From contig WKLE02000142.1 of NCBI GenBank assembly GCA_014885115.2, positions 4,741-68,740 on the forward strand: a stretch of 64,000 nt of DNA, written 5' to 3'. A program made the position numbers and the translations under genes. The first letter of the stretch is position 1. The number at the start of each line of letters is the position of its first letter. Shown piece after piece: positions 1-64,000 of the stretch. The notes under the pieces are model-generated. The model ran no database searches, was not told the DNA's origin, and saw only the letters and a program-made list of their open reading frames with translations. The DNA is from Asterionellopsis glacialis. Its lineage: Eukaryota; Bacillariophyta; Plagiogrammaphyceae; Rhaphoneidales; Asterionellopsidaceae.

Positions 1-33
1 CAAATTCCAACGGCAAGCTTCATGCTTTACTAC

Positions 34-1173
34 CTAATTGGCAGCAGCCTCCCGCTCTGCTTGTTTCTCTCGAAGTAAATTCTTCAAGAAGAATTCACCC
101 GCTTTGTAACTACTTCGCACAAGCGGACCACTCGCGACGTACTTAAATCCCATTTCTTCTGCTTCCTTTTGCCATTCTTCATATTTTTCTGGGGTAACGT
201 ATTCCTTTACTGGTAAGTGTCTCTTACTTGGTTGCAGGTATTGCCCAAAGGTCACAACATCTAAATCAATACTTCGCAAATCGCGGAGTGTTGCACGGAT
301 ATCCTCATCAGTTTCACCTAAACCCAGCATTAGTGACGTCTTTGTAAGGCAGTGGACATCATTTAATTGTTTGACGTGTTCCAATACCTTCAGCGATTGA
401 TCGTATCCCGCCCGTCGATCACGTACTCTTTTTTGCAAACGCTCTACAGTTTCAACGTTATGTGCATATACATCTAAACCAGATGTTGCCACAGCTTCTA
501 CAAAGTCAAGTTGACCCTGGAAATCGGGCGTCAACGCTTCTACAAGTATGTTGGGGTCCTTTTCTTTGAGTTTTTGTACAACCTTACGGAAATGACCAGA
601 CCCTTGATCTTCTATATCATCACGATCGACACTGGTCAATACTACATAATCCAATCCCCATTTCGTGATTGCACTTGCAACCTTTTCAGGCTCATTGGGG
701 TCTAGTGGTGGCGGAGCACGACTTGTCTTGACAGCACAAAATGAACATCCTCTTGTACACGTATCACCCATAATCATAATTGTGGCTGTTGCTCCAGATC
801 CATCATTTTCTTGGTCACCACTCCAACATTCACCAATGTTAGGGCACTTTGCTTCTTCACAAACAGTTGCCAATCCCAATTCGCGAACAGTGGTTCGTAA
901 TTCCTTGTACGTTTCTGAAACAGCCGGCTGAGCCTTGAGCCACTTTGGTTTGGGTAAAATTTTGGCTGATCGAGGAGGTGCTTTTTTTCGTTTGGGAGCT
1001 TCTTCTAACGCAAATTCATGGAGTGTACCACTATCTGTTTCGGCATCTTTGGCGAGTTGTTTTCGTAAGTCTTCCAATCGTTTCGATGTAGCCGTCGTTT
1101 GTGTCACTGTGACTGTGGACAATGTACGGCACCCAGTACTGGCCGCGACTTTATTTAATTGCATCATCATCAT
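34..1173 (-). CDS. LIAS: Lipoyl synthase, mitochondrial
   Basis: Radical-SAM enzyme that inserts two sulfurs into protein-bound octanoyl groups to make lipoate for pyruvate and 2-oxoglutarate dehydrogenases and the glycine cleavage system. Single 379-residue ORF. Both iron-sulfur motifs are intact: the auxiliary cluster CX4CX5C at C105, C110 and C116, and the radical-SAM CX3CX2C at C139, C143 and C146 (CTRGCSFC). The C-terminal RSSYKAGEF motif carries the conserved serine that ligates the auxiliary cluster. About 75 N-terminal residues rich in Ser, Thr, Lys and Arg precede the catalytic core, fitting a mitochondrial presequence. The start has four Met codons in a row, so the exact initiator is open. 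It is transcribed away from the aminotransferase over a shared upstream region. A plastid isoform is also usual in algae; the lack of a signal peptide favours mitochondria here. The family call is very secure. Confidence 0.96.
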
Positions 1174-1695
1174 GATACCGAAATTACCTTACAACACAGC
1201 TATCAGATTTGCGAAGTACTGTGCGTTTGTATGATTGCTAGATATCGTTTATTCTTGGCAACAATCCAAGAGAGGACTTTTCTTCCTGTCTCTTTCAACC
1301 ACGACGAATCCAAAAATAATGTGATCTTTTGTTGGTAAACCCCTCCTACTGCCTGTGCTGGACATGGCCAGAAAAGAAGAACACACGCCAACATACAGAA
1401 GCGTCCGAACGAAACGAGTCGAACAAGCACGTTCATTGGTCTGTGTAGAAACAAGTCTGTTCGTTCGCCACATTCTGAATGACGTCATGATTATGTCATA
1501 TGATGACGTTTTTCTGGATATGGTCTGTCACTTTTTCTCCTTTCTTGCACGCCTGCTTTTCTCACACAATCTGACCACGAACTGTTACCAGGAAGTGTGG
1601 GATGAAACCAAGGCTGCTAATTTGTTAACTGCTGACACTTGTCATCTCACCCATCCCCAGCAAGTGTCATCACTCGAGAAGACGACTGTTTGAAA
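1174..1695. promoter_or_regulatory. Divergent promoter region with CRE-type motifs
   Basis: Shared upstream region of lipoyl synthase (leftward) and the aminotransferase (rightward). It contains a perfect TGACGTCA palindrome at 1480-1487 and a second TGATGACGT at 1501-1509, 21 bp apart. TGACGT/ACGTCA are bZIP binding cores; in the diatom Phaeodactylum such elements act as CO2/cAMP-responsive sites. Regulation of these two genes by such a factor is inference. Small ORFs in this interval look like chance. Confidence 0.45.
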
Positions 1696-2955
1696 ATGAG
1701 CTCTCAAGATGGCAAAGTCAATGTGAGCACGCGTGCTGCTTCTGTGGAGTCCTTTAAGGTTATGGACGTCCTCCAACGCGCGAATGAGTTGCAGGCCATG
1801 GGTCACGAAGTTCTTCATTGCGAAGTGGGACAACCTGAAACGGGGGCACCCAAGCATGTGGCACAAGCAGCCATAGATGCCCTCAATGAGCCTAGAGTAA
1901 TGGGTTACACAGATGCGTTCGGGTTACTTCCACTTCGAACGAAAATTGCCGAGTATTATAAGAAAAAGTATGATGTAGAAGATCTCTCGGAACGTCGAAT
2001 TGTTGTTACGACAGGATCATCGGGAGGGTTTCTCTTGGCCTTTACAGCTTGCTTTGATGCTGGAGATACAATTGCAATTGCTTCGTCAGGGTACCCATGT
2101 TACCGAAACATTTTGTCGGCACTTGGGTGCCACTTGGCGAATGTTCCCATTAATGAAGAGTTTAAGCTAACTGCCAACGAGTTACGGAATGAAATTGCAA
2201 GACGCAAGGAAGCAAATGAAACACCCCTTAAAGGTCTAATTCTGTCTTCGCCGTCAAATCCTACTGGTGCAATGCTTACGCCAGATGAGCTCAAGGCACT
2301 TTGTTTGCTCTGTGAGGAAGAGGGCATTCAGTTCTTGTCTGACGAAATTTACCATGGTATCTCTTATGGAAAGCAGGAAGCAACTGCACTTACCTTTTCT
2401 TCGAAAGCCATGGTTATCAATAGTTTTTCTAAGTATTACTCCATGTCTGGTTGGCGTTTAGGCTGGCTTGTCATTCCAGAGGGACTCATTGATCCAATCA
2501 ACGCATTGCAGCAGAATATGTTCATCAACGCGCCAACTATTTCTCAGACCGCTGCTCTCAAGTGTTGGGATGATGATACTATTGAGGAATTGGAAAAGCA
2601 TGTTGAAAAGTACCGGACGTCACGCAGTATCATTCAAGAAGAGCTGAAGAAAGTCAAAGAACTTGATCCAAAAAATATTGCACCTGCAGATGGTGGTTTT
2701 TATGTTTATATTGATCTCGGAGAAGAAAATGTCGCTCCGGGGTTTGGCTCTGTCGCCATGTGCAAAACCTTCCTAGAGGAAGAGCATGTTGCATTTACAC
2801 CTGGAAATGATTTTGAAGATCCAAATGGAAATCTGGGAGATAGACGATTCCGTATCTCCTATGCAGGTGGAATCGAAACAGCACAATCTGCTATGGAACG
2901 ATTCCATCGCTTTTGGCCATCCTGGATAGAGCGTGTCCAGAAAGCGAAGATATGA
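1696..2955 (+). CDS. Class I/II PLP-dependent aminotransferase
   Basis: Fold-type I aminotransferase (aspartate/aromatic aminotransferase superfamily), 419 residues from the chosen start. The N-terminal core has the substrate-loop glycine region GQPETGAP; the middle has SSPSNPTGAML, typical of the family; the PLP-binding lysine is K246 in SFSKYYSMSGWRLGW; the C-terminal arginine motif is DRRFRISYAG. I chose the ATG at 1696 (AAAATG context), since the 19 residues in front from an upstream ATG at 1639 show no targeting character. The exact amino donor cannot be read from sequence. The overall pattern resembles the subfamily often annotated as a broad aspartate/tyrosine/aromatic aminotransferase. 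No targeting signal is evident, so it is probably cytosolic. It ends 69 bp from the convergent transporter gene. Confidence 0.9.
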   Translation: MSSQDGKVNVSTRAASVESFKVMDVLQRANELQAMGHEVLHCEVGQPETGAPKHVAQAAIDALNEPRVMGYTDAFGLLPLRTKIAEYYKKKYDVEDLSERRIVVTTGSSGGFLLAFTACFDAGDTIAIASSGYPCYRNILSALGCHLANVPINEEFKLTANELRNEIARRKEANETPLKGLILSSPSNPTGAMLTPDELKALCLLCEEEGIQFLSDEIYHGISYGKQEATALTFSSKAMVINSFSKYYSMSGWRLGWLVIPEGLIDPINALQQNMFINAPTISQTAALKCWDDDTIEELEKHVEKYRTSRSIIQEELKKVKELDPKNIAPADGGFYVYIDLGEENVAPGFGSVAMCKTFLEEEHVAFTPGNDFEDPNGNLGDRRFRISYAGGIETAQSAMERFHRFWPSWIERVQKAKI

Positions 2956-3024
2956 AGTCGTTAGCAATAAATTTTGTATTCTAGGCTTTGTTTACCCAAC
3001 CTTTTATGGCGATAGTGTATTTAT

Positions 3025-3870
3025 CTAGTGAAGTATGATATCGAAAATAACACCTACTCCGTAAGCTAAGATTCCTCCGAGACCAGCAATAAGAAGATTT
3101 TCCAGAGCAGCTACAAGCCACTGGCCTCTGCTAGCCCACGTTTTGATCGCACCCACAATCATTAGCATGCAGGAAGTAGCAATAGCAGAAGCTATGAGAC
3201 CAGATGTGGGATTTGTTGTACAGGCAAATGGTATGACACTCGGAAGCGCACCAACAAAAAACAAAGCACAGCTGGTCAAACCCGCTTTCCATGGTACTCT
3301 GCGTTCTTCCTCCAAAACACCGAATTCAAGAGCGATCATAATTTTTAGAAGAGCATCAGGATTGTTTTCATAGTATGCATATAGACTTTCTCTTAGTACC
3401 ATTTGATGTTCAGTTATTCCGATTAAATCCAGCAATTCACCAAGCTCTTGGACTTCATCCTTTAGATGGTTAGTAATGTGGTTGTTTTCCAAAGCGATTT
3501 CTCCTCTGATGACTTCATCTTGCGATTTTGTAGCTATGAATTCCCCTGCGCACATGCTGATGGCACCAGCAAGAGCCCCCGCAATCGCAGTCAACAGAAT
3601 ATCATTGGAATCCAGACCACCACCTGCAACGCCAGCCACTAGTAAAAAAGTAGATACCAAACCATCATTCACCCCAAGAATAATATCCCGCCAGTATTGA
3701 CGATGCTTTCCGAGATGTTCCGCAAAAGAAGGTCTGTCTTTAAATCCAAGTTGGCTAGATTTATTTGAACCATTTGATTGCTTGGAACCATGCATGCTCC
3801 CATAATCACTAGCAACTGAAGAAGAAACGGAATCCTTCATATCCAGAGTTTCTCGGATACGGATACTCAT
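3025..3870 (-). CDS. VIT/CCC1-family iron/manganese transporter
   Basis: Membrane protein of the vacuolar iron transporter family (VIT1 of plants, Ccc1 of yeast), which moves Fe2+ or Mn2+ out of the cytosol, usually into a vacuole, by proton antiport. 281 residues. A Ser-rich N-terminus of about 60 residues precedes the family's opening signature YWRDIILGVNDGLVSTF at the start of TM1. TM2 carries the Ala/Gly/Ser-rich stretch ending in MCAGEFIATKSQ. A charged helical cytosolic domain (about residues 125-180) follows, with acidic residues that bind metal in the plant enzyme (for example EFGVLEEER), then three further membrane helices. All expected parts are present, so the gene looks functional. 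Substrate choice between Fe and Mn is not determined. Convergent with the aminotransferase. Confidence 0.92.
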   Translation of the reverse strand: MSIRIRETLDMKDSVSSSVASDYGSMHGSKQSNGSNKSSQLGFKDRPSFAEHLGKHRQYWRDIILGVNDGLVSTFLLVAGVAGGGLDSNDILLTAIAGALAGAISMCAGEFIATKSQDEVIRGEIALENNHITNHLKDEVQELGELLDLIGITEHQMVLRESLYAYYENNPDALLKIMIALEFGVLEEERRVPWKAGLTSCALFFVGALPSVIPFACTTNPTSGLIASAIATSCMLMIVGAIKTWASRGQWLVAALENLLIAGLGGILAYGVGVIFDIILH

Positions 3871-4573
3871 TTGTTGTCAACTTTGAAGATGTAAAGACTT
3901 GTTGTTTGTTGTTACGATGTTGCAAATATATCAAGCGAAAAGGAGTCGTGCCCTATAACATAAAAACTAGAAACAGATTGCTGGATTGAATCGCGGTATG
4001 CTTTCATAAAAATGGAGGAGCAAAGAAACAAAGGAGTCGGTCTTAGATGTGTTGTCAAAGCGAGAAGTATCAATGATAGAGATCCATCAGTTAGTGGGCG
4101 CTATTCATACTCTTCACTGGCAACTGGTAATCGTGTTCCTGGTGGAAGGATGGACAAAAAAAGCGAACCCTAAATTTCAAATTCTTCAGATTGACAGATA
4201 TCGTAGAGTAACAGCACCTGTACTACAGATGTTGGTAGTCTCTATCGTAGGTAGAACCTACCAGGTACAGCAGAAGTCTAGCTATGATGCATACCCTGGT
4301 ACTCTCTCCCCCACTCAAGATACCTCTAGAGAGGTTTTTTAGTAAAAAAATTTGAAATTTGTTCTTTGGAAAAGTAGCGGTAGGACCATAATGTGATGTA
4401 CAGTATGACAGGTACCTCATGAATAAATCAAAGAAAGAACCAAGAGAACACCAATATCAAATATCTGGAACACGACCAAAGAGAGCTATTCCGTAAGCGC
4501 ACATGTTCTCTTCTAAGCAGAAAGCAGCAGTATTGAACCCTTCTCCCAGCTGTCAACCTGCTAATTTGCTAGC
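3871..4573. other. Intergenic region, no gene seen
   Basis: Between the transporter (leftward) and the secreted protein (rightward), so it holds both promoters. I see no coding sequence with family resemblance. The palindromic motif ACCTCTAGAGAGGT lies near 4321-4334, and short GGTAC-type elements lie near 4258-4268 and 4410-4415. Confidence 0.5.
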
Positions 4574-5800
4574 ATGATCATTTATTCCCGGGCGTCTTCT
4601 GCCTTACTGTTTAATTTCTTTTTCGTAACAACAGTACGACCGTTCCCCCGGTCTGCAAATATCATTAACCGAATTTCATTTCTGAGCCAAGCATTCGCTT
4701 CAACCTGTCTTGCACTTTCGGGAAAAACACAAGCTGTCATGGAAACTCCAATCTCACTCTTAGATTCGGTATATGGTCCCGTCGATGGCCCTAACTTCCC
4801 TCTTCCAATGCCTAGATTCGAAGCAGGATTGTGCTTGAATGGCCAGCGTAGATACCTCTGGACAGATGCTTTTGGAGTACTTGCATTTTCCTCGATTGCA
4901 GAGGCTTATGACCGCCAGGGTGAGACAATGAAAGCGAAAAAGTACCGAGACGCAACTAACACGCTCGTACACGTGGTGCACGAGAGCCTTGGCAAACCAA
5001 GATCCAATAAATCTGCAGATATGATGCGCAAGGATCCTGCATCACCTTCAGGGTATGTAGGAATGCGCATTGGAAAGTTAGAGTCCAGAAAAGTAACTGA
5101 TTATGGGATGGACTACGATGGACAATATTGGCATTATGTTGACAAGTGGCTCCTTGCTCTTGTTCGCTCAGGGCATGTGCTGGATGGTATCCGAATAGCC
5201 AAGAGCTGCTTTCCCTTCTTTTTCGACAAAGGAGATGGAACAGGTCACGGTGGAGGAATTCGTTGGAAACTCTCAGTTGATGCCACAGCTCCTCCTCCTC
5301 TCCAATTCACCAGTGCAAATGATGATACCCTTGTTGCTCTTATCGTATTTTCTCTTTTGGAGGAAGCTAGGACACCCGACATGCCGACGCTAGTTGAGGA
5401 GATCCAAATGCTGAAGAATTCGTTGCATAGGTACATGCCACGTGTAACAGATGATCCCCTAGGATGGGGACTTGAAGCTATGTATGACCAATTTATCAGT
5501 GGGAATCCTCGCAAGCAAGCTCTTGCGGCACTCCAATCTAGAGCGCTGCATCCATCCCATTTATCCCTGCCTTTTCGCCTGTATGGTGCTATGATTGGTG
5601 CCCGCCTCGGGGGGGAAAGCGTGGCGGCACCTGGTATCGTCGACAAATTAATTGAAATGTCTCTGAAGCATGAAGAAAACGCCGCTTTGGAGGGAAGCGA
5701 GGAACACTCAAGCATCAATCGTGTTATGCTGGCCATGTGCCTTTTGTGTCCAGGAGTGCTCGGAAAACGTCCCACTGATCCAGTGATATCGCTTGAATAA
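4574..5800 (+). CDS. Secreted or organelle-targeted protein, alpha/alpha-barrel-like, function unknown
   Basis: Single ORF of 408 residues that I cannot assign to a family with confidence. The N-terminus is hydrophobic (residues 8-22, rich in Leu, Phe and Val) and a second hydrophobic segment ends near residue 50 with SQAFAS, reminiscent of the ASAF-type cleavage motif of diatom plastid preproteins. The body is helical and Trp/Tyr-rich: LWTDAFGVLAFSS near 95, YDGQYWHYVDKWLLAL near 185, and GHGGGIRWKLS near 228. This repeating pattern is like six-hairpin glycosidase or terpenoid-cyclase-type alpha/alpha barrels, but no catalytic motif can be named. The ORF is open throughout with even codon use, so it is probably real. 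An alternative start is the Met at about residue 56 (MET PISLL), which would remove the targeting region. Confidence 0.7.
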   Translation: MIIYSRASSALLFNFFFVTTVRPFPRSANIINRISFLSQAFASTCLALSGKTQAVMETPISLLDSVYGPVDGPNFPLPMPRFEAGLCLNGQRRYLWTDAFGVLAFSSIAEAYDRQGETMKAKKYRDATNTLVHVVHESLGKPRSNKSADMMRKDPASPSGYVGMRIGKLESRKVTDYGMDYDGQYWHYVDKWLLALVRSGHVLDGIRIAKSCFPFFFDKGDGTGHGGGIRWKLSVDATAPPPLQFTSANDDTLVALIVFSLLEEARTPDMPTLVEEIQMLKNSLHRYMPRVTDDPLGWGLEAMYDQFISGNPRKQALAALQSRALHPSHLSLPFRLYGAMIGARLGGESVAAPGIVDKLIEMSLKHEENAALEGSEEHSSINRVMLAMCLLCPGVLGKRPTDPVISLE

Positions 5801-6028
5801 GTTACACAGCAAGTACAGCATGCTAAGTGAAGGATCTGTTATGGTCAATGCACTTACTTCATCAGATTTTTTTACAGCATCGAAAACCTTTGTTCCCTAA
5901 ATGTAAATGACAAACTATTTTTAAATATGCAAGATATGAAATATGAATTCACTAAAAATCTTCGTTAGAAACTGAGTCCTTCAAGTCTCTGCAATGGAGC
6001 GACCGAGACTGCATTGAATTAGTTGGAT

Positions 6029-7453
6029 TTAGTATGCATATTTGTAGGGTGCAACGCCAAATCCAACCCCTGCCGTGGCTGTCTGCGATGTAGGAGGACC
6101 ATAGTTGTAGTACGACCGTTGTTCAGTGGCACCATAGGGCACCATCATACCAGTTTGAGCCGCAGATGCATCAAAGGGGTAAGATTTCATCACTTCACGA
6201 GTAACCTTAGGTTTAGTTGCCGATGACTGGATTTCATTGAGACTTGCATGAGATCCCAGATTCCAAGCACCTTGGACAGGGGGTAGAGGCATGGAATGTT
6301 TATTGTTTATATTTTTCTTTTCCCCTTCTTGAAACATCGTAAGCTTCTGTTGTTCAGGTGATACAGCTGCCTCATTGATATCATCAAGGTTAACTAAGAT
6401 TCGCAAGGCACGGTCTACATCGGAAGTATTGTTTTGAGAGTGCTCCTCTTCGATTGCATACAGATTCGATAAGGAAGAAGGCTTCGCAGTTGTAGGAGCC
6501 TCCGCAGCATGCGAAACTGAGCCAGAAATTGGCATTACAGCTCCATATGGTACAGTTGGCACTGAATTATTGGTATTGTGATAGTTATTGGAATTGGACT
6601 GGATTAGAAGGCCTTTCGTGGAAGAAGTATCTTGGTTTGGAAGAGGCATGTTGGAAGAAACGTCAAGGCTATGGCTTTCATTTTTAAGAGTCGCAGTCGG
6701 AGCACTTGGAACGAACTGCTCATATGCGTTTAGAATATCAGTATGGACTTTAGTCAAGGAGGGCTTCTCAGGAGCAGGTGCAACAGGAGCAAACATATCG
6801 TAGTTGGACGATGTATCAGAAAAGTCAGAACTCAATTGTGAAATCTGACCTAAAGATGGGACAGATGCATCCGAAACTAAGTCTTTATTCATTGATGAAA
6901 AATCTTGAGACGGGGGAGCAGCATAGGCACTTGCTGCAGAACTTTCAACCTCACGAGTGAGAACGCCATACTTGTCGTTGCTGCCATCATCATTGCCTGC
7001 AAAGCTTCTCCGTCCAAGCTCATAAATATGTGGCATTTCAAATATGCTCAATCCGTCAATATATAGATCATACTGGCGAAACCCTGGTGGAGGAAAGACA
7101 GGAACAGCAGCATGTGCGACAATTTTCAATACGTGGTTGCCTTGAATAGACCAACTCGTTTCAAAGCGATTCTCCATGCGATTTCCCACGGAAAAATGAA
7201 CCTCCTGTCCGTCATAGACAACCACTCGCTTACGGCTGTTCAAACTCCACGTCAAAACAGCCTCGTGCTCAATCCCACGACAATTAGGTCCAACTTCACC
7301 ATTGGATATAGCTTCTGCGTTGGAGAAGCCAAACCGGAAACTAATACGGCGCTTGGTGGTTGTGAGACGCTTGCCTGCAAACGTTTCGCGCCAATCAATC
7401 TGATAACACGGATTTAGTCGCATGTCGTACTGTGCTGCTTCTTGGACTTTCAT
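6029..7453 (-). CDS. FAIM1-like N-terminal domain protein with disordered tail
   Basis: 474 residues from the ATG at 7453. Residues 20-147 form a compact beta-rich domain with the order HEAVLTWS, SRKRVVVYDGQEVHFS, WSIQGNHVLKIVAHA and QYDLYIDGLSIFEMP. This order of W, GKR/RKR-x-V, YDG, then W and DG strands resembles the Fas apoptotic inhibitory molecule (FAIM1) beta-sandwich; similarity was judged by eye and the role in algae is unknown. Residues 150-474 are disordered, rich in Ser, Asn and Pro, with three related segments of the type (N)AYEQFVPSAP / YDMFAPVAP and a Tyr-rich end. The frame stays open 81 codons upstream of this Met, but that part overlaps a GGTACC-type element and lacks the domain, so it is probably 5' leader. 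Transcribed leftward and alone. Confidence 0.72.
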   Translation of the reverse strand: MKVQEAAQYDMRLNPCYQIDWRETFAGKRLTTTKRRISFRFGFSNAEAISNGEVGPNCRGIEHEAVLTWSLNSRKRVVVYDGQEVHFSVGNRMENRFETSWSIQGNHVLKIVAHAAVPVFPPPGFRQYDLYIDGLSIFEMPHIYELGRRSFAGNDDGSNDKYGVLTREVESSAASAYAAPPSQDFSSMNKDLVSDASVPSLGQISQLSSDFSDTSSNYDMFAPVAPAPEKPSLTKVHTDILNAYEQFVPSAPTATLKNESHSLDVSSNMPLPNQDTSSTKGLLIQSNSNNYHNTNNSVPTVPYGAVMPISGSVSHAAEAPTTAKPSSLSNLYAIEEEHSQNNTSDVDRALRILVNLDDINEAAVSPEQQKLTMFQEGEKKNINNKHSMPLPPVQGAWNLGSHASLNEIQSSATKPKVTREVMKSYPFDASAAQTGMMVPYGATEQRSYYNYGPPTSQTATAGVGFGVAPYKYAY

Positions 7454-9363
7454 ATTGGCGTATTTAAAATGATGGAATACAATTTCCCTATGTTTTCTTC
7501 TATCGTTTCGTTCCAACACTAACAACCACCAATTGATTAAAGCAAAGATTCGACACTGAAATCTCGAAATCGTCGACAAAGCAGAATTTCTTTTTTCGGC
7601 TTGATGTTCTGTGTTCCCTACTGAATAGTAACTTCCATGGTCGATAATGAACGGGATCCTACCAGGTACCACAGACTGTACACAAACATAATACAAGTAG
7701 GTCTAAACAAAAAAGGTAGGAGTATCTGTTACTCTCGAGAAAACGAACATCTCAATACCATCTTCTTTTAATCACGCATTCCGATGTACACGTATTACCT
7801 ACCAGTTCGTACACACACTTAATGCTAGAATGTACTGTCCGTTCCTTTTATAGAAACATAATGAGCATATATTACGTATAAACATAGTACTAAAGAAAAT
7901 ACTTTGTACTTGGTATATTATGCATTTTGATTCTCTCTAGTATTTATTTCTACGTTTCTGAGACGGCATAAAATCATTCGCTTTCAACTTCCCGCGTAAA
8001 AGCCGCAACGGCATTTGGGGTACTTCTTCTAACGTCTTCTCAGGACTTGTTAAGTATTTTGAAATTTTCCAATGAATCCAGTCGTGCAATAGATTTTTCC
8101 CTAGATAACAATTACTCTAAATCAACCAATGCAACGACTATCCCAACCCATACCAGGTAAAGAAGACTCTACTAATTACTACTTATCATATACAAAAATA
8201 AAGGAGTATTGATTTATGATATACAAAAATACAGGAGTACTGAGAAAAACTTTTTCGTTTTTTTAGTAAACTAGTTCCATTATGCACTTGAATAAATGGG
8301 ATTAATTGTTGCGTTCTTATAGCCTCCCTACCTAGAGTCTTTTAACCCTTTCCAAGAAGTCTCCTTGGTCTCTCTAGTCCGAAGTATATCAGTTTCTGCA
8401 TCTGCGACGAAATGTAGTTAGTAAGTAAAATGATTGAAAGGAACAATCGAGAGGTGGTTGTGTTGAAAAATTCTTTTCGCAAACAACAAGCATTTTTGAA
8501 ATTTTGCAAGCCCCCCTTTTTTTGAAAAGGTTCAAAAGATCTGATCAAGCTTTGACATCACATCAAAAAATTACAATACGAAGAAAACAGCAGTTATATC
8601 GCAATCCTTTTTATGTAACCCTAGTCTTTGCCATGTTAACATTTCTATTAAGTACAATCTTCGTTCATGGATCCTTTGGAAACTTTTTAATCTTCACTAA
8701 TTATCATATATGTGTGCGATAGGCAAATCCCAACGAGTGCAAGTTTCCAACTAAACTGCAAATCAAAGCCACTCAAGACCTATTCATATTTTTGCACTCC
8801 ACCCCAACATCAGCAACAGTCACAGCAAAAAAATAATCACTGTAATTGGATAGGCCTAGACATTTGCATTTGAAAGTATACTTCATAATTTGAAGATAGA
8901 TAAAATTCCTATTTGAACGTGTGATTTGGGATTTGGAAAGTGCACCGGATAGTTTGCCAGCTGTTCTTGCTGCCTTGTAACCATTCAATGTTTGAGATAA
9001 ATCCACACCTAGTGGTGGACCACCATTAGTTTGACCCGTCTTAGCCAATGTGGAAACATGCTTCCTGCGTACACTGTCCAAGACTGTATATCAGTAGATT
9101 CACAGGATCTAGGCAAAGACAGTGTACACATCGCTAATAATGTTGAGAAGACCAAACTTTCAAATAGCTGGAGAAATTCCTCTTGCGTAGAGGTACCCCG
9201 CACACTACCCTTCTTTATCAACGCAATCCGTGCCTGTGGCCAATTGTTGGATTAGAAATACAAGCGTCGCCTTTCGCTGTGGCGCAGGAGGCGTCACAAT
9301 AAAAAGGGAGAATCGATTTTAATATTTCTTGCTGCTTGTCCAATTCGTATCATCCCCGTTGCA
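7454..9363. other. Long intergenic region, possible minor relic
   Basis: No recognisable gene. A minus-strand open frame at about 8773-9081 and an overlapping one at 9009-9221 have partly protein-like composition (for example GGPPLGVDLSQTLNGY) but carry no known motif and are in different frames; they could be a decayed exon. Two copies of a short motif (tatacaaaaataNAGGAGTA) lie near 8190-8240. The rest is AT-rich and featureless. Confidence 0.3.
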
Positions 9364-11019
9364 TCAAGTTTCTATTTCGTATTTGTTAAAGTCTTCAGTT
9401 ATGCCACTTCGAACCACTTCTGGCATGGCTCTTAGTAATTCAAATACTGTATTTAGCTGAAGTATCTCTACTTCTTCTTGAGCCTCTTTCAACACCCGCT
9501 CCTTTGCGTTTGGAGGTAAAAATCGCCACATACCCCCGATGGATCGTGAAGCTCTCCGCTTAGATCGAATAATCTGTTCTCCTTGTTCAGCTACAACTGC
9601 TGCCATCAAGAAAGAAAAGAGCCGTGTTGGGATATCTCGCGTCCCAGACAAGAGTATGTCTGGGCACGCCTGGACCAATATTTGTACACCTGTATCCCAT
9701 GTCTTGCCACATGCCAGAGCTACATTCAATGGGAGACGTCCCTGTCGATCGGCGCATTTTGCGGCCTGCGGATATTGTTGTAACAATAATTTCAGCATAG
9801 CTGGCGCCAACGCATTAGTATCATCAGAATCTACTATTGAAGTGGATGTATAGCTAGGACTCGCTGCGGCGACATGAAGCGGTAGAAGCCCTTCTTCATC
9901 ACGTTCTTTTACTTGAGCTGGATACAAAGCTACCGCCAAACGCGCCACCTCCTCGGGACAGTTAGATTTTGCCAATGCGTGTACTACTCTCCATTGGCGT
10001 TGCCTAGGGCACTGTGAGTCGTTTTGAATGATAAGGTCGTTGGGACTAAATCGAATACTGCAAAAGTCTAACGTGTTTAAATGAGCAGCCATCAGTAACA
10101 ACTCCATACTATGCCAAAATTCCACCACTCGATCAATTATTGGATGTTCATCCTTCATATTTGAAGCATTGTATGGTCGCATCCAGAAATCATCGTCCCA
10201 GCCGTTGTTGTTTTCGGAATTCTTTGCCTTTATTGCCTCAGCTTGTCGTTTTCGTTCAAGCTCTTGGCGTTGAGATATGCCTTCTCTCACTATATTCAAA
10301 TAATTTCTCTGAATTGAAACGTCCAATACTTCTTGAATGGCATTTTTTAATTCCGTTGCAGCTTGGTGAACTTCAGGTCGTTGCCATTCCAGTGGGTGTA
10401 AATGACGCAGAAAAAATAAGTCCACAGTGGAGTGTCCAAGCTCAGTCCGTGTCAATGTAAAACTAGGACATTCTCCCTCTTTGAAAGGTGAAACCAAGCG
10501 AAGTACAGTTTTTGTAGGAGAAAGAAGAGTATCTGAATTGTGACAATATTTTTCCATCGTCTTTGTGAAAGAAGATTGTTCCTCAGTTCTTCCAGGAAAT
10601 TTCAAAACTTCACGGTCATCCAGTGCTAAATGCAATCTAGGGGCTGCCTCTGTAAGAGATTTCAAATTATCCTTTTCTAGTAATTGGTGCGTCCCATAAT
10701 CATACTGTTCTTCTTTATTGGTGCTGTTATTATCATTGTTATTTGCACCTGTGCTACTTGTGCGATCGGATAATGATTGCTGTGTCCGATGTAATTCATA
10801 CAGTGCTCTACCTAAAATCCATCGCCACCAACCGAGATGAGGTACTCCATGACTTGCACAGCAATGCAAAGCTGTCCATCCAATCGTATTGCCTTGCCAT
10901 AGCACTGATGATGATGATGGTGGTGTCTCACCGCGATTGGAAGACAATACCAAGCTGTGGACGTTGTCGTAATTACCATCTCGCATAGCCTGGTGAATTT
11001 GAAATGTTAGATTCATCGC
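9364..11019 (-). CDS. Ankyrin-repeat protein
   Basis: 551 residues from the ATG at 11019 (an in-frame ATG nine codons earlier is the alternative). Ankyrin-type units are visible: IGWTALHCCASHGVPHLGWW near residue 55, WRVVHALAKSNCPEEVARLAV near 335, GLLPLHVAAASPSYTS near 370, and GRLPLNVALACGKTWDTG near 415. Each has the LH/LP-A/G pattern of the repeat. The units lie either side of a 240-residue linker that includes a charged helical segment (about 235-265, rich in Gln, Glu and Arg). There is no membrane helix or signal peptide. Ankyrin repeats bind proteins; the partner cannot be inferred. This Trp-containing, widely spaced arrangement is common in diatom ankyrin proteins, many of which are uncharacterised. 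Confidence 0.85.
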   Translation of the reverse strand, partial: AMNLTFQIHQAMRDGNYDNVHSLVLSSNRGETPPSSSSVLWQGNTIGWTALHCCASHGVPHLGWWRWILGRALYELHRTQQSLSDRTSSTGANNNDNNSTNKEEQYDYGTHQLLEKDNLKSLTEAAPRLHLALDDREVLKFPGRTEEQSSFTKTMEKYCHNSDTLLSPTKTVLRLVSPFKEGECPSFTLTRTELGHSTVDLFFLRHLHPLEWQRPEVHQAATELKNAIQEVLDVSIQRNYLNIVREGISQRQELERKRQAEAIKAKNSENNNGWDDDFWMRPYNASNMKDEHPIIDRVVEFWHSMELLLMAAHLNTLDFCSIRFSPNDLIIQNDSQCPRQRQWRVVHALAKSNCPEEVARLAVALYPAQVKERDEEGLLPLHVAAASPSYTSTSIVDSDDTNALAPAMLKLLLQQYPQAAKCADRQGRLPLNVALACGKTWDTGVQILVQACPDILLSGTRDIPTRLFSFLMAAVVAEQGEQIIRSKRRASRSIGGMWRFLPPNAKERVLKEAQEEVEILQLNTVFELLRAMPEVVRSGITEDFNKYEIET

Positions 11020-11046
11020 GAGATATTTACCATGTATCTCTACCAA

Positions 11047-11832
11047 GAGCTACTTGATAAAACTAAAATCTTTATACATTCGTAAACATGCAAGTGACTA
11101 GAGGAAGATGATCAATCACTAAACTGCTGCCATGACATGTACCGGTACCTTGCGGACTAGAACCATTGCGCTACTGCTGCACACCTGTCGCTCAATTGTC
11201 AAATTCTGGAAGAACGACAAAGAACAAAACATCAACACAACATCAAAACATGAAACAGCTGTTACAGGAATTGCGCTGATCTGGAAGAACAACAAAGAAT
11301 AAAACATCTCCGCTAAAGAGGGTACAGTATGTACCAATACTGCAATAGGAACTATAGAGAAATTCCTAATTCACTAATTCCTGCCAGCTCTATTCACATC
11401 GTACCTGGTTCTGTACCTGTTCCCTGTACCGGTACGAATACTGTATGGGGCAACCGATCGATGGCCGGCGGCGGTGCTGGCCATTCAAGTTCTCCGTACC
11501 AGGTAGAGTAGATGCTCTCTCTCTACTCTCTAGAGAGAGAGACGATCCTTTTAGGACCTCTCTAGAGAGAGAGATTCGCTTTTCTCACCCTTTTCTCCGA
11601 ACGCACATCATAATTCGAAAACAACTGTGTAAAGTGAAGAAGCACCCAGAGCTTCTCATTTGTACAGGACTTGTTGTGAAGAAAGTAACATAGTTTCAGA
11701 AGCTCAGTTCGACGACAGTCAGTAAACATAGCAACAATTTTTCAAGTGATATAGAACTGAAGACTAAGCTTGAAAGCATTGCACATACATTTGACACACT
11801 ACACGTCCATCTCAGAAAGCTAGAGAAACATT
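11047..11832. repeat. Intergenic palindromic repeats: GGTACC and CTCTAGAG types
   Basis: Divergent promoter interval between the ankyrin and SET-domain genes. It is dense in GGTAC-based elements (11141-11156, 11400-11435, 11493-11504). Two near-identical CTCTCTAGAGAGAGAGA palindromes lie at about 11529-11545 and 11559-11575. No coding sequence is seen. The repeats match others in this window (near 4321, 28004 and 34828 for CTCTAGAG; 28030-28160, 39340-39385 and 58985-59100 for GGTACC). Confidence 0.7.
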
Positions 11833-13320
11833 ATGGAAGACTTACTTGATGCAGCTGATGCTTTGGTTGCCGATTATCCTGATGGTGACCCCCCAAGACC
11901 GAATTTTGATTTTCCGGTTGATTACGACACGAACTCACCTCATCGTCTGATGGAAATACGTGTATCTCGTCGAGAAGGTACCGATCGAGGAAAGGGCTGG
12001 TTTGCCAAGAAGGACATTCCTGCCGGGACAACGTTAATTATCGACAAGCCTTTAGCTATGGTTATGAATTGGCAAGATGACGTCGGCGACGAGGGAAACG
12101 AAGAAGAGGACATTGAAATGAGTGAAGATGAGGAGAAGGAAGAAGAACAGTTCTCTTCTCTAAATGAAATGTTATTGCTAGAGCTGTTACAAGAAATTAG
12201 GCAAAATCATTCTATTTGGGCCGACAATCTTTCTCACATGTACCCCAGAGACAATCAGACGGCATCGACTTTACCCATGTGGGTTTGTCAGGACGACGAA
12301 ATCTTTGCTCTGGTAGAGGCGTCATTTGAAGAATTGACCAAAGTACCAGAATTGGACGAACAAACTTTGAAAGAAATCAAGTACAGATTACCATTAATTA
12401 TTCGGTACAATTGTCTCTCAGTCGAAACTTGTCCAGAATTATTGGTACACCCTGGTCCTGGCGGACATGCATCTCTTGGGGGGACAGCTGTGTATTACTT
12501 GCCATCGTTTTTTAATCATGATAGTCACCCGAATGCGTCACGCTATGCTGTTGGAGATGTCATGTGGTTTGTCGCAAATAGAGATATCAAAAAGGGGGAC
12601 GAAATTTGTATCAGCTACCTAGAGCACGATGTCCTGTGTGAAAATGCTAAGACACGGACCACCATGTTGCAAATGGATTTTGCTGACGGAAAAGCGGACA
12701 ATATCAAAATGTCGTCAACATCAATGGCAGACGTTCCAGAGGGAGGAGAGGAAGACACGGAAGCCCCTGACTTTCCAGTAGTGGATGATTTGGTACAATC
12801 AGAGTTAATGAGTATGGAACCAATGGAGCGTCTAGAGGCAATTCAACAATTGTATGATCAAGCAATTGGAGAAAGTGGCCCCGACGGAGATGTAGAAGAA
12901 ATGGGTGAAAACATGGAGGAAGACATGAAAGATACCGCCTGGTTTCAGTGTGATGTGCAGAATCTACGAATTCTCCGAGCTATTACTCTGGATGGACAAG
13001 GAAAAAGTGACCAAGCCATGGAAGAATGGGAGGAGTGTGTGAAATTTGCCGAGACAAAGTTGCCTCCATTGGACGAGAATGGGATTGCAATGCGAGTACA
13101 GGCCGCTCTTTGTGCTCGCTGTGCAGGGAAAATGGATTTGGCAAAGAAAAACGCAGAAGCAGCTCTGATTTCACACAATATTTTATTTGGGGGCGGAGTA
13201 GAGCGCTTTCGCCGGCGATATCACCGTGAGGTTCAACTAACTTTACGTCGAGACACAGGATCATTTGAGGCAGGTGGTTTTGCAGCATTGGATGAATTAT
13301 GGCCAGTTCAAATGGGCTGA
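11833..13320 (+). CDS. SET-domain protein lysine methyltransferase, SMYD-like
   Basis: 495 residues. A split SET domain: the start strand GKGWFAKKDIPAGTTL near residue 55, an acidic insert of about 40 residues rich in Glu (about 85-115), then the core YLPSFFNHDSHPNASRYAVG at about 221-240. This is the NHDCxPN SAM/substrate motif with Ser in place of the usual Cys. GDEICISYLE follows near 258, supplying the conserved catalytic Tyr. The C-terminal third contains helical TPR-like pairs (for example LRILRAITLDGQGKSDQAMEEWEE, split here as LRILRAITLDGQ then KSDQAMEEWEE), as in SMYD proteins. I find no MYND zinc finger within the SET insert, a difference from animal SMYD1-3. Probable role is methylation of histone or other lysines; the substrate is unknown. 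Convergent with the coiled-coil gene 219 bp away. Confidence 0.88.
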   Translation: MEDLLDAADALVADYPDGDPPRPNFDFPVDYDTNSPHRLMEIRVSRREGTDRGKGWFAKKDIPAGTTLIIDKPLAMVMNWQDDVGDEGNEEEDIEMSEDEEKEEEQFSSLNEMLLLELLQEIRQNHSIWADNLSHMYPRDNQTASTLPMWVCQDDEIFALVEASFEELTKVPELDEQTLKEIKYRLPLIIRYNCLSVETCPELLVHPGPGGHASLGGTAVYYLPSFFNHDSHPNASRYAVGDVMWFVANRDIKKGDEICISYLEHDVLCENAKTRTTMLQMDFADGKADNIKMSSTSMADVPEGGEEDTEAPDFPVVDDLVQSELMSMEPMERLEAIQQLYDQAIGESGPDGDVEEMGENMEEDMKDTAWFQCDVQNLRILRAITLDGQGKSDQAMEEWEECVKFAETKLPPLDENGIAMRVQAALCARCAGKMDLAKKNAEAALISHNILFGGGVERFRRRYHREVQLTLRRDTGSFEAGGFAALDELWPVQMG

Positions 13321-13539
13321 AACTGAAAAGATACAGACTATTTTTGTCGAGACTTTTCCTCTTCGGCGTGATATTTAGTGTTTTGTTGCTCCTTTAGACC
13401 TGGGAGGAGACAACAACGCTGAAAAAAGAAATAAAATTGAGATTAGCATTTCAGTCCGTCGTTCCTTCTTCGCACCCAGGAAGAATTACGAGCACTGCTG
13501 TAATGATTGTAGCCCTTGTATTTGAGAATTATTTCTACT

Positions 13540-16446
13540 CTAGCGGTTTTCCTCATCATATAAAGGAGAGAGTGATCCCTGCATTTTGCGACCTGATCCC
13601 AAGCGTTCGCTTTTATTCGAAAGATGTCCAAATGCCTTTGTTCTATTTACTGAATTTTGGGCGGGTGTCCCCATGATGTTTTTACTATTACCCGCACTAC
13701 TGCGCTCCCTCAAAATTTTTTCCTTCTGTAGTTTTCGTTTTAGGTAGGCCTCTTGACGTCGAACCTTGTCTTTCAAATCATTATTCTCTTTTTCAAGTTC
13801 GGCTAGATCTTTGTTGTCGCGCTTTACGTTGCAAAGCATCATGTTGGCCTTTTCCAAGTCTGCTTCAGCTATCTCCCTTAAGTGACGTTCTCTGTGAAGA
13901 GCATCTAAAAATTCCTCTTCTTGGGTGCGCAAAGAAGATTTCAATCTGTTTAATTCATCACTTTCGTCTTCTTTCTTTACATCATGAAGCTGGTTCTCAA
14001 GCTCCGCAGAGCGAGCCCTTTCGGCTTCAAGATCAATTTCCACTTTCTTATTATGTTCGACCATGTCACCTAGTAGCGTTGTTCGCTGTTCGAGCATTTC
14101 CTCAGCTTCGGCTACTTTCTTTTTGTGAGCTTCAACCAGGGCGTGTGCTTCCGATAAATCCTTTAGAAGTTGGGCTTGCTTTTCCTGAAAACGTATGTCG
14201 TCATCTTCTTGATTTGTGCGTTCACGATCAAGTTGGCGTTCCAGTGCTTCTATTGTATTCACGTGCGCGACCCGGTTCTTCTCTTCAGCTGTTATAAGTA
14301 GATCCAACTCGACACGAAGAGTTCTTTCACGCTGTTCAAGCAATGTATTCTTTCTTGTCAAAGATGTTATAGTTGAATGCCTCTCTTGCAGCTTAAGTGC
14401 TTGTGATTTCATGTCTTCTTCAATTCTGGTCTTACAACGTTGGAGAAGAGCGAGTTCTTGCTTGAGGCTATCTTCTGACCTCTGGTGTCGCTGCCGTTCG
14501 TCGTTTAGGACTGCCTCAAGATTTGATAACTTCTTCTCAAGTTGATGAATTTTTGTTTCAAAGTCTGAGACAATTTCGGCTGCATCCATTTCATTTGAGC
14601 TGAGCTTCTGGATCAGTGATTCTATTTCTGCTTGAAGCATGACAGCTGTAGTCTCAGACTGCTTTAACTTTCCTTGTTTGATATCCCGGATTTCATTTTC
14701 CTTGTTTTCAAGTTGTGCCTCAACTTTCTGAAGATTCCGTTGCAGTCTTCTTATATCTTCTTGACTTGTCCGGGTCTTTTCTTCGAGAGAAGTTTGGAGA
14801 ATAGCAATTTGTGCTTCGTAATTTTCCAACTCACCGTCAGTAGCAGAAAGCGTTTTTTCCAGGGAGTTTACAGCAGAATGGTGCTCTTGCATATGGGCGG
14901 TAAGTTCTTCCTCTACATCGCGTTTCTCGTTTTGCAAGGTAACGATTTCTTCTCGAAGAACTTGTTGGCTGGACGACCATGATTCTTTTTCTTCCTGGAA
15001 TTTGTCTTGCATGCTTTCAATAGCTTTTTGGTTCTCCCTTTCAATACATGAACGTTTGTTTTGTTCACTTAATAAATTTCTTTCGGACTTCTTCAAGCTT
15101 TCCTCTAATTCTTTAATTCTCATACGTTCATTTTCCAGTCGTTCTACTTTTCCTCCGTAATTCTTTGTTTCCTGCCTCAGTATTATGTTGTCACTTTCCA
15201 TTCTGCAGACAGTGGCTGTTAGCTCAATCACCTCGGCTTCCTTCGCCGCCAGCTGATCCCGAAGTGTTCCACGCTCATGTTCCAGTCGCCCCATAGCATC
15301 AGCAAGGGTTGGTTCTCCGCTGTCATCCTTATCTGCTGAGTTGGACATACTCATCAATTTTTCCATGCAATTTGATATTTCTTTTTCCAGTGTTGCAACA
15401 ACCAGTTCTTTAGCCTCTACTTCAGAACGCATGTTGTTAATAGAGCCCTCGTGTACTCTCTGAAGGCTCTGGATTTTTTGTTCATATTGTTGTTCCAGGT
15501 TTTCCTGCTTTGATTCATATTCACTTGAAATCTTGCCAACATCTTCATCACGACGTTTCATCCAATCTTCAAGTTCTTGAAGGGTCTTTGTATTTTGTGA
15601 AGTTTGTTGCTGTAGCTTTAGTTCGAGCTCTTGGATACGTTCCTGGCTCCCTGAAGTGTCTTCTCTCAATTGATTCATTTCTTGTTCGTGCTCAAGTCGA
15701 AGCTTTTCTAATTCAATTTGAGCTCTTTGCTTTTCTCTTTGCCTCTCTTCGTCCTTTTCTTGTTGGGACTTTGTTAGCTTCTGGATATTGGCAAATGATG
15801 TATTAAGTGTATCTGTTAAAGCCTCGTGATCCTTCTTAAGCTTTCCTATTTGCTCTTGTAGCTGTTTCTTAGCTTCAAGGGTTTCACTCAACTCCTTCTG
15901 AACAGCTACGACATCAACAATAGCACTGTCTCTATCATTCAACTTTTGCTTTAGAGCTTCCATATCTTTCTGTAGCTGCAAATTTTTCTTACGCAGAGCC
16001 GCTCTCTCTTTCACCACATCTTCCTGCGTCTTGAAACGTCTAACGAGAGAGAGAACCTCCTTCTCTCTAACATCTAGTTGTTGTTGCACATCTTTCTTTT
16101 CTTTCTCAAGGGACTCGTTGCATGCCCAAAGAGATCTCTTCTCTTCTTCAATTGACTCCAACTTTTTGCTGGCTTCGTGGAATTTGTCATTTAAGTTGTG
16201 CAACAACTTTTCCTTTCGTTGGACTTCTTCCTCTTTTAGTTTAATTTCTTCTTCTTTTTCTTGCAACAGATCCAATAGTTCATCTCGTCCAGTGTCACCA
16301 TCTAGAATCTTGATGCGCTTCCTAAGTTCTGTAACTTCCATTTGCATACGAAAATAGTCAGCATCCTGTGATCTGCTTTTCTTCTTTCCAGATGAACCTT
16401 TCCCAGAAAAGATACCAAATCGTTTTGAACGAACATCTCCGGGCCG
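13540..16446 (-). CDS. Large coiled-coil protein, 5' end lost in assembly gap
   Basis: 968 residues are visible, almost all coiled coil: long runs of Glu, Lys, Gln, Arg and Leu with heptad spacing from the N-terminal visible part to about 50 residues before the end, and hardly any Pro. The C-terminus is basic, rich in Ser, Asn and Gly (GTPAQNSVNRTKAFGHL) and could be a short targeting or microtubule/DNA-contact tail. The first in-frame Met after the gap is at 16347, but the same frame is open back through 16446, reading KKKSRSQDADYFRMQMEV, so the true start lies in or beyond the run of N. Such proteins are typically golgins, centrosomal or kinetochore/nuclear-lamina-like scaffolds; no specific domain lets me choose. 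The C-terminal 20 residues close normally. Confidence 0.85.
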   Translation of the reverse strand, partial: RPGDVRSKRFGIFSGKGSSGKKKSRSQDADYFRMQMEVTELRKRIKILDGDTGRDELLDLLQEKEEEIKLKEEEVQRKEKLLHNLNDKFHEASKKLESIEEEKRSLWACNESLEKEKKDVQQQLDVREKEVLSLVRRFKTQEDVVKERAALRKKNLQLQKDMEALKQKLNDRDSAIVDVVAVQKELSETLEAKKQLQEQIGKLKKDHEALTDTLNTSFANIQKLTKSQQEKDEERQREKQRAQIELEKLRLEHEQEMNQLREDTSGSQERIQELELKLQQQTSQNTKTLQELEDWMKRRDEDVGKISSEYESKQENLEQQYEQKIQSLQRVHEGSINNMRSEVEAKELVVATLEKEISNCMEKLMSMSNSADKDDSGEPTLADAMGRLEHERGTLRDQLAAKEAEVIELTATVCRMESDNIILRQETKNYGGKVERLENERMRIKELEESLKKSERNLLSEQNKRSCIERENQKAIESMQDKFQEEKESWSSSQQVLREEIVTLQNEKRDVEEELTAHMQEHHSAVNSLEKTLSATDGELENYEAQIAILQTSLEEKTRTSQEDIRRLQRNLQKVEAQLENKENEIRDIKQGKLKQSETTAVMLQAEIESLIQKLSSNEMDAAEIVSDFETKIHQLEKKLSNLEAVLNDERQRHQRSEDSLKQELALLQRCKTRIEEDMKSQALKLQERHSTITSLTRKNTLLEQRERTLRVELDLLITAEEKNRVAHVNTIEALERQLDRERTNQEDDDIRFQEKQAQLLKDLSEAHALVEAHKKKVAEAEEMLEQRTTLLGDMVEHNKKVEIDLEAERARSAELENQLHDVKKEDESDELNRLKSSLRTQEEEFLDALHRERHLREIAEADLEKANMMLCNVKRDNKDLAELEKENNDLKDKVRRQEAYLKRKLQKEKILRERSSAGNSKNIMGTPAQNSVNRTKAFGHLSNKSERLGSGRKMQGSLSPLYDEENR

Positions 16447-16547
16447 NNNNNNNNNNNNNNNNNNNNNNNNNNNNNNNNNNNNNNNNNNNNNNNNNNNNNN
16501 NNNNNNNNNNNNNNNNNNNNNNNNNNNNNNNNNNNNNNNNNNNNNNN
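16447..16547. other. Assembly gap, 101 N
   Basis: 101 undetermined bases interrupt the 5' part of the coiled-coil gene. The sequence right of it (16564-16580) is a 17-nt T run, a likely cause of the break. Confidence 1.
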
Positions 16548-17159
16548 AAAAAACGGCTGTTTCTTTTTTTTTTTTTTTTTGCGCAAAAAATGGGCAGGAA
16601 AGAATAACGAACAGCGGAAAAGTTTGATCGAATCATATTTAGTCCTGTAGTTCATATTCCTACTGTCCTGTCAGCACCCGTACAGGAAATCGGATTTTCA
16701 AAAGAGCCGTTGGCTCGATATTGTATGTTGCATTCACATACAGTATACAGATCTGTTTAATTATATAATGAAAAAATGTTGGAAAATTTTATTTTTTGCA
16801 GTATAAAAGATGTTGAATGAGACAAAATATATTTGAATATCGGTTCGGCTGTTATCTGGGATGTTCTCAGGTACCTCTGACACTGGTACTGACTTTACAC
16901 ATATATGAAACACTATAGATCTACGGTAGGGTGTGGGACAGTGGACTATGTGACCGGTAGTTCTATTCCGAGAGAAAGCAGGACTCGTACGTAGGACTCT
17001 ATTGGATCTGGAAAGCCATCGACCGACCTGCGAAAAAATGCATGTTGAAAATACCATACAAAAATCGGGTTTTTACAAGACAAGTTTGAAAATACCATCA
17101 TTGTGTGATTAAGCGAAGCAAAAGCAACTAGGGTATTCCGTTGTGAACACCTGAAGACC
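16548..17159. other. Intergenic region after gap
   Basis: Holds the 5' side of the coiled-coil gene (leftward) and the promoter of the acidic membrane protein (rightward). A minus-strand ATG at 16634-16636 opens a frame running through the A tract into the gap and could be the lost start, but the homopolymer makes the frame unreliable. One GGTACC element lies near 16870. Nothing else is seen. Confidence 0.4.
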
Positions 17160-18877
17160 ATGAAGATATTTGCAATCGTTGTTTCGCTCCTTGCTGCCGT
17201 TGAAGCTAGCAAGTCAGCTTTTCAACGAGATATCGTGACTGGTGCCGATCGCAAAGCTCGTATGTTGAGAGCAAGGGATACCGCAGAACATGAGTTGTTC
17301 CAAGTAGCTGTTCCCATTGCAGAGTATGAAAAGAAACACGGGAAGATTCCTGGCCGAGAACCTAGCTTCATGAATAGCCGGCGAATGGAAGGTGATGAGG
17401 ATGGTGAAGAAAATGGTGGCGAGGATGATTATTTCGCAGACGATTATTTTATCAACGATCAATACGTGCAGAGTTTCAATGGATACGCGTTGAAATACGT
17501 CATGTGTCAACCAATTCAGCGCTTTTCTGAACAAGCCGTCCAAGATGGAGAGTACAACTCTATGGTTACTGATGATATTGTGATTCTTCGTCTCTGTCCT
17601 CGAAACCAGTGTAGCTCGAGCAAAGAATTTGGATGCAGTTACAACTACGGTGAATATGCTGTTGGTCTTGGTGATTACCTTCGTGTCATGTTGAAGTATG
17701 CGGAAGACAAGAAGCAAAATTTATGCAACTTTTGCGCTGACTGCTTTGGAAGGCGAAAATTAGATGACAGAGATGAGGAAGATAAGGATGAGGAAGATAG
17801 AGACGAAGAGGAAGACAGGGATGAGGAAGACGAGCAAGACAGGGATGAGGAAGACGAGCAAGACAAAGAAGAGGAGGAAGAGCAAGAAGACAAAGAGGAA
17901 GAGAATGCAGAGGATAATAATGCCAACAATTACAACAAGTATAATGGCAACAGCTATTGCAGCACTTACGAAAGTTTGTGCTACAACTATGGTAATTGGT
18001 GCGATGAGGATTATGGTGACGACTATTACATGGGCAATGAAGATTATCTTGATTATGTTGACTGCGTTAAGGTCCAGGGTCAAGGAAGTTATCAAGGTTC
18101 TAACATGTATGTTCGACCCCGCTGTAACGCAAAGGAGGGAACAATTAAAATGGGAATTTTCTACGATCCTTACTGCTCTCAGTATGTTGACAGTGATGTA
18201 ACAGCCAAAGAATTTAGCGGTGTTCAATTCAACAACAGTATTTTTGAGGAATTTCAGCAGGCAGATTGTATTGATTGTTCTGCAACTGTAAGTGTATTTC
18301 TGGTTGTTGAGTATTCCAAACCACATCGGTTAAAGTTGTGCTAACGTACTTACAATTTTGTTGTTGATTGTTTTCGAATGCGCAGGAAACCCCTCCATAT
18401 TACAACGCCAATGGTTACATGTGCAACAAAATCTACCACGAATCCGGCCAATGTTTTGCGAACCTGCCATACAATCCATACAATGATTATGATGATCATA
18501 GTACCGACTGTTCTTTTATGCATAGTATCACATCTGGTACTTACAACAGCAAAGGAGAGATATCTTCAGGACGCTGGGGCCAAGATGACTATGAGACCAT
18601 CACAGATGGTCAAAAGGGTATGATGGTGGGCAGTTTGGTCTTGTGTGCACTTTTGGCAGTGTATGCGTGCTACTTGCACCATTCCATTACGAATCTTCTT
18701 ATCAAATCGTTAAGTCATAGCCATTTGTTGCCACCCTCAAGACACCGCAGCAGGAGTCAAACTGCAAGGGCAAGTAATACTACCAGCGGTCGAAGTGTCA
18801 CGAGCAGGAAGAGCAAACGCCGTAGCGGCAAGAGTGGTGATTCCAAAACTGATCGTGGATCTGATTGGGATTATTAA
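17160..18877 (+). CDS. Signal-anchored acidic Cys/Tyr-rich membrane protein (2 exons)
   Basis: Exons 17160-18287 and 18386-18877, intron 98 bp with GTAAGT donor and CGCAG acceptor, both on codon boundaries; 539 residues. Without splicing the first frame stops 19 codons later. Signal peptide at residues 1-16 (FAIVVSLLAAVEAS). A lumenal domain follows with Cys pairs (CPRNQCSSSKEFGC, NFCADCFG). An acidic stretch at about 200-248 is made of imperfect tandem units such as RDEEDEQD. After it come Asn/Tyr/Cys-rich segments (YCSTYESLCYNYGNWC, ending CIDCSAT). A single membrane helix is at about 454-474 (VGSLVLCALLAVYACYL), and the tail is Ser/Arg/Lys-rich. This is type I topology with an acidic lumenal face. 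I know of no named family; diatoms have many of this pattern, and some acidic transmembrane proteins associate with the silica-deposition vesicle membrane, which is only a suggestion here. Confidence 0.85.
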
Positions 18878-19045
18878 AACCTAATCTTTTTCCTCCCGGT
18901 CGAAGCGCAACAAAATGACATAACAGTTGCTGCTTGAAAAAAATATTGATGTGTAGTATCCTACCAATTACAAGTGTTTGATGTTGTTTTAAAAGCAAGA
19001 ATATGAAATAAAAATTATATTTTTACATGAACTACTACTATTCAA

Positions 19046-20071
19046 TTATCCTTGCTTCCCCGTCACACCTAGTATGCACTTTGCCATTATTTCAAGACCC
19101 TTTGCATTTGGATGGAGGGAGTCAGGCATTAAGCCTGTATCGACTTCCTGGTCACTGTCCGATGCAAATTCTTTGCCACAGTCTACCAGTCGTAACCGGT
19201 CTCCATATTTCGGCTGAAGCGCATTAACAGAACCCTTAATAGCATCATTCACCTGTATTACAGCTGGCATGAAGGAGTCAAAAGGAGTACCATCTGCTTT
19301 ACACCGTGGTGGGCATATATTCTTGAGTCGAAAGGAATCCCCACGCGGTAATATTTGAAGCATAATAAGAGTACCAGATGTGGAGGACAAGACATATTCC
19401 GCAACTGCCATAACTCCACGGTGCGTTGGTTGTGGAAGATGTCCACTTCCGAGATTGTTAGTTCCAATAAGCATCACAAATATAGCATCTTTATCCTTGG
19501 CCACAGAAGGGAGAAGTTGTCCATTTTGAAGTCGCCAAAGTAAATGTTGAGTTTGATCTCCACCTATGGCTAGAACAAGAGGATCAAATAATGGTTCAAT
19601 GTATTTCGTTAAGACTTCCGGTACGCCATCCCATCTCTTTTCAAGTTTACCCATATTGGTACCAAGCCACTCTTCCGTGATAGAATCTCCAATCAATATC
19701 ATAGATTGTTTGTTGTTGGTGCCTTTTTCTCGTCGCTCCACATAGGCAGCAGCGGATTGATTCAGTTTGGCATGTGCGTCCCACCACAACTCATATTGGT
19801 TGAGTGTCCTGGCACTGTAAATTGTTCGAGGAGATGGCACAGTTGGGTCTTCACCACATTTTCCCGATGCAGCACACATGGGTGTGTTTTCATACACACT
19901 CGCATCTTTGGTGTTCATCTCATTGGGTCCAGCATTCCATGAATTTGTGCAAATGTAGAAAAACGCCAAGGCAGCGACTGACGATATTACCAATTGGATT
20001 TTTCGTTGGCTGTTAACCCAAGGACTTCGGGCATTATTAACTTGGTAAGATGGAATATTTGGAGATACCAT
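19046..20071 (-). CDS. SGNH/GDSL-type hydrolase, membrane-anchored
   Basis: 341 residues. A short cytosolic N-terminus is followed by one hydrophobic helix at about 26-41 (a signal anchor). The catalytic domain has all four SGNH blocks: nucleophile S130 in ILIGDSITEEW, block II glycine G171 in LAIGGDQTQ, block III N206 in LIGTNNLGSG, and block V D317/H320 in PDSLHPNAKG. The order and spacing resemble the platelet-activating-factor acetylhydrolase beta/gamma-like branch. It is expected to cleave an ester or acyl group (lipid or glycan acetyl) in the secretory lumen; the substrate is not predictable. The catalytic set is complete, so it is probably active. Convergent with the acidic membrane protein; divergent from the disordered protein at 20629. 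Confidence 0.92.
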   Translation of the reverse strand: MVSPNIPSYQVNNARSPWVNSQRKIQLVISSVAALAFFYICTNSWNAGPNEMNTKDASVYENTPMCAASGKCGEDPTVPSPRTIYSARTLNQYELWWDAHAKLNQSAAAYVERREKGTNNKQSMILIGDSITEEWLGTNMGKLEKRWDGVPEVLTKYIEPLFDPLVLAIGGDQTQHLLWRLQNGQLLPSVAKDKDAIFVMLIGTNNLGSGHLPQPTHRGVMAVAEYVLSSTSGTLIMLQILPRGDSFRLKNICPPRCKADGTPFDSFMPAVIQVNDAIKGSVNALQPKYGDRLRLVDCGKEFASDSDQEVDTGLMPDSLHPNAKGLEIMAKCILGVTGKQG

Positions 20072-20628
20072 GATACTATCAGACAGTCAAGAGGTGTAGG
20101 ATGGCAAAGAGGATAGAATAGACTAACAAGAAGAGTCCTATCGTCCGTTAGTTGGCAGAACTCTCATCGACAAGATCGGTTAGATCTTGGTATCTTCGCC
20201 TTGCAGTAGTCATGGTTATCGATATCGTGGTCATACAGTCATACTTATTTATTATTTGCGTTACCTGATTTTCAGAACTCGAGTTAAGGTTTTGAAAAGT
20301 AATCCTATTCCTAATGAATACATGGATTCTAATTTGATTTTCCCGCCAACATCGAAACAACAGGCGACATGCGCCAAAATATTACAGTATTTAGCTTGTC
20401 AACAAGAGAAACGGTGAGACATCATCACCAGACCAGTCAACAACGGCAACCAATTTCAATTAAATAAAATATCAGACAAGGAGAAGAAAGACGAAGACGA
20501 AGGGCTGAGCAGTTGACAAAGATCTTGCAGCTGGCAAAAAAAGGGGGCGAGGGGAATATCTGTTGGTGACAAACCATAGTTTCCTACATTCCCATCAAGT
20601 GCATTTTTTTTCGTGATTTTGGATCATC
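20072..20628. promoter_or_regulatory. Divergent intergenic region
   Basis: Upstream region of the SGNH hydrolase (leftward) and the disordered two-exon gene (rightward). No gene, known motif or repeat stands out; short frames here look like chance. Confidence 0.4.
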
Positions 20629-23444
20629 ATGACTCCTTCGTTCATGGAACATGATCCGTATGAGGATTACAATCCAGAACAGTATGTGAATAATAATACA
20701 GATGATGAAGATGAAGATGATGTAATGTACATGGATGTAAATAGCAATACAAATTCTCAATGTACTTCTTCTGGAGGGGGTGCTGCTTCCAACCCTTCTA
20801 TTCCCGCGTGGAAATGGACACAAAATGATCCATCACAAGATTTATCTCAACGAACTAATGCGACTTTAACGGATGTAGAGGGGAAATCATCCACCAAAAA
20901 GAAGCAGCAGCAGCAGCAAGCACCGTCAAATATTGTACCACGACGAGATCGAAAACGACGTAAAAGACTAGAACAATTATTCGTCAATGATGACGCAAAT
21001 ACTAACGACGAAACTAATAATGAAAGTGGCAAAAGCGTTGAGCGCACATCGATAGCAGTGCCTTCACCCCAGCATACCAGCAACAATAGTAGCATAGGAA
21101 GACAAAGCAGTAATGACGATACAAATTTTTTTGCTTCACTCTTGTCGGAACTCGAAAAGAAAGATGAAAGTTCGAGTACCGATAAACACGACAACGAGGA
21201 TTGTCAATATGCTGATGAAAACGATGTGCCATCGCAAGAATCGATACAGCAAGATAATGCTCATCCAACAATTGATGTGACAGAAGATCAGAAATCAACA
21301 GGTCATACTGATTCTATAGTAGAGAAAGATAGCACAATGGAGCAAGCTATTGAGGATAATAGTGGCGGTGGCAATGGGTCTTCCCCTTCTCAACCAGCTG
21401 CTGCATTGCAAACTGCGTCATCTTCATCATTACCCCAAACCGCTCATCAGCAGAAGAATGAATCATCTTCCTTTCACAATAGATTATCAAAAGTAACAAC
21501 GGAACACAGTGGCAGGAGTAACAGTAATCGATCAGAACATGAACATGACACTGTAAATGAAGGTCAAGGTTACATATATCTAGGTGAGAAACAGAGCGCA
21601 AGACCTGCACATCGCCACTCTAGTTTTCAAAAATATAGTAACGGATTTCTGGTGGATGACGACTATGAATCATCTGTTGGTTCAAAAATGGAATATCAAT
21701 TACAACGTCAACAAAAATTACGGCGACAAAACCAATCCATGTCACAATCACGGGTAAGGCAAAAAAAGCCTTGGGATGGAAGTTTCGTAGAATCGATGAC
21801 ACCTGAATTTGAGGGTCGGGGCAATGGTAGTATGATTGAAAGGCAACTCGCAAAGAATCGAAAAAAAGTAAATTCTTCTGTTTTTTCTTCTGCAGTAAAT
21901 ACATCATCACAAGGACAGCATGCGTTTTCATCAAAAAGTAACACGACTTTGTTGGGCAAAAAGAAATCACATGGATCTTCTTTTGGAAAATTATCCCCTA
22001 CACCAATTACTTTTGAGACTTCACTACGACGATTTACCAAAGAGTCGTCACCATCGTTGGCTTTGTCATTTCATTCACAAACTCAAAAATCTAGAAAAAG
22101 TTCAAGTGCCTTACAATCAAAATCAATCGTTGGATCAAGGTAAGTTCAAAAGTGTCCGTTAGAATGTCTGCTGGGTTTTGCCCAAGTATTCAGATATAAT
22201 ACAATGTGGTGCTATGGCCATACTATTGGAATTTCTATGTTAACTATTTTTCTGTTTTATCACATTGCGATAATGGTAACGAAAGGCCACAACATTGGGG
22301 CAACAGCGATCCCCACAGACAAAAGCGTAGATCTAATGGTAGCTTGTCACAGGCTACGGCCAAGTTGCCATCTTTTGGGACTGAATCATCTGTCAAAAAC
22401 AAAACGTCAAGAGCGGCACAATTGGCAGAAGCTACCAAAAAATCAATCAAAGGACATAATCGTTCGGCTGCAGGAATATCATTTTCGTTCGGTAGTCCTC
22501 GGCCAGCGGCTAAGAAAGGACAACGTCCCAACAATCTTAATGCAGCGACCGCCAAGACTGTTCTGAATAGTCCGTGCAACAATGAAAGACGATCCCCAGA
22601 CCGACGTAGTCAAGTACCACGACCAGGTATCGAAAATGACGGCGCCAGGCAGACGGAAATTGAAAATCATCAAAAGACTAACAGCAACTTGGTTACTTTT
22701 ACACCTGCATTCCTTGCATCCAGGAAGAAAAGGAACGAAGATACAATTGAAGATGCTGGTTTTACACAATTTAGTCAATGTGCTGCAGACGCGAATACAT
22801 CTCAAGCACCAATAACACCCTTTCATGCTGGCACAAGTCCACTGGGTAATGCAGACTTATCTCCAGGTAGCACTGGAGGTACTTATCGCAAGCGACGAAC
22901 AAGGACATCTTCCAGAAGGAAAAAAGGGGGAAAACTCGTGCAAAAGTTGAGAGCTATTCGTGGGTCAATCGAGGGAGATTTGGTTCGATTCCAAAGTGGT
23001 ATGTATCCATTCCATAGAAGTAGAAGACATGATATAAATGATCCACGAAATCGCGCAGAGTCCTATATGGATGTTACGATTATAGGTGATCCCGTGTCAT
23101 GGGAATGCGGAAATCAAAGAGTGACAGTGTTGGGATTCATCCATGATCATGTCAAGTTGAAAGGAAAAGGCACGACCGATCAAAGGAATGATTGTAATTG
23201 CTTGGCTTGGATGTGTTTTACATATGATACAACTCGCCAACAAAAGATCAAAGTTGGCACACAACTTCGGATTTACAACGCAATTATTATGGAAACACAG
23301 CGAATAGCTCAATCCGAAAACCTGGAAGGTGGAATCAGAGAAAACTCTTCTAAAAAATTGGTCCTATGTTCTACGCTTTGTGAAGCATACCCTGCAACTC
23401 TGCCACCTTTGCCTACTGTTCCCAAAGTGACAAGTAAAAATTGA
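20629..23444 (+). CDS. Disordered protein with small C-terminal beta-rich (OB-fold-like) domain (2 exons)
   Basis: Exon 1 is 20629-22139 (donor AAG|GTAAGT). Exon 2 starts at 22286, 22307 or 22319: all three follow an AG and restore the same frame, changing the protein by 7 or 11 residues. It ends at 23444, giving about 878-889 residues. Residues 1-740 are low complexity: acidic start, poly-Gln, Ser/Asn/Lys-rich, with repeated KKxxSSF-type basic patches. Only the last 150 residues look folded: RAIRGSIEGDLVRFQSGMY, then MDVTIIGDPVSWECGNQRV, TVLGFIHDH, CLAWMCFTYDTT, VGTQLRIYNAIIM and LVLCSTLCEAYP. The series of strands with hydrophobic/basic alternation is OB-fold-like (nucleic-acid binding), by analogy only. 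The basic tracts suggest a nuclear, DNA- or RNA-associated role. Stop codons of this and the next gene are only 42 bp apart, tail to tail. Confidence 0.78.
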
Positions 23445-23486
23445 AGTGACGCTTTGATTATTTGTCTGAAAAAAAAAATACTTCAT

Positions 23487-24308
23487 CTATTTAGCAGTTG
23501 GGAAATTTTGCAATAAATCTATTTTCAATTTCGGGTCGACATCCTGGCGACCTTCCAGTTCCCCGGTTGTCATTTCAGCTGGAGGCCCAAGGGCTGCAGA
23601 TCCTGGACCAAACGTATCCAAATCTGACTCAACGAAGAGCAAAGTTCGTTTACGATTTCTCAACACGGGTAGTTTAAGATACCTCAACTCTTTTCGAATC
23701 AACTCGCATCTTTCTTGGTTAGATAGAGATTTAGACAATATGTTTGAATCACTATCCAGTGCACCAACTCGAAATTGGACAGTAGAGTCGTTGGGGGTGA
23801 AATAAAACTCACCAATCGACTTGGCTCCTGTTTTGCCGTCGGTAAACAGTACACGGAGGTATCTATCCTTCTGAAACAAGACATCTGCCTTATCACCTCG
23901 TCTTGATGAAACTAGTTGTATCGCAGGTACTAACACCCTTGCCTGGTCTTCCCAATCTAGTGAATTCGATTCTGAATAATCCCAAGGTTCTGCAAAAATG
24001 CCCGGTGTGTCATCTTGAGATGAAGCACATCCTGCTCCTCCCTTCAAAAGACTACCCGTATGGGGACAGTCAGCAAGCAATCCATCCCAAACACCAAGAC
24101 AACTTCTGTCGTTGCATTCTGGATCTTTGCCTACGGTTTCTGATGCATGTGAAATAGATGGAATCAAACTCGCTCCTGCAATTGAAGAGAATGTTTTGTA
24201 AAGGAATTCTCGGCGAGTTTTCGCGTCATCAGTTCTTGTCTCAGTTGAAAATGAAGAGACGTTTCCTATACAACAAATCAAAAGTATCTTTTGAAGAAAA
24301 CTCGTCAT
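23487..24308 (-). CDS. DUF1499 protein, thylakoid lumen
   Basis: 273 residues. The N-terminus is three-part. An ER signal peptide (LLICCIGN) is followed by VSS-FSTE, the Phe-containing junction diatoms use for import through the complex plastid. A twin-arginine signal comes next, RREFLYKTF, then a hydrophobic stretch (SSIAGASLIPSISHASE) ending with an AxA-like site (SHA). The mature part matches the DUF1499 pattern: GCASSQDDTPGIF, WEDQARVLVPAIQLV, YLRVLFTDG, STVQFRVGALDSDSN, and NQERCELIRKELRYL. In plants and algae DUF1499 proteins are lumenal or plastid proteins of unclear biochemistry. The combination predicts Tat-dependent transfer of a folded protein into the thylakoid lumen. No intron needed; single frame. 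The call of the domain is by motif and is good but not absolute. Confidence 0.85.
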   Translation of the reverse strand: MTSFLQKILLICCIGNVSSFSTETRTDDAKTRREFLYKTFSSIAGASLIPSISHASETVGKDPECNDRSCLGVWDGLLADCPHTGSLLKGGAGCASSQDDTPGIFAEPWDYSESNSLDWEDQARVLVPAIQLVSSRRGDKADVLFQKDRYLRVLFTDGKTGAKSIGEFYFTPNDSTVQFRVGALDSDSNILSKSLSNQERCELIRKELRYLKLPVLRNRKRTLLFVESDLDTFGPGSAALGPPAEMTTGELEGRQDVDPKLKIDLLQNFPTAK

Positions 24309-24789
24309 TGTTATTACACTTTAATGGTACAACCTCTTGTAACAACCCTAACGAGTTTACCAAGTGCAATACCTGTAGTCATTACTCAGTATTGAGGTCT
24401 CGAATCCTTCAGCTTGTTGGCTCGGAAATCATATCGACACCAACACCCAGGACACATCATCATCATGATCATGCATCTTTGCGTGCGCCTTCTGTGTGAG
24501 TCATGAGTTAGGTCCTACCCATAGGTCCTACCAATTAATGCTCGATCGACTCCATTGATTCGATACCCAAAACCCTCTCCGGGTCTCCCAAATTTCCAAA
24601 ATAATGAGAACCCCTCGAGCCCTCATCGCGAATTTCATTAGACTCAGGCTTACCAGGTTAAGAAGCACAAGAACCAGAGCAAAACTTGAAATCTCTTCAC
24701 AAGTGGGACTAGATTTTAATCCGGTTCTTTATGAACTGTACGACTGATGTCACGAAAACACCCCCACAAAAGATAAAAACAATATAGCC
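24309..24789. other. Divergent intergenic region
   Basis: Upstream region of the DUF1499 gene (leftward) and the PLAC8 gene (rightward). No gene or clear motif is seen. Confidence 0.4.
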
Positions 24790-25620
24790 TTGCTTCTTTT
24801 CGGCAATAGAAATATGAAAAATAGCATGATGATAGAGCTTCATAATTATGAAAAGATACCAAAAAATGACGACAAGGATATCAAGGAGGAAACGGTAGGG
24901 GTAATAGAGCATGTCAATCATGCGATAACTGTATTCGATGGTCTTGAACTTGTTGATGACTATAAACCCAATGAAGAAATAAATGAACCAGCTCTTCGCA
25001 CTTTTCGTGTTGTTGCCCCATATGGTCTTCCTGGAGGCTACAAGCTCGAAGTGAAAAGTGTAGAAGATGGCACTTACCTTTATGTGGTTATTCCTAGCCC
25101 AGGTGTGTGCAGAGGCGAGGAGTTCATCGCAGAAGAATTTGTTTGTTCTCCGATTCGAGGACATTGGAGTGATAGCATTATGAATTGTTGCACATGTTCA
25201 GAGGGCGTGATTATGTTCATCTGTGCTTGTTGTTGCCCTTACGTTGCATGGGCTTCTGTGATGGACAGTCTAGGCCTCGATTGGTGTGCAAGCCCTAATG
25301 ACACCAAGAACAAACCAAATGAAATTTCTACGTTTGCTATTATTACTGTAATTGGTATGTTAGGAGTTTTCTACTGTTTTCATCCTTTGCTCGATATCAT
25401 AACGATATTTTTTATATTCGTGGCAACTAGAACAAGGATGTTTGTAAGAAAAAAATACAATATCAAGGGCAACTTTATCATGGATTGTTGCTGCAATATA
25501 TATTGCAATTGCTGTAGTGTGTTACAGATTTTTCGGCACATGAAAAGATCCGGAGAACATCCAATGTCCTTCGACATGAGTGAAGACGTAGAAGCTGATA
25601 TTGTGGGATCGTTTATCTAA
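24790..25620 (+). CDS. PLAC8-family Cys-rich membrane protein
   Basis: 276 residues (start at 24790, or the Met nine codons later at 24814). The first 120 residues contain a beta-rich soluble part (FRVVAPYGLPGGYKLEVKS). The PLAC8 region begins with HWSDSIMNCCTCSEGV, followed by ICACCCPYVAWASVMDSLGL, two hydrophobic helices around residues 178-216 (FAIITVIGMLGVFYCF and IITIFFIFVA), then a basic loop RKKYNIKGNF and the second Cys cluster DCCCNIYCNCCSVLQIFRHM. This two-cluster layout with flanking hydrophobic helices is that of PLAC8/DUF614, which includes plant cadmium-resistance and fruit-weight regulators. Likely plasma-membrane or endomembrane; metal handling or cell-size control is known for relatives, not shown here. 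Single exon. Confidence 0.9.
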   Translation: MLLFGNRNMKNSMMIELHNYEKIPKNDDKDIKEETVGVIEHVNHAITVFDGLELVDDYKPNEEINEPALRTFRVVAPYGLPGGYKLEVKSVEDGTYLYVVIPSPGVCRGEEFIAEEFVCSPIRGHWSDSIMNCCTCSEGVIMFICACCCPYVAWASVMDSLGLDWCASPNDTKNKPNEISTFAIITVIGMLGVFYCFHPLLDIITIFFIFVATRTRMFVRKKYNIKGNFIMDCCCNIYCNCCSVLQIFRHMKRSGEHPMSFDMSEDVEADIVGSFI

Positions 25621-26059
25621 CCGTTTTTTAAATAGAAATATCATGTGGATGATATCTTCGGCACATAGTTCATAATTTTAGAGAAAACAAGAAAAAAAAA
25701 TCCGCGTGTACGCAATGCAGATGTTTTTTCCTTTACTATGCCCTAGAGATTAGTGCATGGACAGAAGAGTCTCCTATTATGCCAGTAGAATGGTAGTTTT
25801 GCAAATAGAATTTTTTTGTTCTTTCGTCAAAGCAATTGTCTCATATACGGTTAATTAGACAGTACTTACCAACTGAGCCTATGATGTGTAAGCTCGATCA
25901 TTGAATTTTTGGCATCATTGGCCATTGCTTCTAAGGATACACGAAACACCAATACTTTTTAAATTAACTAACGCGCTTTAGATTAGTTTTTAGTTACATG
26001 AATCAAGAGGCATCGCTTTTTGATAAATCTTGCCGTCTCCTATCATAATTCCTGGTTTC
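25621..26059. other. Convergent intergenic region
   Basis: 3' flanks of the PLAC8 (rightward) and PTPA (leftward) genes. AT-rich; nothing recognised. Confidence 0.4.
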
Positions 26060-27640
26060 TCATTTTGCCCAAGGTGCTCTTGTTGGTGGGGGGACTCCTC
26101 CACCGTTAGGTGGTTGTGGAGCTTGTGGTACAGAGGACGGTTTTGGTCCATGGCCGTCTACCGCCCAAGGAGCCTTACAGCAGACTCCCCCAGGAATATC
26201 CCCTACCTCATTGTTAAGGAACGTTTGACTAGGTACAACTTTAGGTTGATGCGACGGATTCCATGAAGCTACACGTATGCAACAAAGGTAGAGGAAATAG
26301 GCATTGCAAGATAAAGTATACGACATAATGCTGTTGAGTGACCAATTCAAGCAACAGAAAGACGTACAAAACATGGTGGTAGAAGAAAAGAGACTACCGC
26401 AAGTGGACTTACCTTTAAAGATTTTTCCAAACATAAAATGTTGTACAACTTGTCTCTTATCTAAAACTTCGCCTTCATAGAGTCGTAATAAGCCTTCGCT
26501 AACTTTTTTCCATGATGGCAAATGACTGATATCATTCAGCATGGGTGATGATTCAAAGAAGGGTACACCTTTTTTCAAATTTTTAATATACAAAATACAT
26601 CCAAAGTACATGTATGTTTCTGCTAACTGTTCCAAAATACCCCCATCATGGATAGAACTTGGTTTGTATTCATCATCGATCATGAGTTGACATGCACCAA
26701 AGTAAAATGGTAAACAATGATAATCATCTAATCCCCAAACTCCATGTGATCCTGCTGGTTCCAACATATAATCTGTTTGTAATCCTCTTGTCACTTTTAA
26801 GTATTGTGTTGTAATGGACAGTGTAATAGCCTTAAGTCGAGCAGGTGTCGGTGGTTCCTTATCAGTTGTACTACCAAAGCAACCAATCATACATAGCGAG
26901 TATAAGAAAACAAAAAATGATGATTCATGACCTGTTCCATAATCAAGACGTGTTGGATGACCGAACGAATCATGTAAATATGTTACCAATTCTGTAATGA
27001 TATTTTCTTCATCTTCATGGTTAGTATCATCATCATTATCAGTGTCACTTTTTTTGTCCGACAAATTGTTGTAATTCTCTAGTGACGCAGCATGAAATCC
27101 ATCATTGGAACATTGTTCTAATATTTCATCATCATATTGTTCTGCTGTTGGATATTTTTTATGGCTAACTAAAATACTCTTGACAATGGACCGTGATCGT
27201 TGAACGAGTCTTGTATGCCACAAACGGAAGGCAGGGTTGCCGAATCTTGCCTTGGCATTGCCATCTGGGGGGATATCCTGTAACCATCCCTGGATGTGAC
27301 GTAAGGAACCATGTAAACTTGCCATGGATGGATTCAAACCCTGCAATGGCCTTTGAGGATCATAATTATAATATTCAGATGTTTCTGTTGCACAACTTTT
27401 ACCCATTGCATGAACCATACGGACCAATTCGCGTTTCGATTGAGAATTTTTAAAGGCTGCCATGTCCTTTTCATCGAAAATGAATCGCCGAGGAGGAGAT
27501 ACATCACTGGTAAACGTAGTAGGGATATCCATATCACCAGCAGTTTTAGAAGAATCAGTTGCGATGGGGAGAATAGTGTTGGGACCGTTCATGAACAATG
27601 ATGAGGAAGAAAAGGAGCTGTTACCTTCGAACCGGCTCAT
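26060..27640 (-). CDS. PTPA: PP2A activator PTPA, peptidyl-prolyl isomerase fold (2 exons)
   Basis: Activates protein phosphatase 2A by loading its active site and has peptidyl-prolyl isomerase activity. Exon 1 is 27640-26413, exon 2 is 26268-26060; the intron at 26412-26269 is 144 bp with GTAAGT donor and TGTAG acceptor. The intron length is a multiple of 3 and has no stop, so a reading through it gives 526 residues with a Cys-rich, hydrophobic 48-residue insert; the spliced form has 478. Family signatures are intact: AFRLWHTRL, DSFGHPTRLDYGTGHESSF, GVWGLDDYHCLPFYFGACQL, YFGCILYIKNLKKGVPFFE, and SEGLLRLYEGEVLDKRQVVQHF. The N-terminus has about 50 Ser/Thr-rich residues; the C-terminus is Pro/Gly-rich. 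An acidic Asp/Asn insert (about residues 190-215) is diatom-like. The splice restores W/P-rich continuity, IFKASWNPSHQP. Identification is very secure. Confidence 0.95.
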   Translation of the reverse strand: MSRFEGNSSFSSSSLFMNGPNTILPIATDSSKTAGDMDIPTTFTSDVSPPRRFIFDEKDMAAFKNSQSKRELVRMVHAMGKSCATETSEYYNYDPQRPLQGLNPSMASLHGSLRHIQGWLQDIPPDGNAKARFGNPAFRLWHTRLVQRSRSIVKSILVSHKKYPTAEQYDDEILEQCSNDGFHAASLENYNNLSDKKSDTDNDDDTNHEDEENIITELVTYLHDSFGHPTRLDYGTGHESSFFVFLYSLCMIGCFGSTTDKEPPTPARLKAITLSITTQYLKVTRGLQTDYMLEPAGSHGVWGLDDYHCLPFYFGACQLMIDDEYKPSSIHDGGILEQLAETYMYFGCILYIKNLKKGVPFFESSPMLNDISHLPSWKKVSEGLLRLYEGEVLDKRQVVQHFMFGKIFKGKSTCGSLFSSTTMFCTSFCCLNWSLNSIMSYTLSCNAYFLYLCCIRVASWNPSHQPKVVPSQTFLNNEVGDIPGGVCCKAPWAVDGHGPKPSSVPQAPQPPNGGGVPPPTRAPWAK

Positions 27641-28457
27641 CGTGGGTTGCTGCCGTCGTGAAAGAGTGAAGATAGAGTGAAGAGTGAAAAGATAGATGTC
27701 CTGGTCCTGGATCTGGCGTTGTGAAATCGCCTTGTCTTTTTGTCAGGTCGAAAGTCCGAACCCACTCAAGTGCGTGTTCCGAGGTTTCAATCCCACAAAA
27801 CGGGAGTGACATTGCTATGTCTGTCCGTCTATCTATCGTCAACATTACCATACGTACGTACACGAAGACGAGAGAACCACTCTTCAGCGTTCGACCCTGG
27901 GATCGTTTTCTTCTAGTAAGGGATCAAAGAGAACGATCCATTCTTTAGTCGAACGGTTGGAGGCGGAAGCGAAGGGAATGTAGCAGGTACTTTAGGTACT
28001 CTAGCTAGAGAGGTAACCTGGTACGATATAAAATATAATATCATGTCGTACCTGTACCTGGGTACCAGGTACGCCGATGTCCTACTTACTTGGTACTGGT
28101 AAGTGGTACCCGTACTGTTTAGATTTGTGTGTCATGCATTCCGTAAAGGTACCCGGGGTAATAGTCAGTCAGTCACTGCACACTTCTTTCGTCAGCACGC
28201 ACCATTCGTGTGTGGCGCAAGAAAATTCTCCCACTTCATCTTGTCCCAGCGCGTGGGGTGGTGCTAGCGCTGGCGGCTGGCGTAGACTGACAGAAGTGCA
28301 AGAAAGACGAAGCTGGCCAGAAACGCAGTGAGCTAGACGGCGGTGCGACTAGGGAGGGCGATAAAGAACAAAACAAGTACCAGTACAGACTCAAAGACGG
28401 AGAGCGGAGGCATGAAATCAGTAATAATTTGAAGACTAATTATCTTAAGGGGAAAAA
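27641..28457. repeat. Intergenic region with GGTACC palindromic repeats
   Basis: Between the PTPA (leftward) and phosphatase (rightward) genes. GGTACC/GTACCTGG-type elements cluster at 27985-28160, for example GGTACCAGGTACG near 28061-28073. A CTCTAGCTAGAGAG palindrome is near 27999-28012. No coding sequence is supported. Confidence 0.65.
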
Positions 28458-31400
28458 ATGCATTGGGGTCAAAGACACGATGACTCGAAAGGCAATCATA
28501 CATTTAAATTTCTTTTTTGTTTGGGATTGTTGTCGTCGTCAAAAATTGATGTTCAGGCACTAACAACGCCTTGTCACAACACCATTGCGTTTCGTCGATC
28601 GTCTCGTCGACGATCGACAGAACCAAATCAGCGCGCGGAAATATATGCGCCGTACACAAACAACGTAAGGAGCTTCCAGGCGTCACTTTTTCGAAGAACA
28701 GCACCAACAACATCCAGACAACATCATTATTCGTCTTCATTATTAGTAAGACGTTCGTCTTCGTCACAAAATAATGGTCATGAAGATTCAATAGAAGATC
28801 TTAACAATGATAGCGAGAATGATACAGATGCAAAAGACAAAGCAATTTCAGCTTTGTCGCAACCAAAGGGGAACAATAATGATGCTGACATATCATCATC
28901 CTCGGCCTCCTCTTCGTCAACATCAAAGTCATCGTCACTAAAGTCAGAAAGACAATCGACACCTAAAATTCTTCCTCCATTAGGACAAAAACCTGCACTA
29001 CAATCACGACAAAAACGTAAAATGAAATCTACTGGTTATAGATATAGTTCAGAGACATCATCATTGCTACCACCTCCACCAGAATCATCATCACAATCTT
29101 CACAGCGAAAACAGCAACAACAGTCCCAAAAACGACCATCATCAACAACACCACCATCAAAAAAACGATCTTCTTTTTCGTCATTGCTTCCACCACCAAT
29201 TCCTAATGAAAGTTCACAATCGACAAATACTGCCAGTTCTTCCCGGGATAGTGGCGCTGCGGGTCCATTTTCAAGTGGATTGTCGTCATGGGAAGAATTC
29301 TTAGGGGGTGCTACATCTTCTGATACCTCGAATGATAATTCTGATACAACATCAGCTTCTTCGATGAAGTCACCCAACATTGACACAAAGCTGAAAGAAG
29401 GTCCATCAGCCAAGACAGAATTCCCTCCGGTAATTGGCAGTGCAATCGCTAATGACAACAAAAACAATAGTAATAATAACAATGATACAGATCTCTTTTC
29501 TGGACTGCCATCCATAAGTGATTTGTTTCCACCAGAATTTTCATCCAAACAAAAGCAACAACAAGAACGACTGGATAAAGATTCTGTAAAAAAGCAAGAT
29601 TCGTCATCTGCTTCTCCAAGAAAAGTACAAACAAAATCGACACAATCATCGTCGTCAATTTCTTCTTTAATACCTCCAGATGAAGATGACGAAAATTCTA
29701 TATCATCAACCATAGAGGGTGTGTTACCAGTGAGTGAATTATTTTACAGATCATCGCAATCTATCTCTTCACAAGACACGACAATATCCCCTTCTTCAAC
29801 AGGAGGAGCATCAACTCGAAAAAGACGGGACGGTGGTACTATCCATGGAGAAGAGGGAGAGGACGATGCTGATCAATCATCAGAGGACGATGATGTCATC
29901 AATCGGGAACGGCAAGATATGGTTTTAGAAGAGAGAGATGATGAAGAATTGCCTTTTTCGGCTGAACAGTCAGATCAACTTTCTACTGATGGTGGTAAAA
30001 TTAAAATTAGAAGAAATCGTGCAACATCTGTGGAACATGACAGATTAGAAGCGGAATTGATGAAGTCTACATCATCAAGATCAGGCGATGGTAATGACAA
30101 TAGTGACACTAAAAGTACAACCAACACTAAAAGAAGTGGTACTAATAAATTCAACAAAAAAGCTAGAGGTCGAAAAATGGTTCGTCGTGGAATGGAAATG
30201 CTTGTGGGTGGTATACCAATCAATGCCGACCCACCTCAACGATGTATCGAATTGTCATATAATCATCACCATCATGATGATGTTGATTCAACTATAGACG
30301 AAAGCAGCAATAGTGATGCATTGAAGGAATGGTTCAATGGGATTAGTATCAATTCACGTGACTTTGGACCGTTGTTGCACACGTCTAGCATTGGCCTGGT
30401 ATCACAATTGGAGAAAGGTTTATTTTGTGAACATTTTGTAAATGCAGCTATGAAATGGGATGTTTGTCCAAAGGATTTAAAGTCAATTGTGAAGACCCAT
30501 ACGCTGGAACAAATGATGAATGACAACAAAAATAATATGAGTGCTCAACAGGACGGGCAAAAGTCAAAGGACATGACAACAGGTACTACTCAATCCTACA
30601 GTGATTTACTAGAGCAAGTAGCACCATCAACACCATCATCATTCACATCAACGAGTAATATGGCTGCAGGGCTAAACCCTATTCAATTGGTTGAGGTTGA
30701 ACATGACGAAGATCAATTGGGTGAATCATCTAAATCTGATAGCAAAAGCAAGGAATCCAATATTTTCAAAAAGCAAACTAAAGCAGGCATAGATGAGGAC
30801 AGCATATTGAGTCTTCTGAGAAAGGATGCTAGTGACGATAACGAAAAGAGGAGAAAAGAAAACTCTGTGCCAGTATTAGACACGACTTCAGAGGTTGGGA
30901 AAGGGTTCGGGAAAGAAACAATCAAGAGAAAGAAACGTCTCAGTCGAGAAGATAAAGCACTTCGTAAAGAACTAGAATCTGCAGGTGAAATGAAGTTTAC
31001 TTTAGGAGGAGAGCTGAAGTTTTCGATTGGAGTGACTAGATCAGAGCTTGAATCTGGCCATGGTGGAGCGGGAGGAAACATTTTGCGACGGGTCATAGAG
31101 CACGGCATTGAAACAGCTATCCACGCTGAACTTATCGGCTTTCACGTAAAAATTGTTAAGTGTAAACTTGCGGAAGATGGTGAAGGAGGAACTGATGTTT
31201 CGGTTGAATTCAACATGGAGACGGAAGAAGCTATGAGGTACATTGATGTTGGTCAGAAAGCTAAGCGCATTAATGTCGCTCTAGCTCAGGCCTTTGACGA
31301 CGGTGACGTGCAACTTGCAATGGCAGCTGCAGCGAGGGAAGAAAAGGCGTGGCCCTCGAATGTGAGAGACCGCGTAGTGGAAGAGTTCCTATTCGAAGAT

Positions 31401-32369
31401 GACGATGGCGATGGTCCATTAGACGATGACGATGATGGCGAGGAAGAAGGTGTGGAAGAATCTGCAAACCCAATAGCATCTCAAAGGACAACCGAAATAA
31501 ACGAATACGATGGTCCATTTGGCATGCCAGGAAGCACCGTTTACGCTAAAGATGATATTTTCCTTGGAGGAGGAAATGATGGAGTCTTCTACGACTATTC
31601 AGAATCAAACAGATTAAACGCTCCGTACCAGGGGAATCTCGGACCTCGTCTAATTGATGCTGTCACGGCTCGTGCAATGCAACGTCAACCACGAGTTATT
31701 GCGATTGGTGATGTTCACGGCTGCATTGATGAGCTACAAGACCTGCTTCGACATTGTGATTATCAGCCTGGTGATGTGGTTGTTTTCTTGGGTGATCTTG
31801 TGAGCAAAGGTCCCGATAGCATCTCGGTTGTTCAGATGGCCCGCGAGATAGGCGCTATTGGTGTGCGTGGAAACCATGACTTTGAAGTAATCAGATGGCA
31901 TCAGGCAATCAAATCCGGAGTTGATCCACCTGTTGTTGGATCAGAACACTTTCATATCGCGTCGTGTTTGAGTAAAGCCGATATGAAATGGATGTACAGC
32001 TTACCATGGTACCTGTCAAGTAAGGAACTTGGTGCATTGTTTGTCCATGCTGGCTTCGTATCTGGCATTCGTCTAGCGAAGCAAAATCCGCGCCTTATGA
32101 TGAATATGAGAAGCATACTCCCTGATGGAACTGTTACGTCAAAGTTTTTTAACAACTGGCCCTGGGCCCGACTATGGGATGGCCCACAGACCGTTCTGTT
32201 TGGCCATGATGCAGATAGAGGACTGCAACAATACGAGCATGCCATAGGACTTGATACAGGATGTGTCTACGGTGGAAGACTCACGGCATGCATTCTTCCT
32301 GAAAAGAGACTTGTCAGCGTTAGTGCACGCAGAGAATATTTCAAATACCGCAGAAAGCACTATGACTAG
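28458..32369 (+). CDS. ApaH-like (ALPH-type) phosphatase fused to disordered N-terminus and a conserved middle domain
   Basis: 1303 residues, single exon, AAAAAATG start. Residues 1-40 carry a possible signal sequence (FKFLFCLGLLSSS). About 60-800 is disordered, rich in Ser, Gln, Asn, Asp and Thr with poly-Ser tracts. A middle domain at about 838-980 looks folded: EMKFTLGGELKFSIGV, NILRRVIEHGIETAIHAEL, GTDVSVEFNMETEEAMRYI, and DDGDVQLAMAAAAREE. The C-terminal metallophosphoesterase has GDVHG at 1084-1088, GDLVSKGP at 1112-1119, GNHD at 1138-1141, and FGHDA near 1248, all metal/phosphate ligands present. GDLVxKG (Lys, not Arg) with this order is typical of ApaH-like phosphatases, which hydrolyse dinucleoside polyphosphates or remove mRNA caps in trypanosomes. 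The substrate here is unknown. I find no obvious partner gene. Stop codon 64 bp from the convergent PLC gene. Confidence 0.88.
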   Translation: MHWGQRHDDSKGNHTFKFLFCLGLLSSSKIDVQALTTPCHNTIAFRRSSRRRSTEPNQRAEIYAPYTNNVRSFQASLFRRTAPTTSRQHHYSSSLLVRRSSSSQNNGHEDSIEDLNNDSENDTDAKDKAISALSQPKGNNNDADISSSSASSSSTSKSSSLKSERQSTPKILPPLGQKPALQSRQKRKMKSTGYRYSSETSSLLPPPPESSSQSSQRKQQQQSQKRPSSTTPPSKKRSSFSSLLPPPIPNESSQSTNTASSSRDSGAAGPFSSGLSSWEEFLGGATSSDTSNDNSDTTSASSMKSPNIDTKLKEGPSAKTEFPPVIGSAIANDNKNNSNNNNDTDLFSGLPSISDLFPPEFSSKQKQQQERLDKDSVKKQDSSSASPRKVQTKSTQSSSSISSLIPPDEDDENSISSTIEGVLPVSELFYRSSQSISSQDTTISPSSTGGASTRKRRDGGTIHGEEGEDDADQSSEDDDVINRERQDMVLEERDDEELPFSAEQSDQLSTDGGKIKIRRNRATSVEHDRLEAELMKSTSSRSGDGNDNSDTKSTTNTKRSGTNKFNKKARGRKMVRRGMEMLVGGIPINADPPQRCIELSYNHHHHDDVDSTIDESSNSDALKEWFNGISINSRDFGPLLHTSSIGLVSQLEKGLFCEHFVNAAMKWDVCPKDLKSIVKTHTLEQMMNDNKNNMSAQQDGQKSKDMTTGTTQSYSDLLEQVAPSTPSSFTSTSNMAAGLNPIQLVEVEHDEDQLGESSKSDSKSKESNIFKKQTKAGIDEDSILSLLRKDASDDNEKRRKENSVPVLDTTSEVGKGFGKETIKRKKRLSREDKALRKELESAGEMKFTLGGELKFSIGVTRSELESGHGGAGGNILRRVIEHGIETAIHAELIGFHVKIVKCKLAEDGEGGTDVSVEFNMETEEAMRYIDVGQKAKRINVALAQAFDDGDVQLAMAAAAREEKAWPSNVRDRVVEEFLFEDDDGDGPLDDDDDGEEEGVEESANPIASQRTTEINEYDGPFGMPGSTVYAKDDIFLGGGNDGVFYDYSESNRLNAPYQGNLGPRLIDAVTARAMQRQPRVIAIGDVHGCIDELQDLLRHCDYQPGDVVVFLGDLVSKGPDSISVVQMAREIGAIGVRGNHDFEVIRWHQAIKSGVDPPVVGSEHFHIASCLSKADMKWMYSLPWYLSSKELGALFVHAGFVSGIRLAKQNPRLMMNMRSILPDGTVTSKFFNNWPWARLWDGPQTVLFGHDADRGLQQYEHAIGLDTGCVYGGRLTACILPEKRLVSVSARREYFKYRRKHYD

Positions 32370-32433
32370 ATCATTGATATCACAGTAGCTAACCAATTAA
32401 AATAGCAACGATGTAACTAGCTTAATTTCTTTT

Positions 32434-34429
32434 CTATACCAGCGGCCAATCGGCATGACGACCGTATTCTGGTTGTTCCCACACTTCTAATGGATACTTT
32501 GCTTTGCGTTTGCTTACAGCTTCTGCTAAGGAGTAACAAGTCCATTGTTTATCTGTTGCAAAATCTTTTGATTCTGATGCGCAAGCCTTTCTTATGTTGT
32601 AAGCTAGAAGAGTGTCAACGTAGGCATAACGTGAAGTTTTATGCGATGCAGTGGGAGCACTGCGCTCTGAACCATTCAAAAGCTGAGTGCCAGTACGTAT
32701 AGTTCCGTCGTAATCTAACCCATCCAAATAAAAAGCATTGGGAAATCCAAATCCAGGCATTTCCTGCTCGATCATTCTGCTAGTAGTTTCGATAGCAATT
32801 TGGTTATAGAAGGATGATAATTGGGAAATATCCAAGAGAGTTTCTGGACACCAACTTCTGCTTACACCAGGTATTTTAATGTGGGACGAGCAGGAAGAAA
32901 ATAATTCTACAGTATCCATTTCTAACTCTTTGCCCTCGAGATTTTTTTTGAACCAGTGAAGAAACCTATGTTTTGCTGCTGCTTTTATTTGCCAAGAAGT
33001 ACCTTCCGTATTCATACCCATTAAACTAAAGCCTCCTTGATTCCAGATATCTCTGTTGTTTGTATCTGCATTCGCAAGGTATTTCATATTTACCTGCATT
33101 GTCGAAAATTCGTGAAATACGCCATCTCCTTTCACAAAGTTCTGTATGTGCGCTGCATCTAAAGCGAAAGGTGATAGTCCTGTGAATTCTTCGTAGTCTG
33201 ATGCAAAGGTAATCAACCGATGATCTCTATGAATAAGATCTTTTATTGGTGTTTTATGAATACAACTAACCCTGGAATCTAATATTAAGCCTTCAAAAAT
33301 ATCCATGTACTGTCTCCATAGGTCCTGCTTTTGTTCTGGCGTCACATCGGGATACTGATTGTTGCCAGTGGCACTCGTACTACCATGTTTGGATAACCAA
33401 ATGACAACTATTTCATTTGGATGCAAATTCATCCAATCTCGTATTTGCTGAAAGTAATATAACACATTCTGCTTCGACTGCATAAAATGAATAGAATACC
33501 ACGCATCAGTGTGGTGGTTATTCTCCATCATTAGACGGAAATCAATAAAGCGGATACCATTGTCAAGTTGTTGCTGCACGGTGAGCTGTTGTGTTTTTGC
33601 TTGAAGTCGAAAAAAATCTTCTAATTCTCCTGGCAGAAGTTTAATGGTCCCTCCTGAAAGTTTGTGTAACAAGGCTTCAATCACTTTCATTTCTCCAGCA
33701 TCTCCCTCTGAAACAGTCAGTGACAGGTCGTACGTCAGACTATCGTGTGTTCCTGGGAGTGACCAATCTACCAAAGTCAAATTATTCAAGCTTCCTGTTT
33801 CCAATAAGGCACCCATCCAATCTGGTAGCAAAGATGGTGGATCGTTTGGATATGGTATTGGACCTAGCGGACAATTATATTCGTATTGAATAACTACATT
33901 TATGCCACTCGCATCTCGGTCAGTTATGCATGCGGCTATGTTGTGTTTGGAAGTACATGTTTCACTTTTTGGGCACCAAATACATGTAGGTCTCCGATGA
34001 GGCCAATCTAACGTTTCGTTCTTCTTTATCTTGGTAATATTACCTCTTCTGAGCAATCGTTTCTGTCCTTGTATAAAGTTGTTGTTGTTGGTTGCGCGGA
34101 GTTCCGGTTGTACGATCTCGTCGGTAGTTGTTTGTTGTGCATTATAGTGGGCTTCAGTACAAGCAGAACCTGGTCGAATTGTGGTCAAACATCAACGTAC
34201 GAGTCAGAGAAAATAAAAGAGGGCCGGCAAGACGATACGAAAAATTTAAAGTCAATCTGTGTTCATCCCTTTTCTTACATGATTTGTAGGTTGCACATAG
34301 ATCACCTTCAGTTGTTTGATATTTTTCTTTACCAAGAGCTCCAACAACACCTGCCAACACATAAGCCAGTAGAAACCTTGATAATATTTTTACAGAATAC
34401 ATCATGCTCATACTAGTAATTTTTTTCAT
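32434..34429 (-). CDS. PI-PLC X-domain phosphodiesterase, secreted (2 exons)
   Basis: Exon 1 is 34429-34279, intron 34278-34170 (109 bp, GTAAGA donor, CCAG acceptor), exon 2 is 34169-32434; the codon split T|GT is restored and the protein is 628 residues. Exon 1 gives a signal peptide (MMYSVKILSRFLLAYVLAG) followed by KEKYQTTEGDLCATYKSC. Exon 2 has a Cys-rich stretch (CIWCPKSETC), then the catalytic X domain: LVDWSLPGTHDSLTYDL with H192, GIRFIDFRL, and WYSIHFMQS with a second His, then EIVVIWLSKHG. These match PI-specific phospholipase C-like phosphodiesterases of the bacterial/fungal single-domain type; no Y, EF-hand or C2 domain is present. Expected to act on phosphoinositide or glycosyl-PI in the secretory route or outside the cell. 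Reading exon 2 alone from its internal ATG would lose the signal peptide. Confidence 0.87.
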
Positions 34430-35248
34430 ACGCGCGGTCAAAAACTGAGACGTGTAATTGATTACGATGGTTGACTCAGATAATAAATAGAAGATAGGTG
34501 TAGTGTACAATGAAATGGTTTCCCATGTTCTCGTGTGCAATCTCGAAATCTCCTCTCGGTGATTCCTTGACTTCCCCTCTTTTAGGTCCAACGGATGACA
34601 CGACAAAAAAGAACAAAACCAAAAAAGGAAAAGAGACTGGCAGGCCGGGAATCGAGAAATGGAAAAAGAATATTTAAATCCGAGGTATTAGGGTTAAAGT
34701 GTCATGACACGTCGACCGAGACACTGACCACACTGACTTTCTGTGTCTGGCTTGAAGCTTTCTCAAAATTCGAAATCGGCGCGATCTTGTCACCCACGTT
34801 GAATCTACACGTGACGTTAGTCTACCTCTAGAGAGAGCCGGTGCCAAATCAGAACTGAAAGAAAACGGTTTCCCTGATGTCAGCCAATTAGATCCTATAT
34901 GACGTCAGTATATCATGATCGGAAGTTCTGATCGCTTTTTCGAATCAGGAGATTTGTTAAATGTGTCTACTGTAGTGCTAAGATTCAACGTACGATCAAA
35001 AGAAGTTCTGCTTCTTCAAAAAAGAAGAATCATCTTACGGTACGACACTTCAAAAAAGAATTCGGATTCGATTCACTACACACAGTAGAGCATCTACAGT
35101 AGACAGAAGTACAGAATATCTGATTTGAATAACTTTGCCGACATATCAAAATAAGCAACGTTAACTTTCACCTGACGTTTATCGCGTCTCGGTTATAATA
35201 TTACCAACTGAATTAATCCCACTAATAGTACAATTTTTGTTTTAAACC
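34430..35248. promoter_or_regulatory. Divergent promoter region with TGACGTCA
   Basis: Between the PLC gene (leftward) and the acidic nuclear-type gene (rightward). A perfect TGACGTCA lies at 34900-34907, with TGATGTCA and CCAAT close by (34875-34888), and another TGACGT lies near 35172. CTCTAGAGAGAG lies near 34828-34839. No coding sequence is supported. Confidence 0.4.
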
Positions 35249-35989
35249 ATGAATATGATGGAATCAATTGCGCTCAATGAATCACAGATTGTCGTCGAGA
35301 TGGAGACGGATTTTGTGATTGTCGAGGCTGATGAAATGGAAATAGATGACGACGAACAGTATGATTTATGCGACGACGTTTTCTCAACGGACGCACCATT
35401 GCAGTCGTCTTCCGTCTCGGTAGGGTCATCAGATATCTACTCAATTGAACAAGCATTAGAACTTGAGACACTCGATGAAGAGGAGAATGAGGTACGCGGC
35501 TCGGGGCACCCGCGTGGTGTTTCAGTTGTGTCATTGGAGGATGCGATTGGAGAGCCTGAGAAAAAATGCTCTGAGGAAGACGTTGTAATAACCGCGTCGG
35601 ATCCTCCATCGGTAGATCCACCGGTCGCTATGGAGCTTCAGCACGAAGAAAAGGATGAAGAGAGGGGTGACGACGATGAAATGATAAAGGCCAAAGAAGT
35701 AAGCCGCCTCTCGAACAAAAAGAGGAGGAAAAAGGCAAAACAAATGAAGAAGGCAGCAGCAGCTGCTGCTGCTGCGTTAGCCTTGGCAGAAATAAGCAAG
35801 GGTGGCGGAACTCCCACTAAAAAAACTTCAATTCCTTCAAAACCACGTCAAACATCTAAAAGCTCTCGTTCGTCAAAGAAAAAACTTCCAAACCTTGCTG
35901 TTGCTTGTGCTACAGAATCATTGAGCGATTTCAGGGAGAAACATAATATCAAGGGACCAGTGAAGCAGAATCTTGTGGCGCTTCTATAA
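35249..35989 (+). CDS. Acidic/basic nuclear-type protein, unknown
   Basis: 246 residues, single exon, ACCATG start. Residues 1-155 are strongly acidic (VIVEADEMEIDDDEQYDLCDD). A basic patch at about 155-172 (NKKRRKKAKQMKK) looks like a nuclear localisation signal and is followed by a run of nine alanines (about 173-181). A Lys/Ser/Thr-rich linker and a short end (ESLSDFREKHNIKGPVKQNL) follow. I do not recognise a domain. The charge layout suits a nuclear or nucleolar adaptor. The nine-Ala run is encoded by mixed GCN codons, so it is not a simple slipped repeat. Confidence 0.7.
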   Translation: MNMMESIALNESQIVVEMETDFVIVEADEMEIDDDEQYDLCDDVFSTDAPLQSSSVSVGSSDIYSIEQALELETLDEEENEVRGSGHPRGVSVVSLEDAIGEPEKKCSEEDVVITASDPPSVDPPVAMELQHEEKDEERGDDDEMIKAKEVSRLSNKKRRKKAKQMKKAAAAAAAALALAEISKGGGTPTKKTSIPSKPRQTSKSSRSSKKKLPNLAVACATESLSDFREKHNIKGPVKQNLVALL

Positions 35990-36067
35990 CATATTCTCTA
36001 TACGTGCCTACTTTTATCGAAAATTTCATATCATATCAAAAACATAAAAATTAATCTCGAAACTCTG

Positions 36068-36138
36068 AGCGGTTTCCCCTTAAATGTCCAGGTTCCTATG
36101 CCTGGGAAGCGTTAAGGAATTTTCCCGCGAGAACCGCT
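36068..36138. ncRNA. Candidate nested stem-loop after the acidic gene
   Basis: Three nested inverted repeats share one axis: AGCGGTT (36068-36074) with AACCGCT (36132-36138), CCTTAA (36078-36083) with TTAAGG (36112-36117), and CCAGG (36088-36092) with CCTGG (36101-36105) around an 8-base loop. Total 71 nt, about 80 bp after a stop codon, so it may be a 3' UTR structure. All pairs are perfect; the strand of expression is unknown. Could still be chance. Confidence 0.3.
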
Positions 36139-36635
36139 AAAAAAACATAGAAAAAATATATAAATGACTGCAACGGATGCCATCAAACTTATAAAAAATA
36201 AAAAATAATGTACAAATACAATTTATTTCAACATCGCTCAGATATCGACTTACCTGGCTCATTATATTAGTAATTGGAATCTCTAGTGTCTATCCTACCT
36301 TGATTTGTCCTCAGCTGAGGACATGATTTCATGCCCTTATGGTTGGGGTTGCCATACAGTGTGTACCAACGGTTACACAAAAAAGGGCCGACAATGGCGC
36401 TCGACGGAAATGACGACGGAAATAGATTAAAGCATTTCTACTAAAGGAATAGTTACTATTTTTATGTAGGTTGACTATGTTTGTCCTGATAGTGCTCAGA
36501 AAAGCATTTTTGTCCTGCATCGGAGAAGCATAACCATGGTGTTTTTATCACATGATTTTCTGCATTGATATCATCATTGCAACTTGAACAAACCATTGTC
36601 GTCTTCCTACTACAAATCATATACCTTCCCTGAAG
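36139..36635. other. Intergenic region before transposase relic
   Basis: AT-rich; CpG-containing up to about 36540, then CpG-poor as the relic begins. I see no gene and no clear terminal inverted repeat. Confidence 0.4.
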
Positions 36636-38439
36636 TCATTGGTTTATTAGTGTGCTGTTCCTGATCTTCCTCCTTCTCTTTCTTGGTGTCAGATGTGCAT
36701 CAATAACCAATCTTGGATCACCAGTACATGTGCATATTGCTGGGCTATCATCACCATCATGTTGGGTACTTGCTACTGGTCGTCTCCTTGCCACCCCATC
36801 AAACTCGTTATCCATAAATTCTTCTGCCAATAGGTAATAGAAGTCACTCTGTGATTCTGTCCTGCTTCCAGTGCACTGCATATAGGCCAACCATGTGTTG
36901 ACAATACAAATAGATGAAATAGAAATGCTTACTCTGAAATCCCACTTCCTGGTCTCAACTTTTTTCTCCATCATCAAAGTATCCTGCTGGTGCCTATTGT
37001 GTTGATCAATCTTTCCACACACACTATGTAATGAACTTCTGCTGCTTTTGGTTTGGGGATGGTTAACTCCACAAAGTCAGGATTGGCATCCATGGTATCA
37101 TCAACCTGTTGCCATCTTTTTCTAGTGTAAGGTGTTCCCTCCTCCAAACTTTCTGCATTCACCACAAAGTATTGCTGCTCCCTGTCCATCAAAACAAAGC
37201 TCATGATATCAACTTCCTTCTCACCTTATGCATTGTCCTCCTCTTTGTAATGACACAGTCCTTGATAATCTCCACAATTGAATAACTCAATCTTGGACAA
37301 ATGCCTCATAGGAAATGTGGTTTTGTAGACCCAACTTCTACAACTTTCTACACTTGTAAAATATGAATCAGCACACACCACAGATGCACTCTTGTCAACT
37401 GCCTCAAAATAACTGTACCATGCAACAATCCACTATCATCTTCATGCACTTGTAATGAGTGTTCATGTTCTGCAGTCTTCACCAATTTCAAACACAACAT
37501 GATTCCACGAATGCCGTCAGCTGTATTTTGTATCTCACACCCATTTTCTGGTTTGCAATCAATGACAACATAATGGGGCAACCCCATATTAATGCAATGT
37601 TCACCTATCCCATACCACCTGCTTATAGATTCATCAACACACAACCAATGTGATGGTGTATACATTTCTATGCAATGGTTATTAAAATTTGTAACAAAGT
37701 CATCATCTGTAAACCTCACTGGTCATTATTGCTGCTCTCTGTTCTGGCTAGCCTGAAAACCAAATGCAATTACTCAATGTATCATACCTCTGTCTTGTTA
37801 TTCCTGGCTTGCCAGACAATGGTGCAGGACTATACTTAAACCAGGACGTGTAAATCCACAAGGATGCTCTGGATGTAAATTCATACCCAGTGATTAAAAC
37901 ATTGTTTCCAATCCATCTAAGTATCTCACCTTTTGTTGTTCTTTTGTTGTTGGCATCCTGCTTTTCCAGTTCTCTGTTGGTCAAAGTGCAAATAAGTGTT
38001 AGTTGATCAGGTGGGAACATTAGTATAGGAAGTAATCAAGATGTGAAATGCAACCTTGGATATCTGAATTTGTAGAAAGATTAATTCCAATTGGTGATTG
38101 TACAAACCACTGCTTCCTTTGTATGTTTCCATTCACAGGCATCTTTAGCTTCAAATAATCTCTATACCATTCAAAATATTGAGTGGTACAGGCTGGAGCC
38201 TCTTCCTCTACATAATTTCAAATGGATCAAATATTCAAACTAACAGACTTAGTTCTTGTTGCATCAACACGGTTGTACAGTGCTGTTACAAAAGTTGCAT
38301 TCCTTCTAGTCCCTTCAGATCTTACGAGTTTAACCAAGGAAATCACACCAATCAACCACTTATTCTTGGCAAAACTTCCCCATCTTTGACTACATTTGCT
38401 CTCATTTGTCACATGGATGGCCTTGGTTTGTATCTGCAC
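36636..38439 (-). pseudogene. Decayed piggyBac-like transposase (DDE_Tnp_1_7)
   Basis: Conserved pieces occur in order on the minus strand but in different frames. Near 38217-38130: EEEAPACTTQYFEWYRDYL. 38020-37748: TTKGEILRWIGNNVLITGYEF and GKPGITRQRYDTL. 37719-37348: LCVDESISRWYGIGEHCIN, then GLPHYVVIDCKPENGCEIQN. 37204-36974: EEGTPYTRKRWQQVDDTMD. 37022-36636: CGKIDQHNRHQQDTLMMEKK and ETRKWDFRVSISISSICIV. These are piggyBac-type transposase motifs, including the catalytic-region DES. At least four frame changes and internal stops show it is dead. 38439-38227 may add an N-terminal part. The C-terminal Cys-rich finger is not obvious. I count about eight CpGs in 1.86 kb, far fewer than in adjacent genes. 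Confidence 0.88.
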
Positions 38440-38877
38440 TACACCTCACTATGTGAAGTGCATCCTTAATGATAGTGCTAATGCATGCATTCATGCACAG
38501 ACGGGCCAGTTGGACAGACGATGGTGAAGTGGACAGACAGACAATGATTACGTGGCAGATTGTTGGAGATGGATGGATGATGATGATGTGGCAGATTGTC
38601 GTGACATCAGCTTCACTCAAGGAATGTTGTTACGTGGTGGTCCGGTTGACTAATGGAGGTTTTACCGGTTACTAAACCTTTCCTCCAAATTATCAAACAT
38701 TACAAAAATAGAATTCTTTAAACTAGTCATAATTAATTTACATTACCAACAAACAAGTCTTCTCTTGTCTTTTGTGTAATCCCTGAGTTGATTGTCCCAA
38801 CCCAACTGCCGTGTGCACTGGCATAGGGCAGTGTCTTTCCTCCTATGGTCCTTCTAGTATTCTCTGTTGGCATGGTC
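38440..38877. other. Intergenic region right of the relic
   Basis: Short repeated phrases (GTGGCAGATTGT at two sites near 38551-38562 and 38588-38599; GGACAGAC near 38512 and 38532). No gene seen. Confidence 0.3.
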
Positions 38878-39219
38878 TAGTTCGGAGGGGGTACCAACTT
38901 TTGTAAAATGCCTGGGAGTGAATGTGCCCCCCCGAAAAGTTCGCAAGTTGGCAAAAAAAAAGTAGTTCTGATTGTTGCTTGTGTGCTGGAGGTGGATTCT
39001 TGTTCCCACCACCCTTGTTCTTAATACTGCAGCAGTAGCTAGGGTGATTGTCGTCCAATCTGATTTCGTTCCGACATGGTGTACACAGCAATCCCACGAA
39101 ATTTGCAAGTTCGCAAATTGGAAAAAGTAGTTCGGAGGGGTGCCAACTTTTGTAAATTGCCTGGGATTGAATACGCCCCCAAGAAAAACTTCGCAAATTT
39201 GAAAAAAAAATTAGTTCGG
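38878..39219. repeat. Direct repeat pair, about 90 bp
   Basis: Copies at about 38878-38970 and 39128-39219 begin TAGTTCGGAGGGG, share CCAACTTTTGTAAA and CCTGGGA, and end in a Cs-then-TTCGCAA-then-poly-A pattern followed by AGTTC(G/T)GA. A partial third tail lies at 39100-39130. They differ at several positions. Possibly a short non-autonomous element or a reiterated segment of one. Confidence 0.7.
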
Positions 39220-40098
39220 ACAGCCCCTAACAATTTACCAAAAAAAGGGGCTTGGTAAAAAATAAGGGGAACTCCTGCATGGAAATCCAGACAACAAAAT
39301 ATTTCAAAAACGTTGACCAGAGTACTCATACAAGCAGTACTACCAGGTACGTGTACCTGGTACCTGGTACCCAGGTACCAGGTACTCTATAGACTTAGTC
39401 TTATCTACGTAGTATTGAACAGCTACCTGTTACATAATAGTAGGTATTATTTAGTTGGATGGATGAATAATTTATGAAGTGACAAGCATCTTAGGTACTG
39501 TCACTGAAGTAGAGGATCTACATGTCAACATCTATAATAGTATTCTGGGATTCTGCATCAAGAATTTTTCATATCACTATTGCCCTTCAAAAGAAGATGT
39601 ACCTCCTATTAACCGTTACAAGTCGTACAGGTACTGTTTGGACTACTGTACATAGTATCACACGATTAGAAAAAACAGCAATCATAACATTATTTTTCTG
39701 TGTATCAATCATTTTTTGGACTGTTTATTGGACATTGCTCCCTTCAAGCTGAACAGAGCCCATATCCAGCAGAAGAGAACTGCACCCCGGATTCCAAAAG
39801 GAACAAGTGCGTGGTACCATGTATTATACTGTGTACCGGTACGTAATGATGTGTGCCGATTGCTGATTACCCACAGATACCCCAGGTACGAGCTGGACAC
39901 TACTTGATATTTTGTAGGATTCGAATGTCACGATAGATCTTGAAGACTCCGTCCGATTGTATCAACAAGTCCTCGTCCAAGTTTTGTCGAGGGGTACGGC
40001 TGTTGTGTTTCCGGAATCAAAAGGCTGAAAGAAGACAGAAGTACAAAGCCTCCAGTTGTAGTACAAAGATTGTTCAGACGATCATCCGAATAATCATC
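39220..40098. repeat. Intergenic region with GGTACC repeat cluster
   Basis: 39340-39385 is an almost uninterrupted series of GTACCTGGTACC / GGTACCAGGTAC units, with further single elements near 39814, 39835 and 39884. Short open frames look like chance. Confidence 0.65.
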
Positions 40099-40374
40099 AT
40101 GTTGAGACGATCGCTTACTGTTTTGTCAAAGCAAAGTAGCCGAACAATTGTTCGAGATCCTCGCAAGAAACGGTTACCGGCTCTCTCGCCAGAGCAACAA
40201 AACGATGTGGTTCCGCAGCAGCAAATAACCCACAATAAACCTCCCGCTTTGCCCTTTGAACCAAGCCAGCAAAATCAACAGTCGGTTGGTTCCACTTTAG
40301 GATCATACGTCTTAATGGGTGCAGGTGTTTCAATGGGATTCGTTCTTGTTGGTGCTTTGTTTGGAATAGGATAA
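40099..40374 (+). CDS. Small single-pass protein, probably mitochondrial
   Basis: 91 residues from the ATG at 40099 (start context CATCATG). The N-terminus is basic and Ser/Leu-rich with no acidic residue until D18 (MLRRSLTVLSKQSSRTIVRD), a typical mitochondrial presequence. A Gln/Pro-rich linker (residues 30-62) leads to one membrane helix at about 65-90 with small-residue spacing (GSYVLMGAGVSMGF, VLVGALFGIG). The ORF extends 53 codons further 5' without targeting features. No family recognised; small tail-anchored subunits of respiratory complexes or the inner-membrane organising system have this shape. It may be real on composition, but evidence is limited. Confidence 0.55.
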   Translation: MLRRSLTVLSKQSSRTIVRDPRKKRLPALSPEQQNDVVPQQQITHNKPPALPFEPSQQNQQSVGSTLGSYVLMGAGVSMGFVLVGALFGIG

Positions 40375-40647
40375 CTAGTAGTAGATTAACAATTTAATGC
40401 CAATAATCAACACAAATAGTGATCATGGTTGTAAATCAAACATATCGATCACTGAAATAACCGATTTCTCGCAGATAACACTAGATGGAAGATAATTGAA
40501 AAAAAGAAAATATCGCTTTGAAAAGATCACTATACATCAGAACGTGTGGTACTAGCTATACTGAAAGGTGTAAAAATTCCATCTCTCCCCATTCAATTGA
40601 AACGGATTCCATTCTCTTCAGATAATATCTGCTCCAATAACGTATCG

Positions 40648-42667
40648 TTAGCGTTCTCCAAAACGAGTCATCGCCCTTCCATGTTCTTCCTTGTTGCTGA
40701 TAAACAATTCGATATACCTCGATCCCATAGTATTCCGATGCAGTGACATCGCCTCCTTTGCGTCATCTGGAGTTTCAAAAGCAACATACCCTTCCCCTGT
40801 AGCACGTCCGTCACTCCTATAAGTGAGCACAATGCTTTCGTCTATGGCTTTATGTTCCTTGAAAAAATTTGCAATATCCTCCTTGGTTGAACTAAAAGGA
40901 AGACCCCTCATACGTAGAAATCCTGTGTGGTCGCCGACTTGAATGCCACCTCCACTTCTCCTTGGAGGTGCACCTGCCCCGCGTCCACCGCCTCCCCTGC
41001 CTGCAGTTTGAGGTGGAGGTCTGCTTGATCGACTCCCTTCCCCGGCCCCAGATGTTCGCTGCCCCTCTGCCCCTTGGGACGCAACTGGTTGAACAGGCGA
41101 ATTTGTCCACGTCGTGTTAGCGTCCAATCCCAATTCTAAATTTTCACTCGTTGCTTCTTCTCCGCCTACCATTTTACCTTGTGGTGGTGGAGGAGGCTGC
41201 ACCTGATATTGATACAAATGTTTCTGTTATTTAATTAAGAGAGAAAAGGCAGGCAGCAGAGTACGAAGAATCGTTGAGATGAGCAGGACGGGCTGGGCTG
41301 GCACGATCAAAAACAGTAAAAACTTCAATTGAAGATAAATCCAAAAAAAGTGCAAAACATATTCTTACCGATGAAATGGCTGCGTAGTAGTCGACTCTCT
41401 TCCCCTGTAACACTTCAACATAGCGTCGACCAATGGTTTGGCGGTCCCTTTGATAGCACGAGATAAAAGATACAAATAGATTAGGGTCCTAGTGTTTTCA
41501 GGTACCATTGTCTCGCATGCTGCTTCGGTACGCCAGGCGGGCGGCAGCTTGAGCAAAAGGTGCTTCTGTCAAGACGGAACTTACCTTTGCAACGCCATCT
41601 GAAAATCCATTGGATTGGCAAAAACGACAAAAGCTTCCCCTTGCATCTGCATCACAACATCAAGGACAACAAGACCTTGAAAAAAAACCAAGACATCCTC
41701 AAGCGTAGCATCGAACGGCAGACCCCGCAGCCTCGCGCAGGGAAATGGACCAAGCACAGCCTCCAGAGGATCAGAAGAGGCTGATAAACCCGGAAGACCC
41801 GGCGGCAATGGAAGCCCCTCCATTGAACGTGGGTGGTACCTTTGTTAGAGTTAAATAAACAGCAGGATCGTTAGTTTACGCTTCTTCAATATCATGAGCG
41901 GGTCTGCTGGCTGCCCAAACAGAAGAATGGTTGAGAAGGAGCTGAGGAAAAGAAGAGACGTCGATCCTTGGCGAGCAGACGAGCCGAGCAGGGCGTCAAG
42001 CATAGACCTGATGAGCGAAGGCATGCAAGCAGGGCAACTTTCCATATTAACACGCATAGCAATAATATTGATAATGTGCAAAGCGCGGCACGCTGGCATG
42101 ACCTCAGTCCTATTTCCAGCAGACATAGACAGATATCATGAGCTAGCTTAGCTTCACATAAAAACATCCGCACAAGTACGTCATATCAGGAAATCAAACC
42201 CGCCTCACTATAGGATTTGAAAATATGTGTTATCAGAATTTGTTGTACTATACACAAAATATAGACTTAAGTACAGAACCTCAAGTCCTATTCACCGGAG
42301 ATTTAATATCAGACAAAAGAACCTTTCAAAGAACGGTGACTAACGGCATGTTGACACTGTACCTGGTACTACTGCAGAACAAAAAATGGCGCCAAATAAA
42401 GACAGACAGACATTTTCAACGAAAATAACGTCTGCATGTCACCCGAGACAGAAAAGAAAAAAATTGTTGCTGGCGCGTTGTATGCCGTTCCTCGAGAGGA
42501 CTTGGATAGCGTTGAACTCACCCTGGATGCATCTGTGCTGGGTGCATCATCCCATGTTGAGCAGCCCAATGAGGATCAATTGGATACGGATACATCGGTT
42601 GCATCGGAGGTTGTTGGGGTATCTGCCCCTGTTGATGAGGAGGTGGTGGACCTCCACTTCCTTCCAT
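40648..42667 (-). CDS. hnRNP H/F-like RNA-binding protein, two quasi-RRMs (4 exons)
   Basis: Exons 42667-42522, 41839-41585, 41447-41369 and 41223-40648; introns of 682, 137 and 145 bp, all GT-AG with matching phases; 351 residues. Exon 1 is Pro/Gln/Tyr-rich (PPPPHQQGQIPQQPPMQPM). The first qRRM (about 83-160) starts CARLRGLPFDATLEDVLVFF and ends RRYVEVLQGKRVDYYAAIS, split across the exon 2/3 junction (MALQ|RDRQTIG). A Gly/Arg-rich linker (GRGGGGRGAGAPPRR) follows, then the second qRRM (about 260-338): GFLRMRGLPFSSTKEDIANF, GEGYVAFETPDDAKEAM, SRYIELFIS. Quasi-RRMs of this class bind G-rich RNA and regulate splicing and polyadenylation. The last exon may instead begin 18 nt later (VQPPPP). Long intron 1 holds no exon I can place. 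Confidence 0.9.
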
Positions 42668-43606
42668 CGTCGAACTAGGTGAGTACAGTGAGTAGCGCAC
42701 AAGCCTTGGCGTCCTTTCGAGGTTTAGTTTTTTGCTTCGCCTGCTCGTCAAAAACCTACCTTCCCGTAGAATAATACTACGAGCCTGCAAAATGGAAAAT
42801 AGCAAAAATGACGTAGAATTCATACATACGTGATTTTTAACGTCGGATTTCAGTACTCAGTCTAACGCAAATAACGCATCATCCGTTGGGGGGGGCTTTC
42901 TCAAAGTTACCAGTTAAAATACACTGTTTATGTTTTTCCTACATAACGTGCTGGTCGCCGGCTTCTCGAGATTTTCCAAAAGTCGTCGACACACAACCGA
43001 TACATCATCCCCATCCATCAACAATCAAAGGCCTCTCGCCGACAATAAAAGTGGTGGTGCCTGTGCATGATACATGTAGTGCCCTACTCTGCGACCCGTG
43101 CTTCTGTCGCCTGCTTCTCGTGATTTTCCAAACTTACATCGGCATACGATCAATAAATCAAGATAGACCAATTAGATTCCATCGCTAACCATTCCAACGC
43201 AAGAGATGAAGCAGCACGACTTGCACGCTCTCTCCTATTAGCGATCGTCGGTCCTCATCCTCCATCGTTTCGATCCTCTAGAGCACACATCACTGGTCCT
43301 GGAGTCTTTATGACATGAAAATACTTTAAAAATGCGAAAATGATTTTTCACATTTTAAAATAATATATTGGTAAAATCAAGGATCCCAGTTCTGTACCGG
43401 GAAATACAAAAAACTGTATCAAAGGCTTATATGCTTCGGGTTATTCCTTACAACCGAGATACATTATCTGCAAGCATGTAGCAGTTTCTAATTTTTGATA
43501 TGGTCGCCCACACACGAAACAACAAGATAGAAGGTACACTTGGAATGAAAACTATAATTATTCAGTTTAAAAATTAAAATTGTGATTTAAATATAAATTT
43601 ATTTTC
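42668..43606. other. Intergenic region, local repeat
   Basis: Promoter of the RNA-binding gene and 3' flank of PreP, both leftward. A diverged repeat of about 30 bp, (G/C)TGTCGCCxGCTTCTCG then GATTTTCCAAA, occurs near 42949-42980 and 43101-43132. No gene seen. Confidence 0.5.
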
Positions 43607-46600
43607 TTAAACAACATCCTGCAAGTTCATTGTCTTTCCTGCCTCGGCAGCTGCTTCGAAGGCTGCCTTGGAACTGACAACAGCAACCGATGCATCCTTC
43701 AAATCTTTCAAACGCTGTGCGAAAGCTCTGAAGTCTTCGGCCTTAGTGTCCATAATGGCGTCGCGGTATTTTTGGCGATGTTCTGGACTTTCTCTAACAA
43801 TCCAACGGTTGAAAGCGAGCCATCCTTTCTGATCAGGGCTGAGAGCTCCATCCATGTCACCGACAGTTCCAATAATAGCTGTGGCTAAAGCATCGGGATC
43901 TTTCTCGAAATCGTCGGCCACTGCCATAAGAGCATGGTAAGTTGCATCGTATACATCAATAGTCTTGGCGAGGTTGGGGTCACGGTACGAAAGGTAGGTG
44001 AATATTCCAGAACTTGGACCGAATGTGCAGAAACCACCATAGGCACCTCCCATCACGCGAACATGGTCCCAAAGGTATCCCGTTCGGAGCCAACGTGAAA
44101 CAACAGCAGCTGATCCAGGAATCTTTTCACCAGATTCATATGCACGGCCACCCTTACCAACATAAGATACTTGAGTCGGGACTACGAAACCCTCGTCAAT
44201 AATCGGAGCCATTTCTGCCATTTCTTTCTGAGCTTGTGCTACCCATGGGTGGTCTTCTGCGTAGAAATTAGGAAGCTTATCCCCATTGGCATCGCCAGGA
44301 AGGCTATTAAGGAACGCATCAACAGATGGCTTGATGGTTTCTTGGACTACGCTGTCACCAGTAATGTCCAAGAACATGCCATCACGACATGTATTTGCAG
44401 CAAGAATTGTCTTCCTCATGTTTTCAAGGCGGCCCAGAAGAGTTGGCCAGTCATTTTGGGCTTGCTCCAATAGACTCTTCACAGTTGATAGAGCAGAAAT
44501 GCCTCCTGTCTTCTCATCGATGTATCCGGCTACACTGTAGCGAGCCTTCAGCCGAGTGTTAGCAAAAGAGTGACCACTACCTTGGATTCCAGCTTCAAGT
44601 TGAACCTTGCTCTCTTTCAGCATCTCGATGACCTTACTTTGAGAATCAAATTTGGCATCAGTGAGAATGAGCTTGAAAATATCAAATAGTTCTTCCGTTT
44701 TGTCTTTGGTGGCCTTTCCTCGAATAACGAGCTTTGTAATCATTTTAGTTCCATCAGAAGCAAGGTCTTCATCCTCGCCTTCTCCCTTTACACTTGAGGT
44801 CATGACCTGAACGCTTACACCACCGGTGTGGGTACCAATTCTTCGCGAAAGACCAACGGAATCATATTCTCCGGCTCCAGTTTCCATCATTACACGAGAG
44901 TACAGTCCAAGAAGTGGAGCATCTTCCAGTGACAAACCGGAAAGATCGATTCCGAAATTACAGTAGGCAATGCCAGATGTGGACACAAGCTCGTGACGGA
45001 CAACAGTAATTCCGGTGTCATTTTCGTTTTCATTCACTGCAATGGGATACTCGGTCACTTCACGCTTCAAGTCTCCTAGTTCAAGGCTGGGGATCGTGGC
45101 ACGTGCCTCAGGAGGATCCTCTGAAGCTTGGAGTGCCTTCAATTCTTTTGTTTTGGTAATAATGTCATCTAGCTCTGCATCACTGAAAGATTCCTTTATT
45201 TTTGCCAGTTTGTCTTTTTCTGCTTGTAATTGTTCTTCCTCAAGAGTCTTGGAAGGCACCATCTCAACAGTGGTGCGATGGGTGTTGTGAACAATATATT
45301 GCTTGATCATATCCTGGAAAATCTTCGAGCCAGACTCCGCAATTGTTGCCTTAAGCTCTGCCAGAGGCTCCTCGAACTTGAGAGCAGCGGTGGGAGATTC
45401 ATCGTACAACCACTTTGTCATTGATCCAAGCATAAAGGAGAGTCCCTTGGGGAAAGACCCAGTATTGAATTCACGCATCTACAAAATAATTTTGAGAATA
45501 ACAAAGATGTGAGACATGGAATAGAAGAAAGGATGTGAAAACTCTACTGATAGTCAACGTACCTGAAATTCGATGGTGTTCATCGATGCTGCGATAGCCT
45601 CTTCGTCGAAACCTTCTTCAGCAGCCTTCTCGAGTGTTTCGATAATTAGCTTTTCGGCTGCAGCGACATTTTCTGGCTGGACTTCCTTGAGGCCAACAGA
45701 AAAGGTTGCTTGCAACAACTCATCAGATAGTCCTCCACCAGTGATGGATGATCCAAGACCACTCTCCATGAGAGTTTTTCTCAAAATACTGGATGTTGTC
45801 CCCATGAGCAAATGATCAAGGATATTCATAGCTAATTCTTCAACAGGATTGAGAGGCGTGTCGTTCATCAACCAGTTTACTTGAATCATATGAGTCTCCG
45901 GTTGATCTGCGCCTGAGGGGTAGGGCTTCTTAACTACCTTGGGTTCTGTGTAAACTTTCTTTTGCCATTTGATTTCACTAGCGGGTTTGCTTTCCGGGGA
46001 ACGGTCAAATTCGGAAAGATATTCATCCATGATTTCCAAACGCCTCGACACATCATCGTCACCGGAAAAATAAATGCGAGAGTTTTCAGGATGGTAAAAT
46101 CTGGCATGGAAATCCGCGAACTGTTCAAACGAAAGTTCTGGAATGACGACAGGGTCTCCTCCACTGTCGACTGCGTAGGTATTATCGATGAAAAGAGATT
46201 GTTGCGAGTCACGGTTGAGAAGAGAATCAGGTGAAGAATAAACACCCTTCATTTCATTGTATACAACACCCTTGTAAGTAAGAGGCTCCGCCTTGTCTTC
46301 AAGCTCAAGGTGCCATCCTTCCTGAGCATGAACAGTAGGATCACTGGTTGCACGAGGGTGGTAAACAGCATCGGTGTACACATTGATAAGATTGTAGAAA
46401 TCCTTTTCGTTTTGACTGGCAACTACGTAGCAAGTACGATCAGGATATGTGAAAGCATTGAGGAATGTTTGAAGACTTCCTTGTAAGAGCTGCACAAAGG
46501 GATCCTTTGTCTTGTACTTGCGACTACCGCAAAGTACTGAATGTTCTAGAATGTGAGGCACACCAGTCGAGTCAGAAGGCGGTGTACGGAAAGTGATTCC

Positions 46601-47002
46601 AAATACCTTGTTATCGTCATCGCTGGAAACAGAAAGAAGTTCAGCTCCACTTTTTTTATGTCTGTAAAGAGTACAGTATGCACCATACTCTGTTACAATA
46701 TCCTTCTCAACAACTTCATAAGCTGGGTGTGTAACTTCAAGATTTTTTTCGAGATCTGCCACAGCAGCTGTACTTTGTTTCAAAGTTGTAATCGAAGAGG
46801 CCGACGATGTTCCTTTGTGAAACTGCCGTCCAAAGAAAGCAAGAGGAGATGATTTGCGTGCATGGGAAGCAGACAAAGAGAAAACACCGTTGGCACGTGA
46901 TGCGGCAGCGCCTCTTGTGCTAAAAGAGGCGAGAGAGAATGCGGTCACGGTAGTTGCAGGTCCACGACGGACAGCCATTGCAAGACACGCCAAAAGAGCC
47001 AT
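43607..47002 (-). CDS. PITRM1: Presequence protease PreP, M16C metalloprotease (2 exons)
   Basis: Degrades cleaved targeting peptides and other short unstructured peptides in the mitochondrial matrix (and plastid stroma in plants). Exon 1 is 47002-45563, intron 45562-45479 (84 bp, GTACGT donor, TTGTAG acceptor), exon 2 is 45478-43607; 1103 residues. The splice joins NTIEFQ|MREFNTGSFPKGL, a conserved PreP stretch. Zinc-binding inverted motif HILEH at about 150-154 in TGVPHILEHSVLCGSRKY. The downstream Glu is in VVYNEMKGVYSSPDSL. The second M16 half is inactive, as in the family, with RWLRTGYLWDHVRVMGGAYG near the end. The N-terminus is Ala/Arg/Ser-rich with no acidic residue over about 80 positions, fitting a mitochondrial presequence. 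I chose the Met at 47002; an earlier in-frame Met (47056) adds a hydrophobic segment and is less likely. Confidence 0.95.
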
Positions 47003-47761
47003 GTTGGCCGCGATCCTAGATTCGAAGAAAAACGCATAAAACAAGATGAGAAACATACCTCAAATACATGGTGGAGGCCCACTATCGTTGCCAGAACTAG
47101 AGCTGTAGTCCGCAAAAGTCGTCGCTGACTATCAGTTTCATGAGTCAGGCGGAATCGACGGAGGAATCGTCGTGGAGTACTCGTTGATTTACCATCGCTT
47201 CCCATGAAAGCAACCCTTTCAGGATCTGTATCCATCTCCACACGATTATTCACAACATAAACAAATTAAAAGAGGGTGTTTTATACTCTTCCGTACCTTG
47301 TTGACTTCAAAGAGTACATGAAAGGTCCGCTTGAGACTTTGTGGAAACTCAAAGCAATTTTCTAGTTTCGCGAGGTGGGTGAGCCAGATATCAAAAATAA
47401 TAATATCAGATGAGTTTGTGTGAGACGCCGATCTTCACAATCTTTCCAAAATTTATAAGACAGAATTCGAAAACTCCATTATTCAGTACCATCTTTACGA
47501 GAAAACTACTGAGACAGCGGAATTCTTTGTGCCAACTCAGTCAAGCCTGTGATGTCATCAGTCATCAGCGAATTGCAGCTGCACTTCGCTTCGACGACCC
47601 AACGCAGACGACGCTCCTGCTGGTGTTCAATAACACGAATCACCACGCACGACGAACAGTGCAAGACCAAGATACCACAATCTGACTACGATTAACGAAC
47701 GCGTGGTAACACAGGATTTTTATATTTTCTCTAAATCCAAAGGAGTGAGTAATCTCAACGT
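47003..47761. other. PreP upstream region
   Basis: Holds the PreP promoter and 5' leader. A minus-strand frame from an ATG at 47235 overlaps the PreP start in another frame and ends at 46945 (96 codons). CpG content is normal here and drops at about 47762. Otherwise nothing is recognised. Confidence 0.4.
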
Positions 47762-50700
47762 TATCTTTTCTAGAGATTTTCTTTTTTGTTGTTGTTGAGC
47801 ATCAAAAACCCTGAGAATGTTCCTCTTTGGCCCAAAAAATTAACTTGTAAATCTACAAAACAAAAACATGTAGCTTAAACCTAATTTGAAAGAATAGTAG
47901 ACCACCCAATTATTGCAGTCACTAAAATTGTTTGATGCATCTGGCCAAAACAGAGTGTGGTGATACTGTTTTCCAACTGCTGAAACAACTAGATTATGGG
48001 TGAAATAAAAGGGCTATAGGTATTACAGCATAGTGTTGGGGGTATTTCTTAATGAGTCATGTAAATTGATACTGTCACAATCACAAAATTCAATTTCTCA
48101 AACTCTTTTGTTCTTGTGTTCATCAGGATTTTCTTTGGCATCTGACTCATGATCCAAGGAAGTAATACTATCACATGGATCACATTCACTCCTCACTCTA
48201 GCAGTCAAAGAATGTTTTAGTACTCATGTGACCAAGCCCTGTTCTGTAGATATTGCATTCTGTAGAATCTAACTGGGTTCCCATTACTAATAGACAGAAT
48301 CTTGATTCCAAAGGGTATTCCTCTGTACTCTGTATTCTCCTATAAAACTTCTCTGTGCTACTAGCCAACAAGTGGTTCAAATTCTTTGTAAAGTTGGGCC
48401 TAGAGTGAGTTTTTCAAGTGCCATCTACCCATATGGAAAAGCAAAATTTTTGCTCCAAAAATATTTTTACTCTGATTTATGTCCTAGGACTCAATGTACT
48501 ATAGGGGGTCTATTATCACACGAAATGCCCCCAAGTCCTTTTAAGTGGCCACCTGGAAATCTTGTAACACCACATTAACCCACCAAAGACATAAACAATT
48601 CTCATAGAAATACATTACACATACTACCATAGTATGTAGAGACCAATACATATCCATTTTTTTGTAGTTGAATACTAAGTTGTCAAATATATTCCACAGA
48701 AATAGATGAGAAAGGATGAACATAAGAATTTTTGATAATTTTCAATGTTAGCAGGTTCTCCCACCAAGACAAGTACAACAATCAACAACATATATGTCAA
48801 ATGAAAAACACACCAAATGACACCAAATAAAGAAATATTTAATGATGAAATTGATTGCCTTGAAGAACAAGATAACTTATTATTACAATACTTTGAAGAA
48901 TAAATTACAGCCTTCATGGAAAATCATTGGTATTCAAGCCAAAGTGTAAGTCAATGTTTACTTAATCAAAGCTTGATTCTCTCCTTGTTGAGCAAGGGAT
49001 CTTTGACAAAAATTACAAAGAGAGATAATAGTAGTAAATATAAGAAGATGGTAGACTATAAAGCAGATGATTTGCAATTTTAGGTAGATAATGAAGTCAT
49101 TGTAACTTATCACTGGGACTGTAGTGCTGAGAACATTGGAAAAGGGGCTTTAAGCTTCAACTACATGAGAAATCATGCTACTATTGATCATATGAGAACA
49201 GATCAAATTGAAAACAATAATATTCAAACAATACTTTTCTAACTTTGTTCACCCTGTTATGCTAATTTGAGTTGTCATTAAAAGAGTATGCACAGCAAAG
49301 AGATCATGTAGAATTTAAGAGGAGCAGCAGCTCAGATATCAAGTGAAATATGATAGTACAAAACTTTACTAATGTTGGCAAAGCATGATGAAGTCCAAAA
49401 GTCTTCCTATTGTCTGATATAGACATGTTGTGTTCTTTGCTAATGAGATGAAGAAGTTTGGTATCCAATGGTCTTTTGCTGCATTAACAAAAGATACAGT
49501 AGTGTGTGACCCGGCCCTAGAAAATATGAACACACCTCATTTTTTATAGTACTACAAAATAAACAAAATAACTAAATGGATCAGTACTGTCAATATATAT
49601 ATATATATACTGGGAGAAACATTGTTGCAGAAAAATTAATTGGTCAATTTTTTCAATTCAATTTTTTATGTCTTTTTATTTTTTGTTTAATAAATAATAA
49701 GTTGGTCAACAACACTCAACTTGTGGATCAAAGAACAGGTGATAGAACCCAATTATTCACAACTGTCATCATGATTTCAATTAGGACTTAGTAAGAATAT
49801 ATGAAATGACAATCAAAATGATGCCTTTGTAATATTTTATTAGTAATAAATTTTTCTTTGATGAAAATGGCTCTGCAACAATGTTCTGAGGTCTATAAAA
49901 AACAATTGTATATCATGGAAAGGTTATAGATGCCAAAATCAAAAGACATATTATTCTCATCATTTGGAGGATACTATGTCTCAGGAAGCAGCAGCAAAAG
50001 GAAATTCTTCATGAATATTCATAACAGAGAAGGAGACTTTTATTATTGTTCCACAAAAGGGATATTACCATTTCTACACAAGAAGTTTTTTTAGAGAGCA
50101 AAGCAAGATGATGAAGTACTGAGAAGGGATCAGAAGAAAAATTCTTGGTATAGTCAATGATAATTCTTGGAAAAACTCTTGTTGATAGAGGAGGGTACAT
50201 TTAGTGACAAAATTAATGAAGCACTCATTTTAATACCCAAAATATTTCAACAAAGTATAATATATGAAACACTGTGGTAAGTTAGTCATACAACAACCAT
50301 ATATCCAGCAGTAGGGTATAACATAACATTTAATAAGCAGGAAATAACACAGTGAACACCATACAATTGACTGGGGTAGCTAAGAAAGTATGTCATGCTT
50401 GTTTAAGCATTTGGTTATACATGTTGAATTCTTGTAATGAGAATCAAGTAAAACTTTTACTGTTTATTGGGAGCAACAGGAAGCTCAAAAAGTAGCAAGA
50501 ATTATCATCTAGAATTAGCCAAACATTGTTTTGTCCCCTTGTTTCATTTATTCTAAATAAATACAATTGCTTAGAAAATGGTTAGAATTCTTTTACGGGA
50601 TAACAGTTTGTTAGAATTTCAGAATTTATCATTGGTATTGAACAGCACAATCTTGGAACCCAGAAAAAATCTAACATAGTCATTCACAGGTCTTCATGCT

Positions 50701-53700
50701 TCTTTTGGTCTACCTAAAGCTTCATTTTAAAGAATACTTATAAGAAATTTCCAAGGGAGAGGGAAGCCACTTTGTGACAAGTTCCTTTGTTTTGTTCTTT
50801 AGGAGAACATGCAATCATGACACCAAAGAGGCAGATGTCTTCTTTTATTTGCTTCTTGTTGTGTAGCAGTAGTAGTCAAAGAAAAACTTGACATGCATGC
50901 ACATTCCTTTATATTCAAAGGTTCTATTTGTGTTCAAGAACTTGGAGACAAAAACAATAACAAATAAAGAGATCCAGCAGGTCATATTTATCACCCTTGT
51001 TCTTGTTGAAGATATCAGTATAGTACTAAGTATGGTGTTGTCACTATTCTATGTCACAAATGATATTTATAGTCATATTTTTTTGGATACTTTCATTTCT
51101 GATCTTGATCTTTGAGTTGATATTTTTTGTAATATCAACCAGCATATTTTTGTTACAAAAGTAATTTCAGTGTTGGTCATGTAACTCTATTAGTAACTCA
51201 TGTTTTGGGGGCAAAAAGGAAAGAAATAGAATAATTTGGTGCACAATAGAAACAAGTGGAGTTCTTTCCCCCCTTTTAAATTTTTTTCTGTCCCATAAGT
51301 TCATATTTGAACAAACACTGTAGTATCATTGCAGGATGAAAATTATAAATCAATCCAAGAAATCTTTGTTCATTCATTGATTCATCACCTGGTGAAGCAG
51401 AGTTGATTTGAGCAGAAAATATTGGATAATTGCTTAGTTTTTAGGTTTGTTTACAAGAGTAGTTTGTTTAATAAAACTCATAATTTGTTTTCCACCATAG
51501 TAGTCTCTTAATATCAGAATTATTGCTTCTTCTATCTTCTATCATATTGCCTTATTAAGCTACCAAATTTGCAGACATTTCTCACAATTATTTCAGAATG
51601 TAAATTTTTTTTCTTATTGTCTTTACCACATTCTCAATTCTCAATCTTAATGATATGCCAGCAATCATCACAATTCACACTGATTCTGACACTGTCATCC
51701 CTACCAAAAATCTAAAGATGGCTTACAAAAACTATCTGATCATCTTTATTCATATTCAGGTCTCTAAAATCTGTGAGCTTAAATTCTCTACCAACTTTGG
51801 ATGTTCATTTGAAAAGCTTGTTGAAGCATATATTCCTAAGTAGAAATATCCTGCTTTGATAATGTGCTGTTGCTTCCCTTCTAAAAACAACATTTTGAAT
51901 CTCTATTTCCATACCTCTAAAGTTAATATGTTGACAACAAAAACTAAGATTATGCTCTTATAAGAAAAAGACTGCTTCCTTCTTGTCATCATGCATAATG
52001 ACAAAACACAAGCATGATAAAACTGCTCAACAAAACATGCCTAAATGTGTATTGTGTATCATCATGTCTTCTTTACAGTTTTAGTATTTCCTACTCCAAC
52101 TTGGCATTTAATTGGCATTTTGGACATTGGTGATGAGCACAGGCATGGTGTTATGTATGTTACTGATAGGACATAAAAAGCATGTGTAGCTATTGTTGTC
52201 ACATCAAATCAAAAACGTTTCTCAGTTCAAGCTTGGAATTTTGGGTATTAGTAAAAAAGGCAATATTTCTTATTAATGCAAGTAGAAATAGTCATCTTAT
52301 TAGACTTTTGGAATCACATAGGATTTCAAGCAAAAGAAGAGGGAAAGAAGACACTAGAGCAATAATTCAGATAAGTAGAAAGCACTCCATTTCAAAATTG
52401 TCAAATGACAAGGATAAAAAAAGGTGAAGTAAAAGTTTATTCAAGATTACAAAATTTTATTTTGTTTAAATTAATTCAATTTTTAGAGATTGAATATACA
52501 CTAATGATATAGGAAAATATTAGCAAGCAATCCTGTAGTCAGGAATTATTAGGAGTATGTGATACTGTCAATGGCTTCTATAAATGTTTATTTTTTATAA
52601 ACTGTACTCAAAATGTTCTCACAAGTGTTGACTGTGTGACATGAGGATCATTGCTCTGTGACAACACCATGACTGGTATCTTCTTTCAACATGCCTTCAT
52701 TATGATATTCTTTATAGCAGCAAAAACAAATCCTTTCTTACAGACAGTACAAGCATATACCAGCACTTTCTTTTTATTTTCCTCTGAACAAACAAAAGTG
52801 ACAAGTCAATAGGCACCCTTATTGTTTAATATTTCAACCAGTGTATGGGAATGATTATTCAATCCATGGAACACATTATTAGGAACATTGTTACCTCTTG
52901 GAACAGTCAAGTTGTGTTGAAGTGTGTGACACTTCAGCTATAATACAACAATGCTTCTTTTGAATTTAGAAAACTCTTTTATCTAATATATTTCCTCCTT
53001 CCTGGGCCCCTAAATCAATCTCTTAATAGAGAATCAAATGCCTAATAATAATTAAATAAATCCATAATTTATGTAAAAACAGACAAAGCCTCCCTTCTTT
53101 CCTATTTGTTGGCTCAGTAGTATGCTGATCTTCATTTGATCTAGTGCACTGTAAATATGCACTTTTTTTAAAATTATATTACAATTACATTATTTATCAT
53201 AGTTTAGGTAGGTCCTATCTAAGTTATTCTGATAACATTAGAGCATAGCAGTACCATATCATCTCTAATAAACTTTAGTGGTATGTAAGATACAACAGCC
53301 ACTGGATCATTATGCCCTTGGACTATAGGAGGCCTAAACACATGTTAAGACCTACTTGTGGAGTACTACCACTTTTTGATTTATTTCTAGAAAGATCATT
53401 TAAAAGCACAAGTATTGCTTCTGCTGTGCCATATTAGTGGGGTACTTAATGTCTCACAGTTGTGACTACTGTGATACAGATGTGCGAGTAGTATTTATCA
53501 ATTGGTAGGGGGTCTTTTATCTTGAGAAAATGCACTCTTAGTCTTTTCAAAGTCAGAATATGCACTTGGTGAGTGAGAAAGTATCTGCAATATCACTCTT
53601 TTTGTAGTATCCTTTATTTTCTCTTAGAAATTTTATTAAAAGTTCCTTTTTTGGGCCAAGATATGTCTACATGTAAAATTTAGGTCTACTATATTCACTT

Positions 53701-54052
53701 CTTCCTCCTTTCTTTTGGTTTGAGAGTGATGCTTGTCCACTGACCTATACAATCACAGAACAAAAAGGCACAAAAAAAAGCCAAGAAGAGAACACCACCA
53801 TAGCATACCATGTCCTTCATATTCTTCTCCTCCCAATTGGACAAATGGTCTTGTTTGCTAGTTTAAATAGATATAAATTTTACTTCTCTCTTGCTTTAAA
53901 TAAGTATTTACTGAAGCATACAAGTGCTGGTGCTTTTTATAGTTGTCAGCATTATCTTATTTCTGAACAACTGTTGGTTGATAAGACTGGCTGGTCAATC
54001 ACTGGCTGGTCAATCCCATACATCATCAGCATCCTCCCTTCTTACACTACTG
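47762..54052. mobile_element. Gene-free, CpG-depleted AT-rich block, probable ancient methylated transposon
   Basis: About 6.3 kb without a coding frame above 85 codons that has family resemblance. I read every line for CG and find five (near 48522, 49511, 50597, 52217 and 53485), whereas GC is frequent and flanking DNA is CpG-rich. TpG and CpA are common, as expected from deamination of methylated CpG. Other content: a TA run at 49593-49609 and many poly-A/T tracts. A 43-bp stretch starting TAGGGGGTCT at 48502 has a diverged copy at 53506, 5004 bp later in the same orientation, which could be all that remains of long terminal repeats. No transposase or reverse transcriptase motif survives. 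The transposon reading is inference. Confidence 0.6.
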
Positions 54053-55085
54053 GCGATGGCTTCAGCAGGAAGAAGGGACATGATTATGGTTCAAATAAAT
54101 GAAGAAGAACAAGTAAGAGAATACAAATGTGATAAGAACAAAATGAGAGGTCTTTTGAGAGCAATCAATGGCTGAAAATTATTTTTTGAAGGTGTAGTAA
54201 AAGGTCCAACATACTGTATGAGCCATGCCAAAAATATTTGCAGAAAATTGTTTTTGTTTTTTGAGAGTGGATTGTTTGAGAGCCTGACATCCACCCATTC
54301 CAGGTGCAGACCAAAAACAAAAATCGTGGGAATGCTAAGATGATTTCTGAGAGTTTTTTGGTTAGCCACTAATCAAACGAGAGAAAGCAACAATTTTGTC
54401 GTAATCAATGCAGTTTGAAAATTATTTCATGAACGCATGGCTCACGCATGCTCGTAATCGTACTCCAGTGAAGTTGAAATACATTAGGAATAAGAATATC
54501 ATGTGATTCACCCAAAAATGAAGGATGTATCAATGGGTAATGAGCCAAATTGAAGTTCTGTGATGTGTGTCTTTTTGGAATCTCTTTCTCAGCCGCAAAC
54601 TCCATCAGATTCAATTTCAATCACACTTCAAACTGACGTACTTTCTAGAGATATTTGCCGGCCTGCTCATATCGTCAACTCTGACGCTGTCTTATTTATC
54701 CACTATCGCTGGAAATGCAGTTTTGTTTCTACAACTGTTTTTCGTAGAAATTTACTGCATTTTCCATTCCAGCCATGATTGCTCCAAAAATCTGTTAAAT
54801 AGAATACTGGTACGTCAGATCGAAGAATGTACATAACATCCAATCAAACACAGTTTTTCTATTTCAATACTATTTCCTACGAATAGGGTACATCAGAATC
54901 TTTTGGAATTGTTTTCTATTATGATGCTTTGTAGAATTCTACATCAGAATGGAATATCCAGTTTCAACTTGAGGTCGTTCGATACCTTAGAGATCCGCAG
55001 CCGCATAAAAATTTCTCCGGCACAAACGTGTCTTTCCTGTTTTTCCGTTGGTTGCCCAGAGCAAGAAGACGAACCCTTCCAAACC
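54053..55085. other. Upstream region of bZIP gene
   Basis: CpG content returns abruptly at about 54300-54460. Short open frames at 54560-54836 overlap each other in two phases and show no motif. The frame of the bZIP gene is open from 54903, but that part is not protein-like. Confidence 0.4.
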
Positions 55086-55892
55086 ATGGCGACCGTTGCC
55101 CCTCTCCCACAACTGCTAAACGACGCACCTAATATGCAAGATCCCTCTGCGTTGGCACGAAAACGCCGACGTGAAATCATTCAGTCACAAAGAGCTGCTG
55201 TAGTACCCGTCCCTGATGTACCGGTATCTGCATCCTCTTCGGTTCTCTCTAATGGAGAGGCTGCGCGCAAGAAACCGAAAACTTGCGCCAGTGCAGAAGC
55301 CATCACGGTGACGAACCAGCAACGAGAAGTATCCATTAAAACTTCTACGACATCTAGTGCAAAACCTGCCAGCAAAAACACTTCCAAAAAGGCCACAAAG
55401 AAATCTGGAGCGGCTAAAAAACCGCAAATGAAGTATGATCCAGATGTGCCCATGACAAAGGAAGAAGCAGCAGTTTGGAGAAGAGAGCAACGGCGCAAGA
55501 GAAACAGGGAAAGTGCAGCGGCTTCGCGACAACGTCAACGAGACCGCATTGCAGAACTCGAAGTCGAGCGTGATGAGTGGAAGAAAAACTTCGAACAGGT
55601 CATGCTCAAACTACATCAGCTTGAAGAAGAGACTGGAATTTCTTCTTCTGCATCTGATTTGCCCATTCAAACAACTTCTATGTCTACCGCAGAATCGGAG
55701 AAGACGATTGTCTCACCATCTTCTTCTCCAGAGGTATCCCCTCGACCCTCACCCTCATGTTCACCTATTGCATCTTGTTCTCTTCTTGACACAGGCAGAA
55801 TCTTGGAAGAAGTCCCAGGCCAGGAACATCATATCTTCGAGAAAGAGGAAGAGAAACAGCTCCTAAATAAGATGATCTCTCGACCAGCATAG
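55086..55892 (+). CDS. bZIP transcription factor
   Basis: 268 residues from the ATG at 55086 in ACCATGG context; the frame is open 61 codons further upstream without matching character. Basic region at about 131-155 (EQRRKRNRESAAASRQRQR), with the invariant N-x7-R as N140 in NRESAAASR. The zipper follows from about 155 to 181 with hydrophobic heptads (IAELEVERDEWKKNFEQ, then VMLKLHQLEEE), shorter than in many bZIPs. N-terminal half Ala/Lys/Ser-rich with basic patches (ARKKPK, KKATKKSGAAKKP) that suit nuclear import; C-terminus Ser/Pro-rich. Binds ACGT-core DNA sites as a dimer. TGACGTCA sites in this window are of the class it could bind, but no link is shown. A possible further exon lies downstream (56217-56492). 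Confidence 0.9.
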   Translation: MATVAPLPQLLNDAPNMQDPSALARKRRREIIQSQRAAVVPVPDVPVSASSSVLSNGEAARKKPKTCASAEAITVTNQQREVSIKTSTTSSAKPASKNTSKKATKKSGAAKKPQMKYDPDVPMTKEEAAVWRREQRRKRNRESAAASRQRQRDRIAELEVERDEWKKNFEQVMLKLHQLEEETGISSSASDLPIQTTSMSTAESEKTIVSPSSSPEVSPRPSPSCSPIASCSLLDTGRILEEVPGQEHHIFEKEEEKQLLNKMISRPA

Positions 55893-56216
55893 TCCAATCA
55901 TCAAACTAAATACAAGATCAGCAAAAGCATTTTCGCATGTTATGAGCTCAAGTGCCGCCACTTGACAAGTGCCCAACACCATGAGATAGAGTTGCACAAA
56001 TAGGGTTCAGCACTCAGTCCCACCCCCCTTCACAGCACAGAATCATTGCATTCTGTCTGTCCTAAATGGTGCGGTAGCCTCTGCTACGACAGCATCGGGA
56101 TGTTGAACCCGTTCCAATAGTGCAGCTGCCTTACTCGTAGGTGACATTGGAGAAGTCAACACTCTGCGTTGAGCACATAACATGCAAAAGGCTAATGCCT
56201 CTTGTGGCCAGAACTG
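55893..56216. other. 3' region of bZIP gene
   Basis: Contains a minus-strand open frame (about 56043-56247, ending at a TGA at 56043) with protein-like composition (PTSKAAALLERVQHPDAVV) but no start or motif. It may be chance or a relic. Confidence 0.25.
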
Positions 56217-56492
56217 AACTTTTTCAGTTTTAAAAAGTGGCCTCTAAGATCCCTTCCAGCAGTGAAGATCACTGGTGATGATTCTCTTCCTCCTTTCCCC
56301 GAAGACTCTTTGATGGTCCCTGACTCGGCTCTTTCGGATCCCTGCCTATCGTCTGAGATCAAGCTAGCTCCCCTAAATGATCTTTCCGTTCCCATGGAAA
56401 TCAAACACCAAAGCGAACCTTCCCTATTAACGGACGAGGAAAACGCTGACGAGCTCGGAGAATTTCTCCTTGATGCTGTCCAGTGGCTCTAA
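56217..56492 (+). CDS. Short open frame, possible 3' exon of bZIP gene
   Basis: About 90 codons without an ATG start in frame near its left edge. It is Pro/Ser/Asp/Leu-rich and ends DEENADELGEFLLDAVQWL, an acidic-hydrophobic motif like activation segments in transcription factors. A good acceptor (CTGAACTTTTTCAG at about 56214-56227) precedes it. Two acceptor choices (after 56227 or 56238) suit different donor phases, and the bZIP frame has only weak GT donors before its stop (for instance GAG|GTATCC near 55732, in phase with the second). So it may be an alternative C-terminus of the bZIP, a separate small gene, or chance. Confidence 0.35.
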   Translation, partial: NFFSFKKWPLRSLPAVKITGDDSLPPFPEDSLMVPDSALSDPCLSSEIKLAPLNDLSVPMEIKHQSEPSLLTDEENADELGEFLLDAVQWL

Positions 56493-59471
56493 GCAAGTGC
56501 TTTTGGGGTAATCATTAGGTTTTTGTTACGTTTTTGCACGTTAAACGAATTAAGTTTAATGCTGAGTATGGGGGTGATATCATACATGATGCGCGCGGAA
56601 GTCTCTACAACTGACAATGTAGTTGACTGGTACATAATTATAATGCTAATATTAGGACGATTTGCACAGATCTATTGTTCTTGAAGTTGTACTCCATCGA
56701 GAAAACACAAAGCTACCTTATACCAACCATGAAAACCATTGGAAGAAAAGATTCTCTATGTTTGACACTTAAACGATTGTTTCTTAGGGCGTTCAGTGGT
56801 CGGTTGCCCCAAAGTTTGTGTAAACTTTGTACTATCCGGTAGAGGAGTGTTGGGTTTATTTTTTAGTAGTCACTTCCAGTAATATTTAATTTAATTTTTC
56901 TATGGAAGAAATCCTTTGAAATCATTTATTTCCGCAACAGAAGCTGTAATAATACGACAACCTTGTTGTCACAAAAGACTGTTTGCACCCGCTTGGAATA
57001 TGTATCTTCTTTGCAATGCCCTAGAGTCCTACTGTAGTGCTTGCATTAGAAGCAGCGCTGCGACTGGCCCAGTGGAACATCATTTTTTTTGCTTGACCAC
57101 TGAGACTTTGATTCGGATGTCGGAATCCCACTCGATATTTTTTATGTGATCCCCTACTTCGGTTGTATTAATTGTCCGTCAATTTCACCTTGTCCTCTAC
57201 TGTACGTGATATCACGAGAAGAACTCTCAACACAGTTTTCTTGTCTTATTATATTTGTTGATAACATGCATTCTTCACCCTCTAAAACAACAAGATTCAT
57301 TGATTAGGAGGCAGGTTGGTAGGGTTTCAGTGTTTGCCATTTGGTAAATAGACCTGTTTACTGATAAGAAGTGAGATGGGTTATGAAAGGTATAATGGCG
57401 ATGCTAATTGAAAAAATAAAATAACAAATAGGTCTGATCTTTAAAAGTGCAGTACTACATGCCTACTTACATCTTTGAGGTTCACTGGTACCCTTGGAAT
57501 CTGGATAATAATTTGTGTCGTTATTCCATGCTTTACGTTATTTTTTTTGTGCATACTTTTTTTTGCAAAAATTCTGGAAAAGTTGACAGGTGACTTGCAG
57601 TGTATATATAAAAAGATGAAAAACAAAAATGTGATTTTATATTTATCTTCATTCATGTCTTAAAAATCATACTACCCAAAACATTCAAGCATTGAATATG
57701 CAAAGAAGGAGGAGATGGATTGATGTCATCGTGGGTTATTCTATGAGTCCAAATTCTTCGTTGACCCCTCGACTACAGTACATCATCAAGCAAGCCACAG
57801 AATTCTAATGGGAGACGTGAATATACGTAATATACAGGCCGCTCTACGTAGACGATAGCGAAGCAAACAGAACGCTGTTTTTTGCCGCTTCTTCGTTCAT
57901 AATGTCCATTGCAGTACACGTTTATTTCAATGCTAAGACAAGTCACCTCCAAGATAACTATAGAGCAGAGCCGGTGAAGAACAATGCGTTTACTTTATTT
58001 TGCAATAAGAAAACAACACGTTTGAGTTTTATCAAAACACAACATGACTTTAGTTAGTACTTAAAACATCCATCAAGCAAAAGTGAAAAGGTAGCTTTCC
58101 GATTGATGTTCTATTGACTCAGCCATGGTCGTTTCCATTTCTTTACTGTGAGTTTTTTCTCCAGCACTATCCTCATCTTGCCAAAAGAACCCTCAACATC
58201 CAAAAACAGTGGAATATTCGCCGTTATCTCATACAGCTTATCGACATAGTCTCCATTCTATTCGGGTCTCAGCTGTTCTCCGTCCCATTGATACCATGCG
58301 GTACACCTCCAACCCTTCGTGCGCGTTGATTATCCCATAAAGTCAAAGTCGGACGCCTTCACGTTGATGCAGGTGCCGCGAGGTTAGTCGAAGCTTGATG
58401 TTGAATAGGCAGGATATGATGTTATGCCACTTCCCTCCGTCGTTGTTGCTGCTGACTAGTGATTCCTCCAAATCCTCTCAAGCTTGTTTTTTTGTTCAAT
58501 TCCGCCATTTCTAACGACAATGATTGTCGAATCAGTAAGGCTTTCTTCCTCCAAGGCATTCAATATTATACCAATGGCTTCATCGGCATAGGATACAGAG
58601 GCGTATTATGCCATGTGTTCGTTGCGCATCTGTATTTTCAGTGGTAGGTCCTATTTCCTACCTGGTAGTACTTACTGCTGCACCTTTTATGAATGCACTT
58701 TGTTCTTCCGTGGGGCGTATTTGACTACGATCTTATATATCAGAAGACCATGAAATCCGTTTCAATTTACGAGAGCTACTTAAATTAGATATGACCCTAT
58801 TACTCATATTCTAAAAATGATACACCTGCCATTTATGATGTAACTAACTTATTAATAGCCCCTATAGAAAAAAGATCTACTAAAGGGATGAGTAGTAGGC
58901 TTTTATTGCCTCAGTGATATCATGGTGCAGTACTGTGGCATGTAACTTTTAGTAGTGAATTAGCTTGGTTCGTGTGCAATGGTAACCCAGGTACTGTACC
59001 AGGTACAGCAGATACCGGCGGGAACGTTTGGTACCAGGTATACCTGGTAGTACCAGGTACAAAATCTTCTACGTTGTACCTGGTACAGGTACCTGGTTAA
59101 TAAATAAACTGTAGTACACTACGGTGCGATACATTCCCTTCGTGTTTCTTTACATTTGACAGCACTGTCGGTATAATGCACTCGGCTGGGAAAGTACCGG
59201 TAGTATTGCACCAGGTTGGAGCTAGCTGATACTTTATTTACCGGTGCGTACCTGGTAAGAGCTTAGCGACTGATTATTCGGAATACGGAGTATCTTCTAT
59301 TTTTTTGGGTTGTAAAAGTAGTGCTTTAATATGCATGAGCTTTGGACTAGTAATCAGGAAAAAATAGGTCACGTTCCAGGTACCTGGTACTGTCTGTACA
59401 GATCGTCTAGTCTAGTCTGTAGAAAAACTGGCGAGACGATTCCTTCGTCAAAACACACCAGCGGAAGCGAA
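56493..59471. other. Long gene-poor stretch with a possible relic and GGTACC repeats
   Basis: No intact gene found. CAAAGTTT-gtgt-AAACTTTG is a perfect small hairpin at 56810-56829. A minus-strand protein-like frame with three in-frame stops lies at 58111-58405 (pieces CTAWYQWDGEQLRPE and VEGSFGKMRIVLEKKLTVKK). 58985-59100 and 59380-59392 carry GGTACC-type repeats. The EF-hand frame is open from 59331, but the first 47 codons cross these repeats. Confidence 0.4.
58985..59100. repeat. GGTACC palindromic repeat cluster
   Basis: At least ten GGTAC or GTACC cores within 116 bp, arranged as CCAGGTAC and GTACCTGG in both orientations, for example GTACCTGGTACAGGTACCTG at 59076-59095. Confidence 0.85.
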
Positions 59472-61547
59472 ATGCAAAACCAGACAATGGTAACAACTGA
59501 TTTCACACCAACACTTACTCTTCCCTCGGCTAAAATATGTTTAGAAGTTTTTGATGAAGTGGACAAGGATGGGAACGGGATGGTGTCACTTGATCATTTT
59601 GAAAAAGCAGTTCTTAAAATTTGGCCTGATTTTCAGCAAAGGGAAAAGATCAGTGACACTTACAATGGGGCAAATAGAAATGGAGAATGGGTAATTCATA
59701 GAGAGGATTTTATATGCTTTTTGAAGCAACTCAGTTGTTGCGAAAACATTTGGAACCCTTCTTCCTCACTTATTTCCAAAAGAGAGAGCAGGGTTTCTGT
59801 GGAGAATATCTTAGCAGCTGTACCTGAACTTCGAAAGAACGACCTCAACGCACTTCTAGATGAAATGGATATAAACGAAGACGGACATGTCCTGTCTGAC
59901 GAATTTATACTGCAGACTACAGTCCAAAGTAGAACAATTCGAAGGCGAAGTTTTGGAGCGGGTTACCATATGGCGAGCTCTTTGACATCAAGTGTATTAG
60001 CAGATGCTTTAGAAGAGCTAGGAGAACCCAGCCAAAGTTACCTCACTCGGGTAATTCTCCGTCTGCAATGTAGTTTGAAAATATTGGGTGCAGATGCTAC
60101 AGATGAAGAAATAGAGTCGTGGGCGGTGCTCATTCACGCCAATTTATCCAGAAATTCAAGATCTACGTGCAACATTGAAGATTATTTCTTTCTGACTGAT
60201 CTTGTAGACCCCTATCAGATGATAGCTGCATTGTTTACTAATTTTGTGTTATATCTCTCAGACAGCAAAACATCTAACCAAGAGACGGAAGCTCTGATTG
60301 CAGATGTATACCAGAACACCTCGGATCACGGGGTCGTCTGCATCAGTCCGATAGACCCGAAAGTTGACAAAGCTTCGGCTATGGTGATGAGTATCTATGG
60401 ATATACTGCTGGTCAAACAATTATTGTTCATAGAACATTCAGTTCATATCTTTCGGCGATTGCTGCTACTCGCATCCTTAAAAATGCCATGCCTCTCAAA
60501 AATTTAGCTAAAATCGTGGTTTGTATTTATTCGTTAAATTTCATCGTCGCTCGTAGGGAGAATCATAACTCTCTAAAGTACATGTCTTCAGGGTTGTATG
60601 ATAGCAAGAAAATCCGAACAGCAAGCGAAAAGTCGGACCCTACTATCCTGGATCCAAATATTGCGGCCAATGTTGTTGAAGTATTCTTCGGCAGATTTGT
60701 AGAAATAAACGAGACGTTTGGAATTGGAATGGATGAACGAAGCCTCGTAGAGGCAATGCAACGAGGTGTTGATTTGTCCAACCGGTCTGCTGGTTTCGTA
60801 GTATCTGGCTTTAGGGAATATATGAGGAAGAGCTGGAACATGCTACCATTCATGGCCCCACCCCTTCAAGAACAGAAGTTATATTCCTTGAATGATTTTC
60901 ATTGCGGGGTTCAGAATCTCTTGCGTGCGTATGATCTTTCCCCTACCACCATTTTTTCTTCCTTCCGTGGCACGCCTCTTATGTTGGAGATTGAATCGTT
61001 TGAAAGAAAGGCTGCACAAAATTTGATGCTGGGAAGAATTTACGTTCAGGCAGTTACGGTGACTTTATCAATTATTTCTGCTTTTGCACTCTTATCTGGT
61101 GGTTGCGGTGGCGATGCTCCGATGTCATACTTTCTTGGGGAACAAGGAAGCCATCAATTGCGCGATGATCTTCCGGAGCCGACAACGAACACCCAGACTT
61201 CCTGTAATGAGACTGTTTACAAAAGTCTTTGTTGGCATTCAAAAGAGGGAAGCACTGCATGTTTCTTCGACAACAGCATCCTTCCAATAACAGCATACGT
61301 CTATGGAAATATTGGTGATGCAGCTGTCAAAAAAGCATTAAATTACACAACCTCCCCAATGAAGGAAGATTCAGCGAAATCTTTGCTGTTGTCACTACCA
61401 AACAATGCTGTCATACCTATAGGGAGAGGTATCGCAAAGATTGCTGTTAGTAGGGCTGGGACCATTGAACAGGTATTATCGAGGCTAAAAGCTGAGAGAA
61501 AAACAAGAGAAGAAAGTGTTACAGACAATATTATACGGCGCAGTTAG
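59472..61547 (+). CDS. EF-hand membrane protein, possibly C-terminally truncated
   Basis: 691 residues from the Met at 59472 (the frame is open 47 codons earlier but that part is coded by GGTACC-repeat DNA). EF-hand 1 at about 31-43 is canonical (DKDGNGMVSLDHF, within DEVDKDGNGMVSLDHFEKAV). EF-hand 2 at 133-145 is DINEDGHVLSDEF, with the usual positions filled. Between about 180 and 500 is a helical domain I cannot name. One strong membrane helix at about 520-543 (GRIYVQAVTVTLSIISAFAL) is followed by a small extracytosolic-type part with Cys pairs (SCNETVYKSLC, ACFFD) and N-glycosylation motifs (NET, NYT). Calcium-responsive membrane protein by structure; target unknown. Cys-rich reading frames directly downstream suggest the natural C-terminus was longer. 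Confidence 0.78.
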   Translation: MQNQTMVTTDFTPTLTLPSAKICLEVFDEVDKDGNGMVSLDHFEKAVLKIWPDFQQREKISDTYNGANRNGEWVIHREDFICFLKQLSCCENIWNPSSSLISKRESRVSVENILAAVPELRKNDLNALLDEMDINEDGHVLSDEFILQTTVQSRTIRRRSFGAGYHMASSLTSSVLADALEELGEPSQSYLTRVILRLQCSLKILGADATDEEIESWAVLIHANLSRNSRSTCNIEDYFFLTDLVDPYQMIAALFTNFVLYLSDSKTSNQETEALIADVYQNTSDHGVVCISPIDPKVDKASAMVMSIYGYTAGQTIIVHRTFSSYLSAIAATRILKNAMPLKNLAKIVVCIYSLNFIVARRENHNSLKYMSSGLYDSKKIRTASEKSDPTILDPNIAANVVEVFFGRFVEINETFGIGMDERSLVEAMQRGVDLSNRSAGFVVSGFREYMRKSWNMLPFMAPPLQEQKLYSLNDFHCGVQNLLRAYDLSPTTIFSSFRGTPLMLEIESFERKAAQNLMLGRIYVQAVTVTLSIISAFALLSGGCGGDAPMSYFLGEQGSHQLRDDLPEPTTNTQTSCNETVYKSLCWHSKEGSTACFFDNSILPITAYVYGNIGDAAVKKALNYTTSPMKEDSAKSLLLSLPNNAVIPIGRGIAKIAVSRAGTIEQVLSRLKAERKTREESVTDNIIRRS

Positions 61548-61596
61548 CGCTATTAGAAAGTATCTAAATATGCTTCGATTATAGGTTTTCTTTGCA

Positions 61597-61995
61597 ATAA
61601 CAAAAATACTTTCACAAGAACACTTCCTATTTCCACTGGAACGTCCACTGTAGAAATTTCGGTTACGACGAAGAAACAGATTGCTTTCCTGATTGTGATA
61701 AAATATGCAAAAATGGTTCAAAAGAATGTAGATTATCAGGATATTCCTTTTGTAAACTGAACAATAGCGAAGGCGACCTGTACTCTGAAATGCCAGAAAT
61801 GTCATGTGAAATGTGTAGGAATGAATGATGACCTTTTGTGGTACCAAAGTTTGTAAGGAAGCACCTATTAACGAAACATTGGGTTTAAATCAACTTGCTG
61901 ATTGTAATACCGATATCAAATGCAATGGCCATAGTGATTGTGAAAATGATGGATATTGTGTAGCCTTATATTCATATTGTGGTCTCGTATTTTGA
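61597..61995 (+). pseudogene. Cys-rich tail in two frames downstream of EF-hand gene
   Basis: Frame one, 61597-61828: WNVHCRNFGYDEETDCFPDC, then DKICKNGSKECRLSGYSFCK and MSCEMCRNE, then TGA. Frame two, 61831-61995: TFCGTKVCKEAPINE, then CNTDIKCNGHSDCENDGYCV and YCGLVF, then TGA. The spacing (C-x-DC-x5-YC) is like stramenopile EGF/Cys-knot-type ectodomain modules. The two parts are in different phases with 2 bp between, so a frameshift or a sequencing indel separates them. A possible splice GAACAG|GTATTA (61471) to CACAAG|AAC (61619) would join the upstream gene to frame one in phase. It is a relic or an unfinished 3' exon, not an intact gene. Confidence 0.5.
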
Positions 61996-62226
61996 AAAAA
62001 ATTAGGGAAAACGCGCTTTGGAAATCTTAAAATTTACTTTGTAATACTTTTGTTTGCTTGGAATATCTGTGTAGATAAAAGCTTGAGATTGAAACTATTT
62101 CAAACCAAAATTTGTTTCGCAGTAATAGCTAGGTTTCGCTGAAATCTTGTACATTGATTTGTTAGAATACCAAGGTTTTAGACGATGAAACTTGTACCGT
62201 TTCTGTCTTGACAAGACGGTGGCGAT
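61996..62226. other. Intergenic, no feature
   Basis: AT-rich; nothing recognised. Confidence 0.4.
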
Positions 62227-62390
62227 GATAGACTTTTAGAAAGAAGTCTTGTCATTTCAAGGTTTCTAATAAAGCAACTTCATACGCTTTGATAATGCTT
62301 TCAAAACCGATAGACTTTTAGAAACAAGTCTTGTCATTTCAAGGTTTCTAATATAGCAAATTCATACTCTTTGGTAATGCTTTCAAAACC
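62227..62390. repeat. 82-bp tandem duplication
   Basis: Two head-to-tail copies, 62227-62308 and 62309-62390, both starting GATAGACTTTTAGAAA and sharing AAGTCTTGTCATTTCAAGG and AATGCTTTCAAAACC. They differ at about eight positions, so the duplication is not recent. Confidence 0.9.
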
Positions 62391-63053
62391 AGACCGGTAA
62401 GTAGAGCCACCCTTCTCAAAACAACGGCTGTAAAAATTGTACTAAACGGAGCGGCAACAACAATCAAGTCATCTCTTTAAAAATATTATAATTTTCATGA
62501 CTTAAAATTTCACGGAGTTAAAGAAGAATTTTCAAAGTAGTCACATCTCGCCTCCAGGCTTCATTTTTATGTTGAAGTCGATGTACCAAAAAGAGAGACT
62601 ATTTTGAGAATAAGATGTACAGTATTGTGAAAATGCGAGTTTTAAATTTGAGTGATCCTTCGCTATATTGTACTGTGATACTGTTCCATTTCTTTCTAGT
62701 TTTTCAAAAATAACTGCAAGTCATTGGACTACTGTGTATTCATCACGAAATCCATCTTACGGATCATATGTATAACGGCCACGGGCGACTCTGTTTTTTT
62801 TCTCGTATCATTTGAACGGTCTTCTGAGAGATGTTTGAAATCTAAAGGGACATCTTGTGTTTTATCATGTGGACTACGGAACCAACCATCAAATGATTTA
62901 AAAAAACGGTGCACATCTAAGCTTTAATTATCTTTTACAAATGACGAGAGATTCGTGCAATTCCTTGCTACGACTACGATGTTATTCTTGTAACTTTTTG
63001 GATAACTCTTTTTCTGTCTTTAGACGTACAGACAGTACTATACAGTAGTGTTT
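62391..63053. other. Intergenic, no feature
   Basis: Short overlapping open frames on both strands near 62724-62927; no motif. Nothing else seen. Confidence 0.4.
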
Positions 63054-63620
63054 TCATTCGATGAAGTGGGCAACATCTTCAGGGATTTCATGAATGACAT
63101 GTTTACTAAAAAGAGCAGTGTTCAACAATAACCGTTCAAGTCCAATCACAACAAAGGCACCAACAAATCGTACACCGGGCACAAAACGATAATGGTCACT
63201 ACTTTCTTGGGTGATAATAATAGGAAGGTATCCATTGTGCCAATTGTTGAGATGTAAAGTCGAAGATGAAGCAGTTCGTCAATGCACTTATTCAAAAAAT
63301 AATTCGAATCCAATTCTTTGACATTCCCATACGATCTGCACAGATTGATAGGGGTTGACGACCGAGGCATGTAAGCTTTTAGATAAATTCGTATTAACTT
63401 CCACCATATTGGTAAGAATAGAAATGAGTGATGCAATAGCAAAACTGGTAAGATATCCTAATTCAATCACAACTTCTAAATGGTCATTGAATTGTTCATA
63501 TTCATCCTACGTGAGTGCAGCAGCAAGTGATGTTCCTGACTCGTCATCATTTTCATTCTCGGTGCCTGAAGTATCAAACATTCCAACGTTCTTCATCATG
63601 CTTGGGATTGACGTACCCTC
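63054..63620 (-). pseudogene. Decayed anoctamin (TMEM16) C-terminus
   Basis: Three frames read in order on the minus strand give anoctamin-type pieces. The first is YEQFNDHLEVVIELGYLTSF, then AIASLISILTNMVEVNTNL; compare family YxxMVIQFGYVTLF...LINN. After a frame change: ISALTNCFIFDFTSQQLAQW; compare family AxxTNAxLIAFTS. After another: GVRFVGAFVVIGLERLLLNT; compare family FVxxFEHxV. An in-frame TAG at about 63510 and TAA at 63291, plus the frame changes, break the gene; some could be short introns, but I cannot place them with splice sites. Anoctamins are Ca-activated chloride channels or lipid scramblases. Upstream helices are not found before the window ends. Confidence 0.7.
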
Positions 63621-64000
63621 GTAAGTTTAAGCTCATAATCATTACCATAAATGCTACACTTAGCATTGAAAGTGCTCTGAGAGCACTGACACAATACTCA
63701 TGATATTTTCTGTGGGTAGGAACTTCCTTGCTTCCGCTGCAACATTGTGAACGGACCAGTATTCGCCATCGTCCGATTTCGTCGTGTCATGCTCTTGCTG
63801 CCACCAAAAACGATCGAAAATTTCAAATTTCAAATTCTGAAGGGTGTTGGTACAAATCCTGTGTAGAAACCATGTGTAGGATTTTCCACTCGGCCCGAAA
63901 AATGCACCCGCAAAAAATCTTCCCGCCGCTGGCGACAAATGCAGTTTTTTTTAATCAGAGAAATCATCAATTTTGGAATTCCACCATGAGAGGATATGGA
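63621..64000. other. Right-end region, unassigned
   Basis: A minus-strand frame at 63660-63938 (92 codons) has protein-like composition (KFEIFDRFWWQQEHDTTKSD) but no recognised motif, and does not continue the anoctamin reading. No call is made. Confidence 0.25.

Follow-up and report, generated by a model that had tools for sequence, protein, structure and literature searches.

The window, i.e., the whole 64-kb stretch of DNA that was analysed, contains a CpG-depleted block between two divergently read genes and, further to the left, a second CpG-poor block with an adjoining younger repeat. These features are listed below by position, strand and description.

36560..38434, no strand: second CpG-poor block, a dispersed repeat (8 CpG in 1875 bp, O/E 0.11)
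38435..38831, no strand: younger dispersed repeat, about 396 bp long (CpG O/E 0.45, intermediate)
45554..47059, - strand: open frame encoding an M16 (presequence-protease-like) peptidase, upstream side toward the block
47060..47761, no strand: CpG-normal DNA (O/E 1.13) separating the M16 frame from the block, presumed promoter/5' region
47760..54324, no strand: CpG-depleted block (six CpG, GC 0.325, TpG/CpA 1.33, second copy not detected in the assembly)
47827..47850, + strand: left arm of a 24-nt inverted pair, imperfect (21/24 paired), near the block end
53636..53659, - strand: right arm, partner of 47827..47850
54325..55085, no strand: CpG-normal DNA (O/E 0.91) separating the block from the next gene, presumed promoter
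55086..55892, + strand: gene directed away from the block

Among the best 120 of 2043 matches, the top named matches of the flanking M16 peptidase were from diatoms and carried the labels Cylindrotheca and Eucampia, so that the host is probably a diatom. The product of the gene on the other side has a basic region, identified by eye, that we take to be of bZIP type.

CpG content, edges and copies of the block

Exactly five CpG (at 48521, 49512, 50596, 52216 and 53485) were counted between 47762 and 54052 (6291 bp), where the initial annotation had reported five CG in about 6290 bp, GC as common and CG-normal surroundings. Each of these observations held. Thus, CpG O/E (strand-symmetric) was 0.03 in the block, compared with 0.83 for all three segments examined in the flanks, the GpC ratio of the block was normal (0.97) and 500 mononucleotide shuffles of the block contained 165.8 +/- 10.6 CpG (minimum 138). 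O/E was at or below 0.10 in 23 of 23 overlapping 500-bp windows inside the block, in line with the value below about 0.1 that had been foreseen, and the expected TpG/CpA excess was likewise found, the ratio being 1.33 in the block versus 1.15–1.18 in the flanks. The longest CpG-free run was 1620 bp inside the block and 206 bp outside both CpG-poor blocks, a 271-bp gap at the right edge excepted. AT-richness was ruled out as the cause of CpG loss, since AT-matched windows (GC ≤ 0.37, n = 22, outside both CpG-poor blocks) had O/E values of 0.30–1.39; with AT content thus allowed for, as had been advised, the CpG ratio of the block (GC 0.325) was still far below that of the matched windows.

The left edge was placed by likelihood at 47760 (support 47703–47800) and the right edge at 54325 (support 54276–54378), about 270 bp beyond 54052, and the block so delimited contains 6 CpG in about 6.57 kb. 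The abrupt change described for both sides was therefore as stated on the left and slightly less abrupt, as well as further right, on the other side. Sliding 500-bp windows at or below 28% GC numbered 8 of 580 in the block versus 0 of 5612 in the rest of the window.

The absence of a gene, also claimed by the initial annotation, was borne out by the longest stop-to-stop frame, which at 125 aa did not exceed what 100 shuffles gave (longest frames averaging 94 aa and reaching 155 aa), and by the lack of any Pfam match in six frames at E ≤ 1; on the same grounds, a coding remnant was rejected as the origin of the block. No Rfam family reached the gathering threshold in the whole window. Searches of the assembly at E ≤ 10 with the whole block and two parts of it (50001–51899 being covered only within the whole) did not reveal the further repeat copies that had been anticipated, and in this respect the block at 47760–54324 is unlike four other CpG-poor blocks searched, which do have further copies. 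No LTR-like pair was found at the block ends, direct end-to-end similarity being no higher than in shuffles, and no 9-mer common to both edges was found in a test for target-site duplications of at least 9 bp. A Copia remnant was rejected, as tblastn with twelve Copia frames of the genome, which recovered the known Copia copies L023 and L028, found no similarity in this block or in that at 36.4–38.9 kb. The 24-nt inverted pair near the block ends, which was equalled in 1, 6 and 34 of 200 shuffles for ends of 500, 1500 and 3000 bp, respectively, makes a weak candidate for the remains of a terminal inverted repeat. Thus, with no second copy, domain, LTR or shared 9-mer at the edges, the old-transposon reading of the initial annotation was not established, and a transposon origin of the block is plausible.

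CpG loss in repeats and the methylation machinery

The second CpG-poor block (36560–38434), in the same window, had been overlooked in the initial annotation. Relatives of this block with 75–87% identity were noted on at least seven other contigs, and the seven that were fetched had O/E values of 0.00–0.13 over the matched pieces. Independent loss of CpG in place was evident from alignments of these dispersed repeats. Thus, TG in one copy corresponded to CA in the other 19 times in the best pair versus 0 in each of six control classes, and all 26 pairwise alignments of the family had TG/CA exchange at the top of seven double-transition classes, which indicates that the same CpG of the ancestor was lost through one strand in some copies and through the other strand in others. 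CpG transitions were at least 16–30 fold above other C transitions in 10 pairs of this family, a lower bound that, like all CpG-excess estimates given here, assumes independent loss per copy and comes from pairs with copies in common. For the younger repeat at 38435–38831, some 35 full or partial copies of 79–92% identity were listed.

Contrary to what had been claimed, CpG loss was not limited to one block, since 36560–38434, blocks in three other stretches of the genome (L045, L048 and L050) and many Copia-type copies were CpG-poor too. In ten comparison stretches (L040–L047, L049 and L050), which were hand-chosen and not random, O/E was below 0.25 in 14 of 190 windows. One of these stretches is on the contig of the window itself, three are on arbitrary contigs (C117, C700 and C333), five are on contigs known from DNMT or Copia matches (C597, C398, C368, C466 and C664) and one is on a contig known from a Copia match (C627); L048, selected for being CpG-poor, was excluded from the 190 windows.

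Median O/E was about 0.40 for Copia-RT loci with stops inside RT (16 of 30 fetched) and about 0.76 for those without (14 of 30). CpG excess was at least 7–9 fold in four decayed Copia pairs and only 2.4–2.6 in Copia pairs with long open frames. Low O/E (0.25–0.42) was also noted in 3 of the 14 stop-free loci and this, together with the small excess in the open-frame pairs, indicates that CpG loss and coding decay track imperfectly. TG/CA ranked first in all but one of eight Copia pairs, and in close pairs CHG transitions were not in excess relative to CHH.

The genome encodes two DNMT5-like genes, DNMT1/4-like genes, one of which includes a chromodomain-like stretch, other cytosine methyltransferase genes and two UDG-superfamily genes, the latter from a search that does not resolve TDG or MBD4 and hence bears neither way on a loss of thymine repair as a cause of the high CpG rate. 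The PDB matches of the two DNMT5-like genes were to a single chain only, presumably Dnmt5. These methyltransferase genes, the TpG/CpA excess in the block and the footprint in sister repeats all back the class of mechanism put forward in the initial annotation, i.e., conversion of CpG to TpG or CpA. Published methylome studies of diatoms describe methylation as chiefly of CpG and on repeats (PMC5124317, PMC9998398).

Origin of the block

The block is probably a very old, non-coding, transposon-derived insertion that was CpG-methylated until its CpGs were nearly gone. Such an insertion would have been placed in the space between the two divergently read genes and kept CpG-methylated by the host, like its other repeats, and deamination of methyl-C would have converted nearly every CpG to TpG or CpA. 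Without selection, the remaining sequence would have drifted to an AT-rich mutational equilibrium, and sister copies of the block would since have gone or diverged past recognition. We infer that the block was methylated, a reading with good though indirect support, and that the sharp edges mark the end of methylation, at CpG-normal DNA before the two genes. In simulations (one run per rate, at self-chosen rates), GC 0.325, CpG 0.03 and CpA 1.33 were reached near t = 0.4 with a CpG rate 40–80 times that of other C, and the composition of the block was not reached at 5–10 times. The GC content of the block is also close to the mutation-only equilibrium of 31.2% reported for Phaeodactylum (PMC6604790).

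Low GC could alternatively identify the block as a maintenance region (centromere), with CpG loss a by-product of silent chromatin. Centromeres of Phaeodactylum have been placed by low GC (PMC9266582), the DNA required for episome maintenance in diatoms is low in GC (roughly 28–32%) and at least about 500 bp long (PMC4976089), and the block, unique in the assembly and of 32.5% GC, is unique low-GC DNA of at least 500 bp. However, just a small part of it (the 8 of 580 windows) is at or below 28% GC, its composition is near mutational equilibrium so that no function is needed to explain it, other CpG-free blocks of similar GC are repeats and low-GC centromeres per se do not predict a TpG/CpA excess, all of which makes a centromere quite improbable. 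The same excess, as a signature of decay, renders highly improbable an origin from foreign DNA, viral or organellar, already poor in CpG and rich in AT when it arrived. Sharp edges and 32.5% GC would suit such DNA, and diatom organelle DNA at 33–35% GC (Phaeodactylum, PMC6604790) resembles the block in GC content, but protein domains are absent in six frames and endogenous repeats show the same CpG loss. An assembly chimera or contaminant is hardly credible even though the assembly is fragmented (1503 contigs), as the block and its junctions are without N and DNA of the CpG-poor class adjoins CpG-normal DNA on many contigs.

Active RIP-like mutation of CpG in silenced repeats, as opposed to passive deamination, would imply that the block either used to be repeated or was reached by spreading. 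This is favored by the unusually high CpG excess in the 36560–38434 family, by the excess of about 20 fold or more required for the block in simulation and by the DNMT1/4-like genes, including that with the chromodomain-like stretch, and diatom DNMT4 is described as a relative of the RID enzymes that act in fungal RIP (PMC9998398). Nevertheless, we consider it unlikely because six runs tests on Copia pairs (p 0.10–0.94) gave no sign that losses cluster by strand, O/E was graded among copies with other substitutions accumulating too, and RIP targets repeats whereas the block is unique in the assembly. A further and doubtful proposal is that CpG transitions in silenced DNA are 20–50 times faster than those of other C, above vertebrate-like depletion, with methyl-CpG either mutated actively (RIP-like, by a DNMT4/RID-related chromodomain enzyme) or hardly repaired. 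If so, methylation would destroy its own target sites, erasing transposons, and CpG-free blocks, this one included, would be permanent scars no longer open to methylation.

Comparison with known systems

The block, read as an old insertion decayed under methylation, is a striking case of a known process and not a unique object, similar stretches being present elsewhere in the genome. Sequence by itself would indicate that this probable diatom kept its repeats CpG-methylated over long periods, and the repeats give a rough lower bound on the decay rate of methylated CpG there. A CpG-free block also raises the question of whether CpG-less DNA can still be silenced, and by what.

Among the records listed in a literature search, largely of papers outside subscription, none dealt in its title or abstract with CpG-free blocks of diatoms. 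The repeats of Cyclotella cryptica, Phaeodactylum tricornutum, Thalassiosira pseudonana and Fragilariopsis cylindrus are described as silent, mainly CpG-methylated and located beside unmethylated gene-rich DNA, and DNMT5 is common to diatoms with such repeats and the present genome (PMC5124317, PMC9998398); unlike those repeats, the block is known from its mutational scar alone and is without a repeat copy. The low-GC centromeres of diatoms and the sequences used for episome maintenance are, like the block, unique, AT-rich and gene-free (PMC9266582, PMC4976089), while CpG loss with TpG/CpA excess falls outside their definition as far as we could see. Fungal RIP also involves C-to-T damage of repeats and is tied to a RID-clade DNMT (PMC4352252, PMC9998398), but its target is CpA, whereas here the target is CpG, strand clustering is absent and the block is not repeated. 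The C-to-T bias at CpG in transposons of basidiomycete fungi and Tuber, ascribed to deamination of methyl-C (PMC4352252), is the same as that seen here, although the methyltransferases and the lineage are different and O/E is down to 0.03 here. The genome-wide depletion of vertebrates, in which CpG is about five-fold under expectation (PMC9624357), involves the same chemistry, in contrast with which the loss described here is found only in silent blocks and is far deeper (about 30-fold).

CpG loss in the block and its edges

The CpG-depleted block described in the initial annotation proved to be real, with five CpG in 6291 bp and an observed/expected ratio (O/E) of 0.03 as opposed to 0.83 in all three flanking segments. 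Shuffling the block's own bases gave a minimum of 138 CpG in 500 trials, and AT-matched 500-bp windows elsewhere in the window (n = 22) were CpG-normal or mildly low (O/E 0.30-1.39). The TpG/CpA ratio was 1.33 in the block and 1.15-1.18 in the flanks. Bounds from a likelihood fit upheld the left edge and moved the right edge about 270 bp outward. Features of the window considered here are:

47762-54052: CpG-depleted block as first delimited; 47760 to 54325 by likelihood fit
36560-38434: dispersed repeat
38435-38831: adjoining dispersed repeat of about 396 bp, younger, many copies, mostly 80-92% alike; O/E intermediate (0.45)
38969-39231: further nearby dispersed repeat of about 262 bp, younger than that at 36560-38434; O/E 0.70
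62227-62390: 82-bp unit in two tandem copies, 93% alike
16001-17000: contains a 101-base run of N, an assembly gap, inside an otherwise open coding frame

The block also lacked a gene, as first reported, since its open frames did not exceed shuffle expectation, a Pfam search in six frames (E <= 1) returned no family and no Rfam family was found across the whole window. The left edge lies about 0.7 kb from an M16 peptidase frame and the right edge about 0.76 kb ahead of the ATG of the right-hand gene, and these two genes read away from the block; the CpG-normal flanks are putative promoters that would have remained unmethylated. The block was the longest of the CpG-poor blocks seen and among the most AT-rich. 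With a GC content of 32.5%, near the 31.2% that mutation alone would give in Phaeodactylum according to a passage in PMC6604790, it resembles DNA that has come to mutational rest.

Unlike the CpG-poor repeats described below, the block gave no second copy, whether searched whole or as 47762-50000 and 51900-54400 at E <= 10; this search skips very common words, making uniqueness strong rather than absolute. Surviving sister copies, if any, would be hard to find because of the block's age, and old age would reconcile uniqueness with the initial reading of an old transposon, although it is no proof of that reading. A transposon origin of the block is likely. We do not assign it to a transposon family, given that tests of copy number and domains were both negative. 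An imperfect 24-nt inverted pair close to both block ends, equalled by 1 of 200 shuffles of 500-bp ends and 34 of 200 of 3000-bp ends, may be all that is left of a terminal inverted repeat, or it may be due to chance.

CpG-poor DNA and repeats elsewhere

The further claim that CpG loss was limited to this block was incorrect. Thus, O/E was 0.11 for 36560-38434 and below 0.25 in 16 of 127 usable 500-bp windows of the window, as well as in 14 of 190 such windows from ten hand-picked, non-random stretches of 10 kb each in the same assembly (40.3 Mb), where they occurred in three of the ten stretches. Judging from this small, non-random sample, the CpG-poor class probably accounts for several per cent of the genome.

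The other CpG-poor blocks were, or contained, dispersed repeats. For 36560-38434, 44 matches were listed, including long matches at 75-87% identity on other contigs; these diverged copies offer the best material to date CpG decay. In the stretches L045, L048 and L050, the CpG-poor part had 20, 41 and 70 matches, respectively, each count including the part itself. An approximately 600-bp repeat with 32-bp inverted ends (L050:4614-5210), present on many contigs, was MITE-like. At L048:4295-5041 (G000:C179), a Copia reverse transcriptase (RT) with stops lies in CpG-normal DNA and its start abuts a CpG-free block; repeat identity and CpG state therefore do not coincide at this locus. The assembly held at least 50 Copia-type RT matches. 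O/E for 30 fetched loci (match plus flanks) spanned 0.11-1.28; its median was about 0.40 in the 16 loci whose RT contains stops and 0.76 in the 14 whose RT has none. This tally includes two loci containing N (L011 and L038).

Decay of CpG sites in place

The best-supported cause of the block's CpG loss, and in our judgement a probable one, is CpG methylation over a long period with subsequent deamination. Independent C-to-T loss on either strand is expected to leave, at a given lost site, TG in one copy and CA in another. Of seven double-transition classes, this exchange ranked first in all 26 alignments of the 36560-38434 family (28 possible pairs, two without an alignment of at least 400 bp); between the window copy and its relative L051 it occurred 19 times, and each of six control classes 0 times. 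Among Copia pairs it was commonest in seven of eight, the exception being L010/L013 (3 vs 4). Relative to other C transitions, those at CpG were in excess by a factor of at least 16-30 in ten pairs of the 36560-38434 family, 7-9 in four decayed Copia pairs and 2.4-2.6 in three Copia pairs in which one or both members have long open frames. No CHG excess over CHH transitions was seen in the closest pairs.

Strand-wise bursts of mutation would be an alternative to site-by-site deamination; the order of losses to TG and to CA was approximately random (six runs tests, p 0.10-0.94), which speaks for the latter and counts against bursts. In a simple simulation with one run per rate, the block's GC, CpG and CpA were matched once non-CpG C-to-T changes had reached about 0.4 per site, with CpG mutating 40-80 times as fast as other C; O/E reached plateaus of 0.07-0.09 at rate 20 and 0.15-0.20 at rate 10. 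On this model, and with only five CpG counted, we would claim a CpG rate in the block about 20 or more times that of other C.

Methyltransferase genes and comparison with other diatoms

The PF00145 profile gave eight matches, read as about six genes. For L006 and L008, the sole PDB match was chain 7r76, whose deposited name is 'DNA repair protein Rad8' and which we take to be Cryptococcus Dnmt5. The L003/L007 gene (G000:C398:26873-30920) encodes a DNMT1-like catalytic domain preceded by a chromodomain-like stretch just below the Pfam cut-off (24.9 vs 25.1 bits); the remaining genes were L004/L005, L002 and L009. The L003/L007 layout is known from some diatom DNMT4, as described in part of PMC9998398, and this DNMT1/DNMT4-like gene is a candidate for connecting histone marks with DNA methylation.

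In published diatom methylomes, methylation is mostly CpG and located on repeats (PMC5124317), and loss of DNMT5a removes most methylation in Phaeodactylum (a statement in PMC9998398). The process proposed for the block is already known; what stands out is the depth of the loss and the apparent CpG rate.
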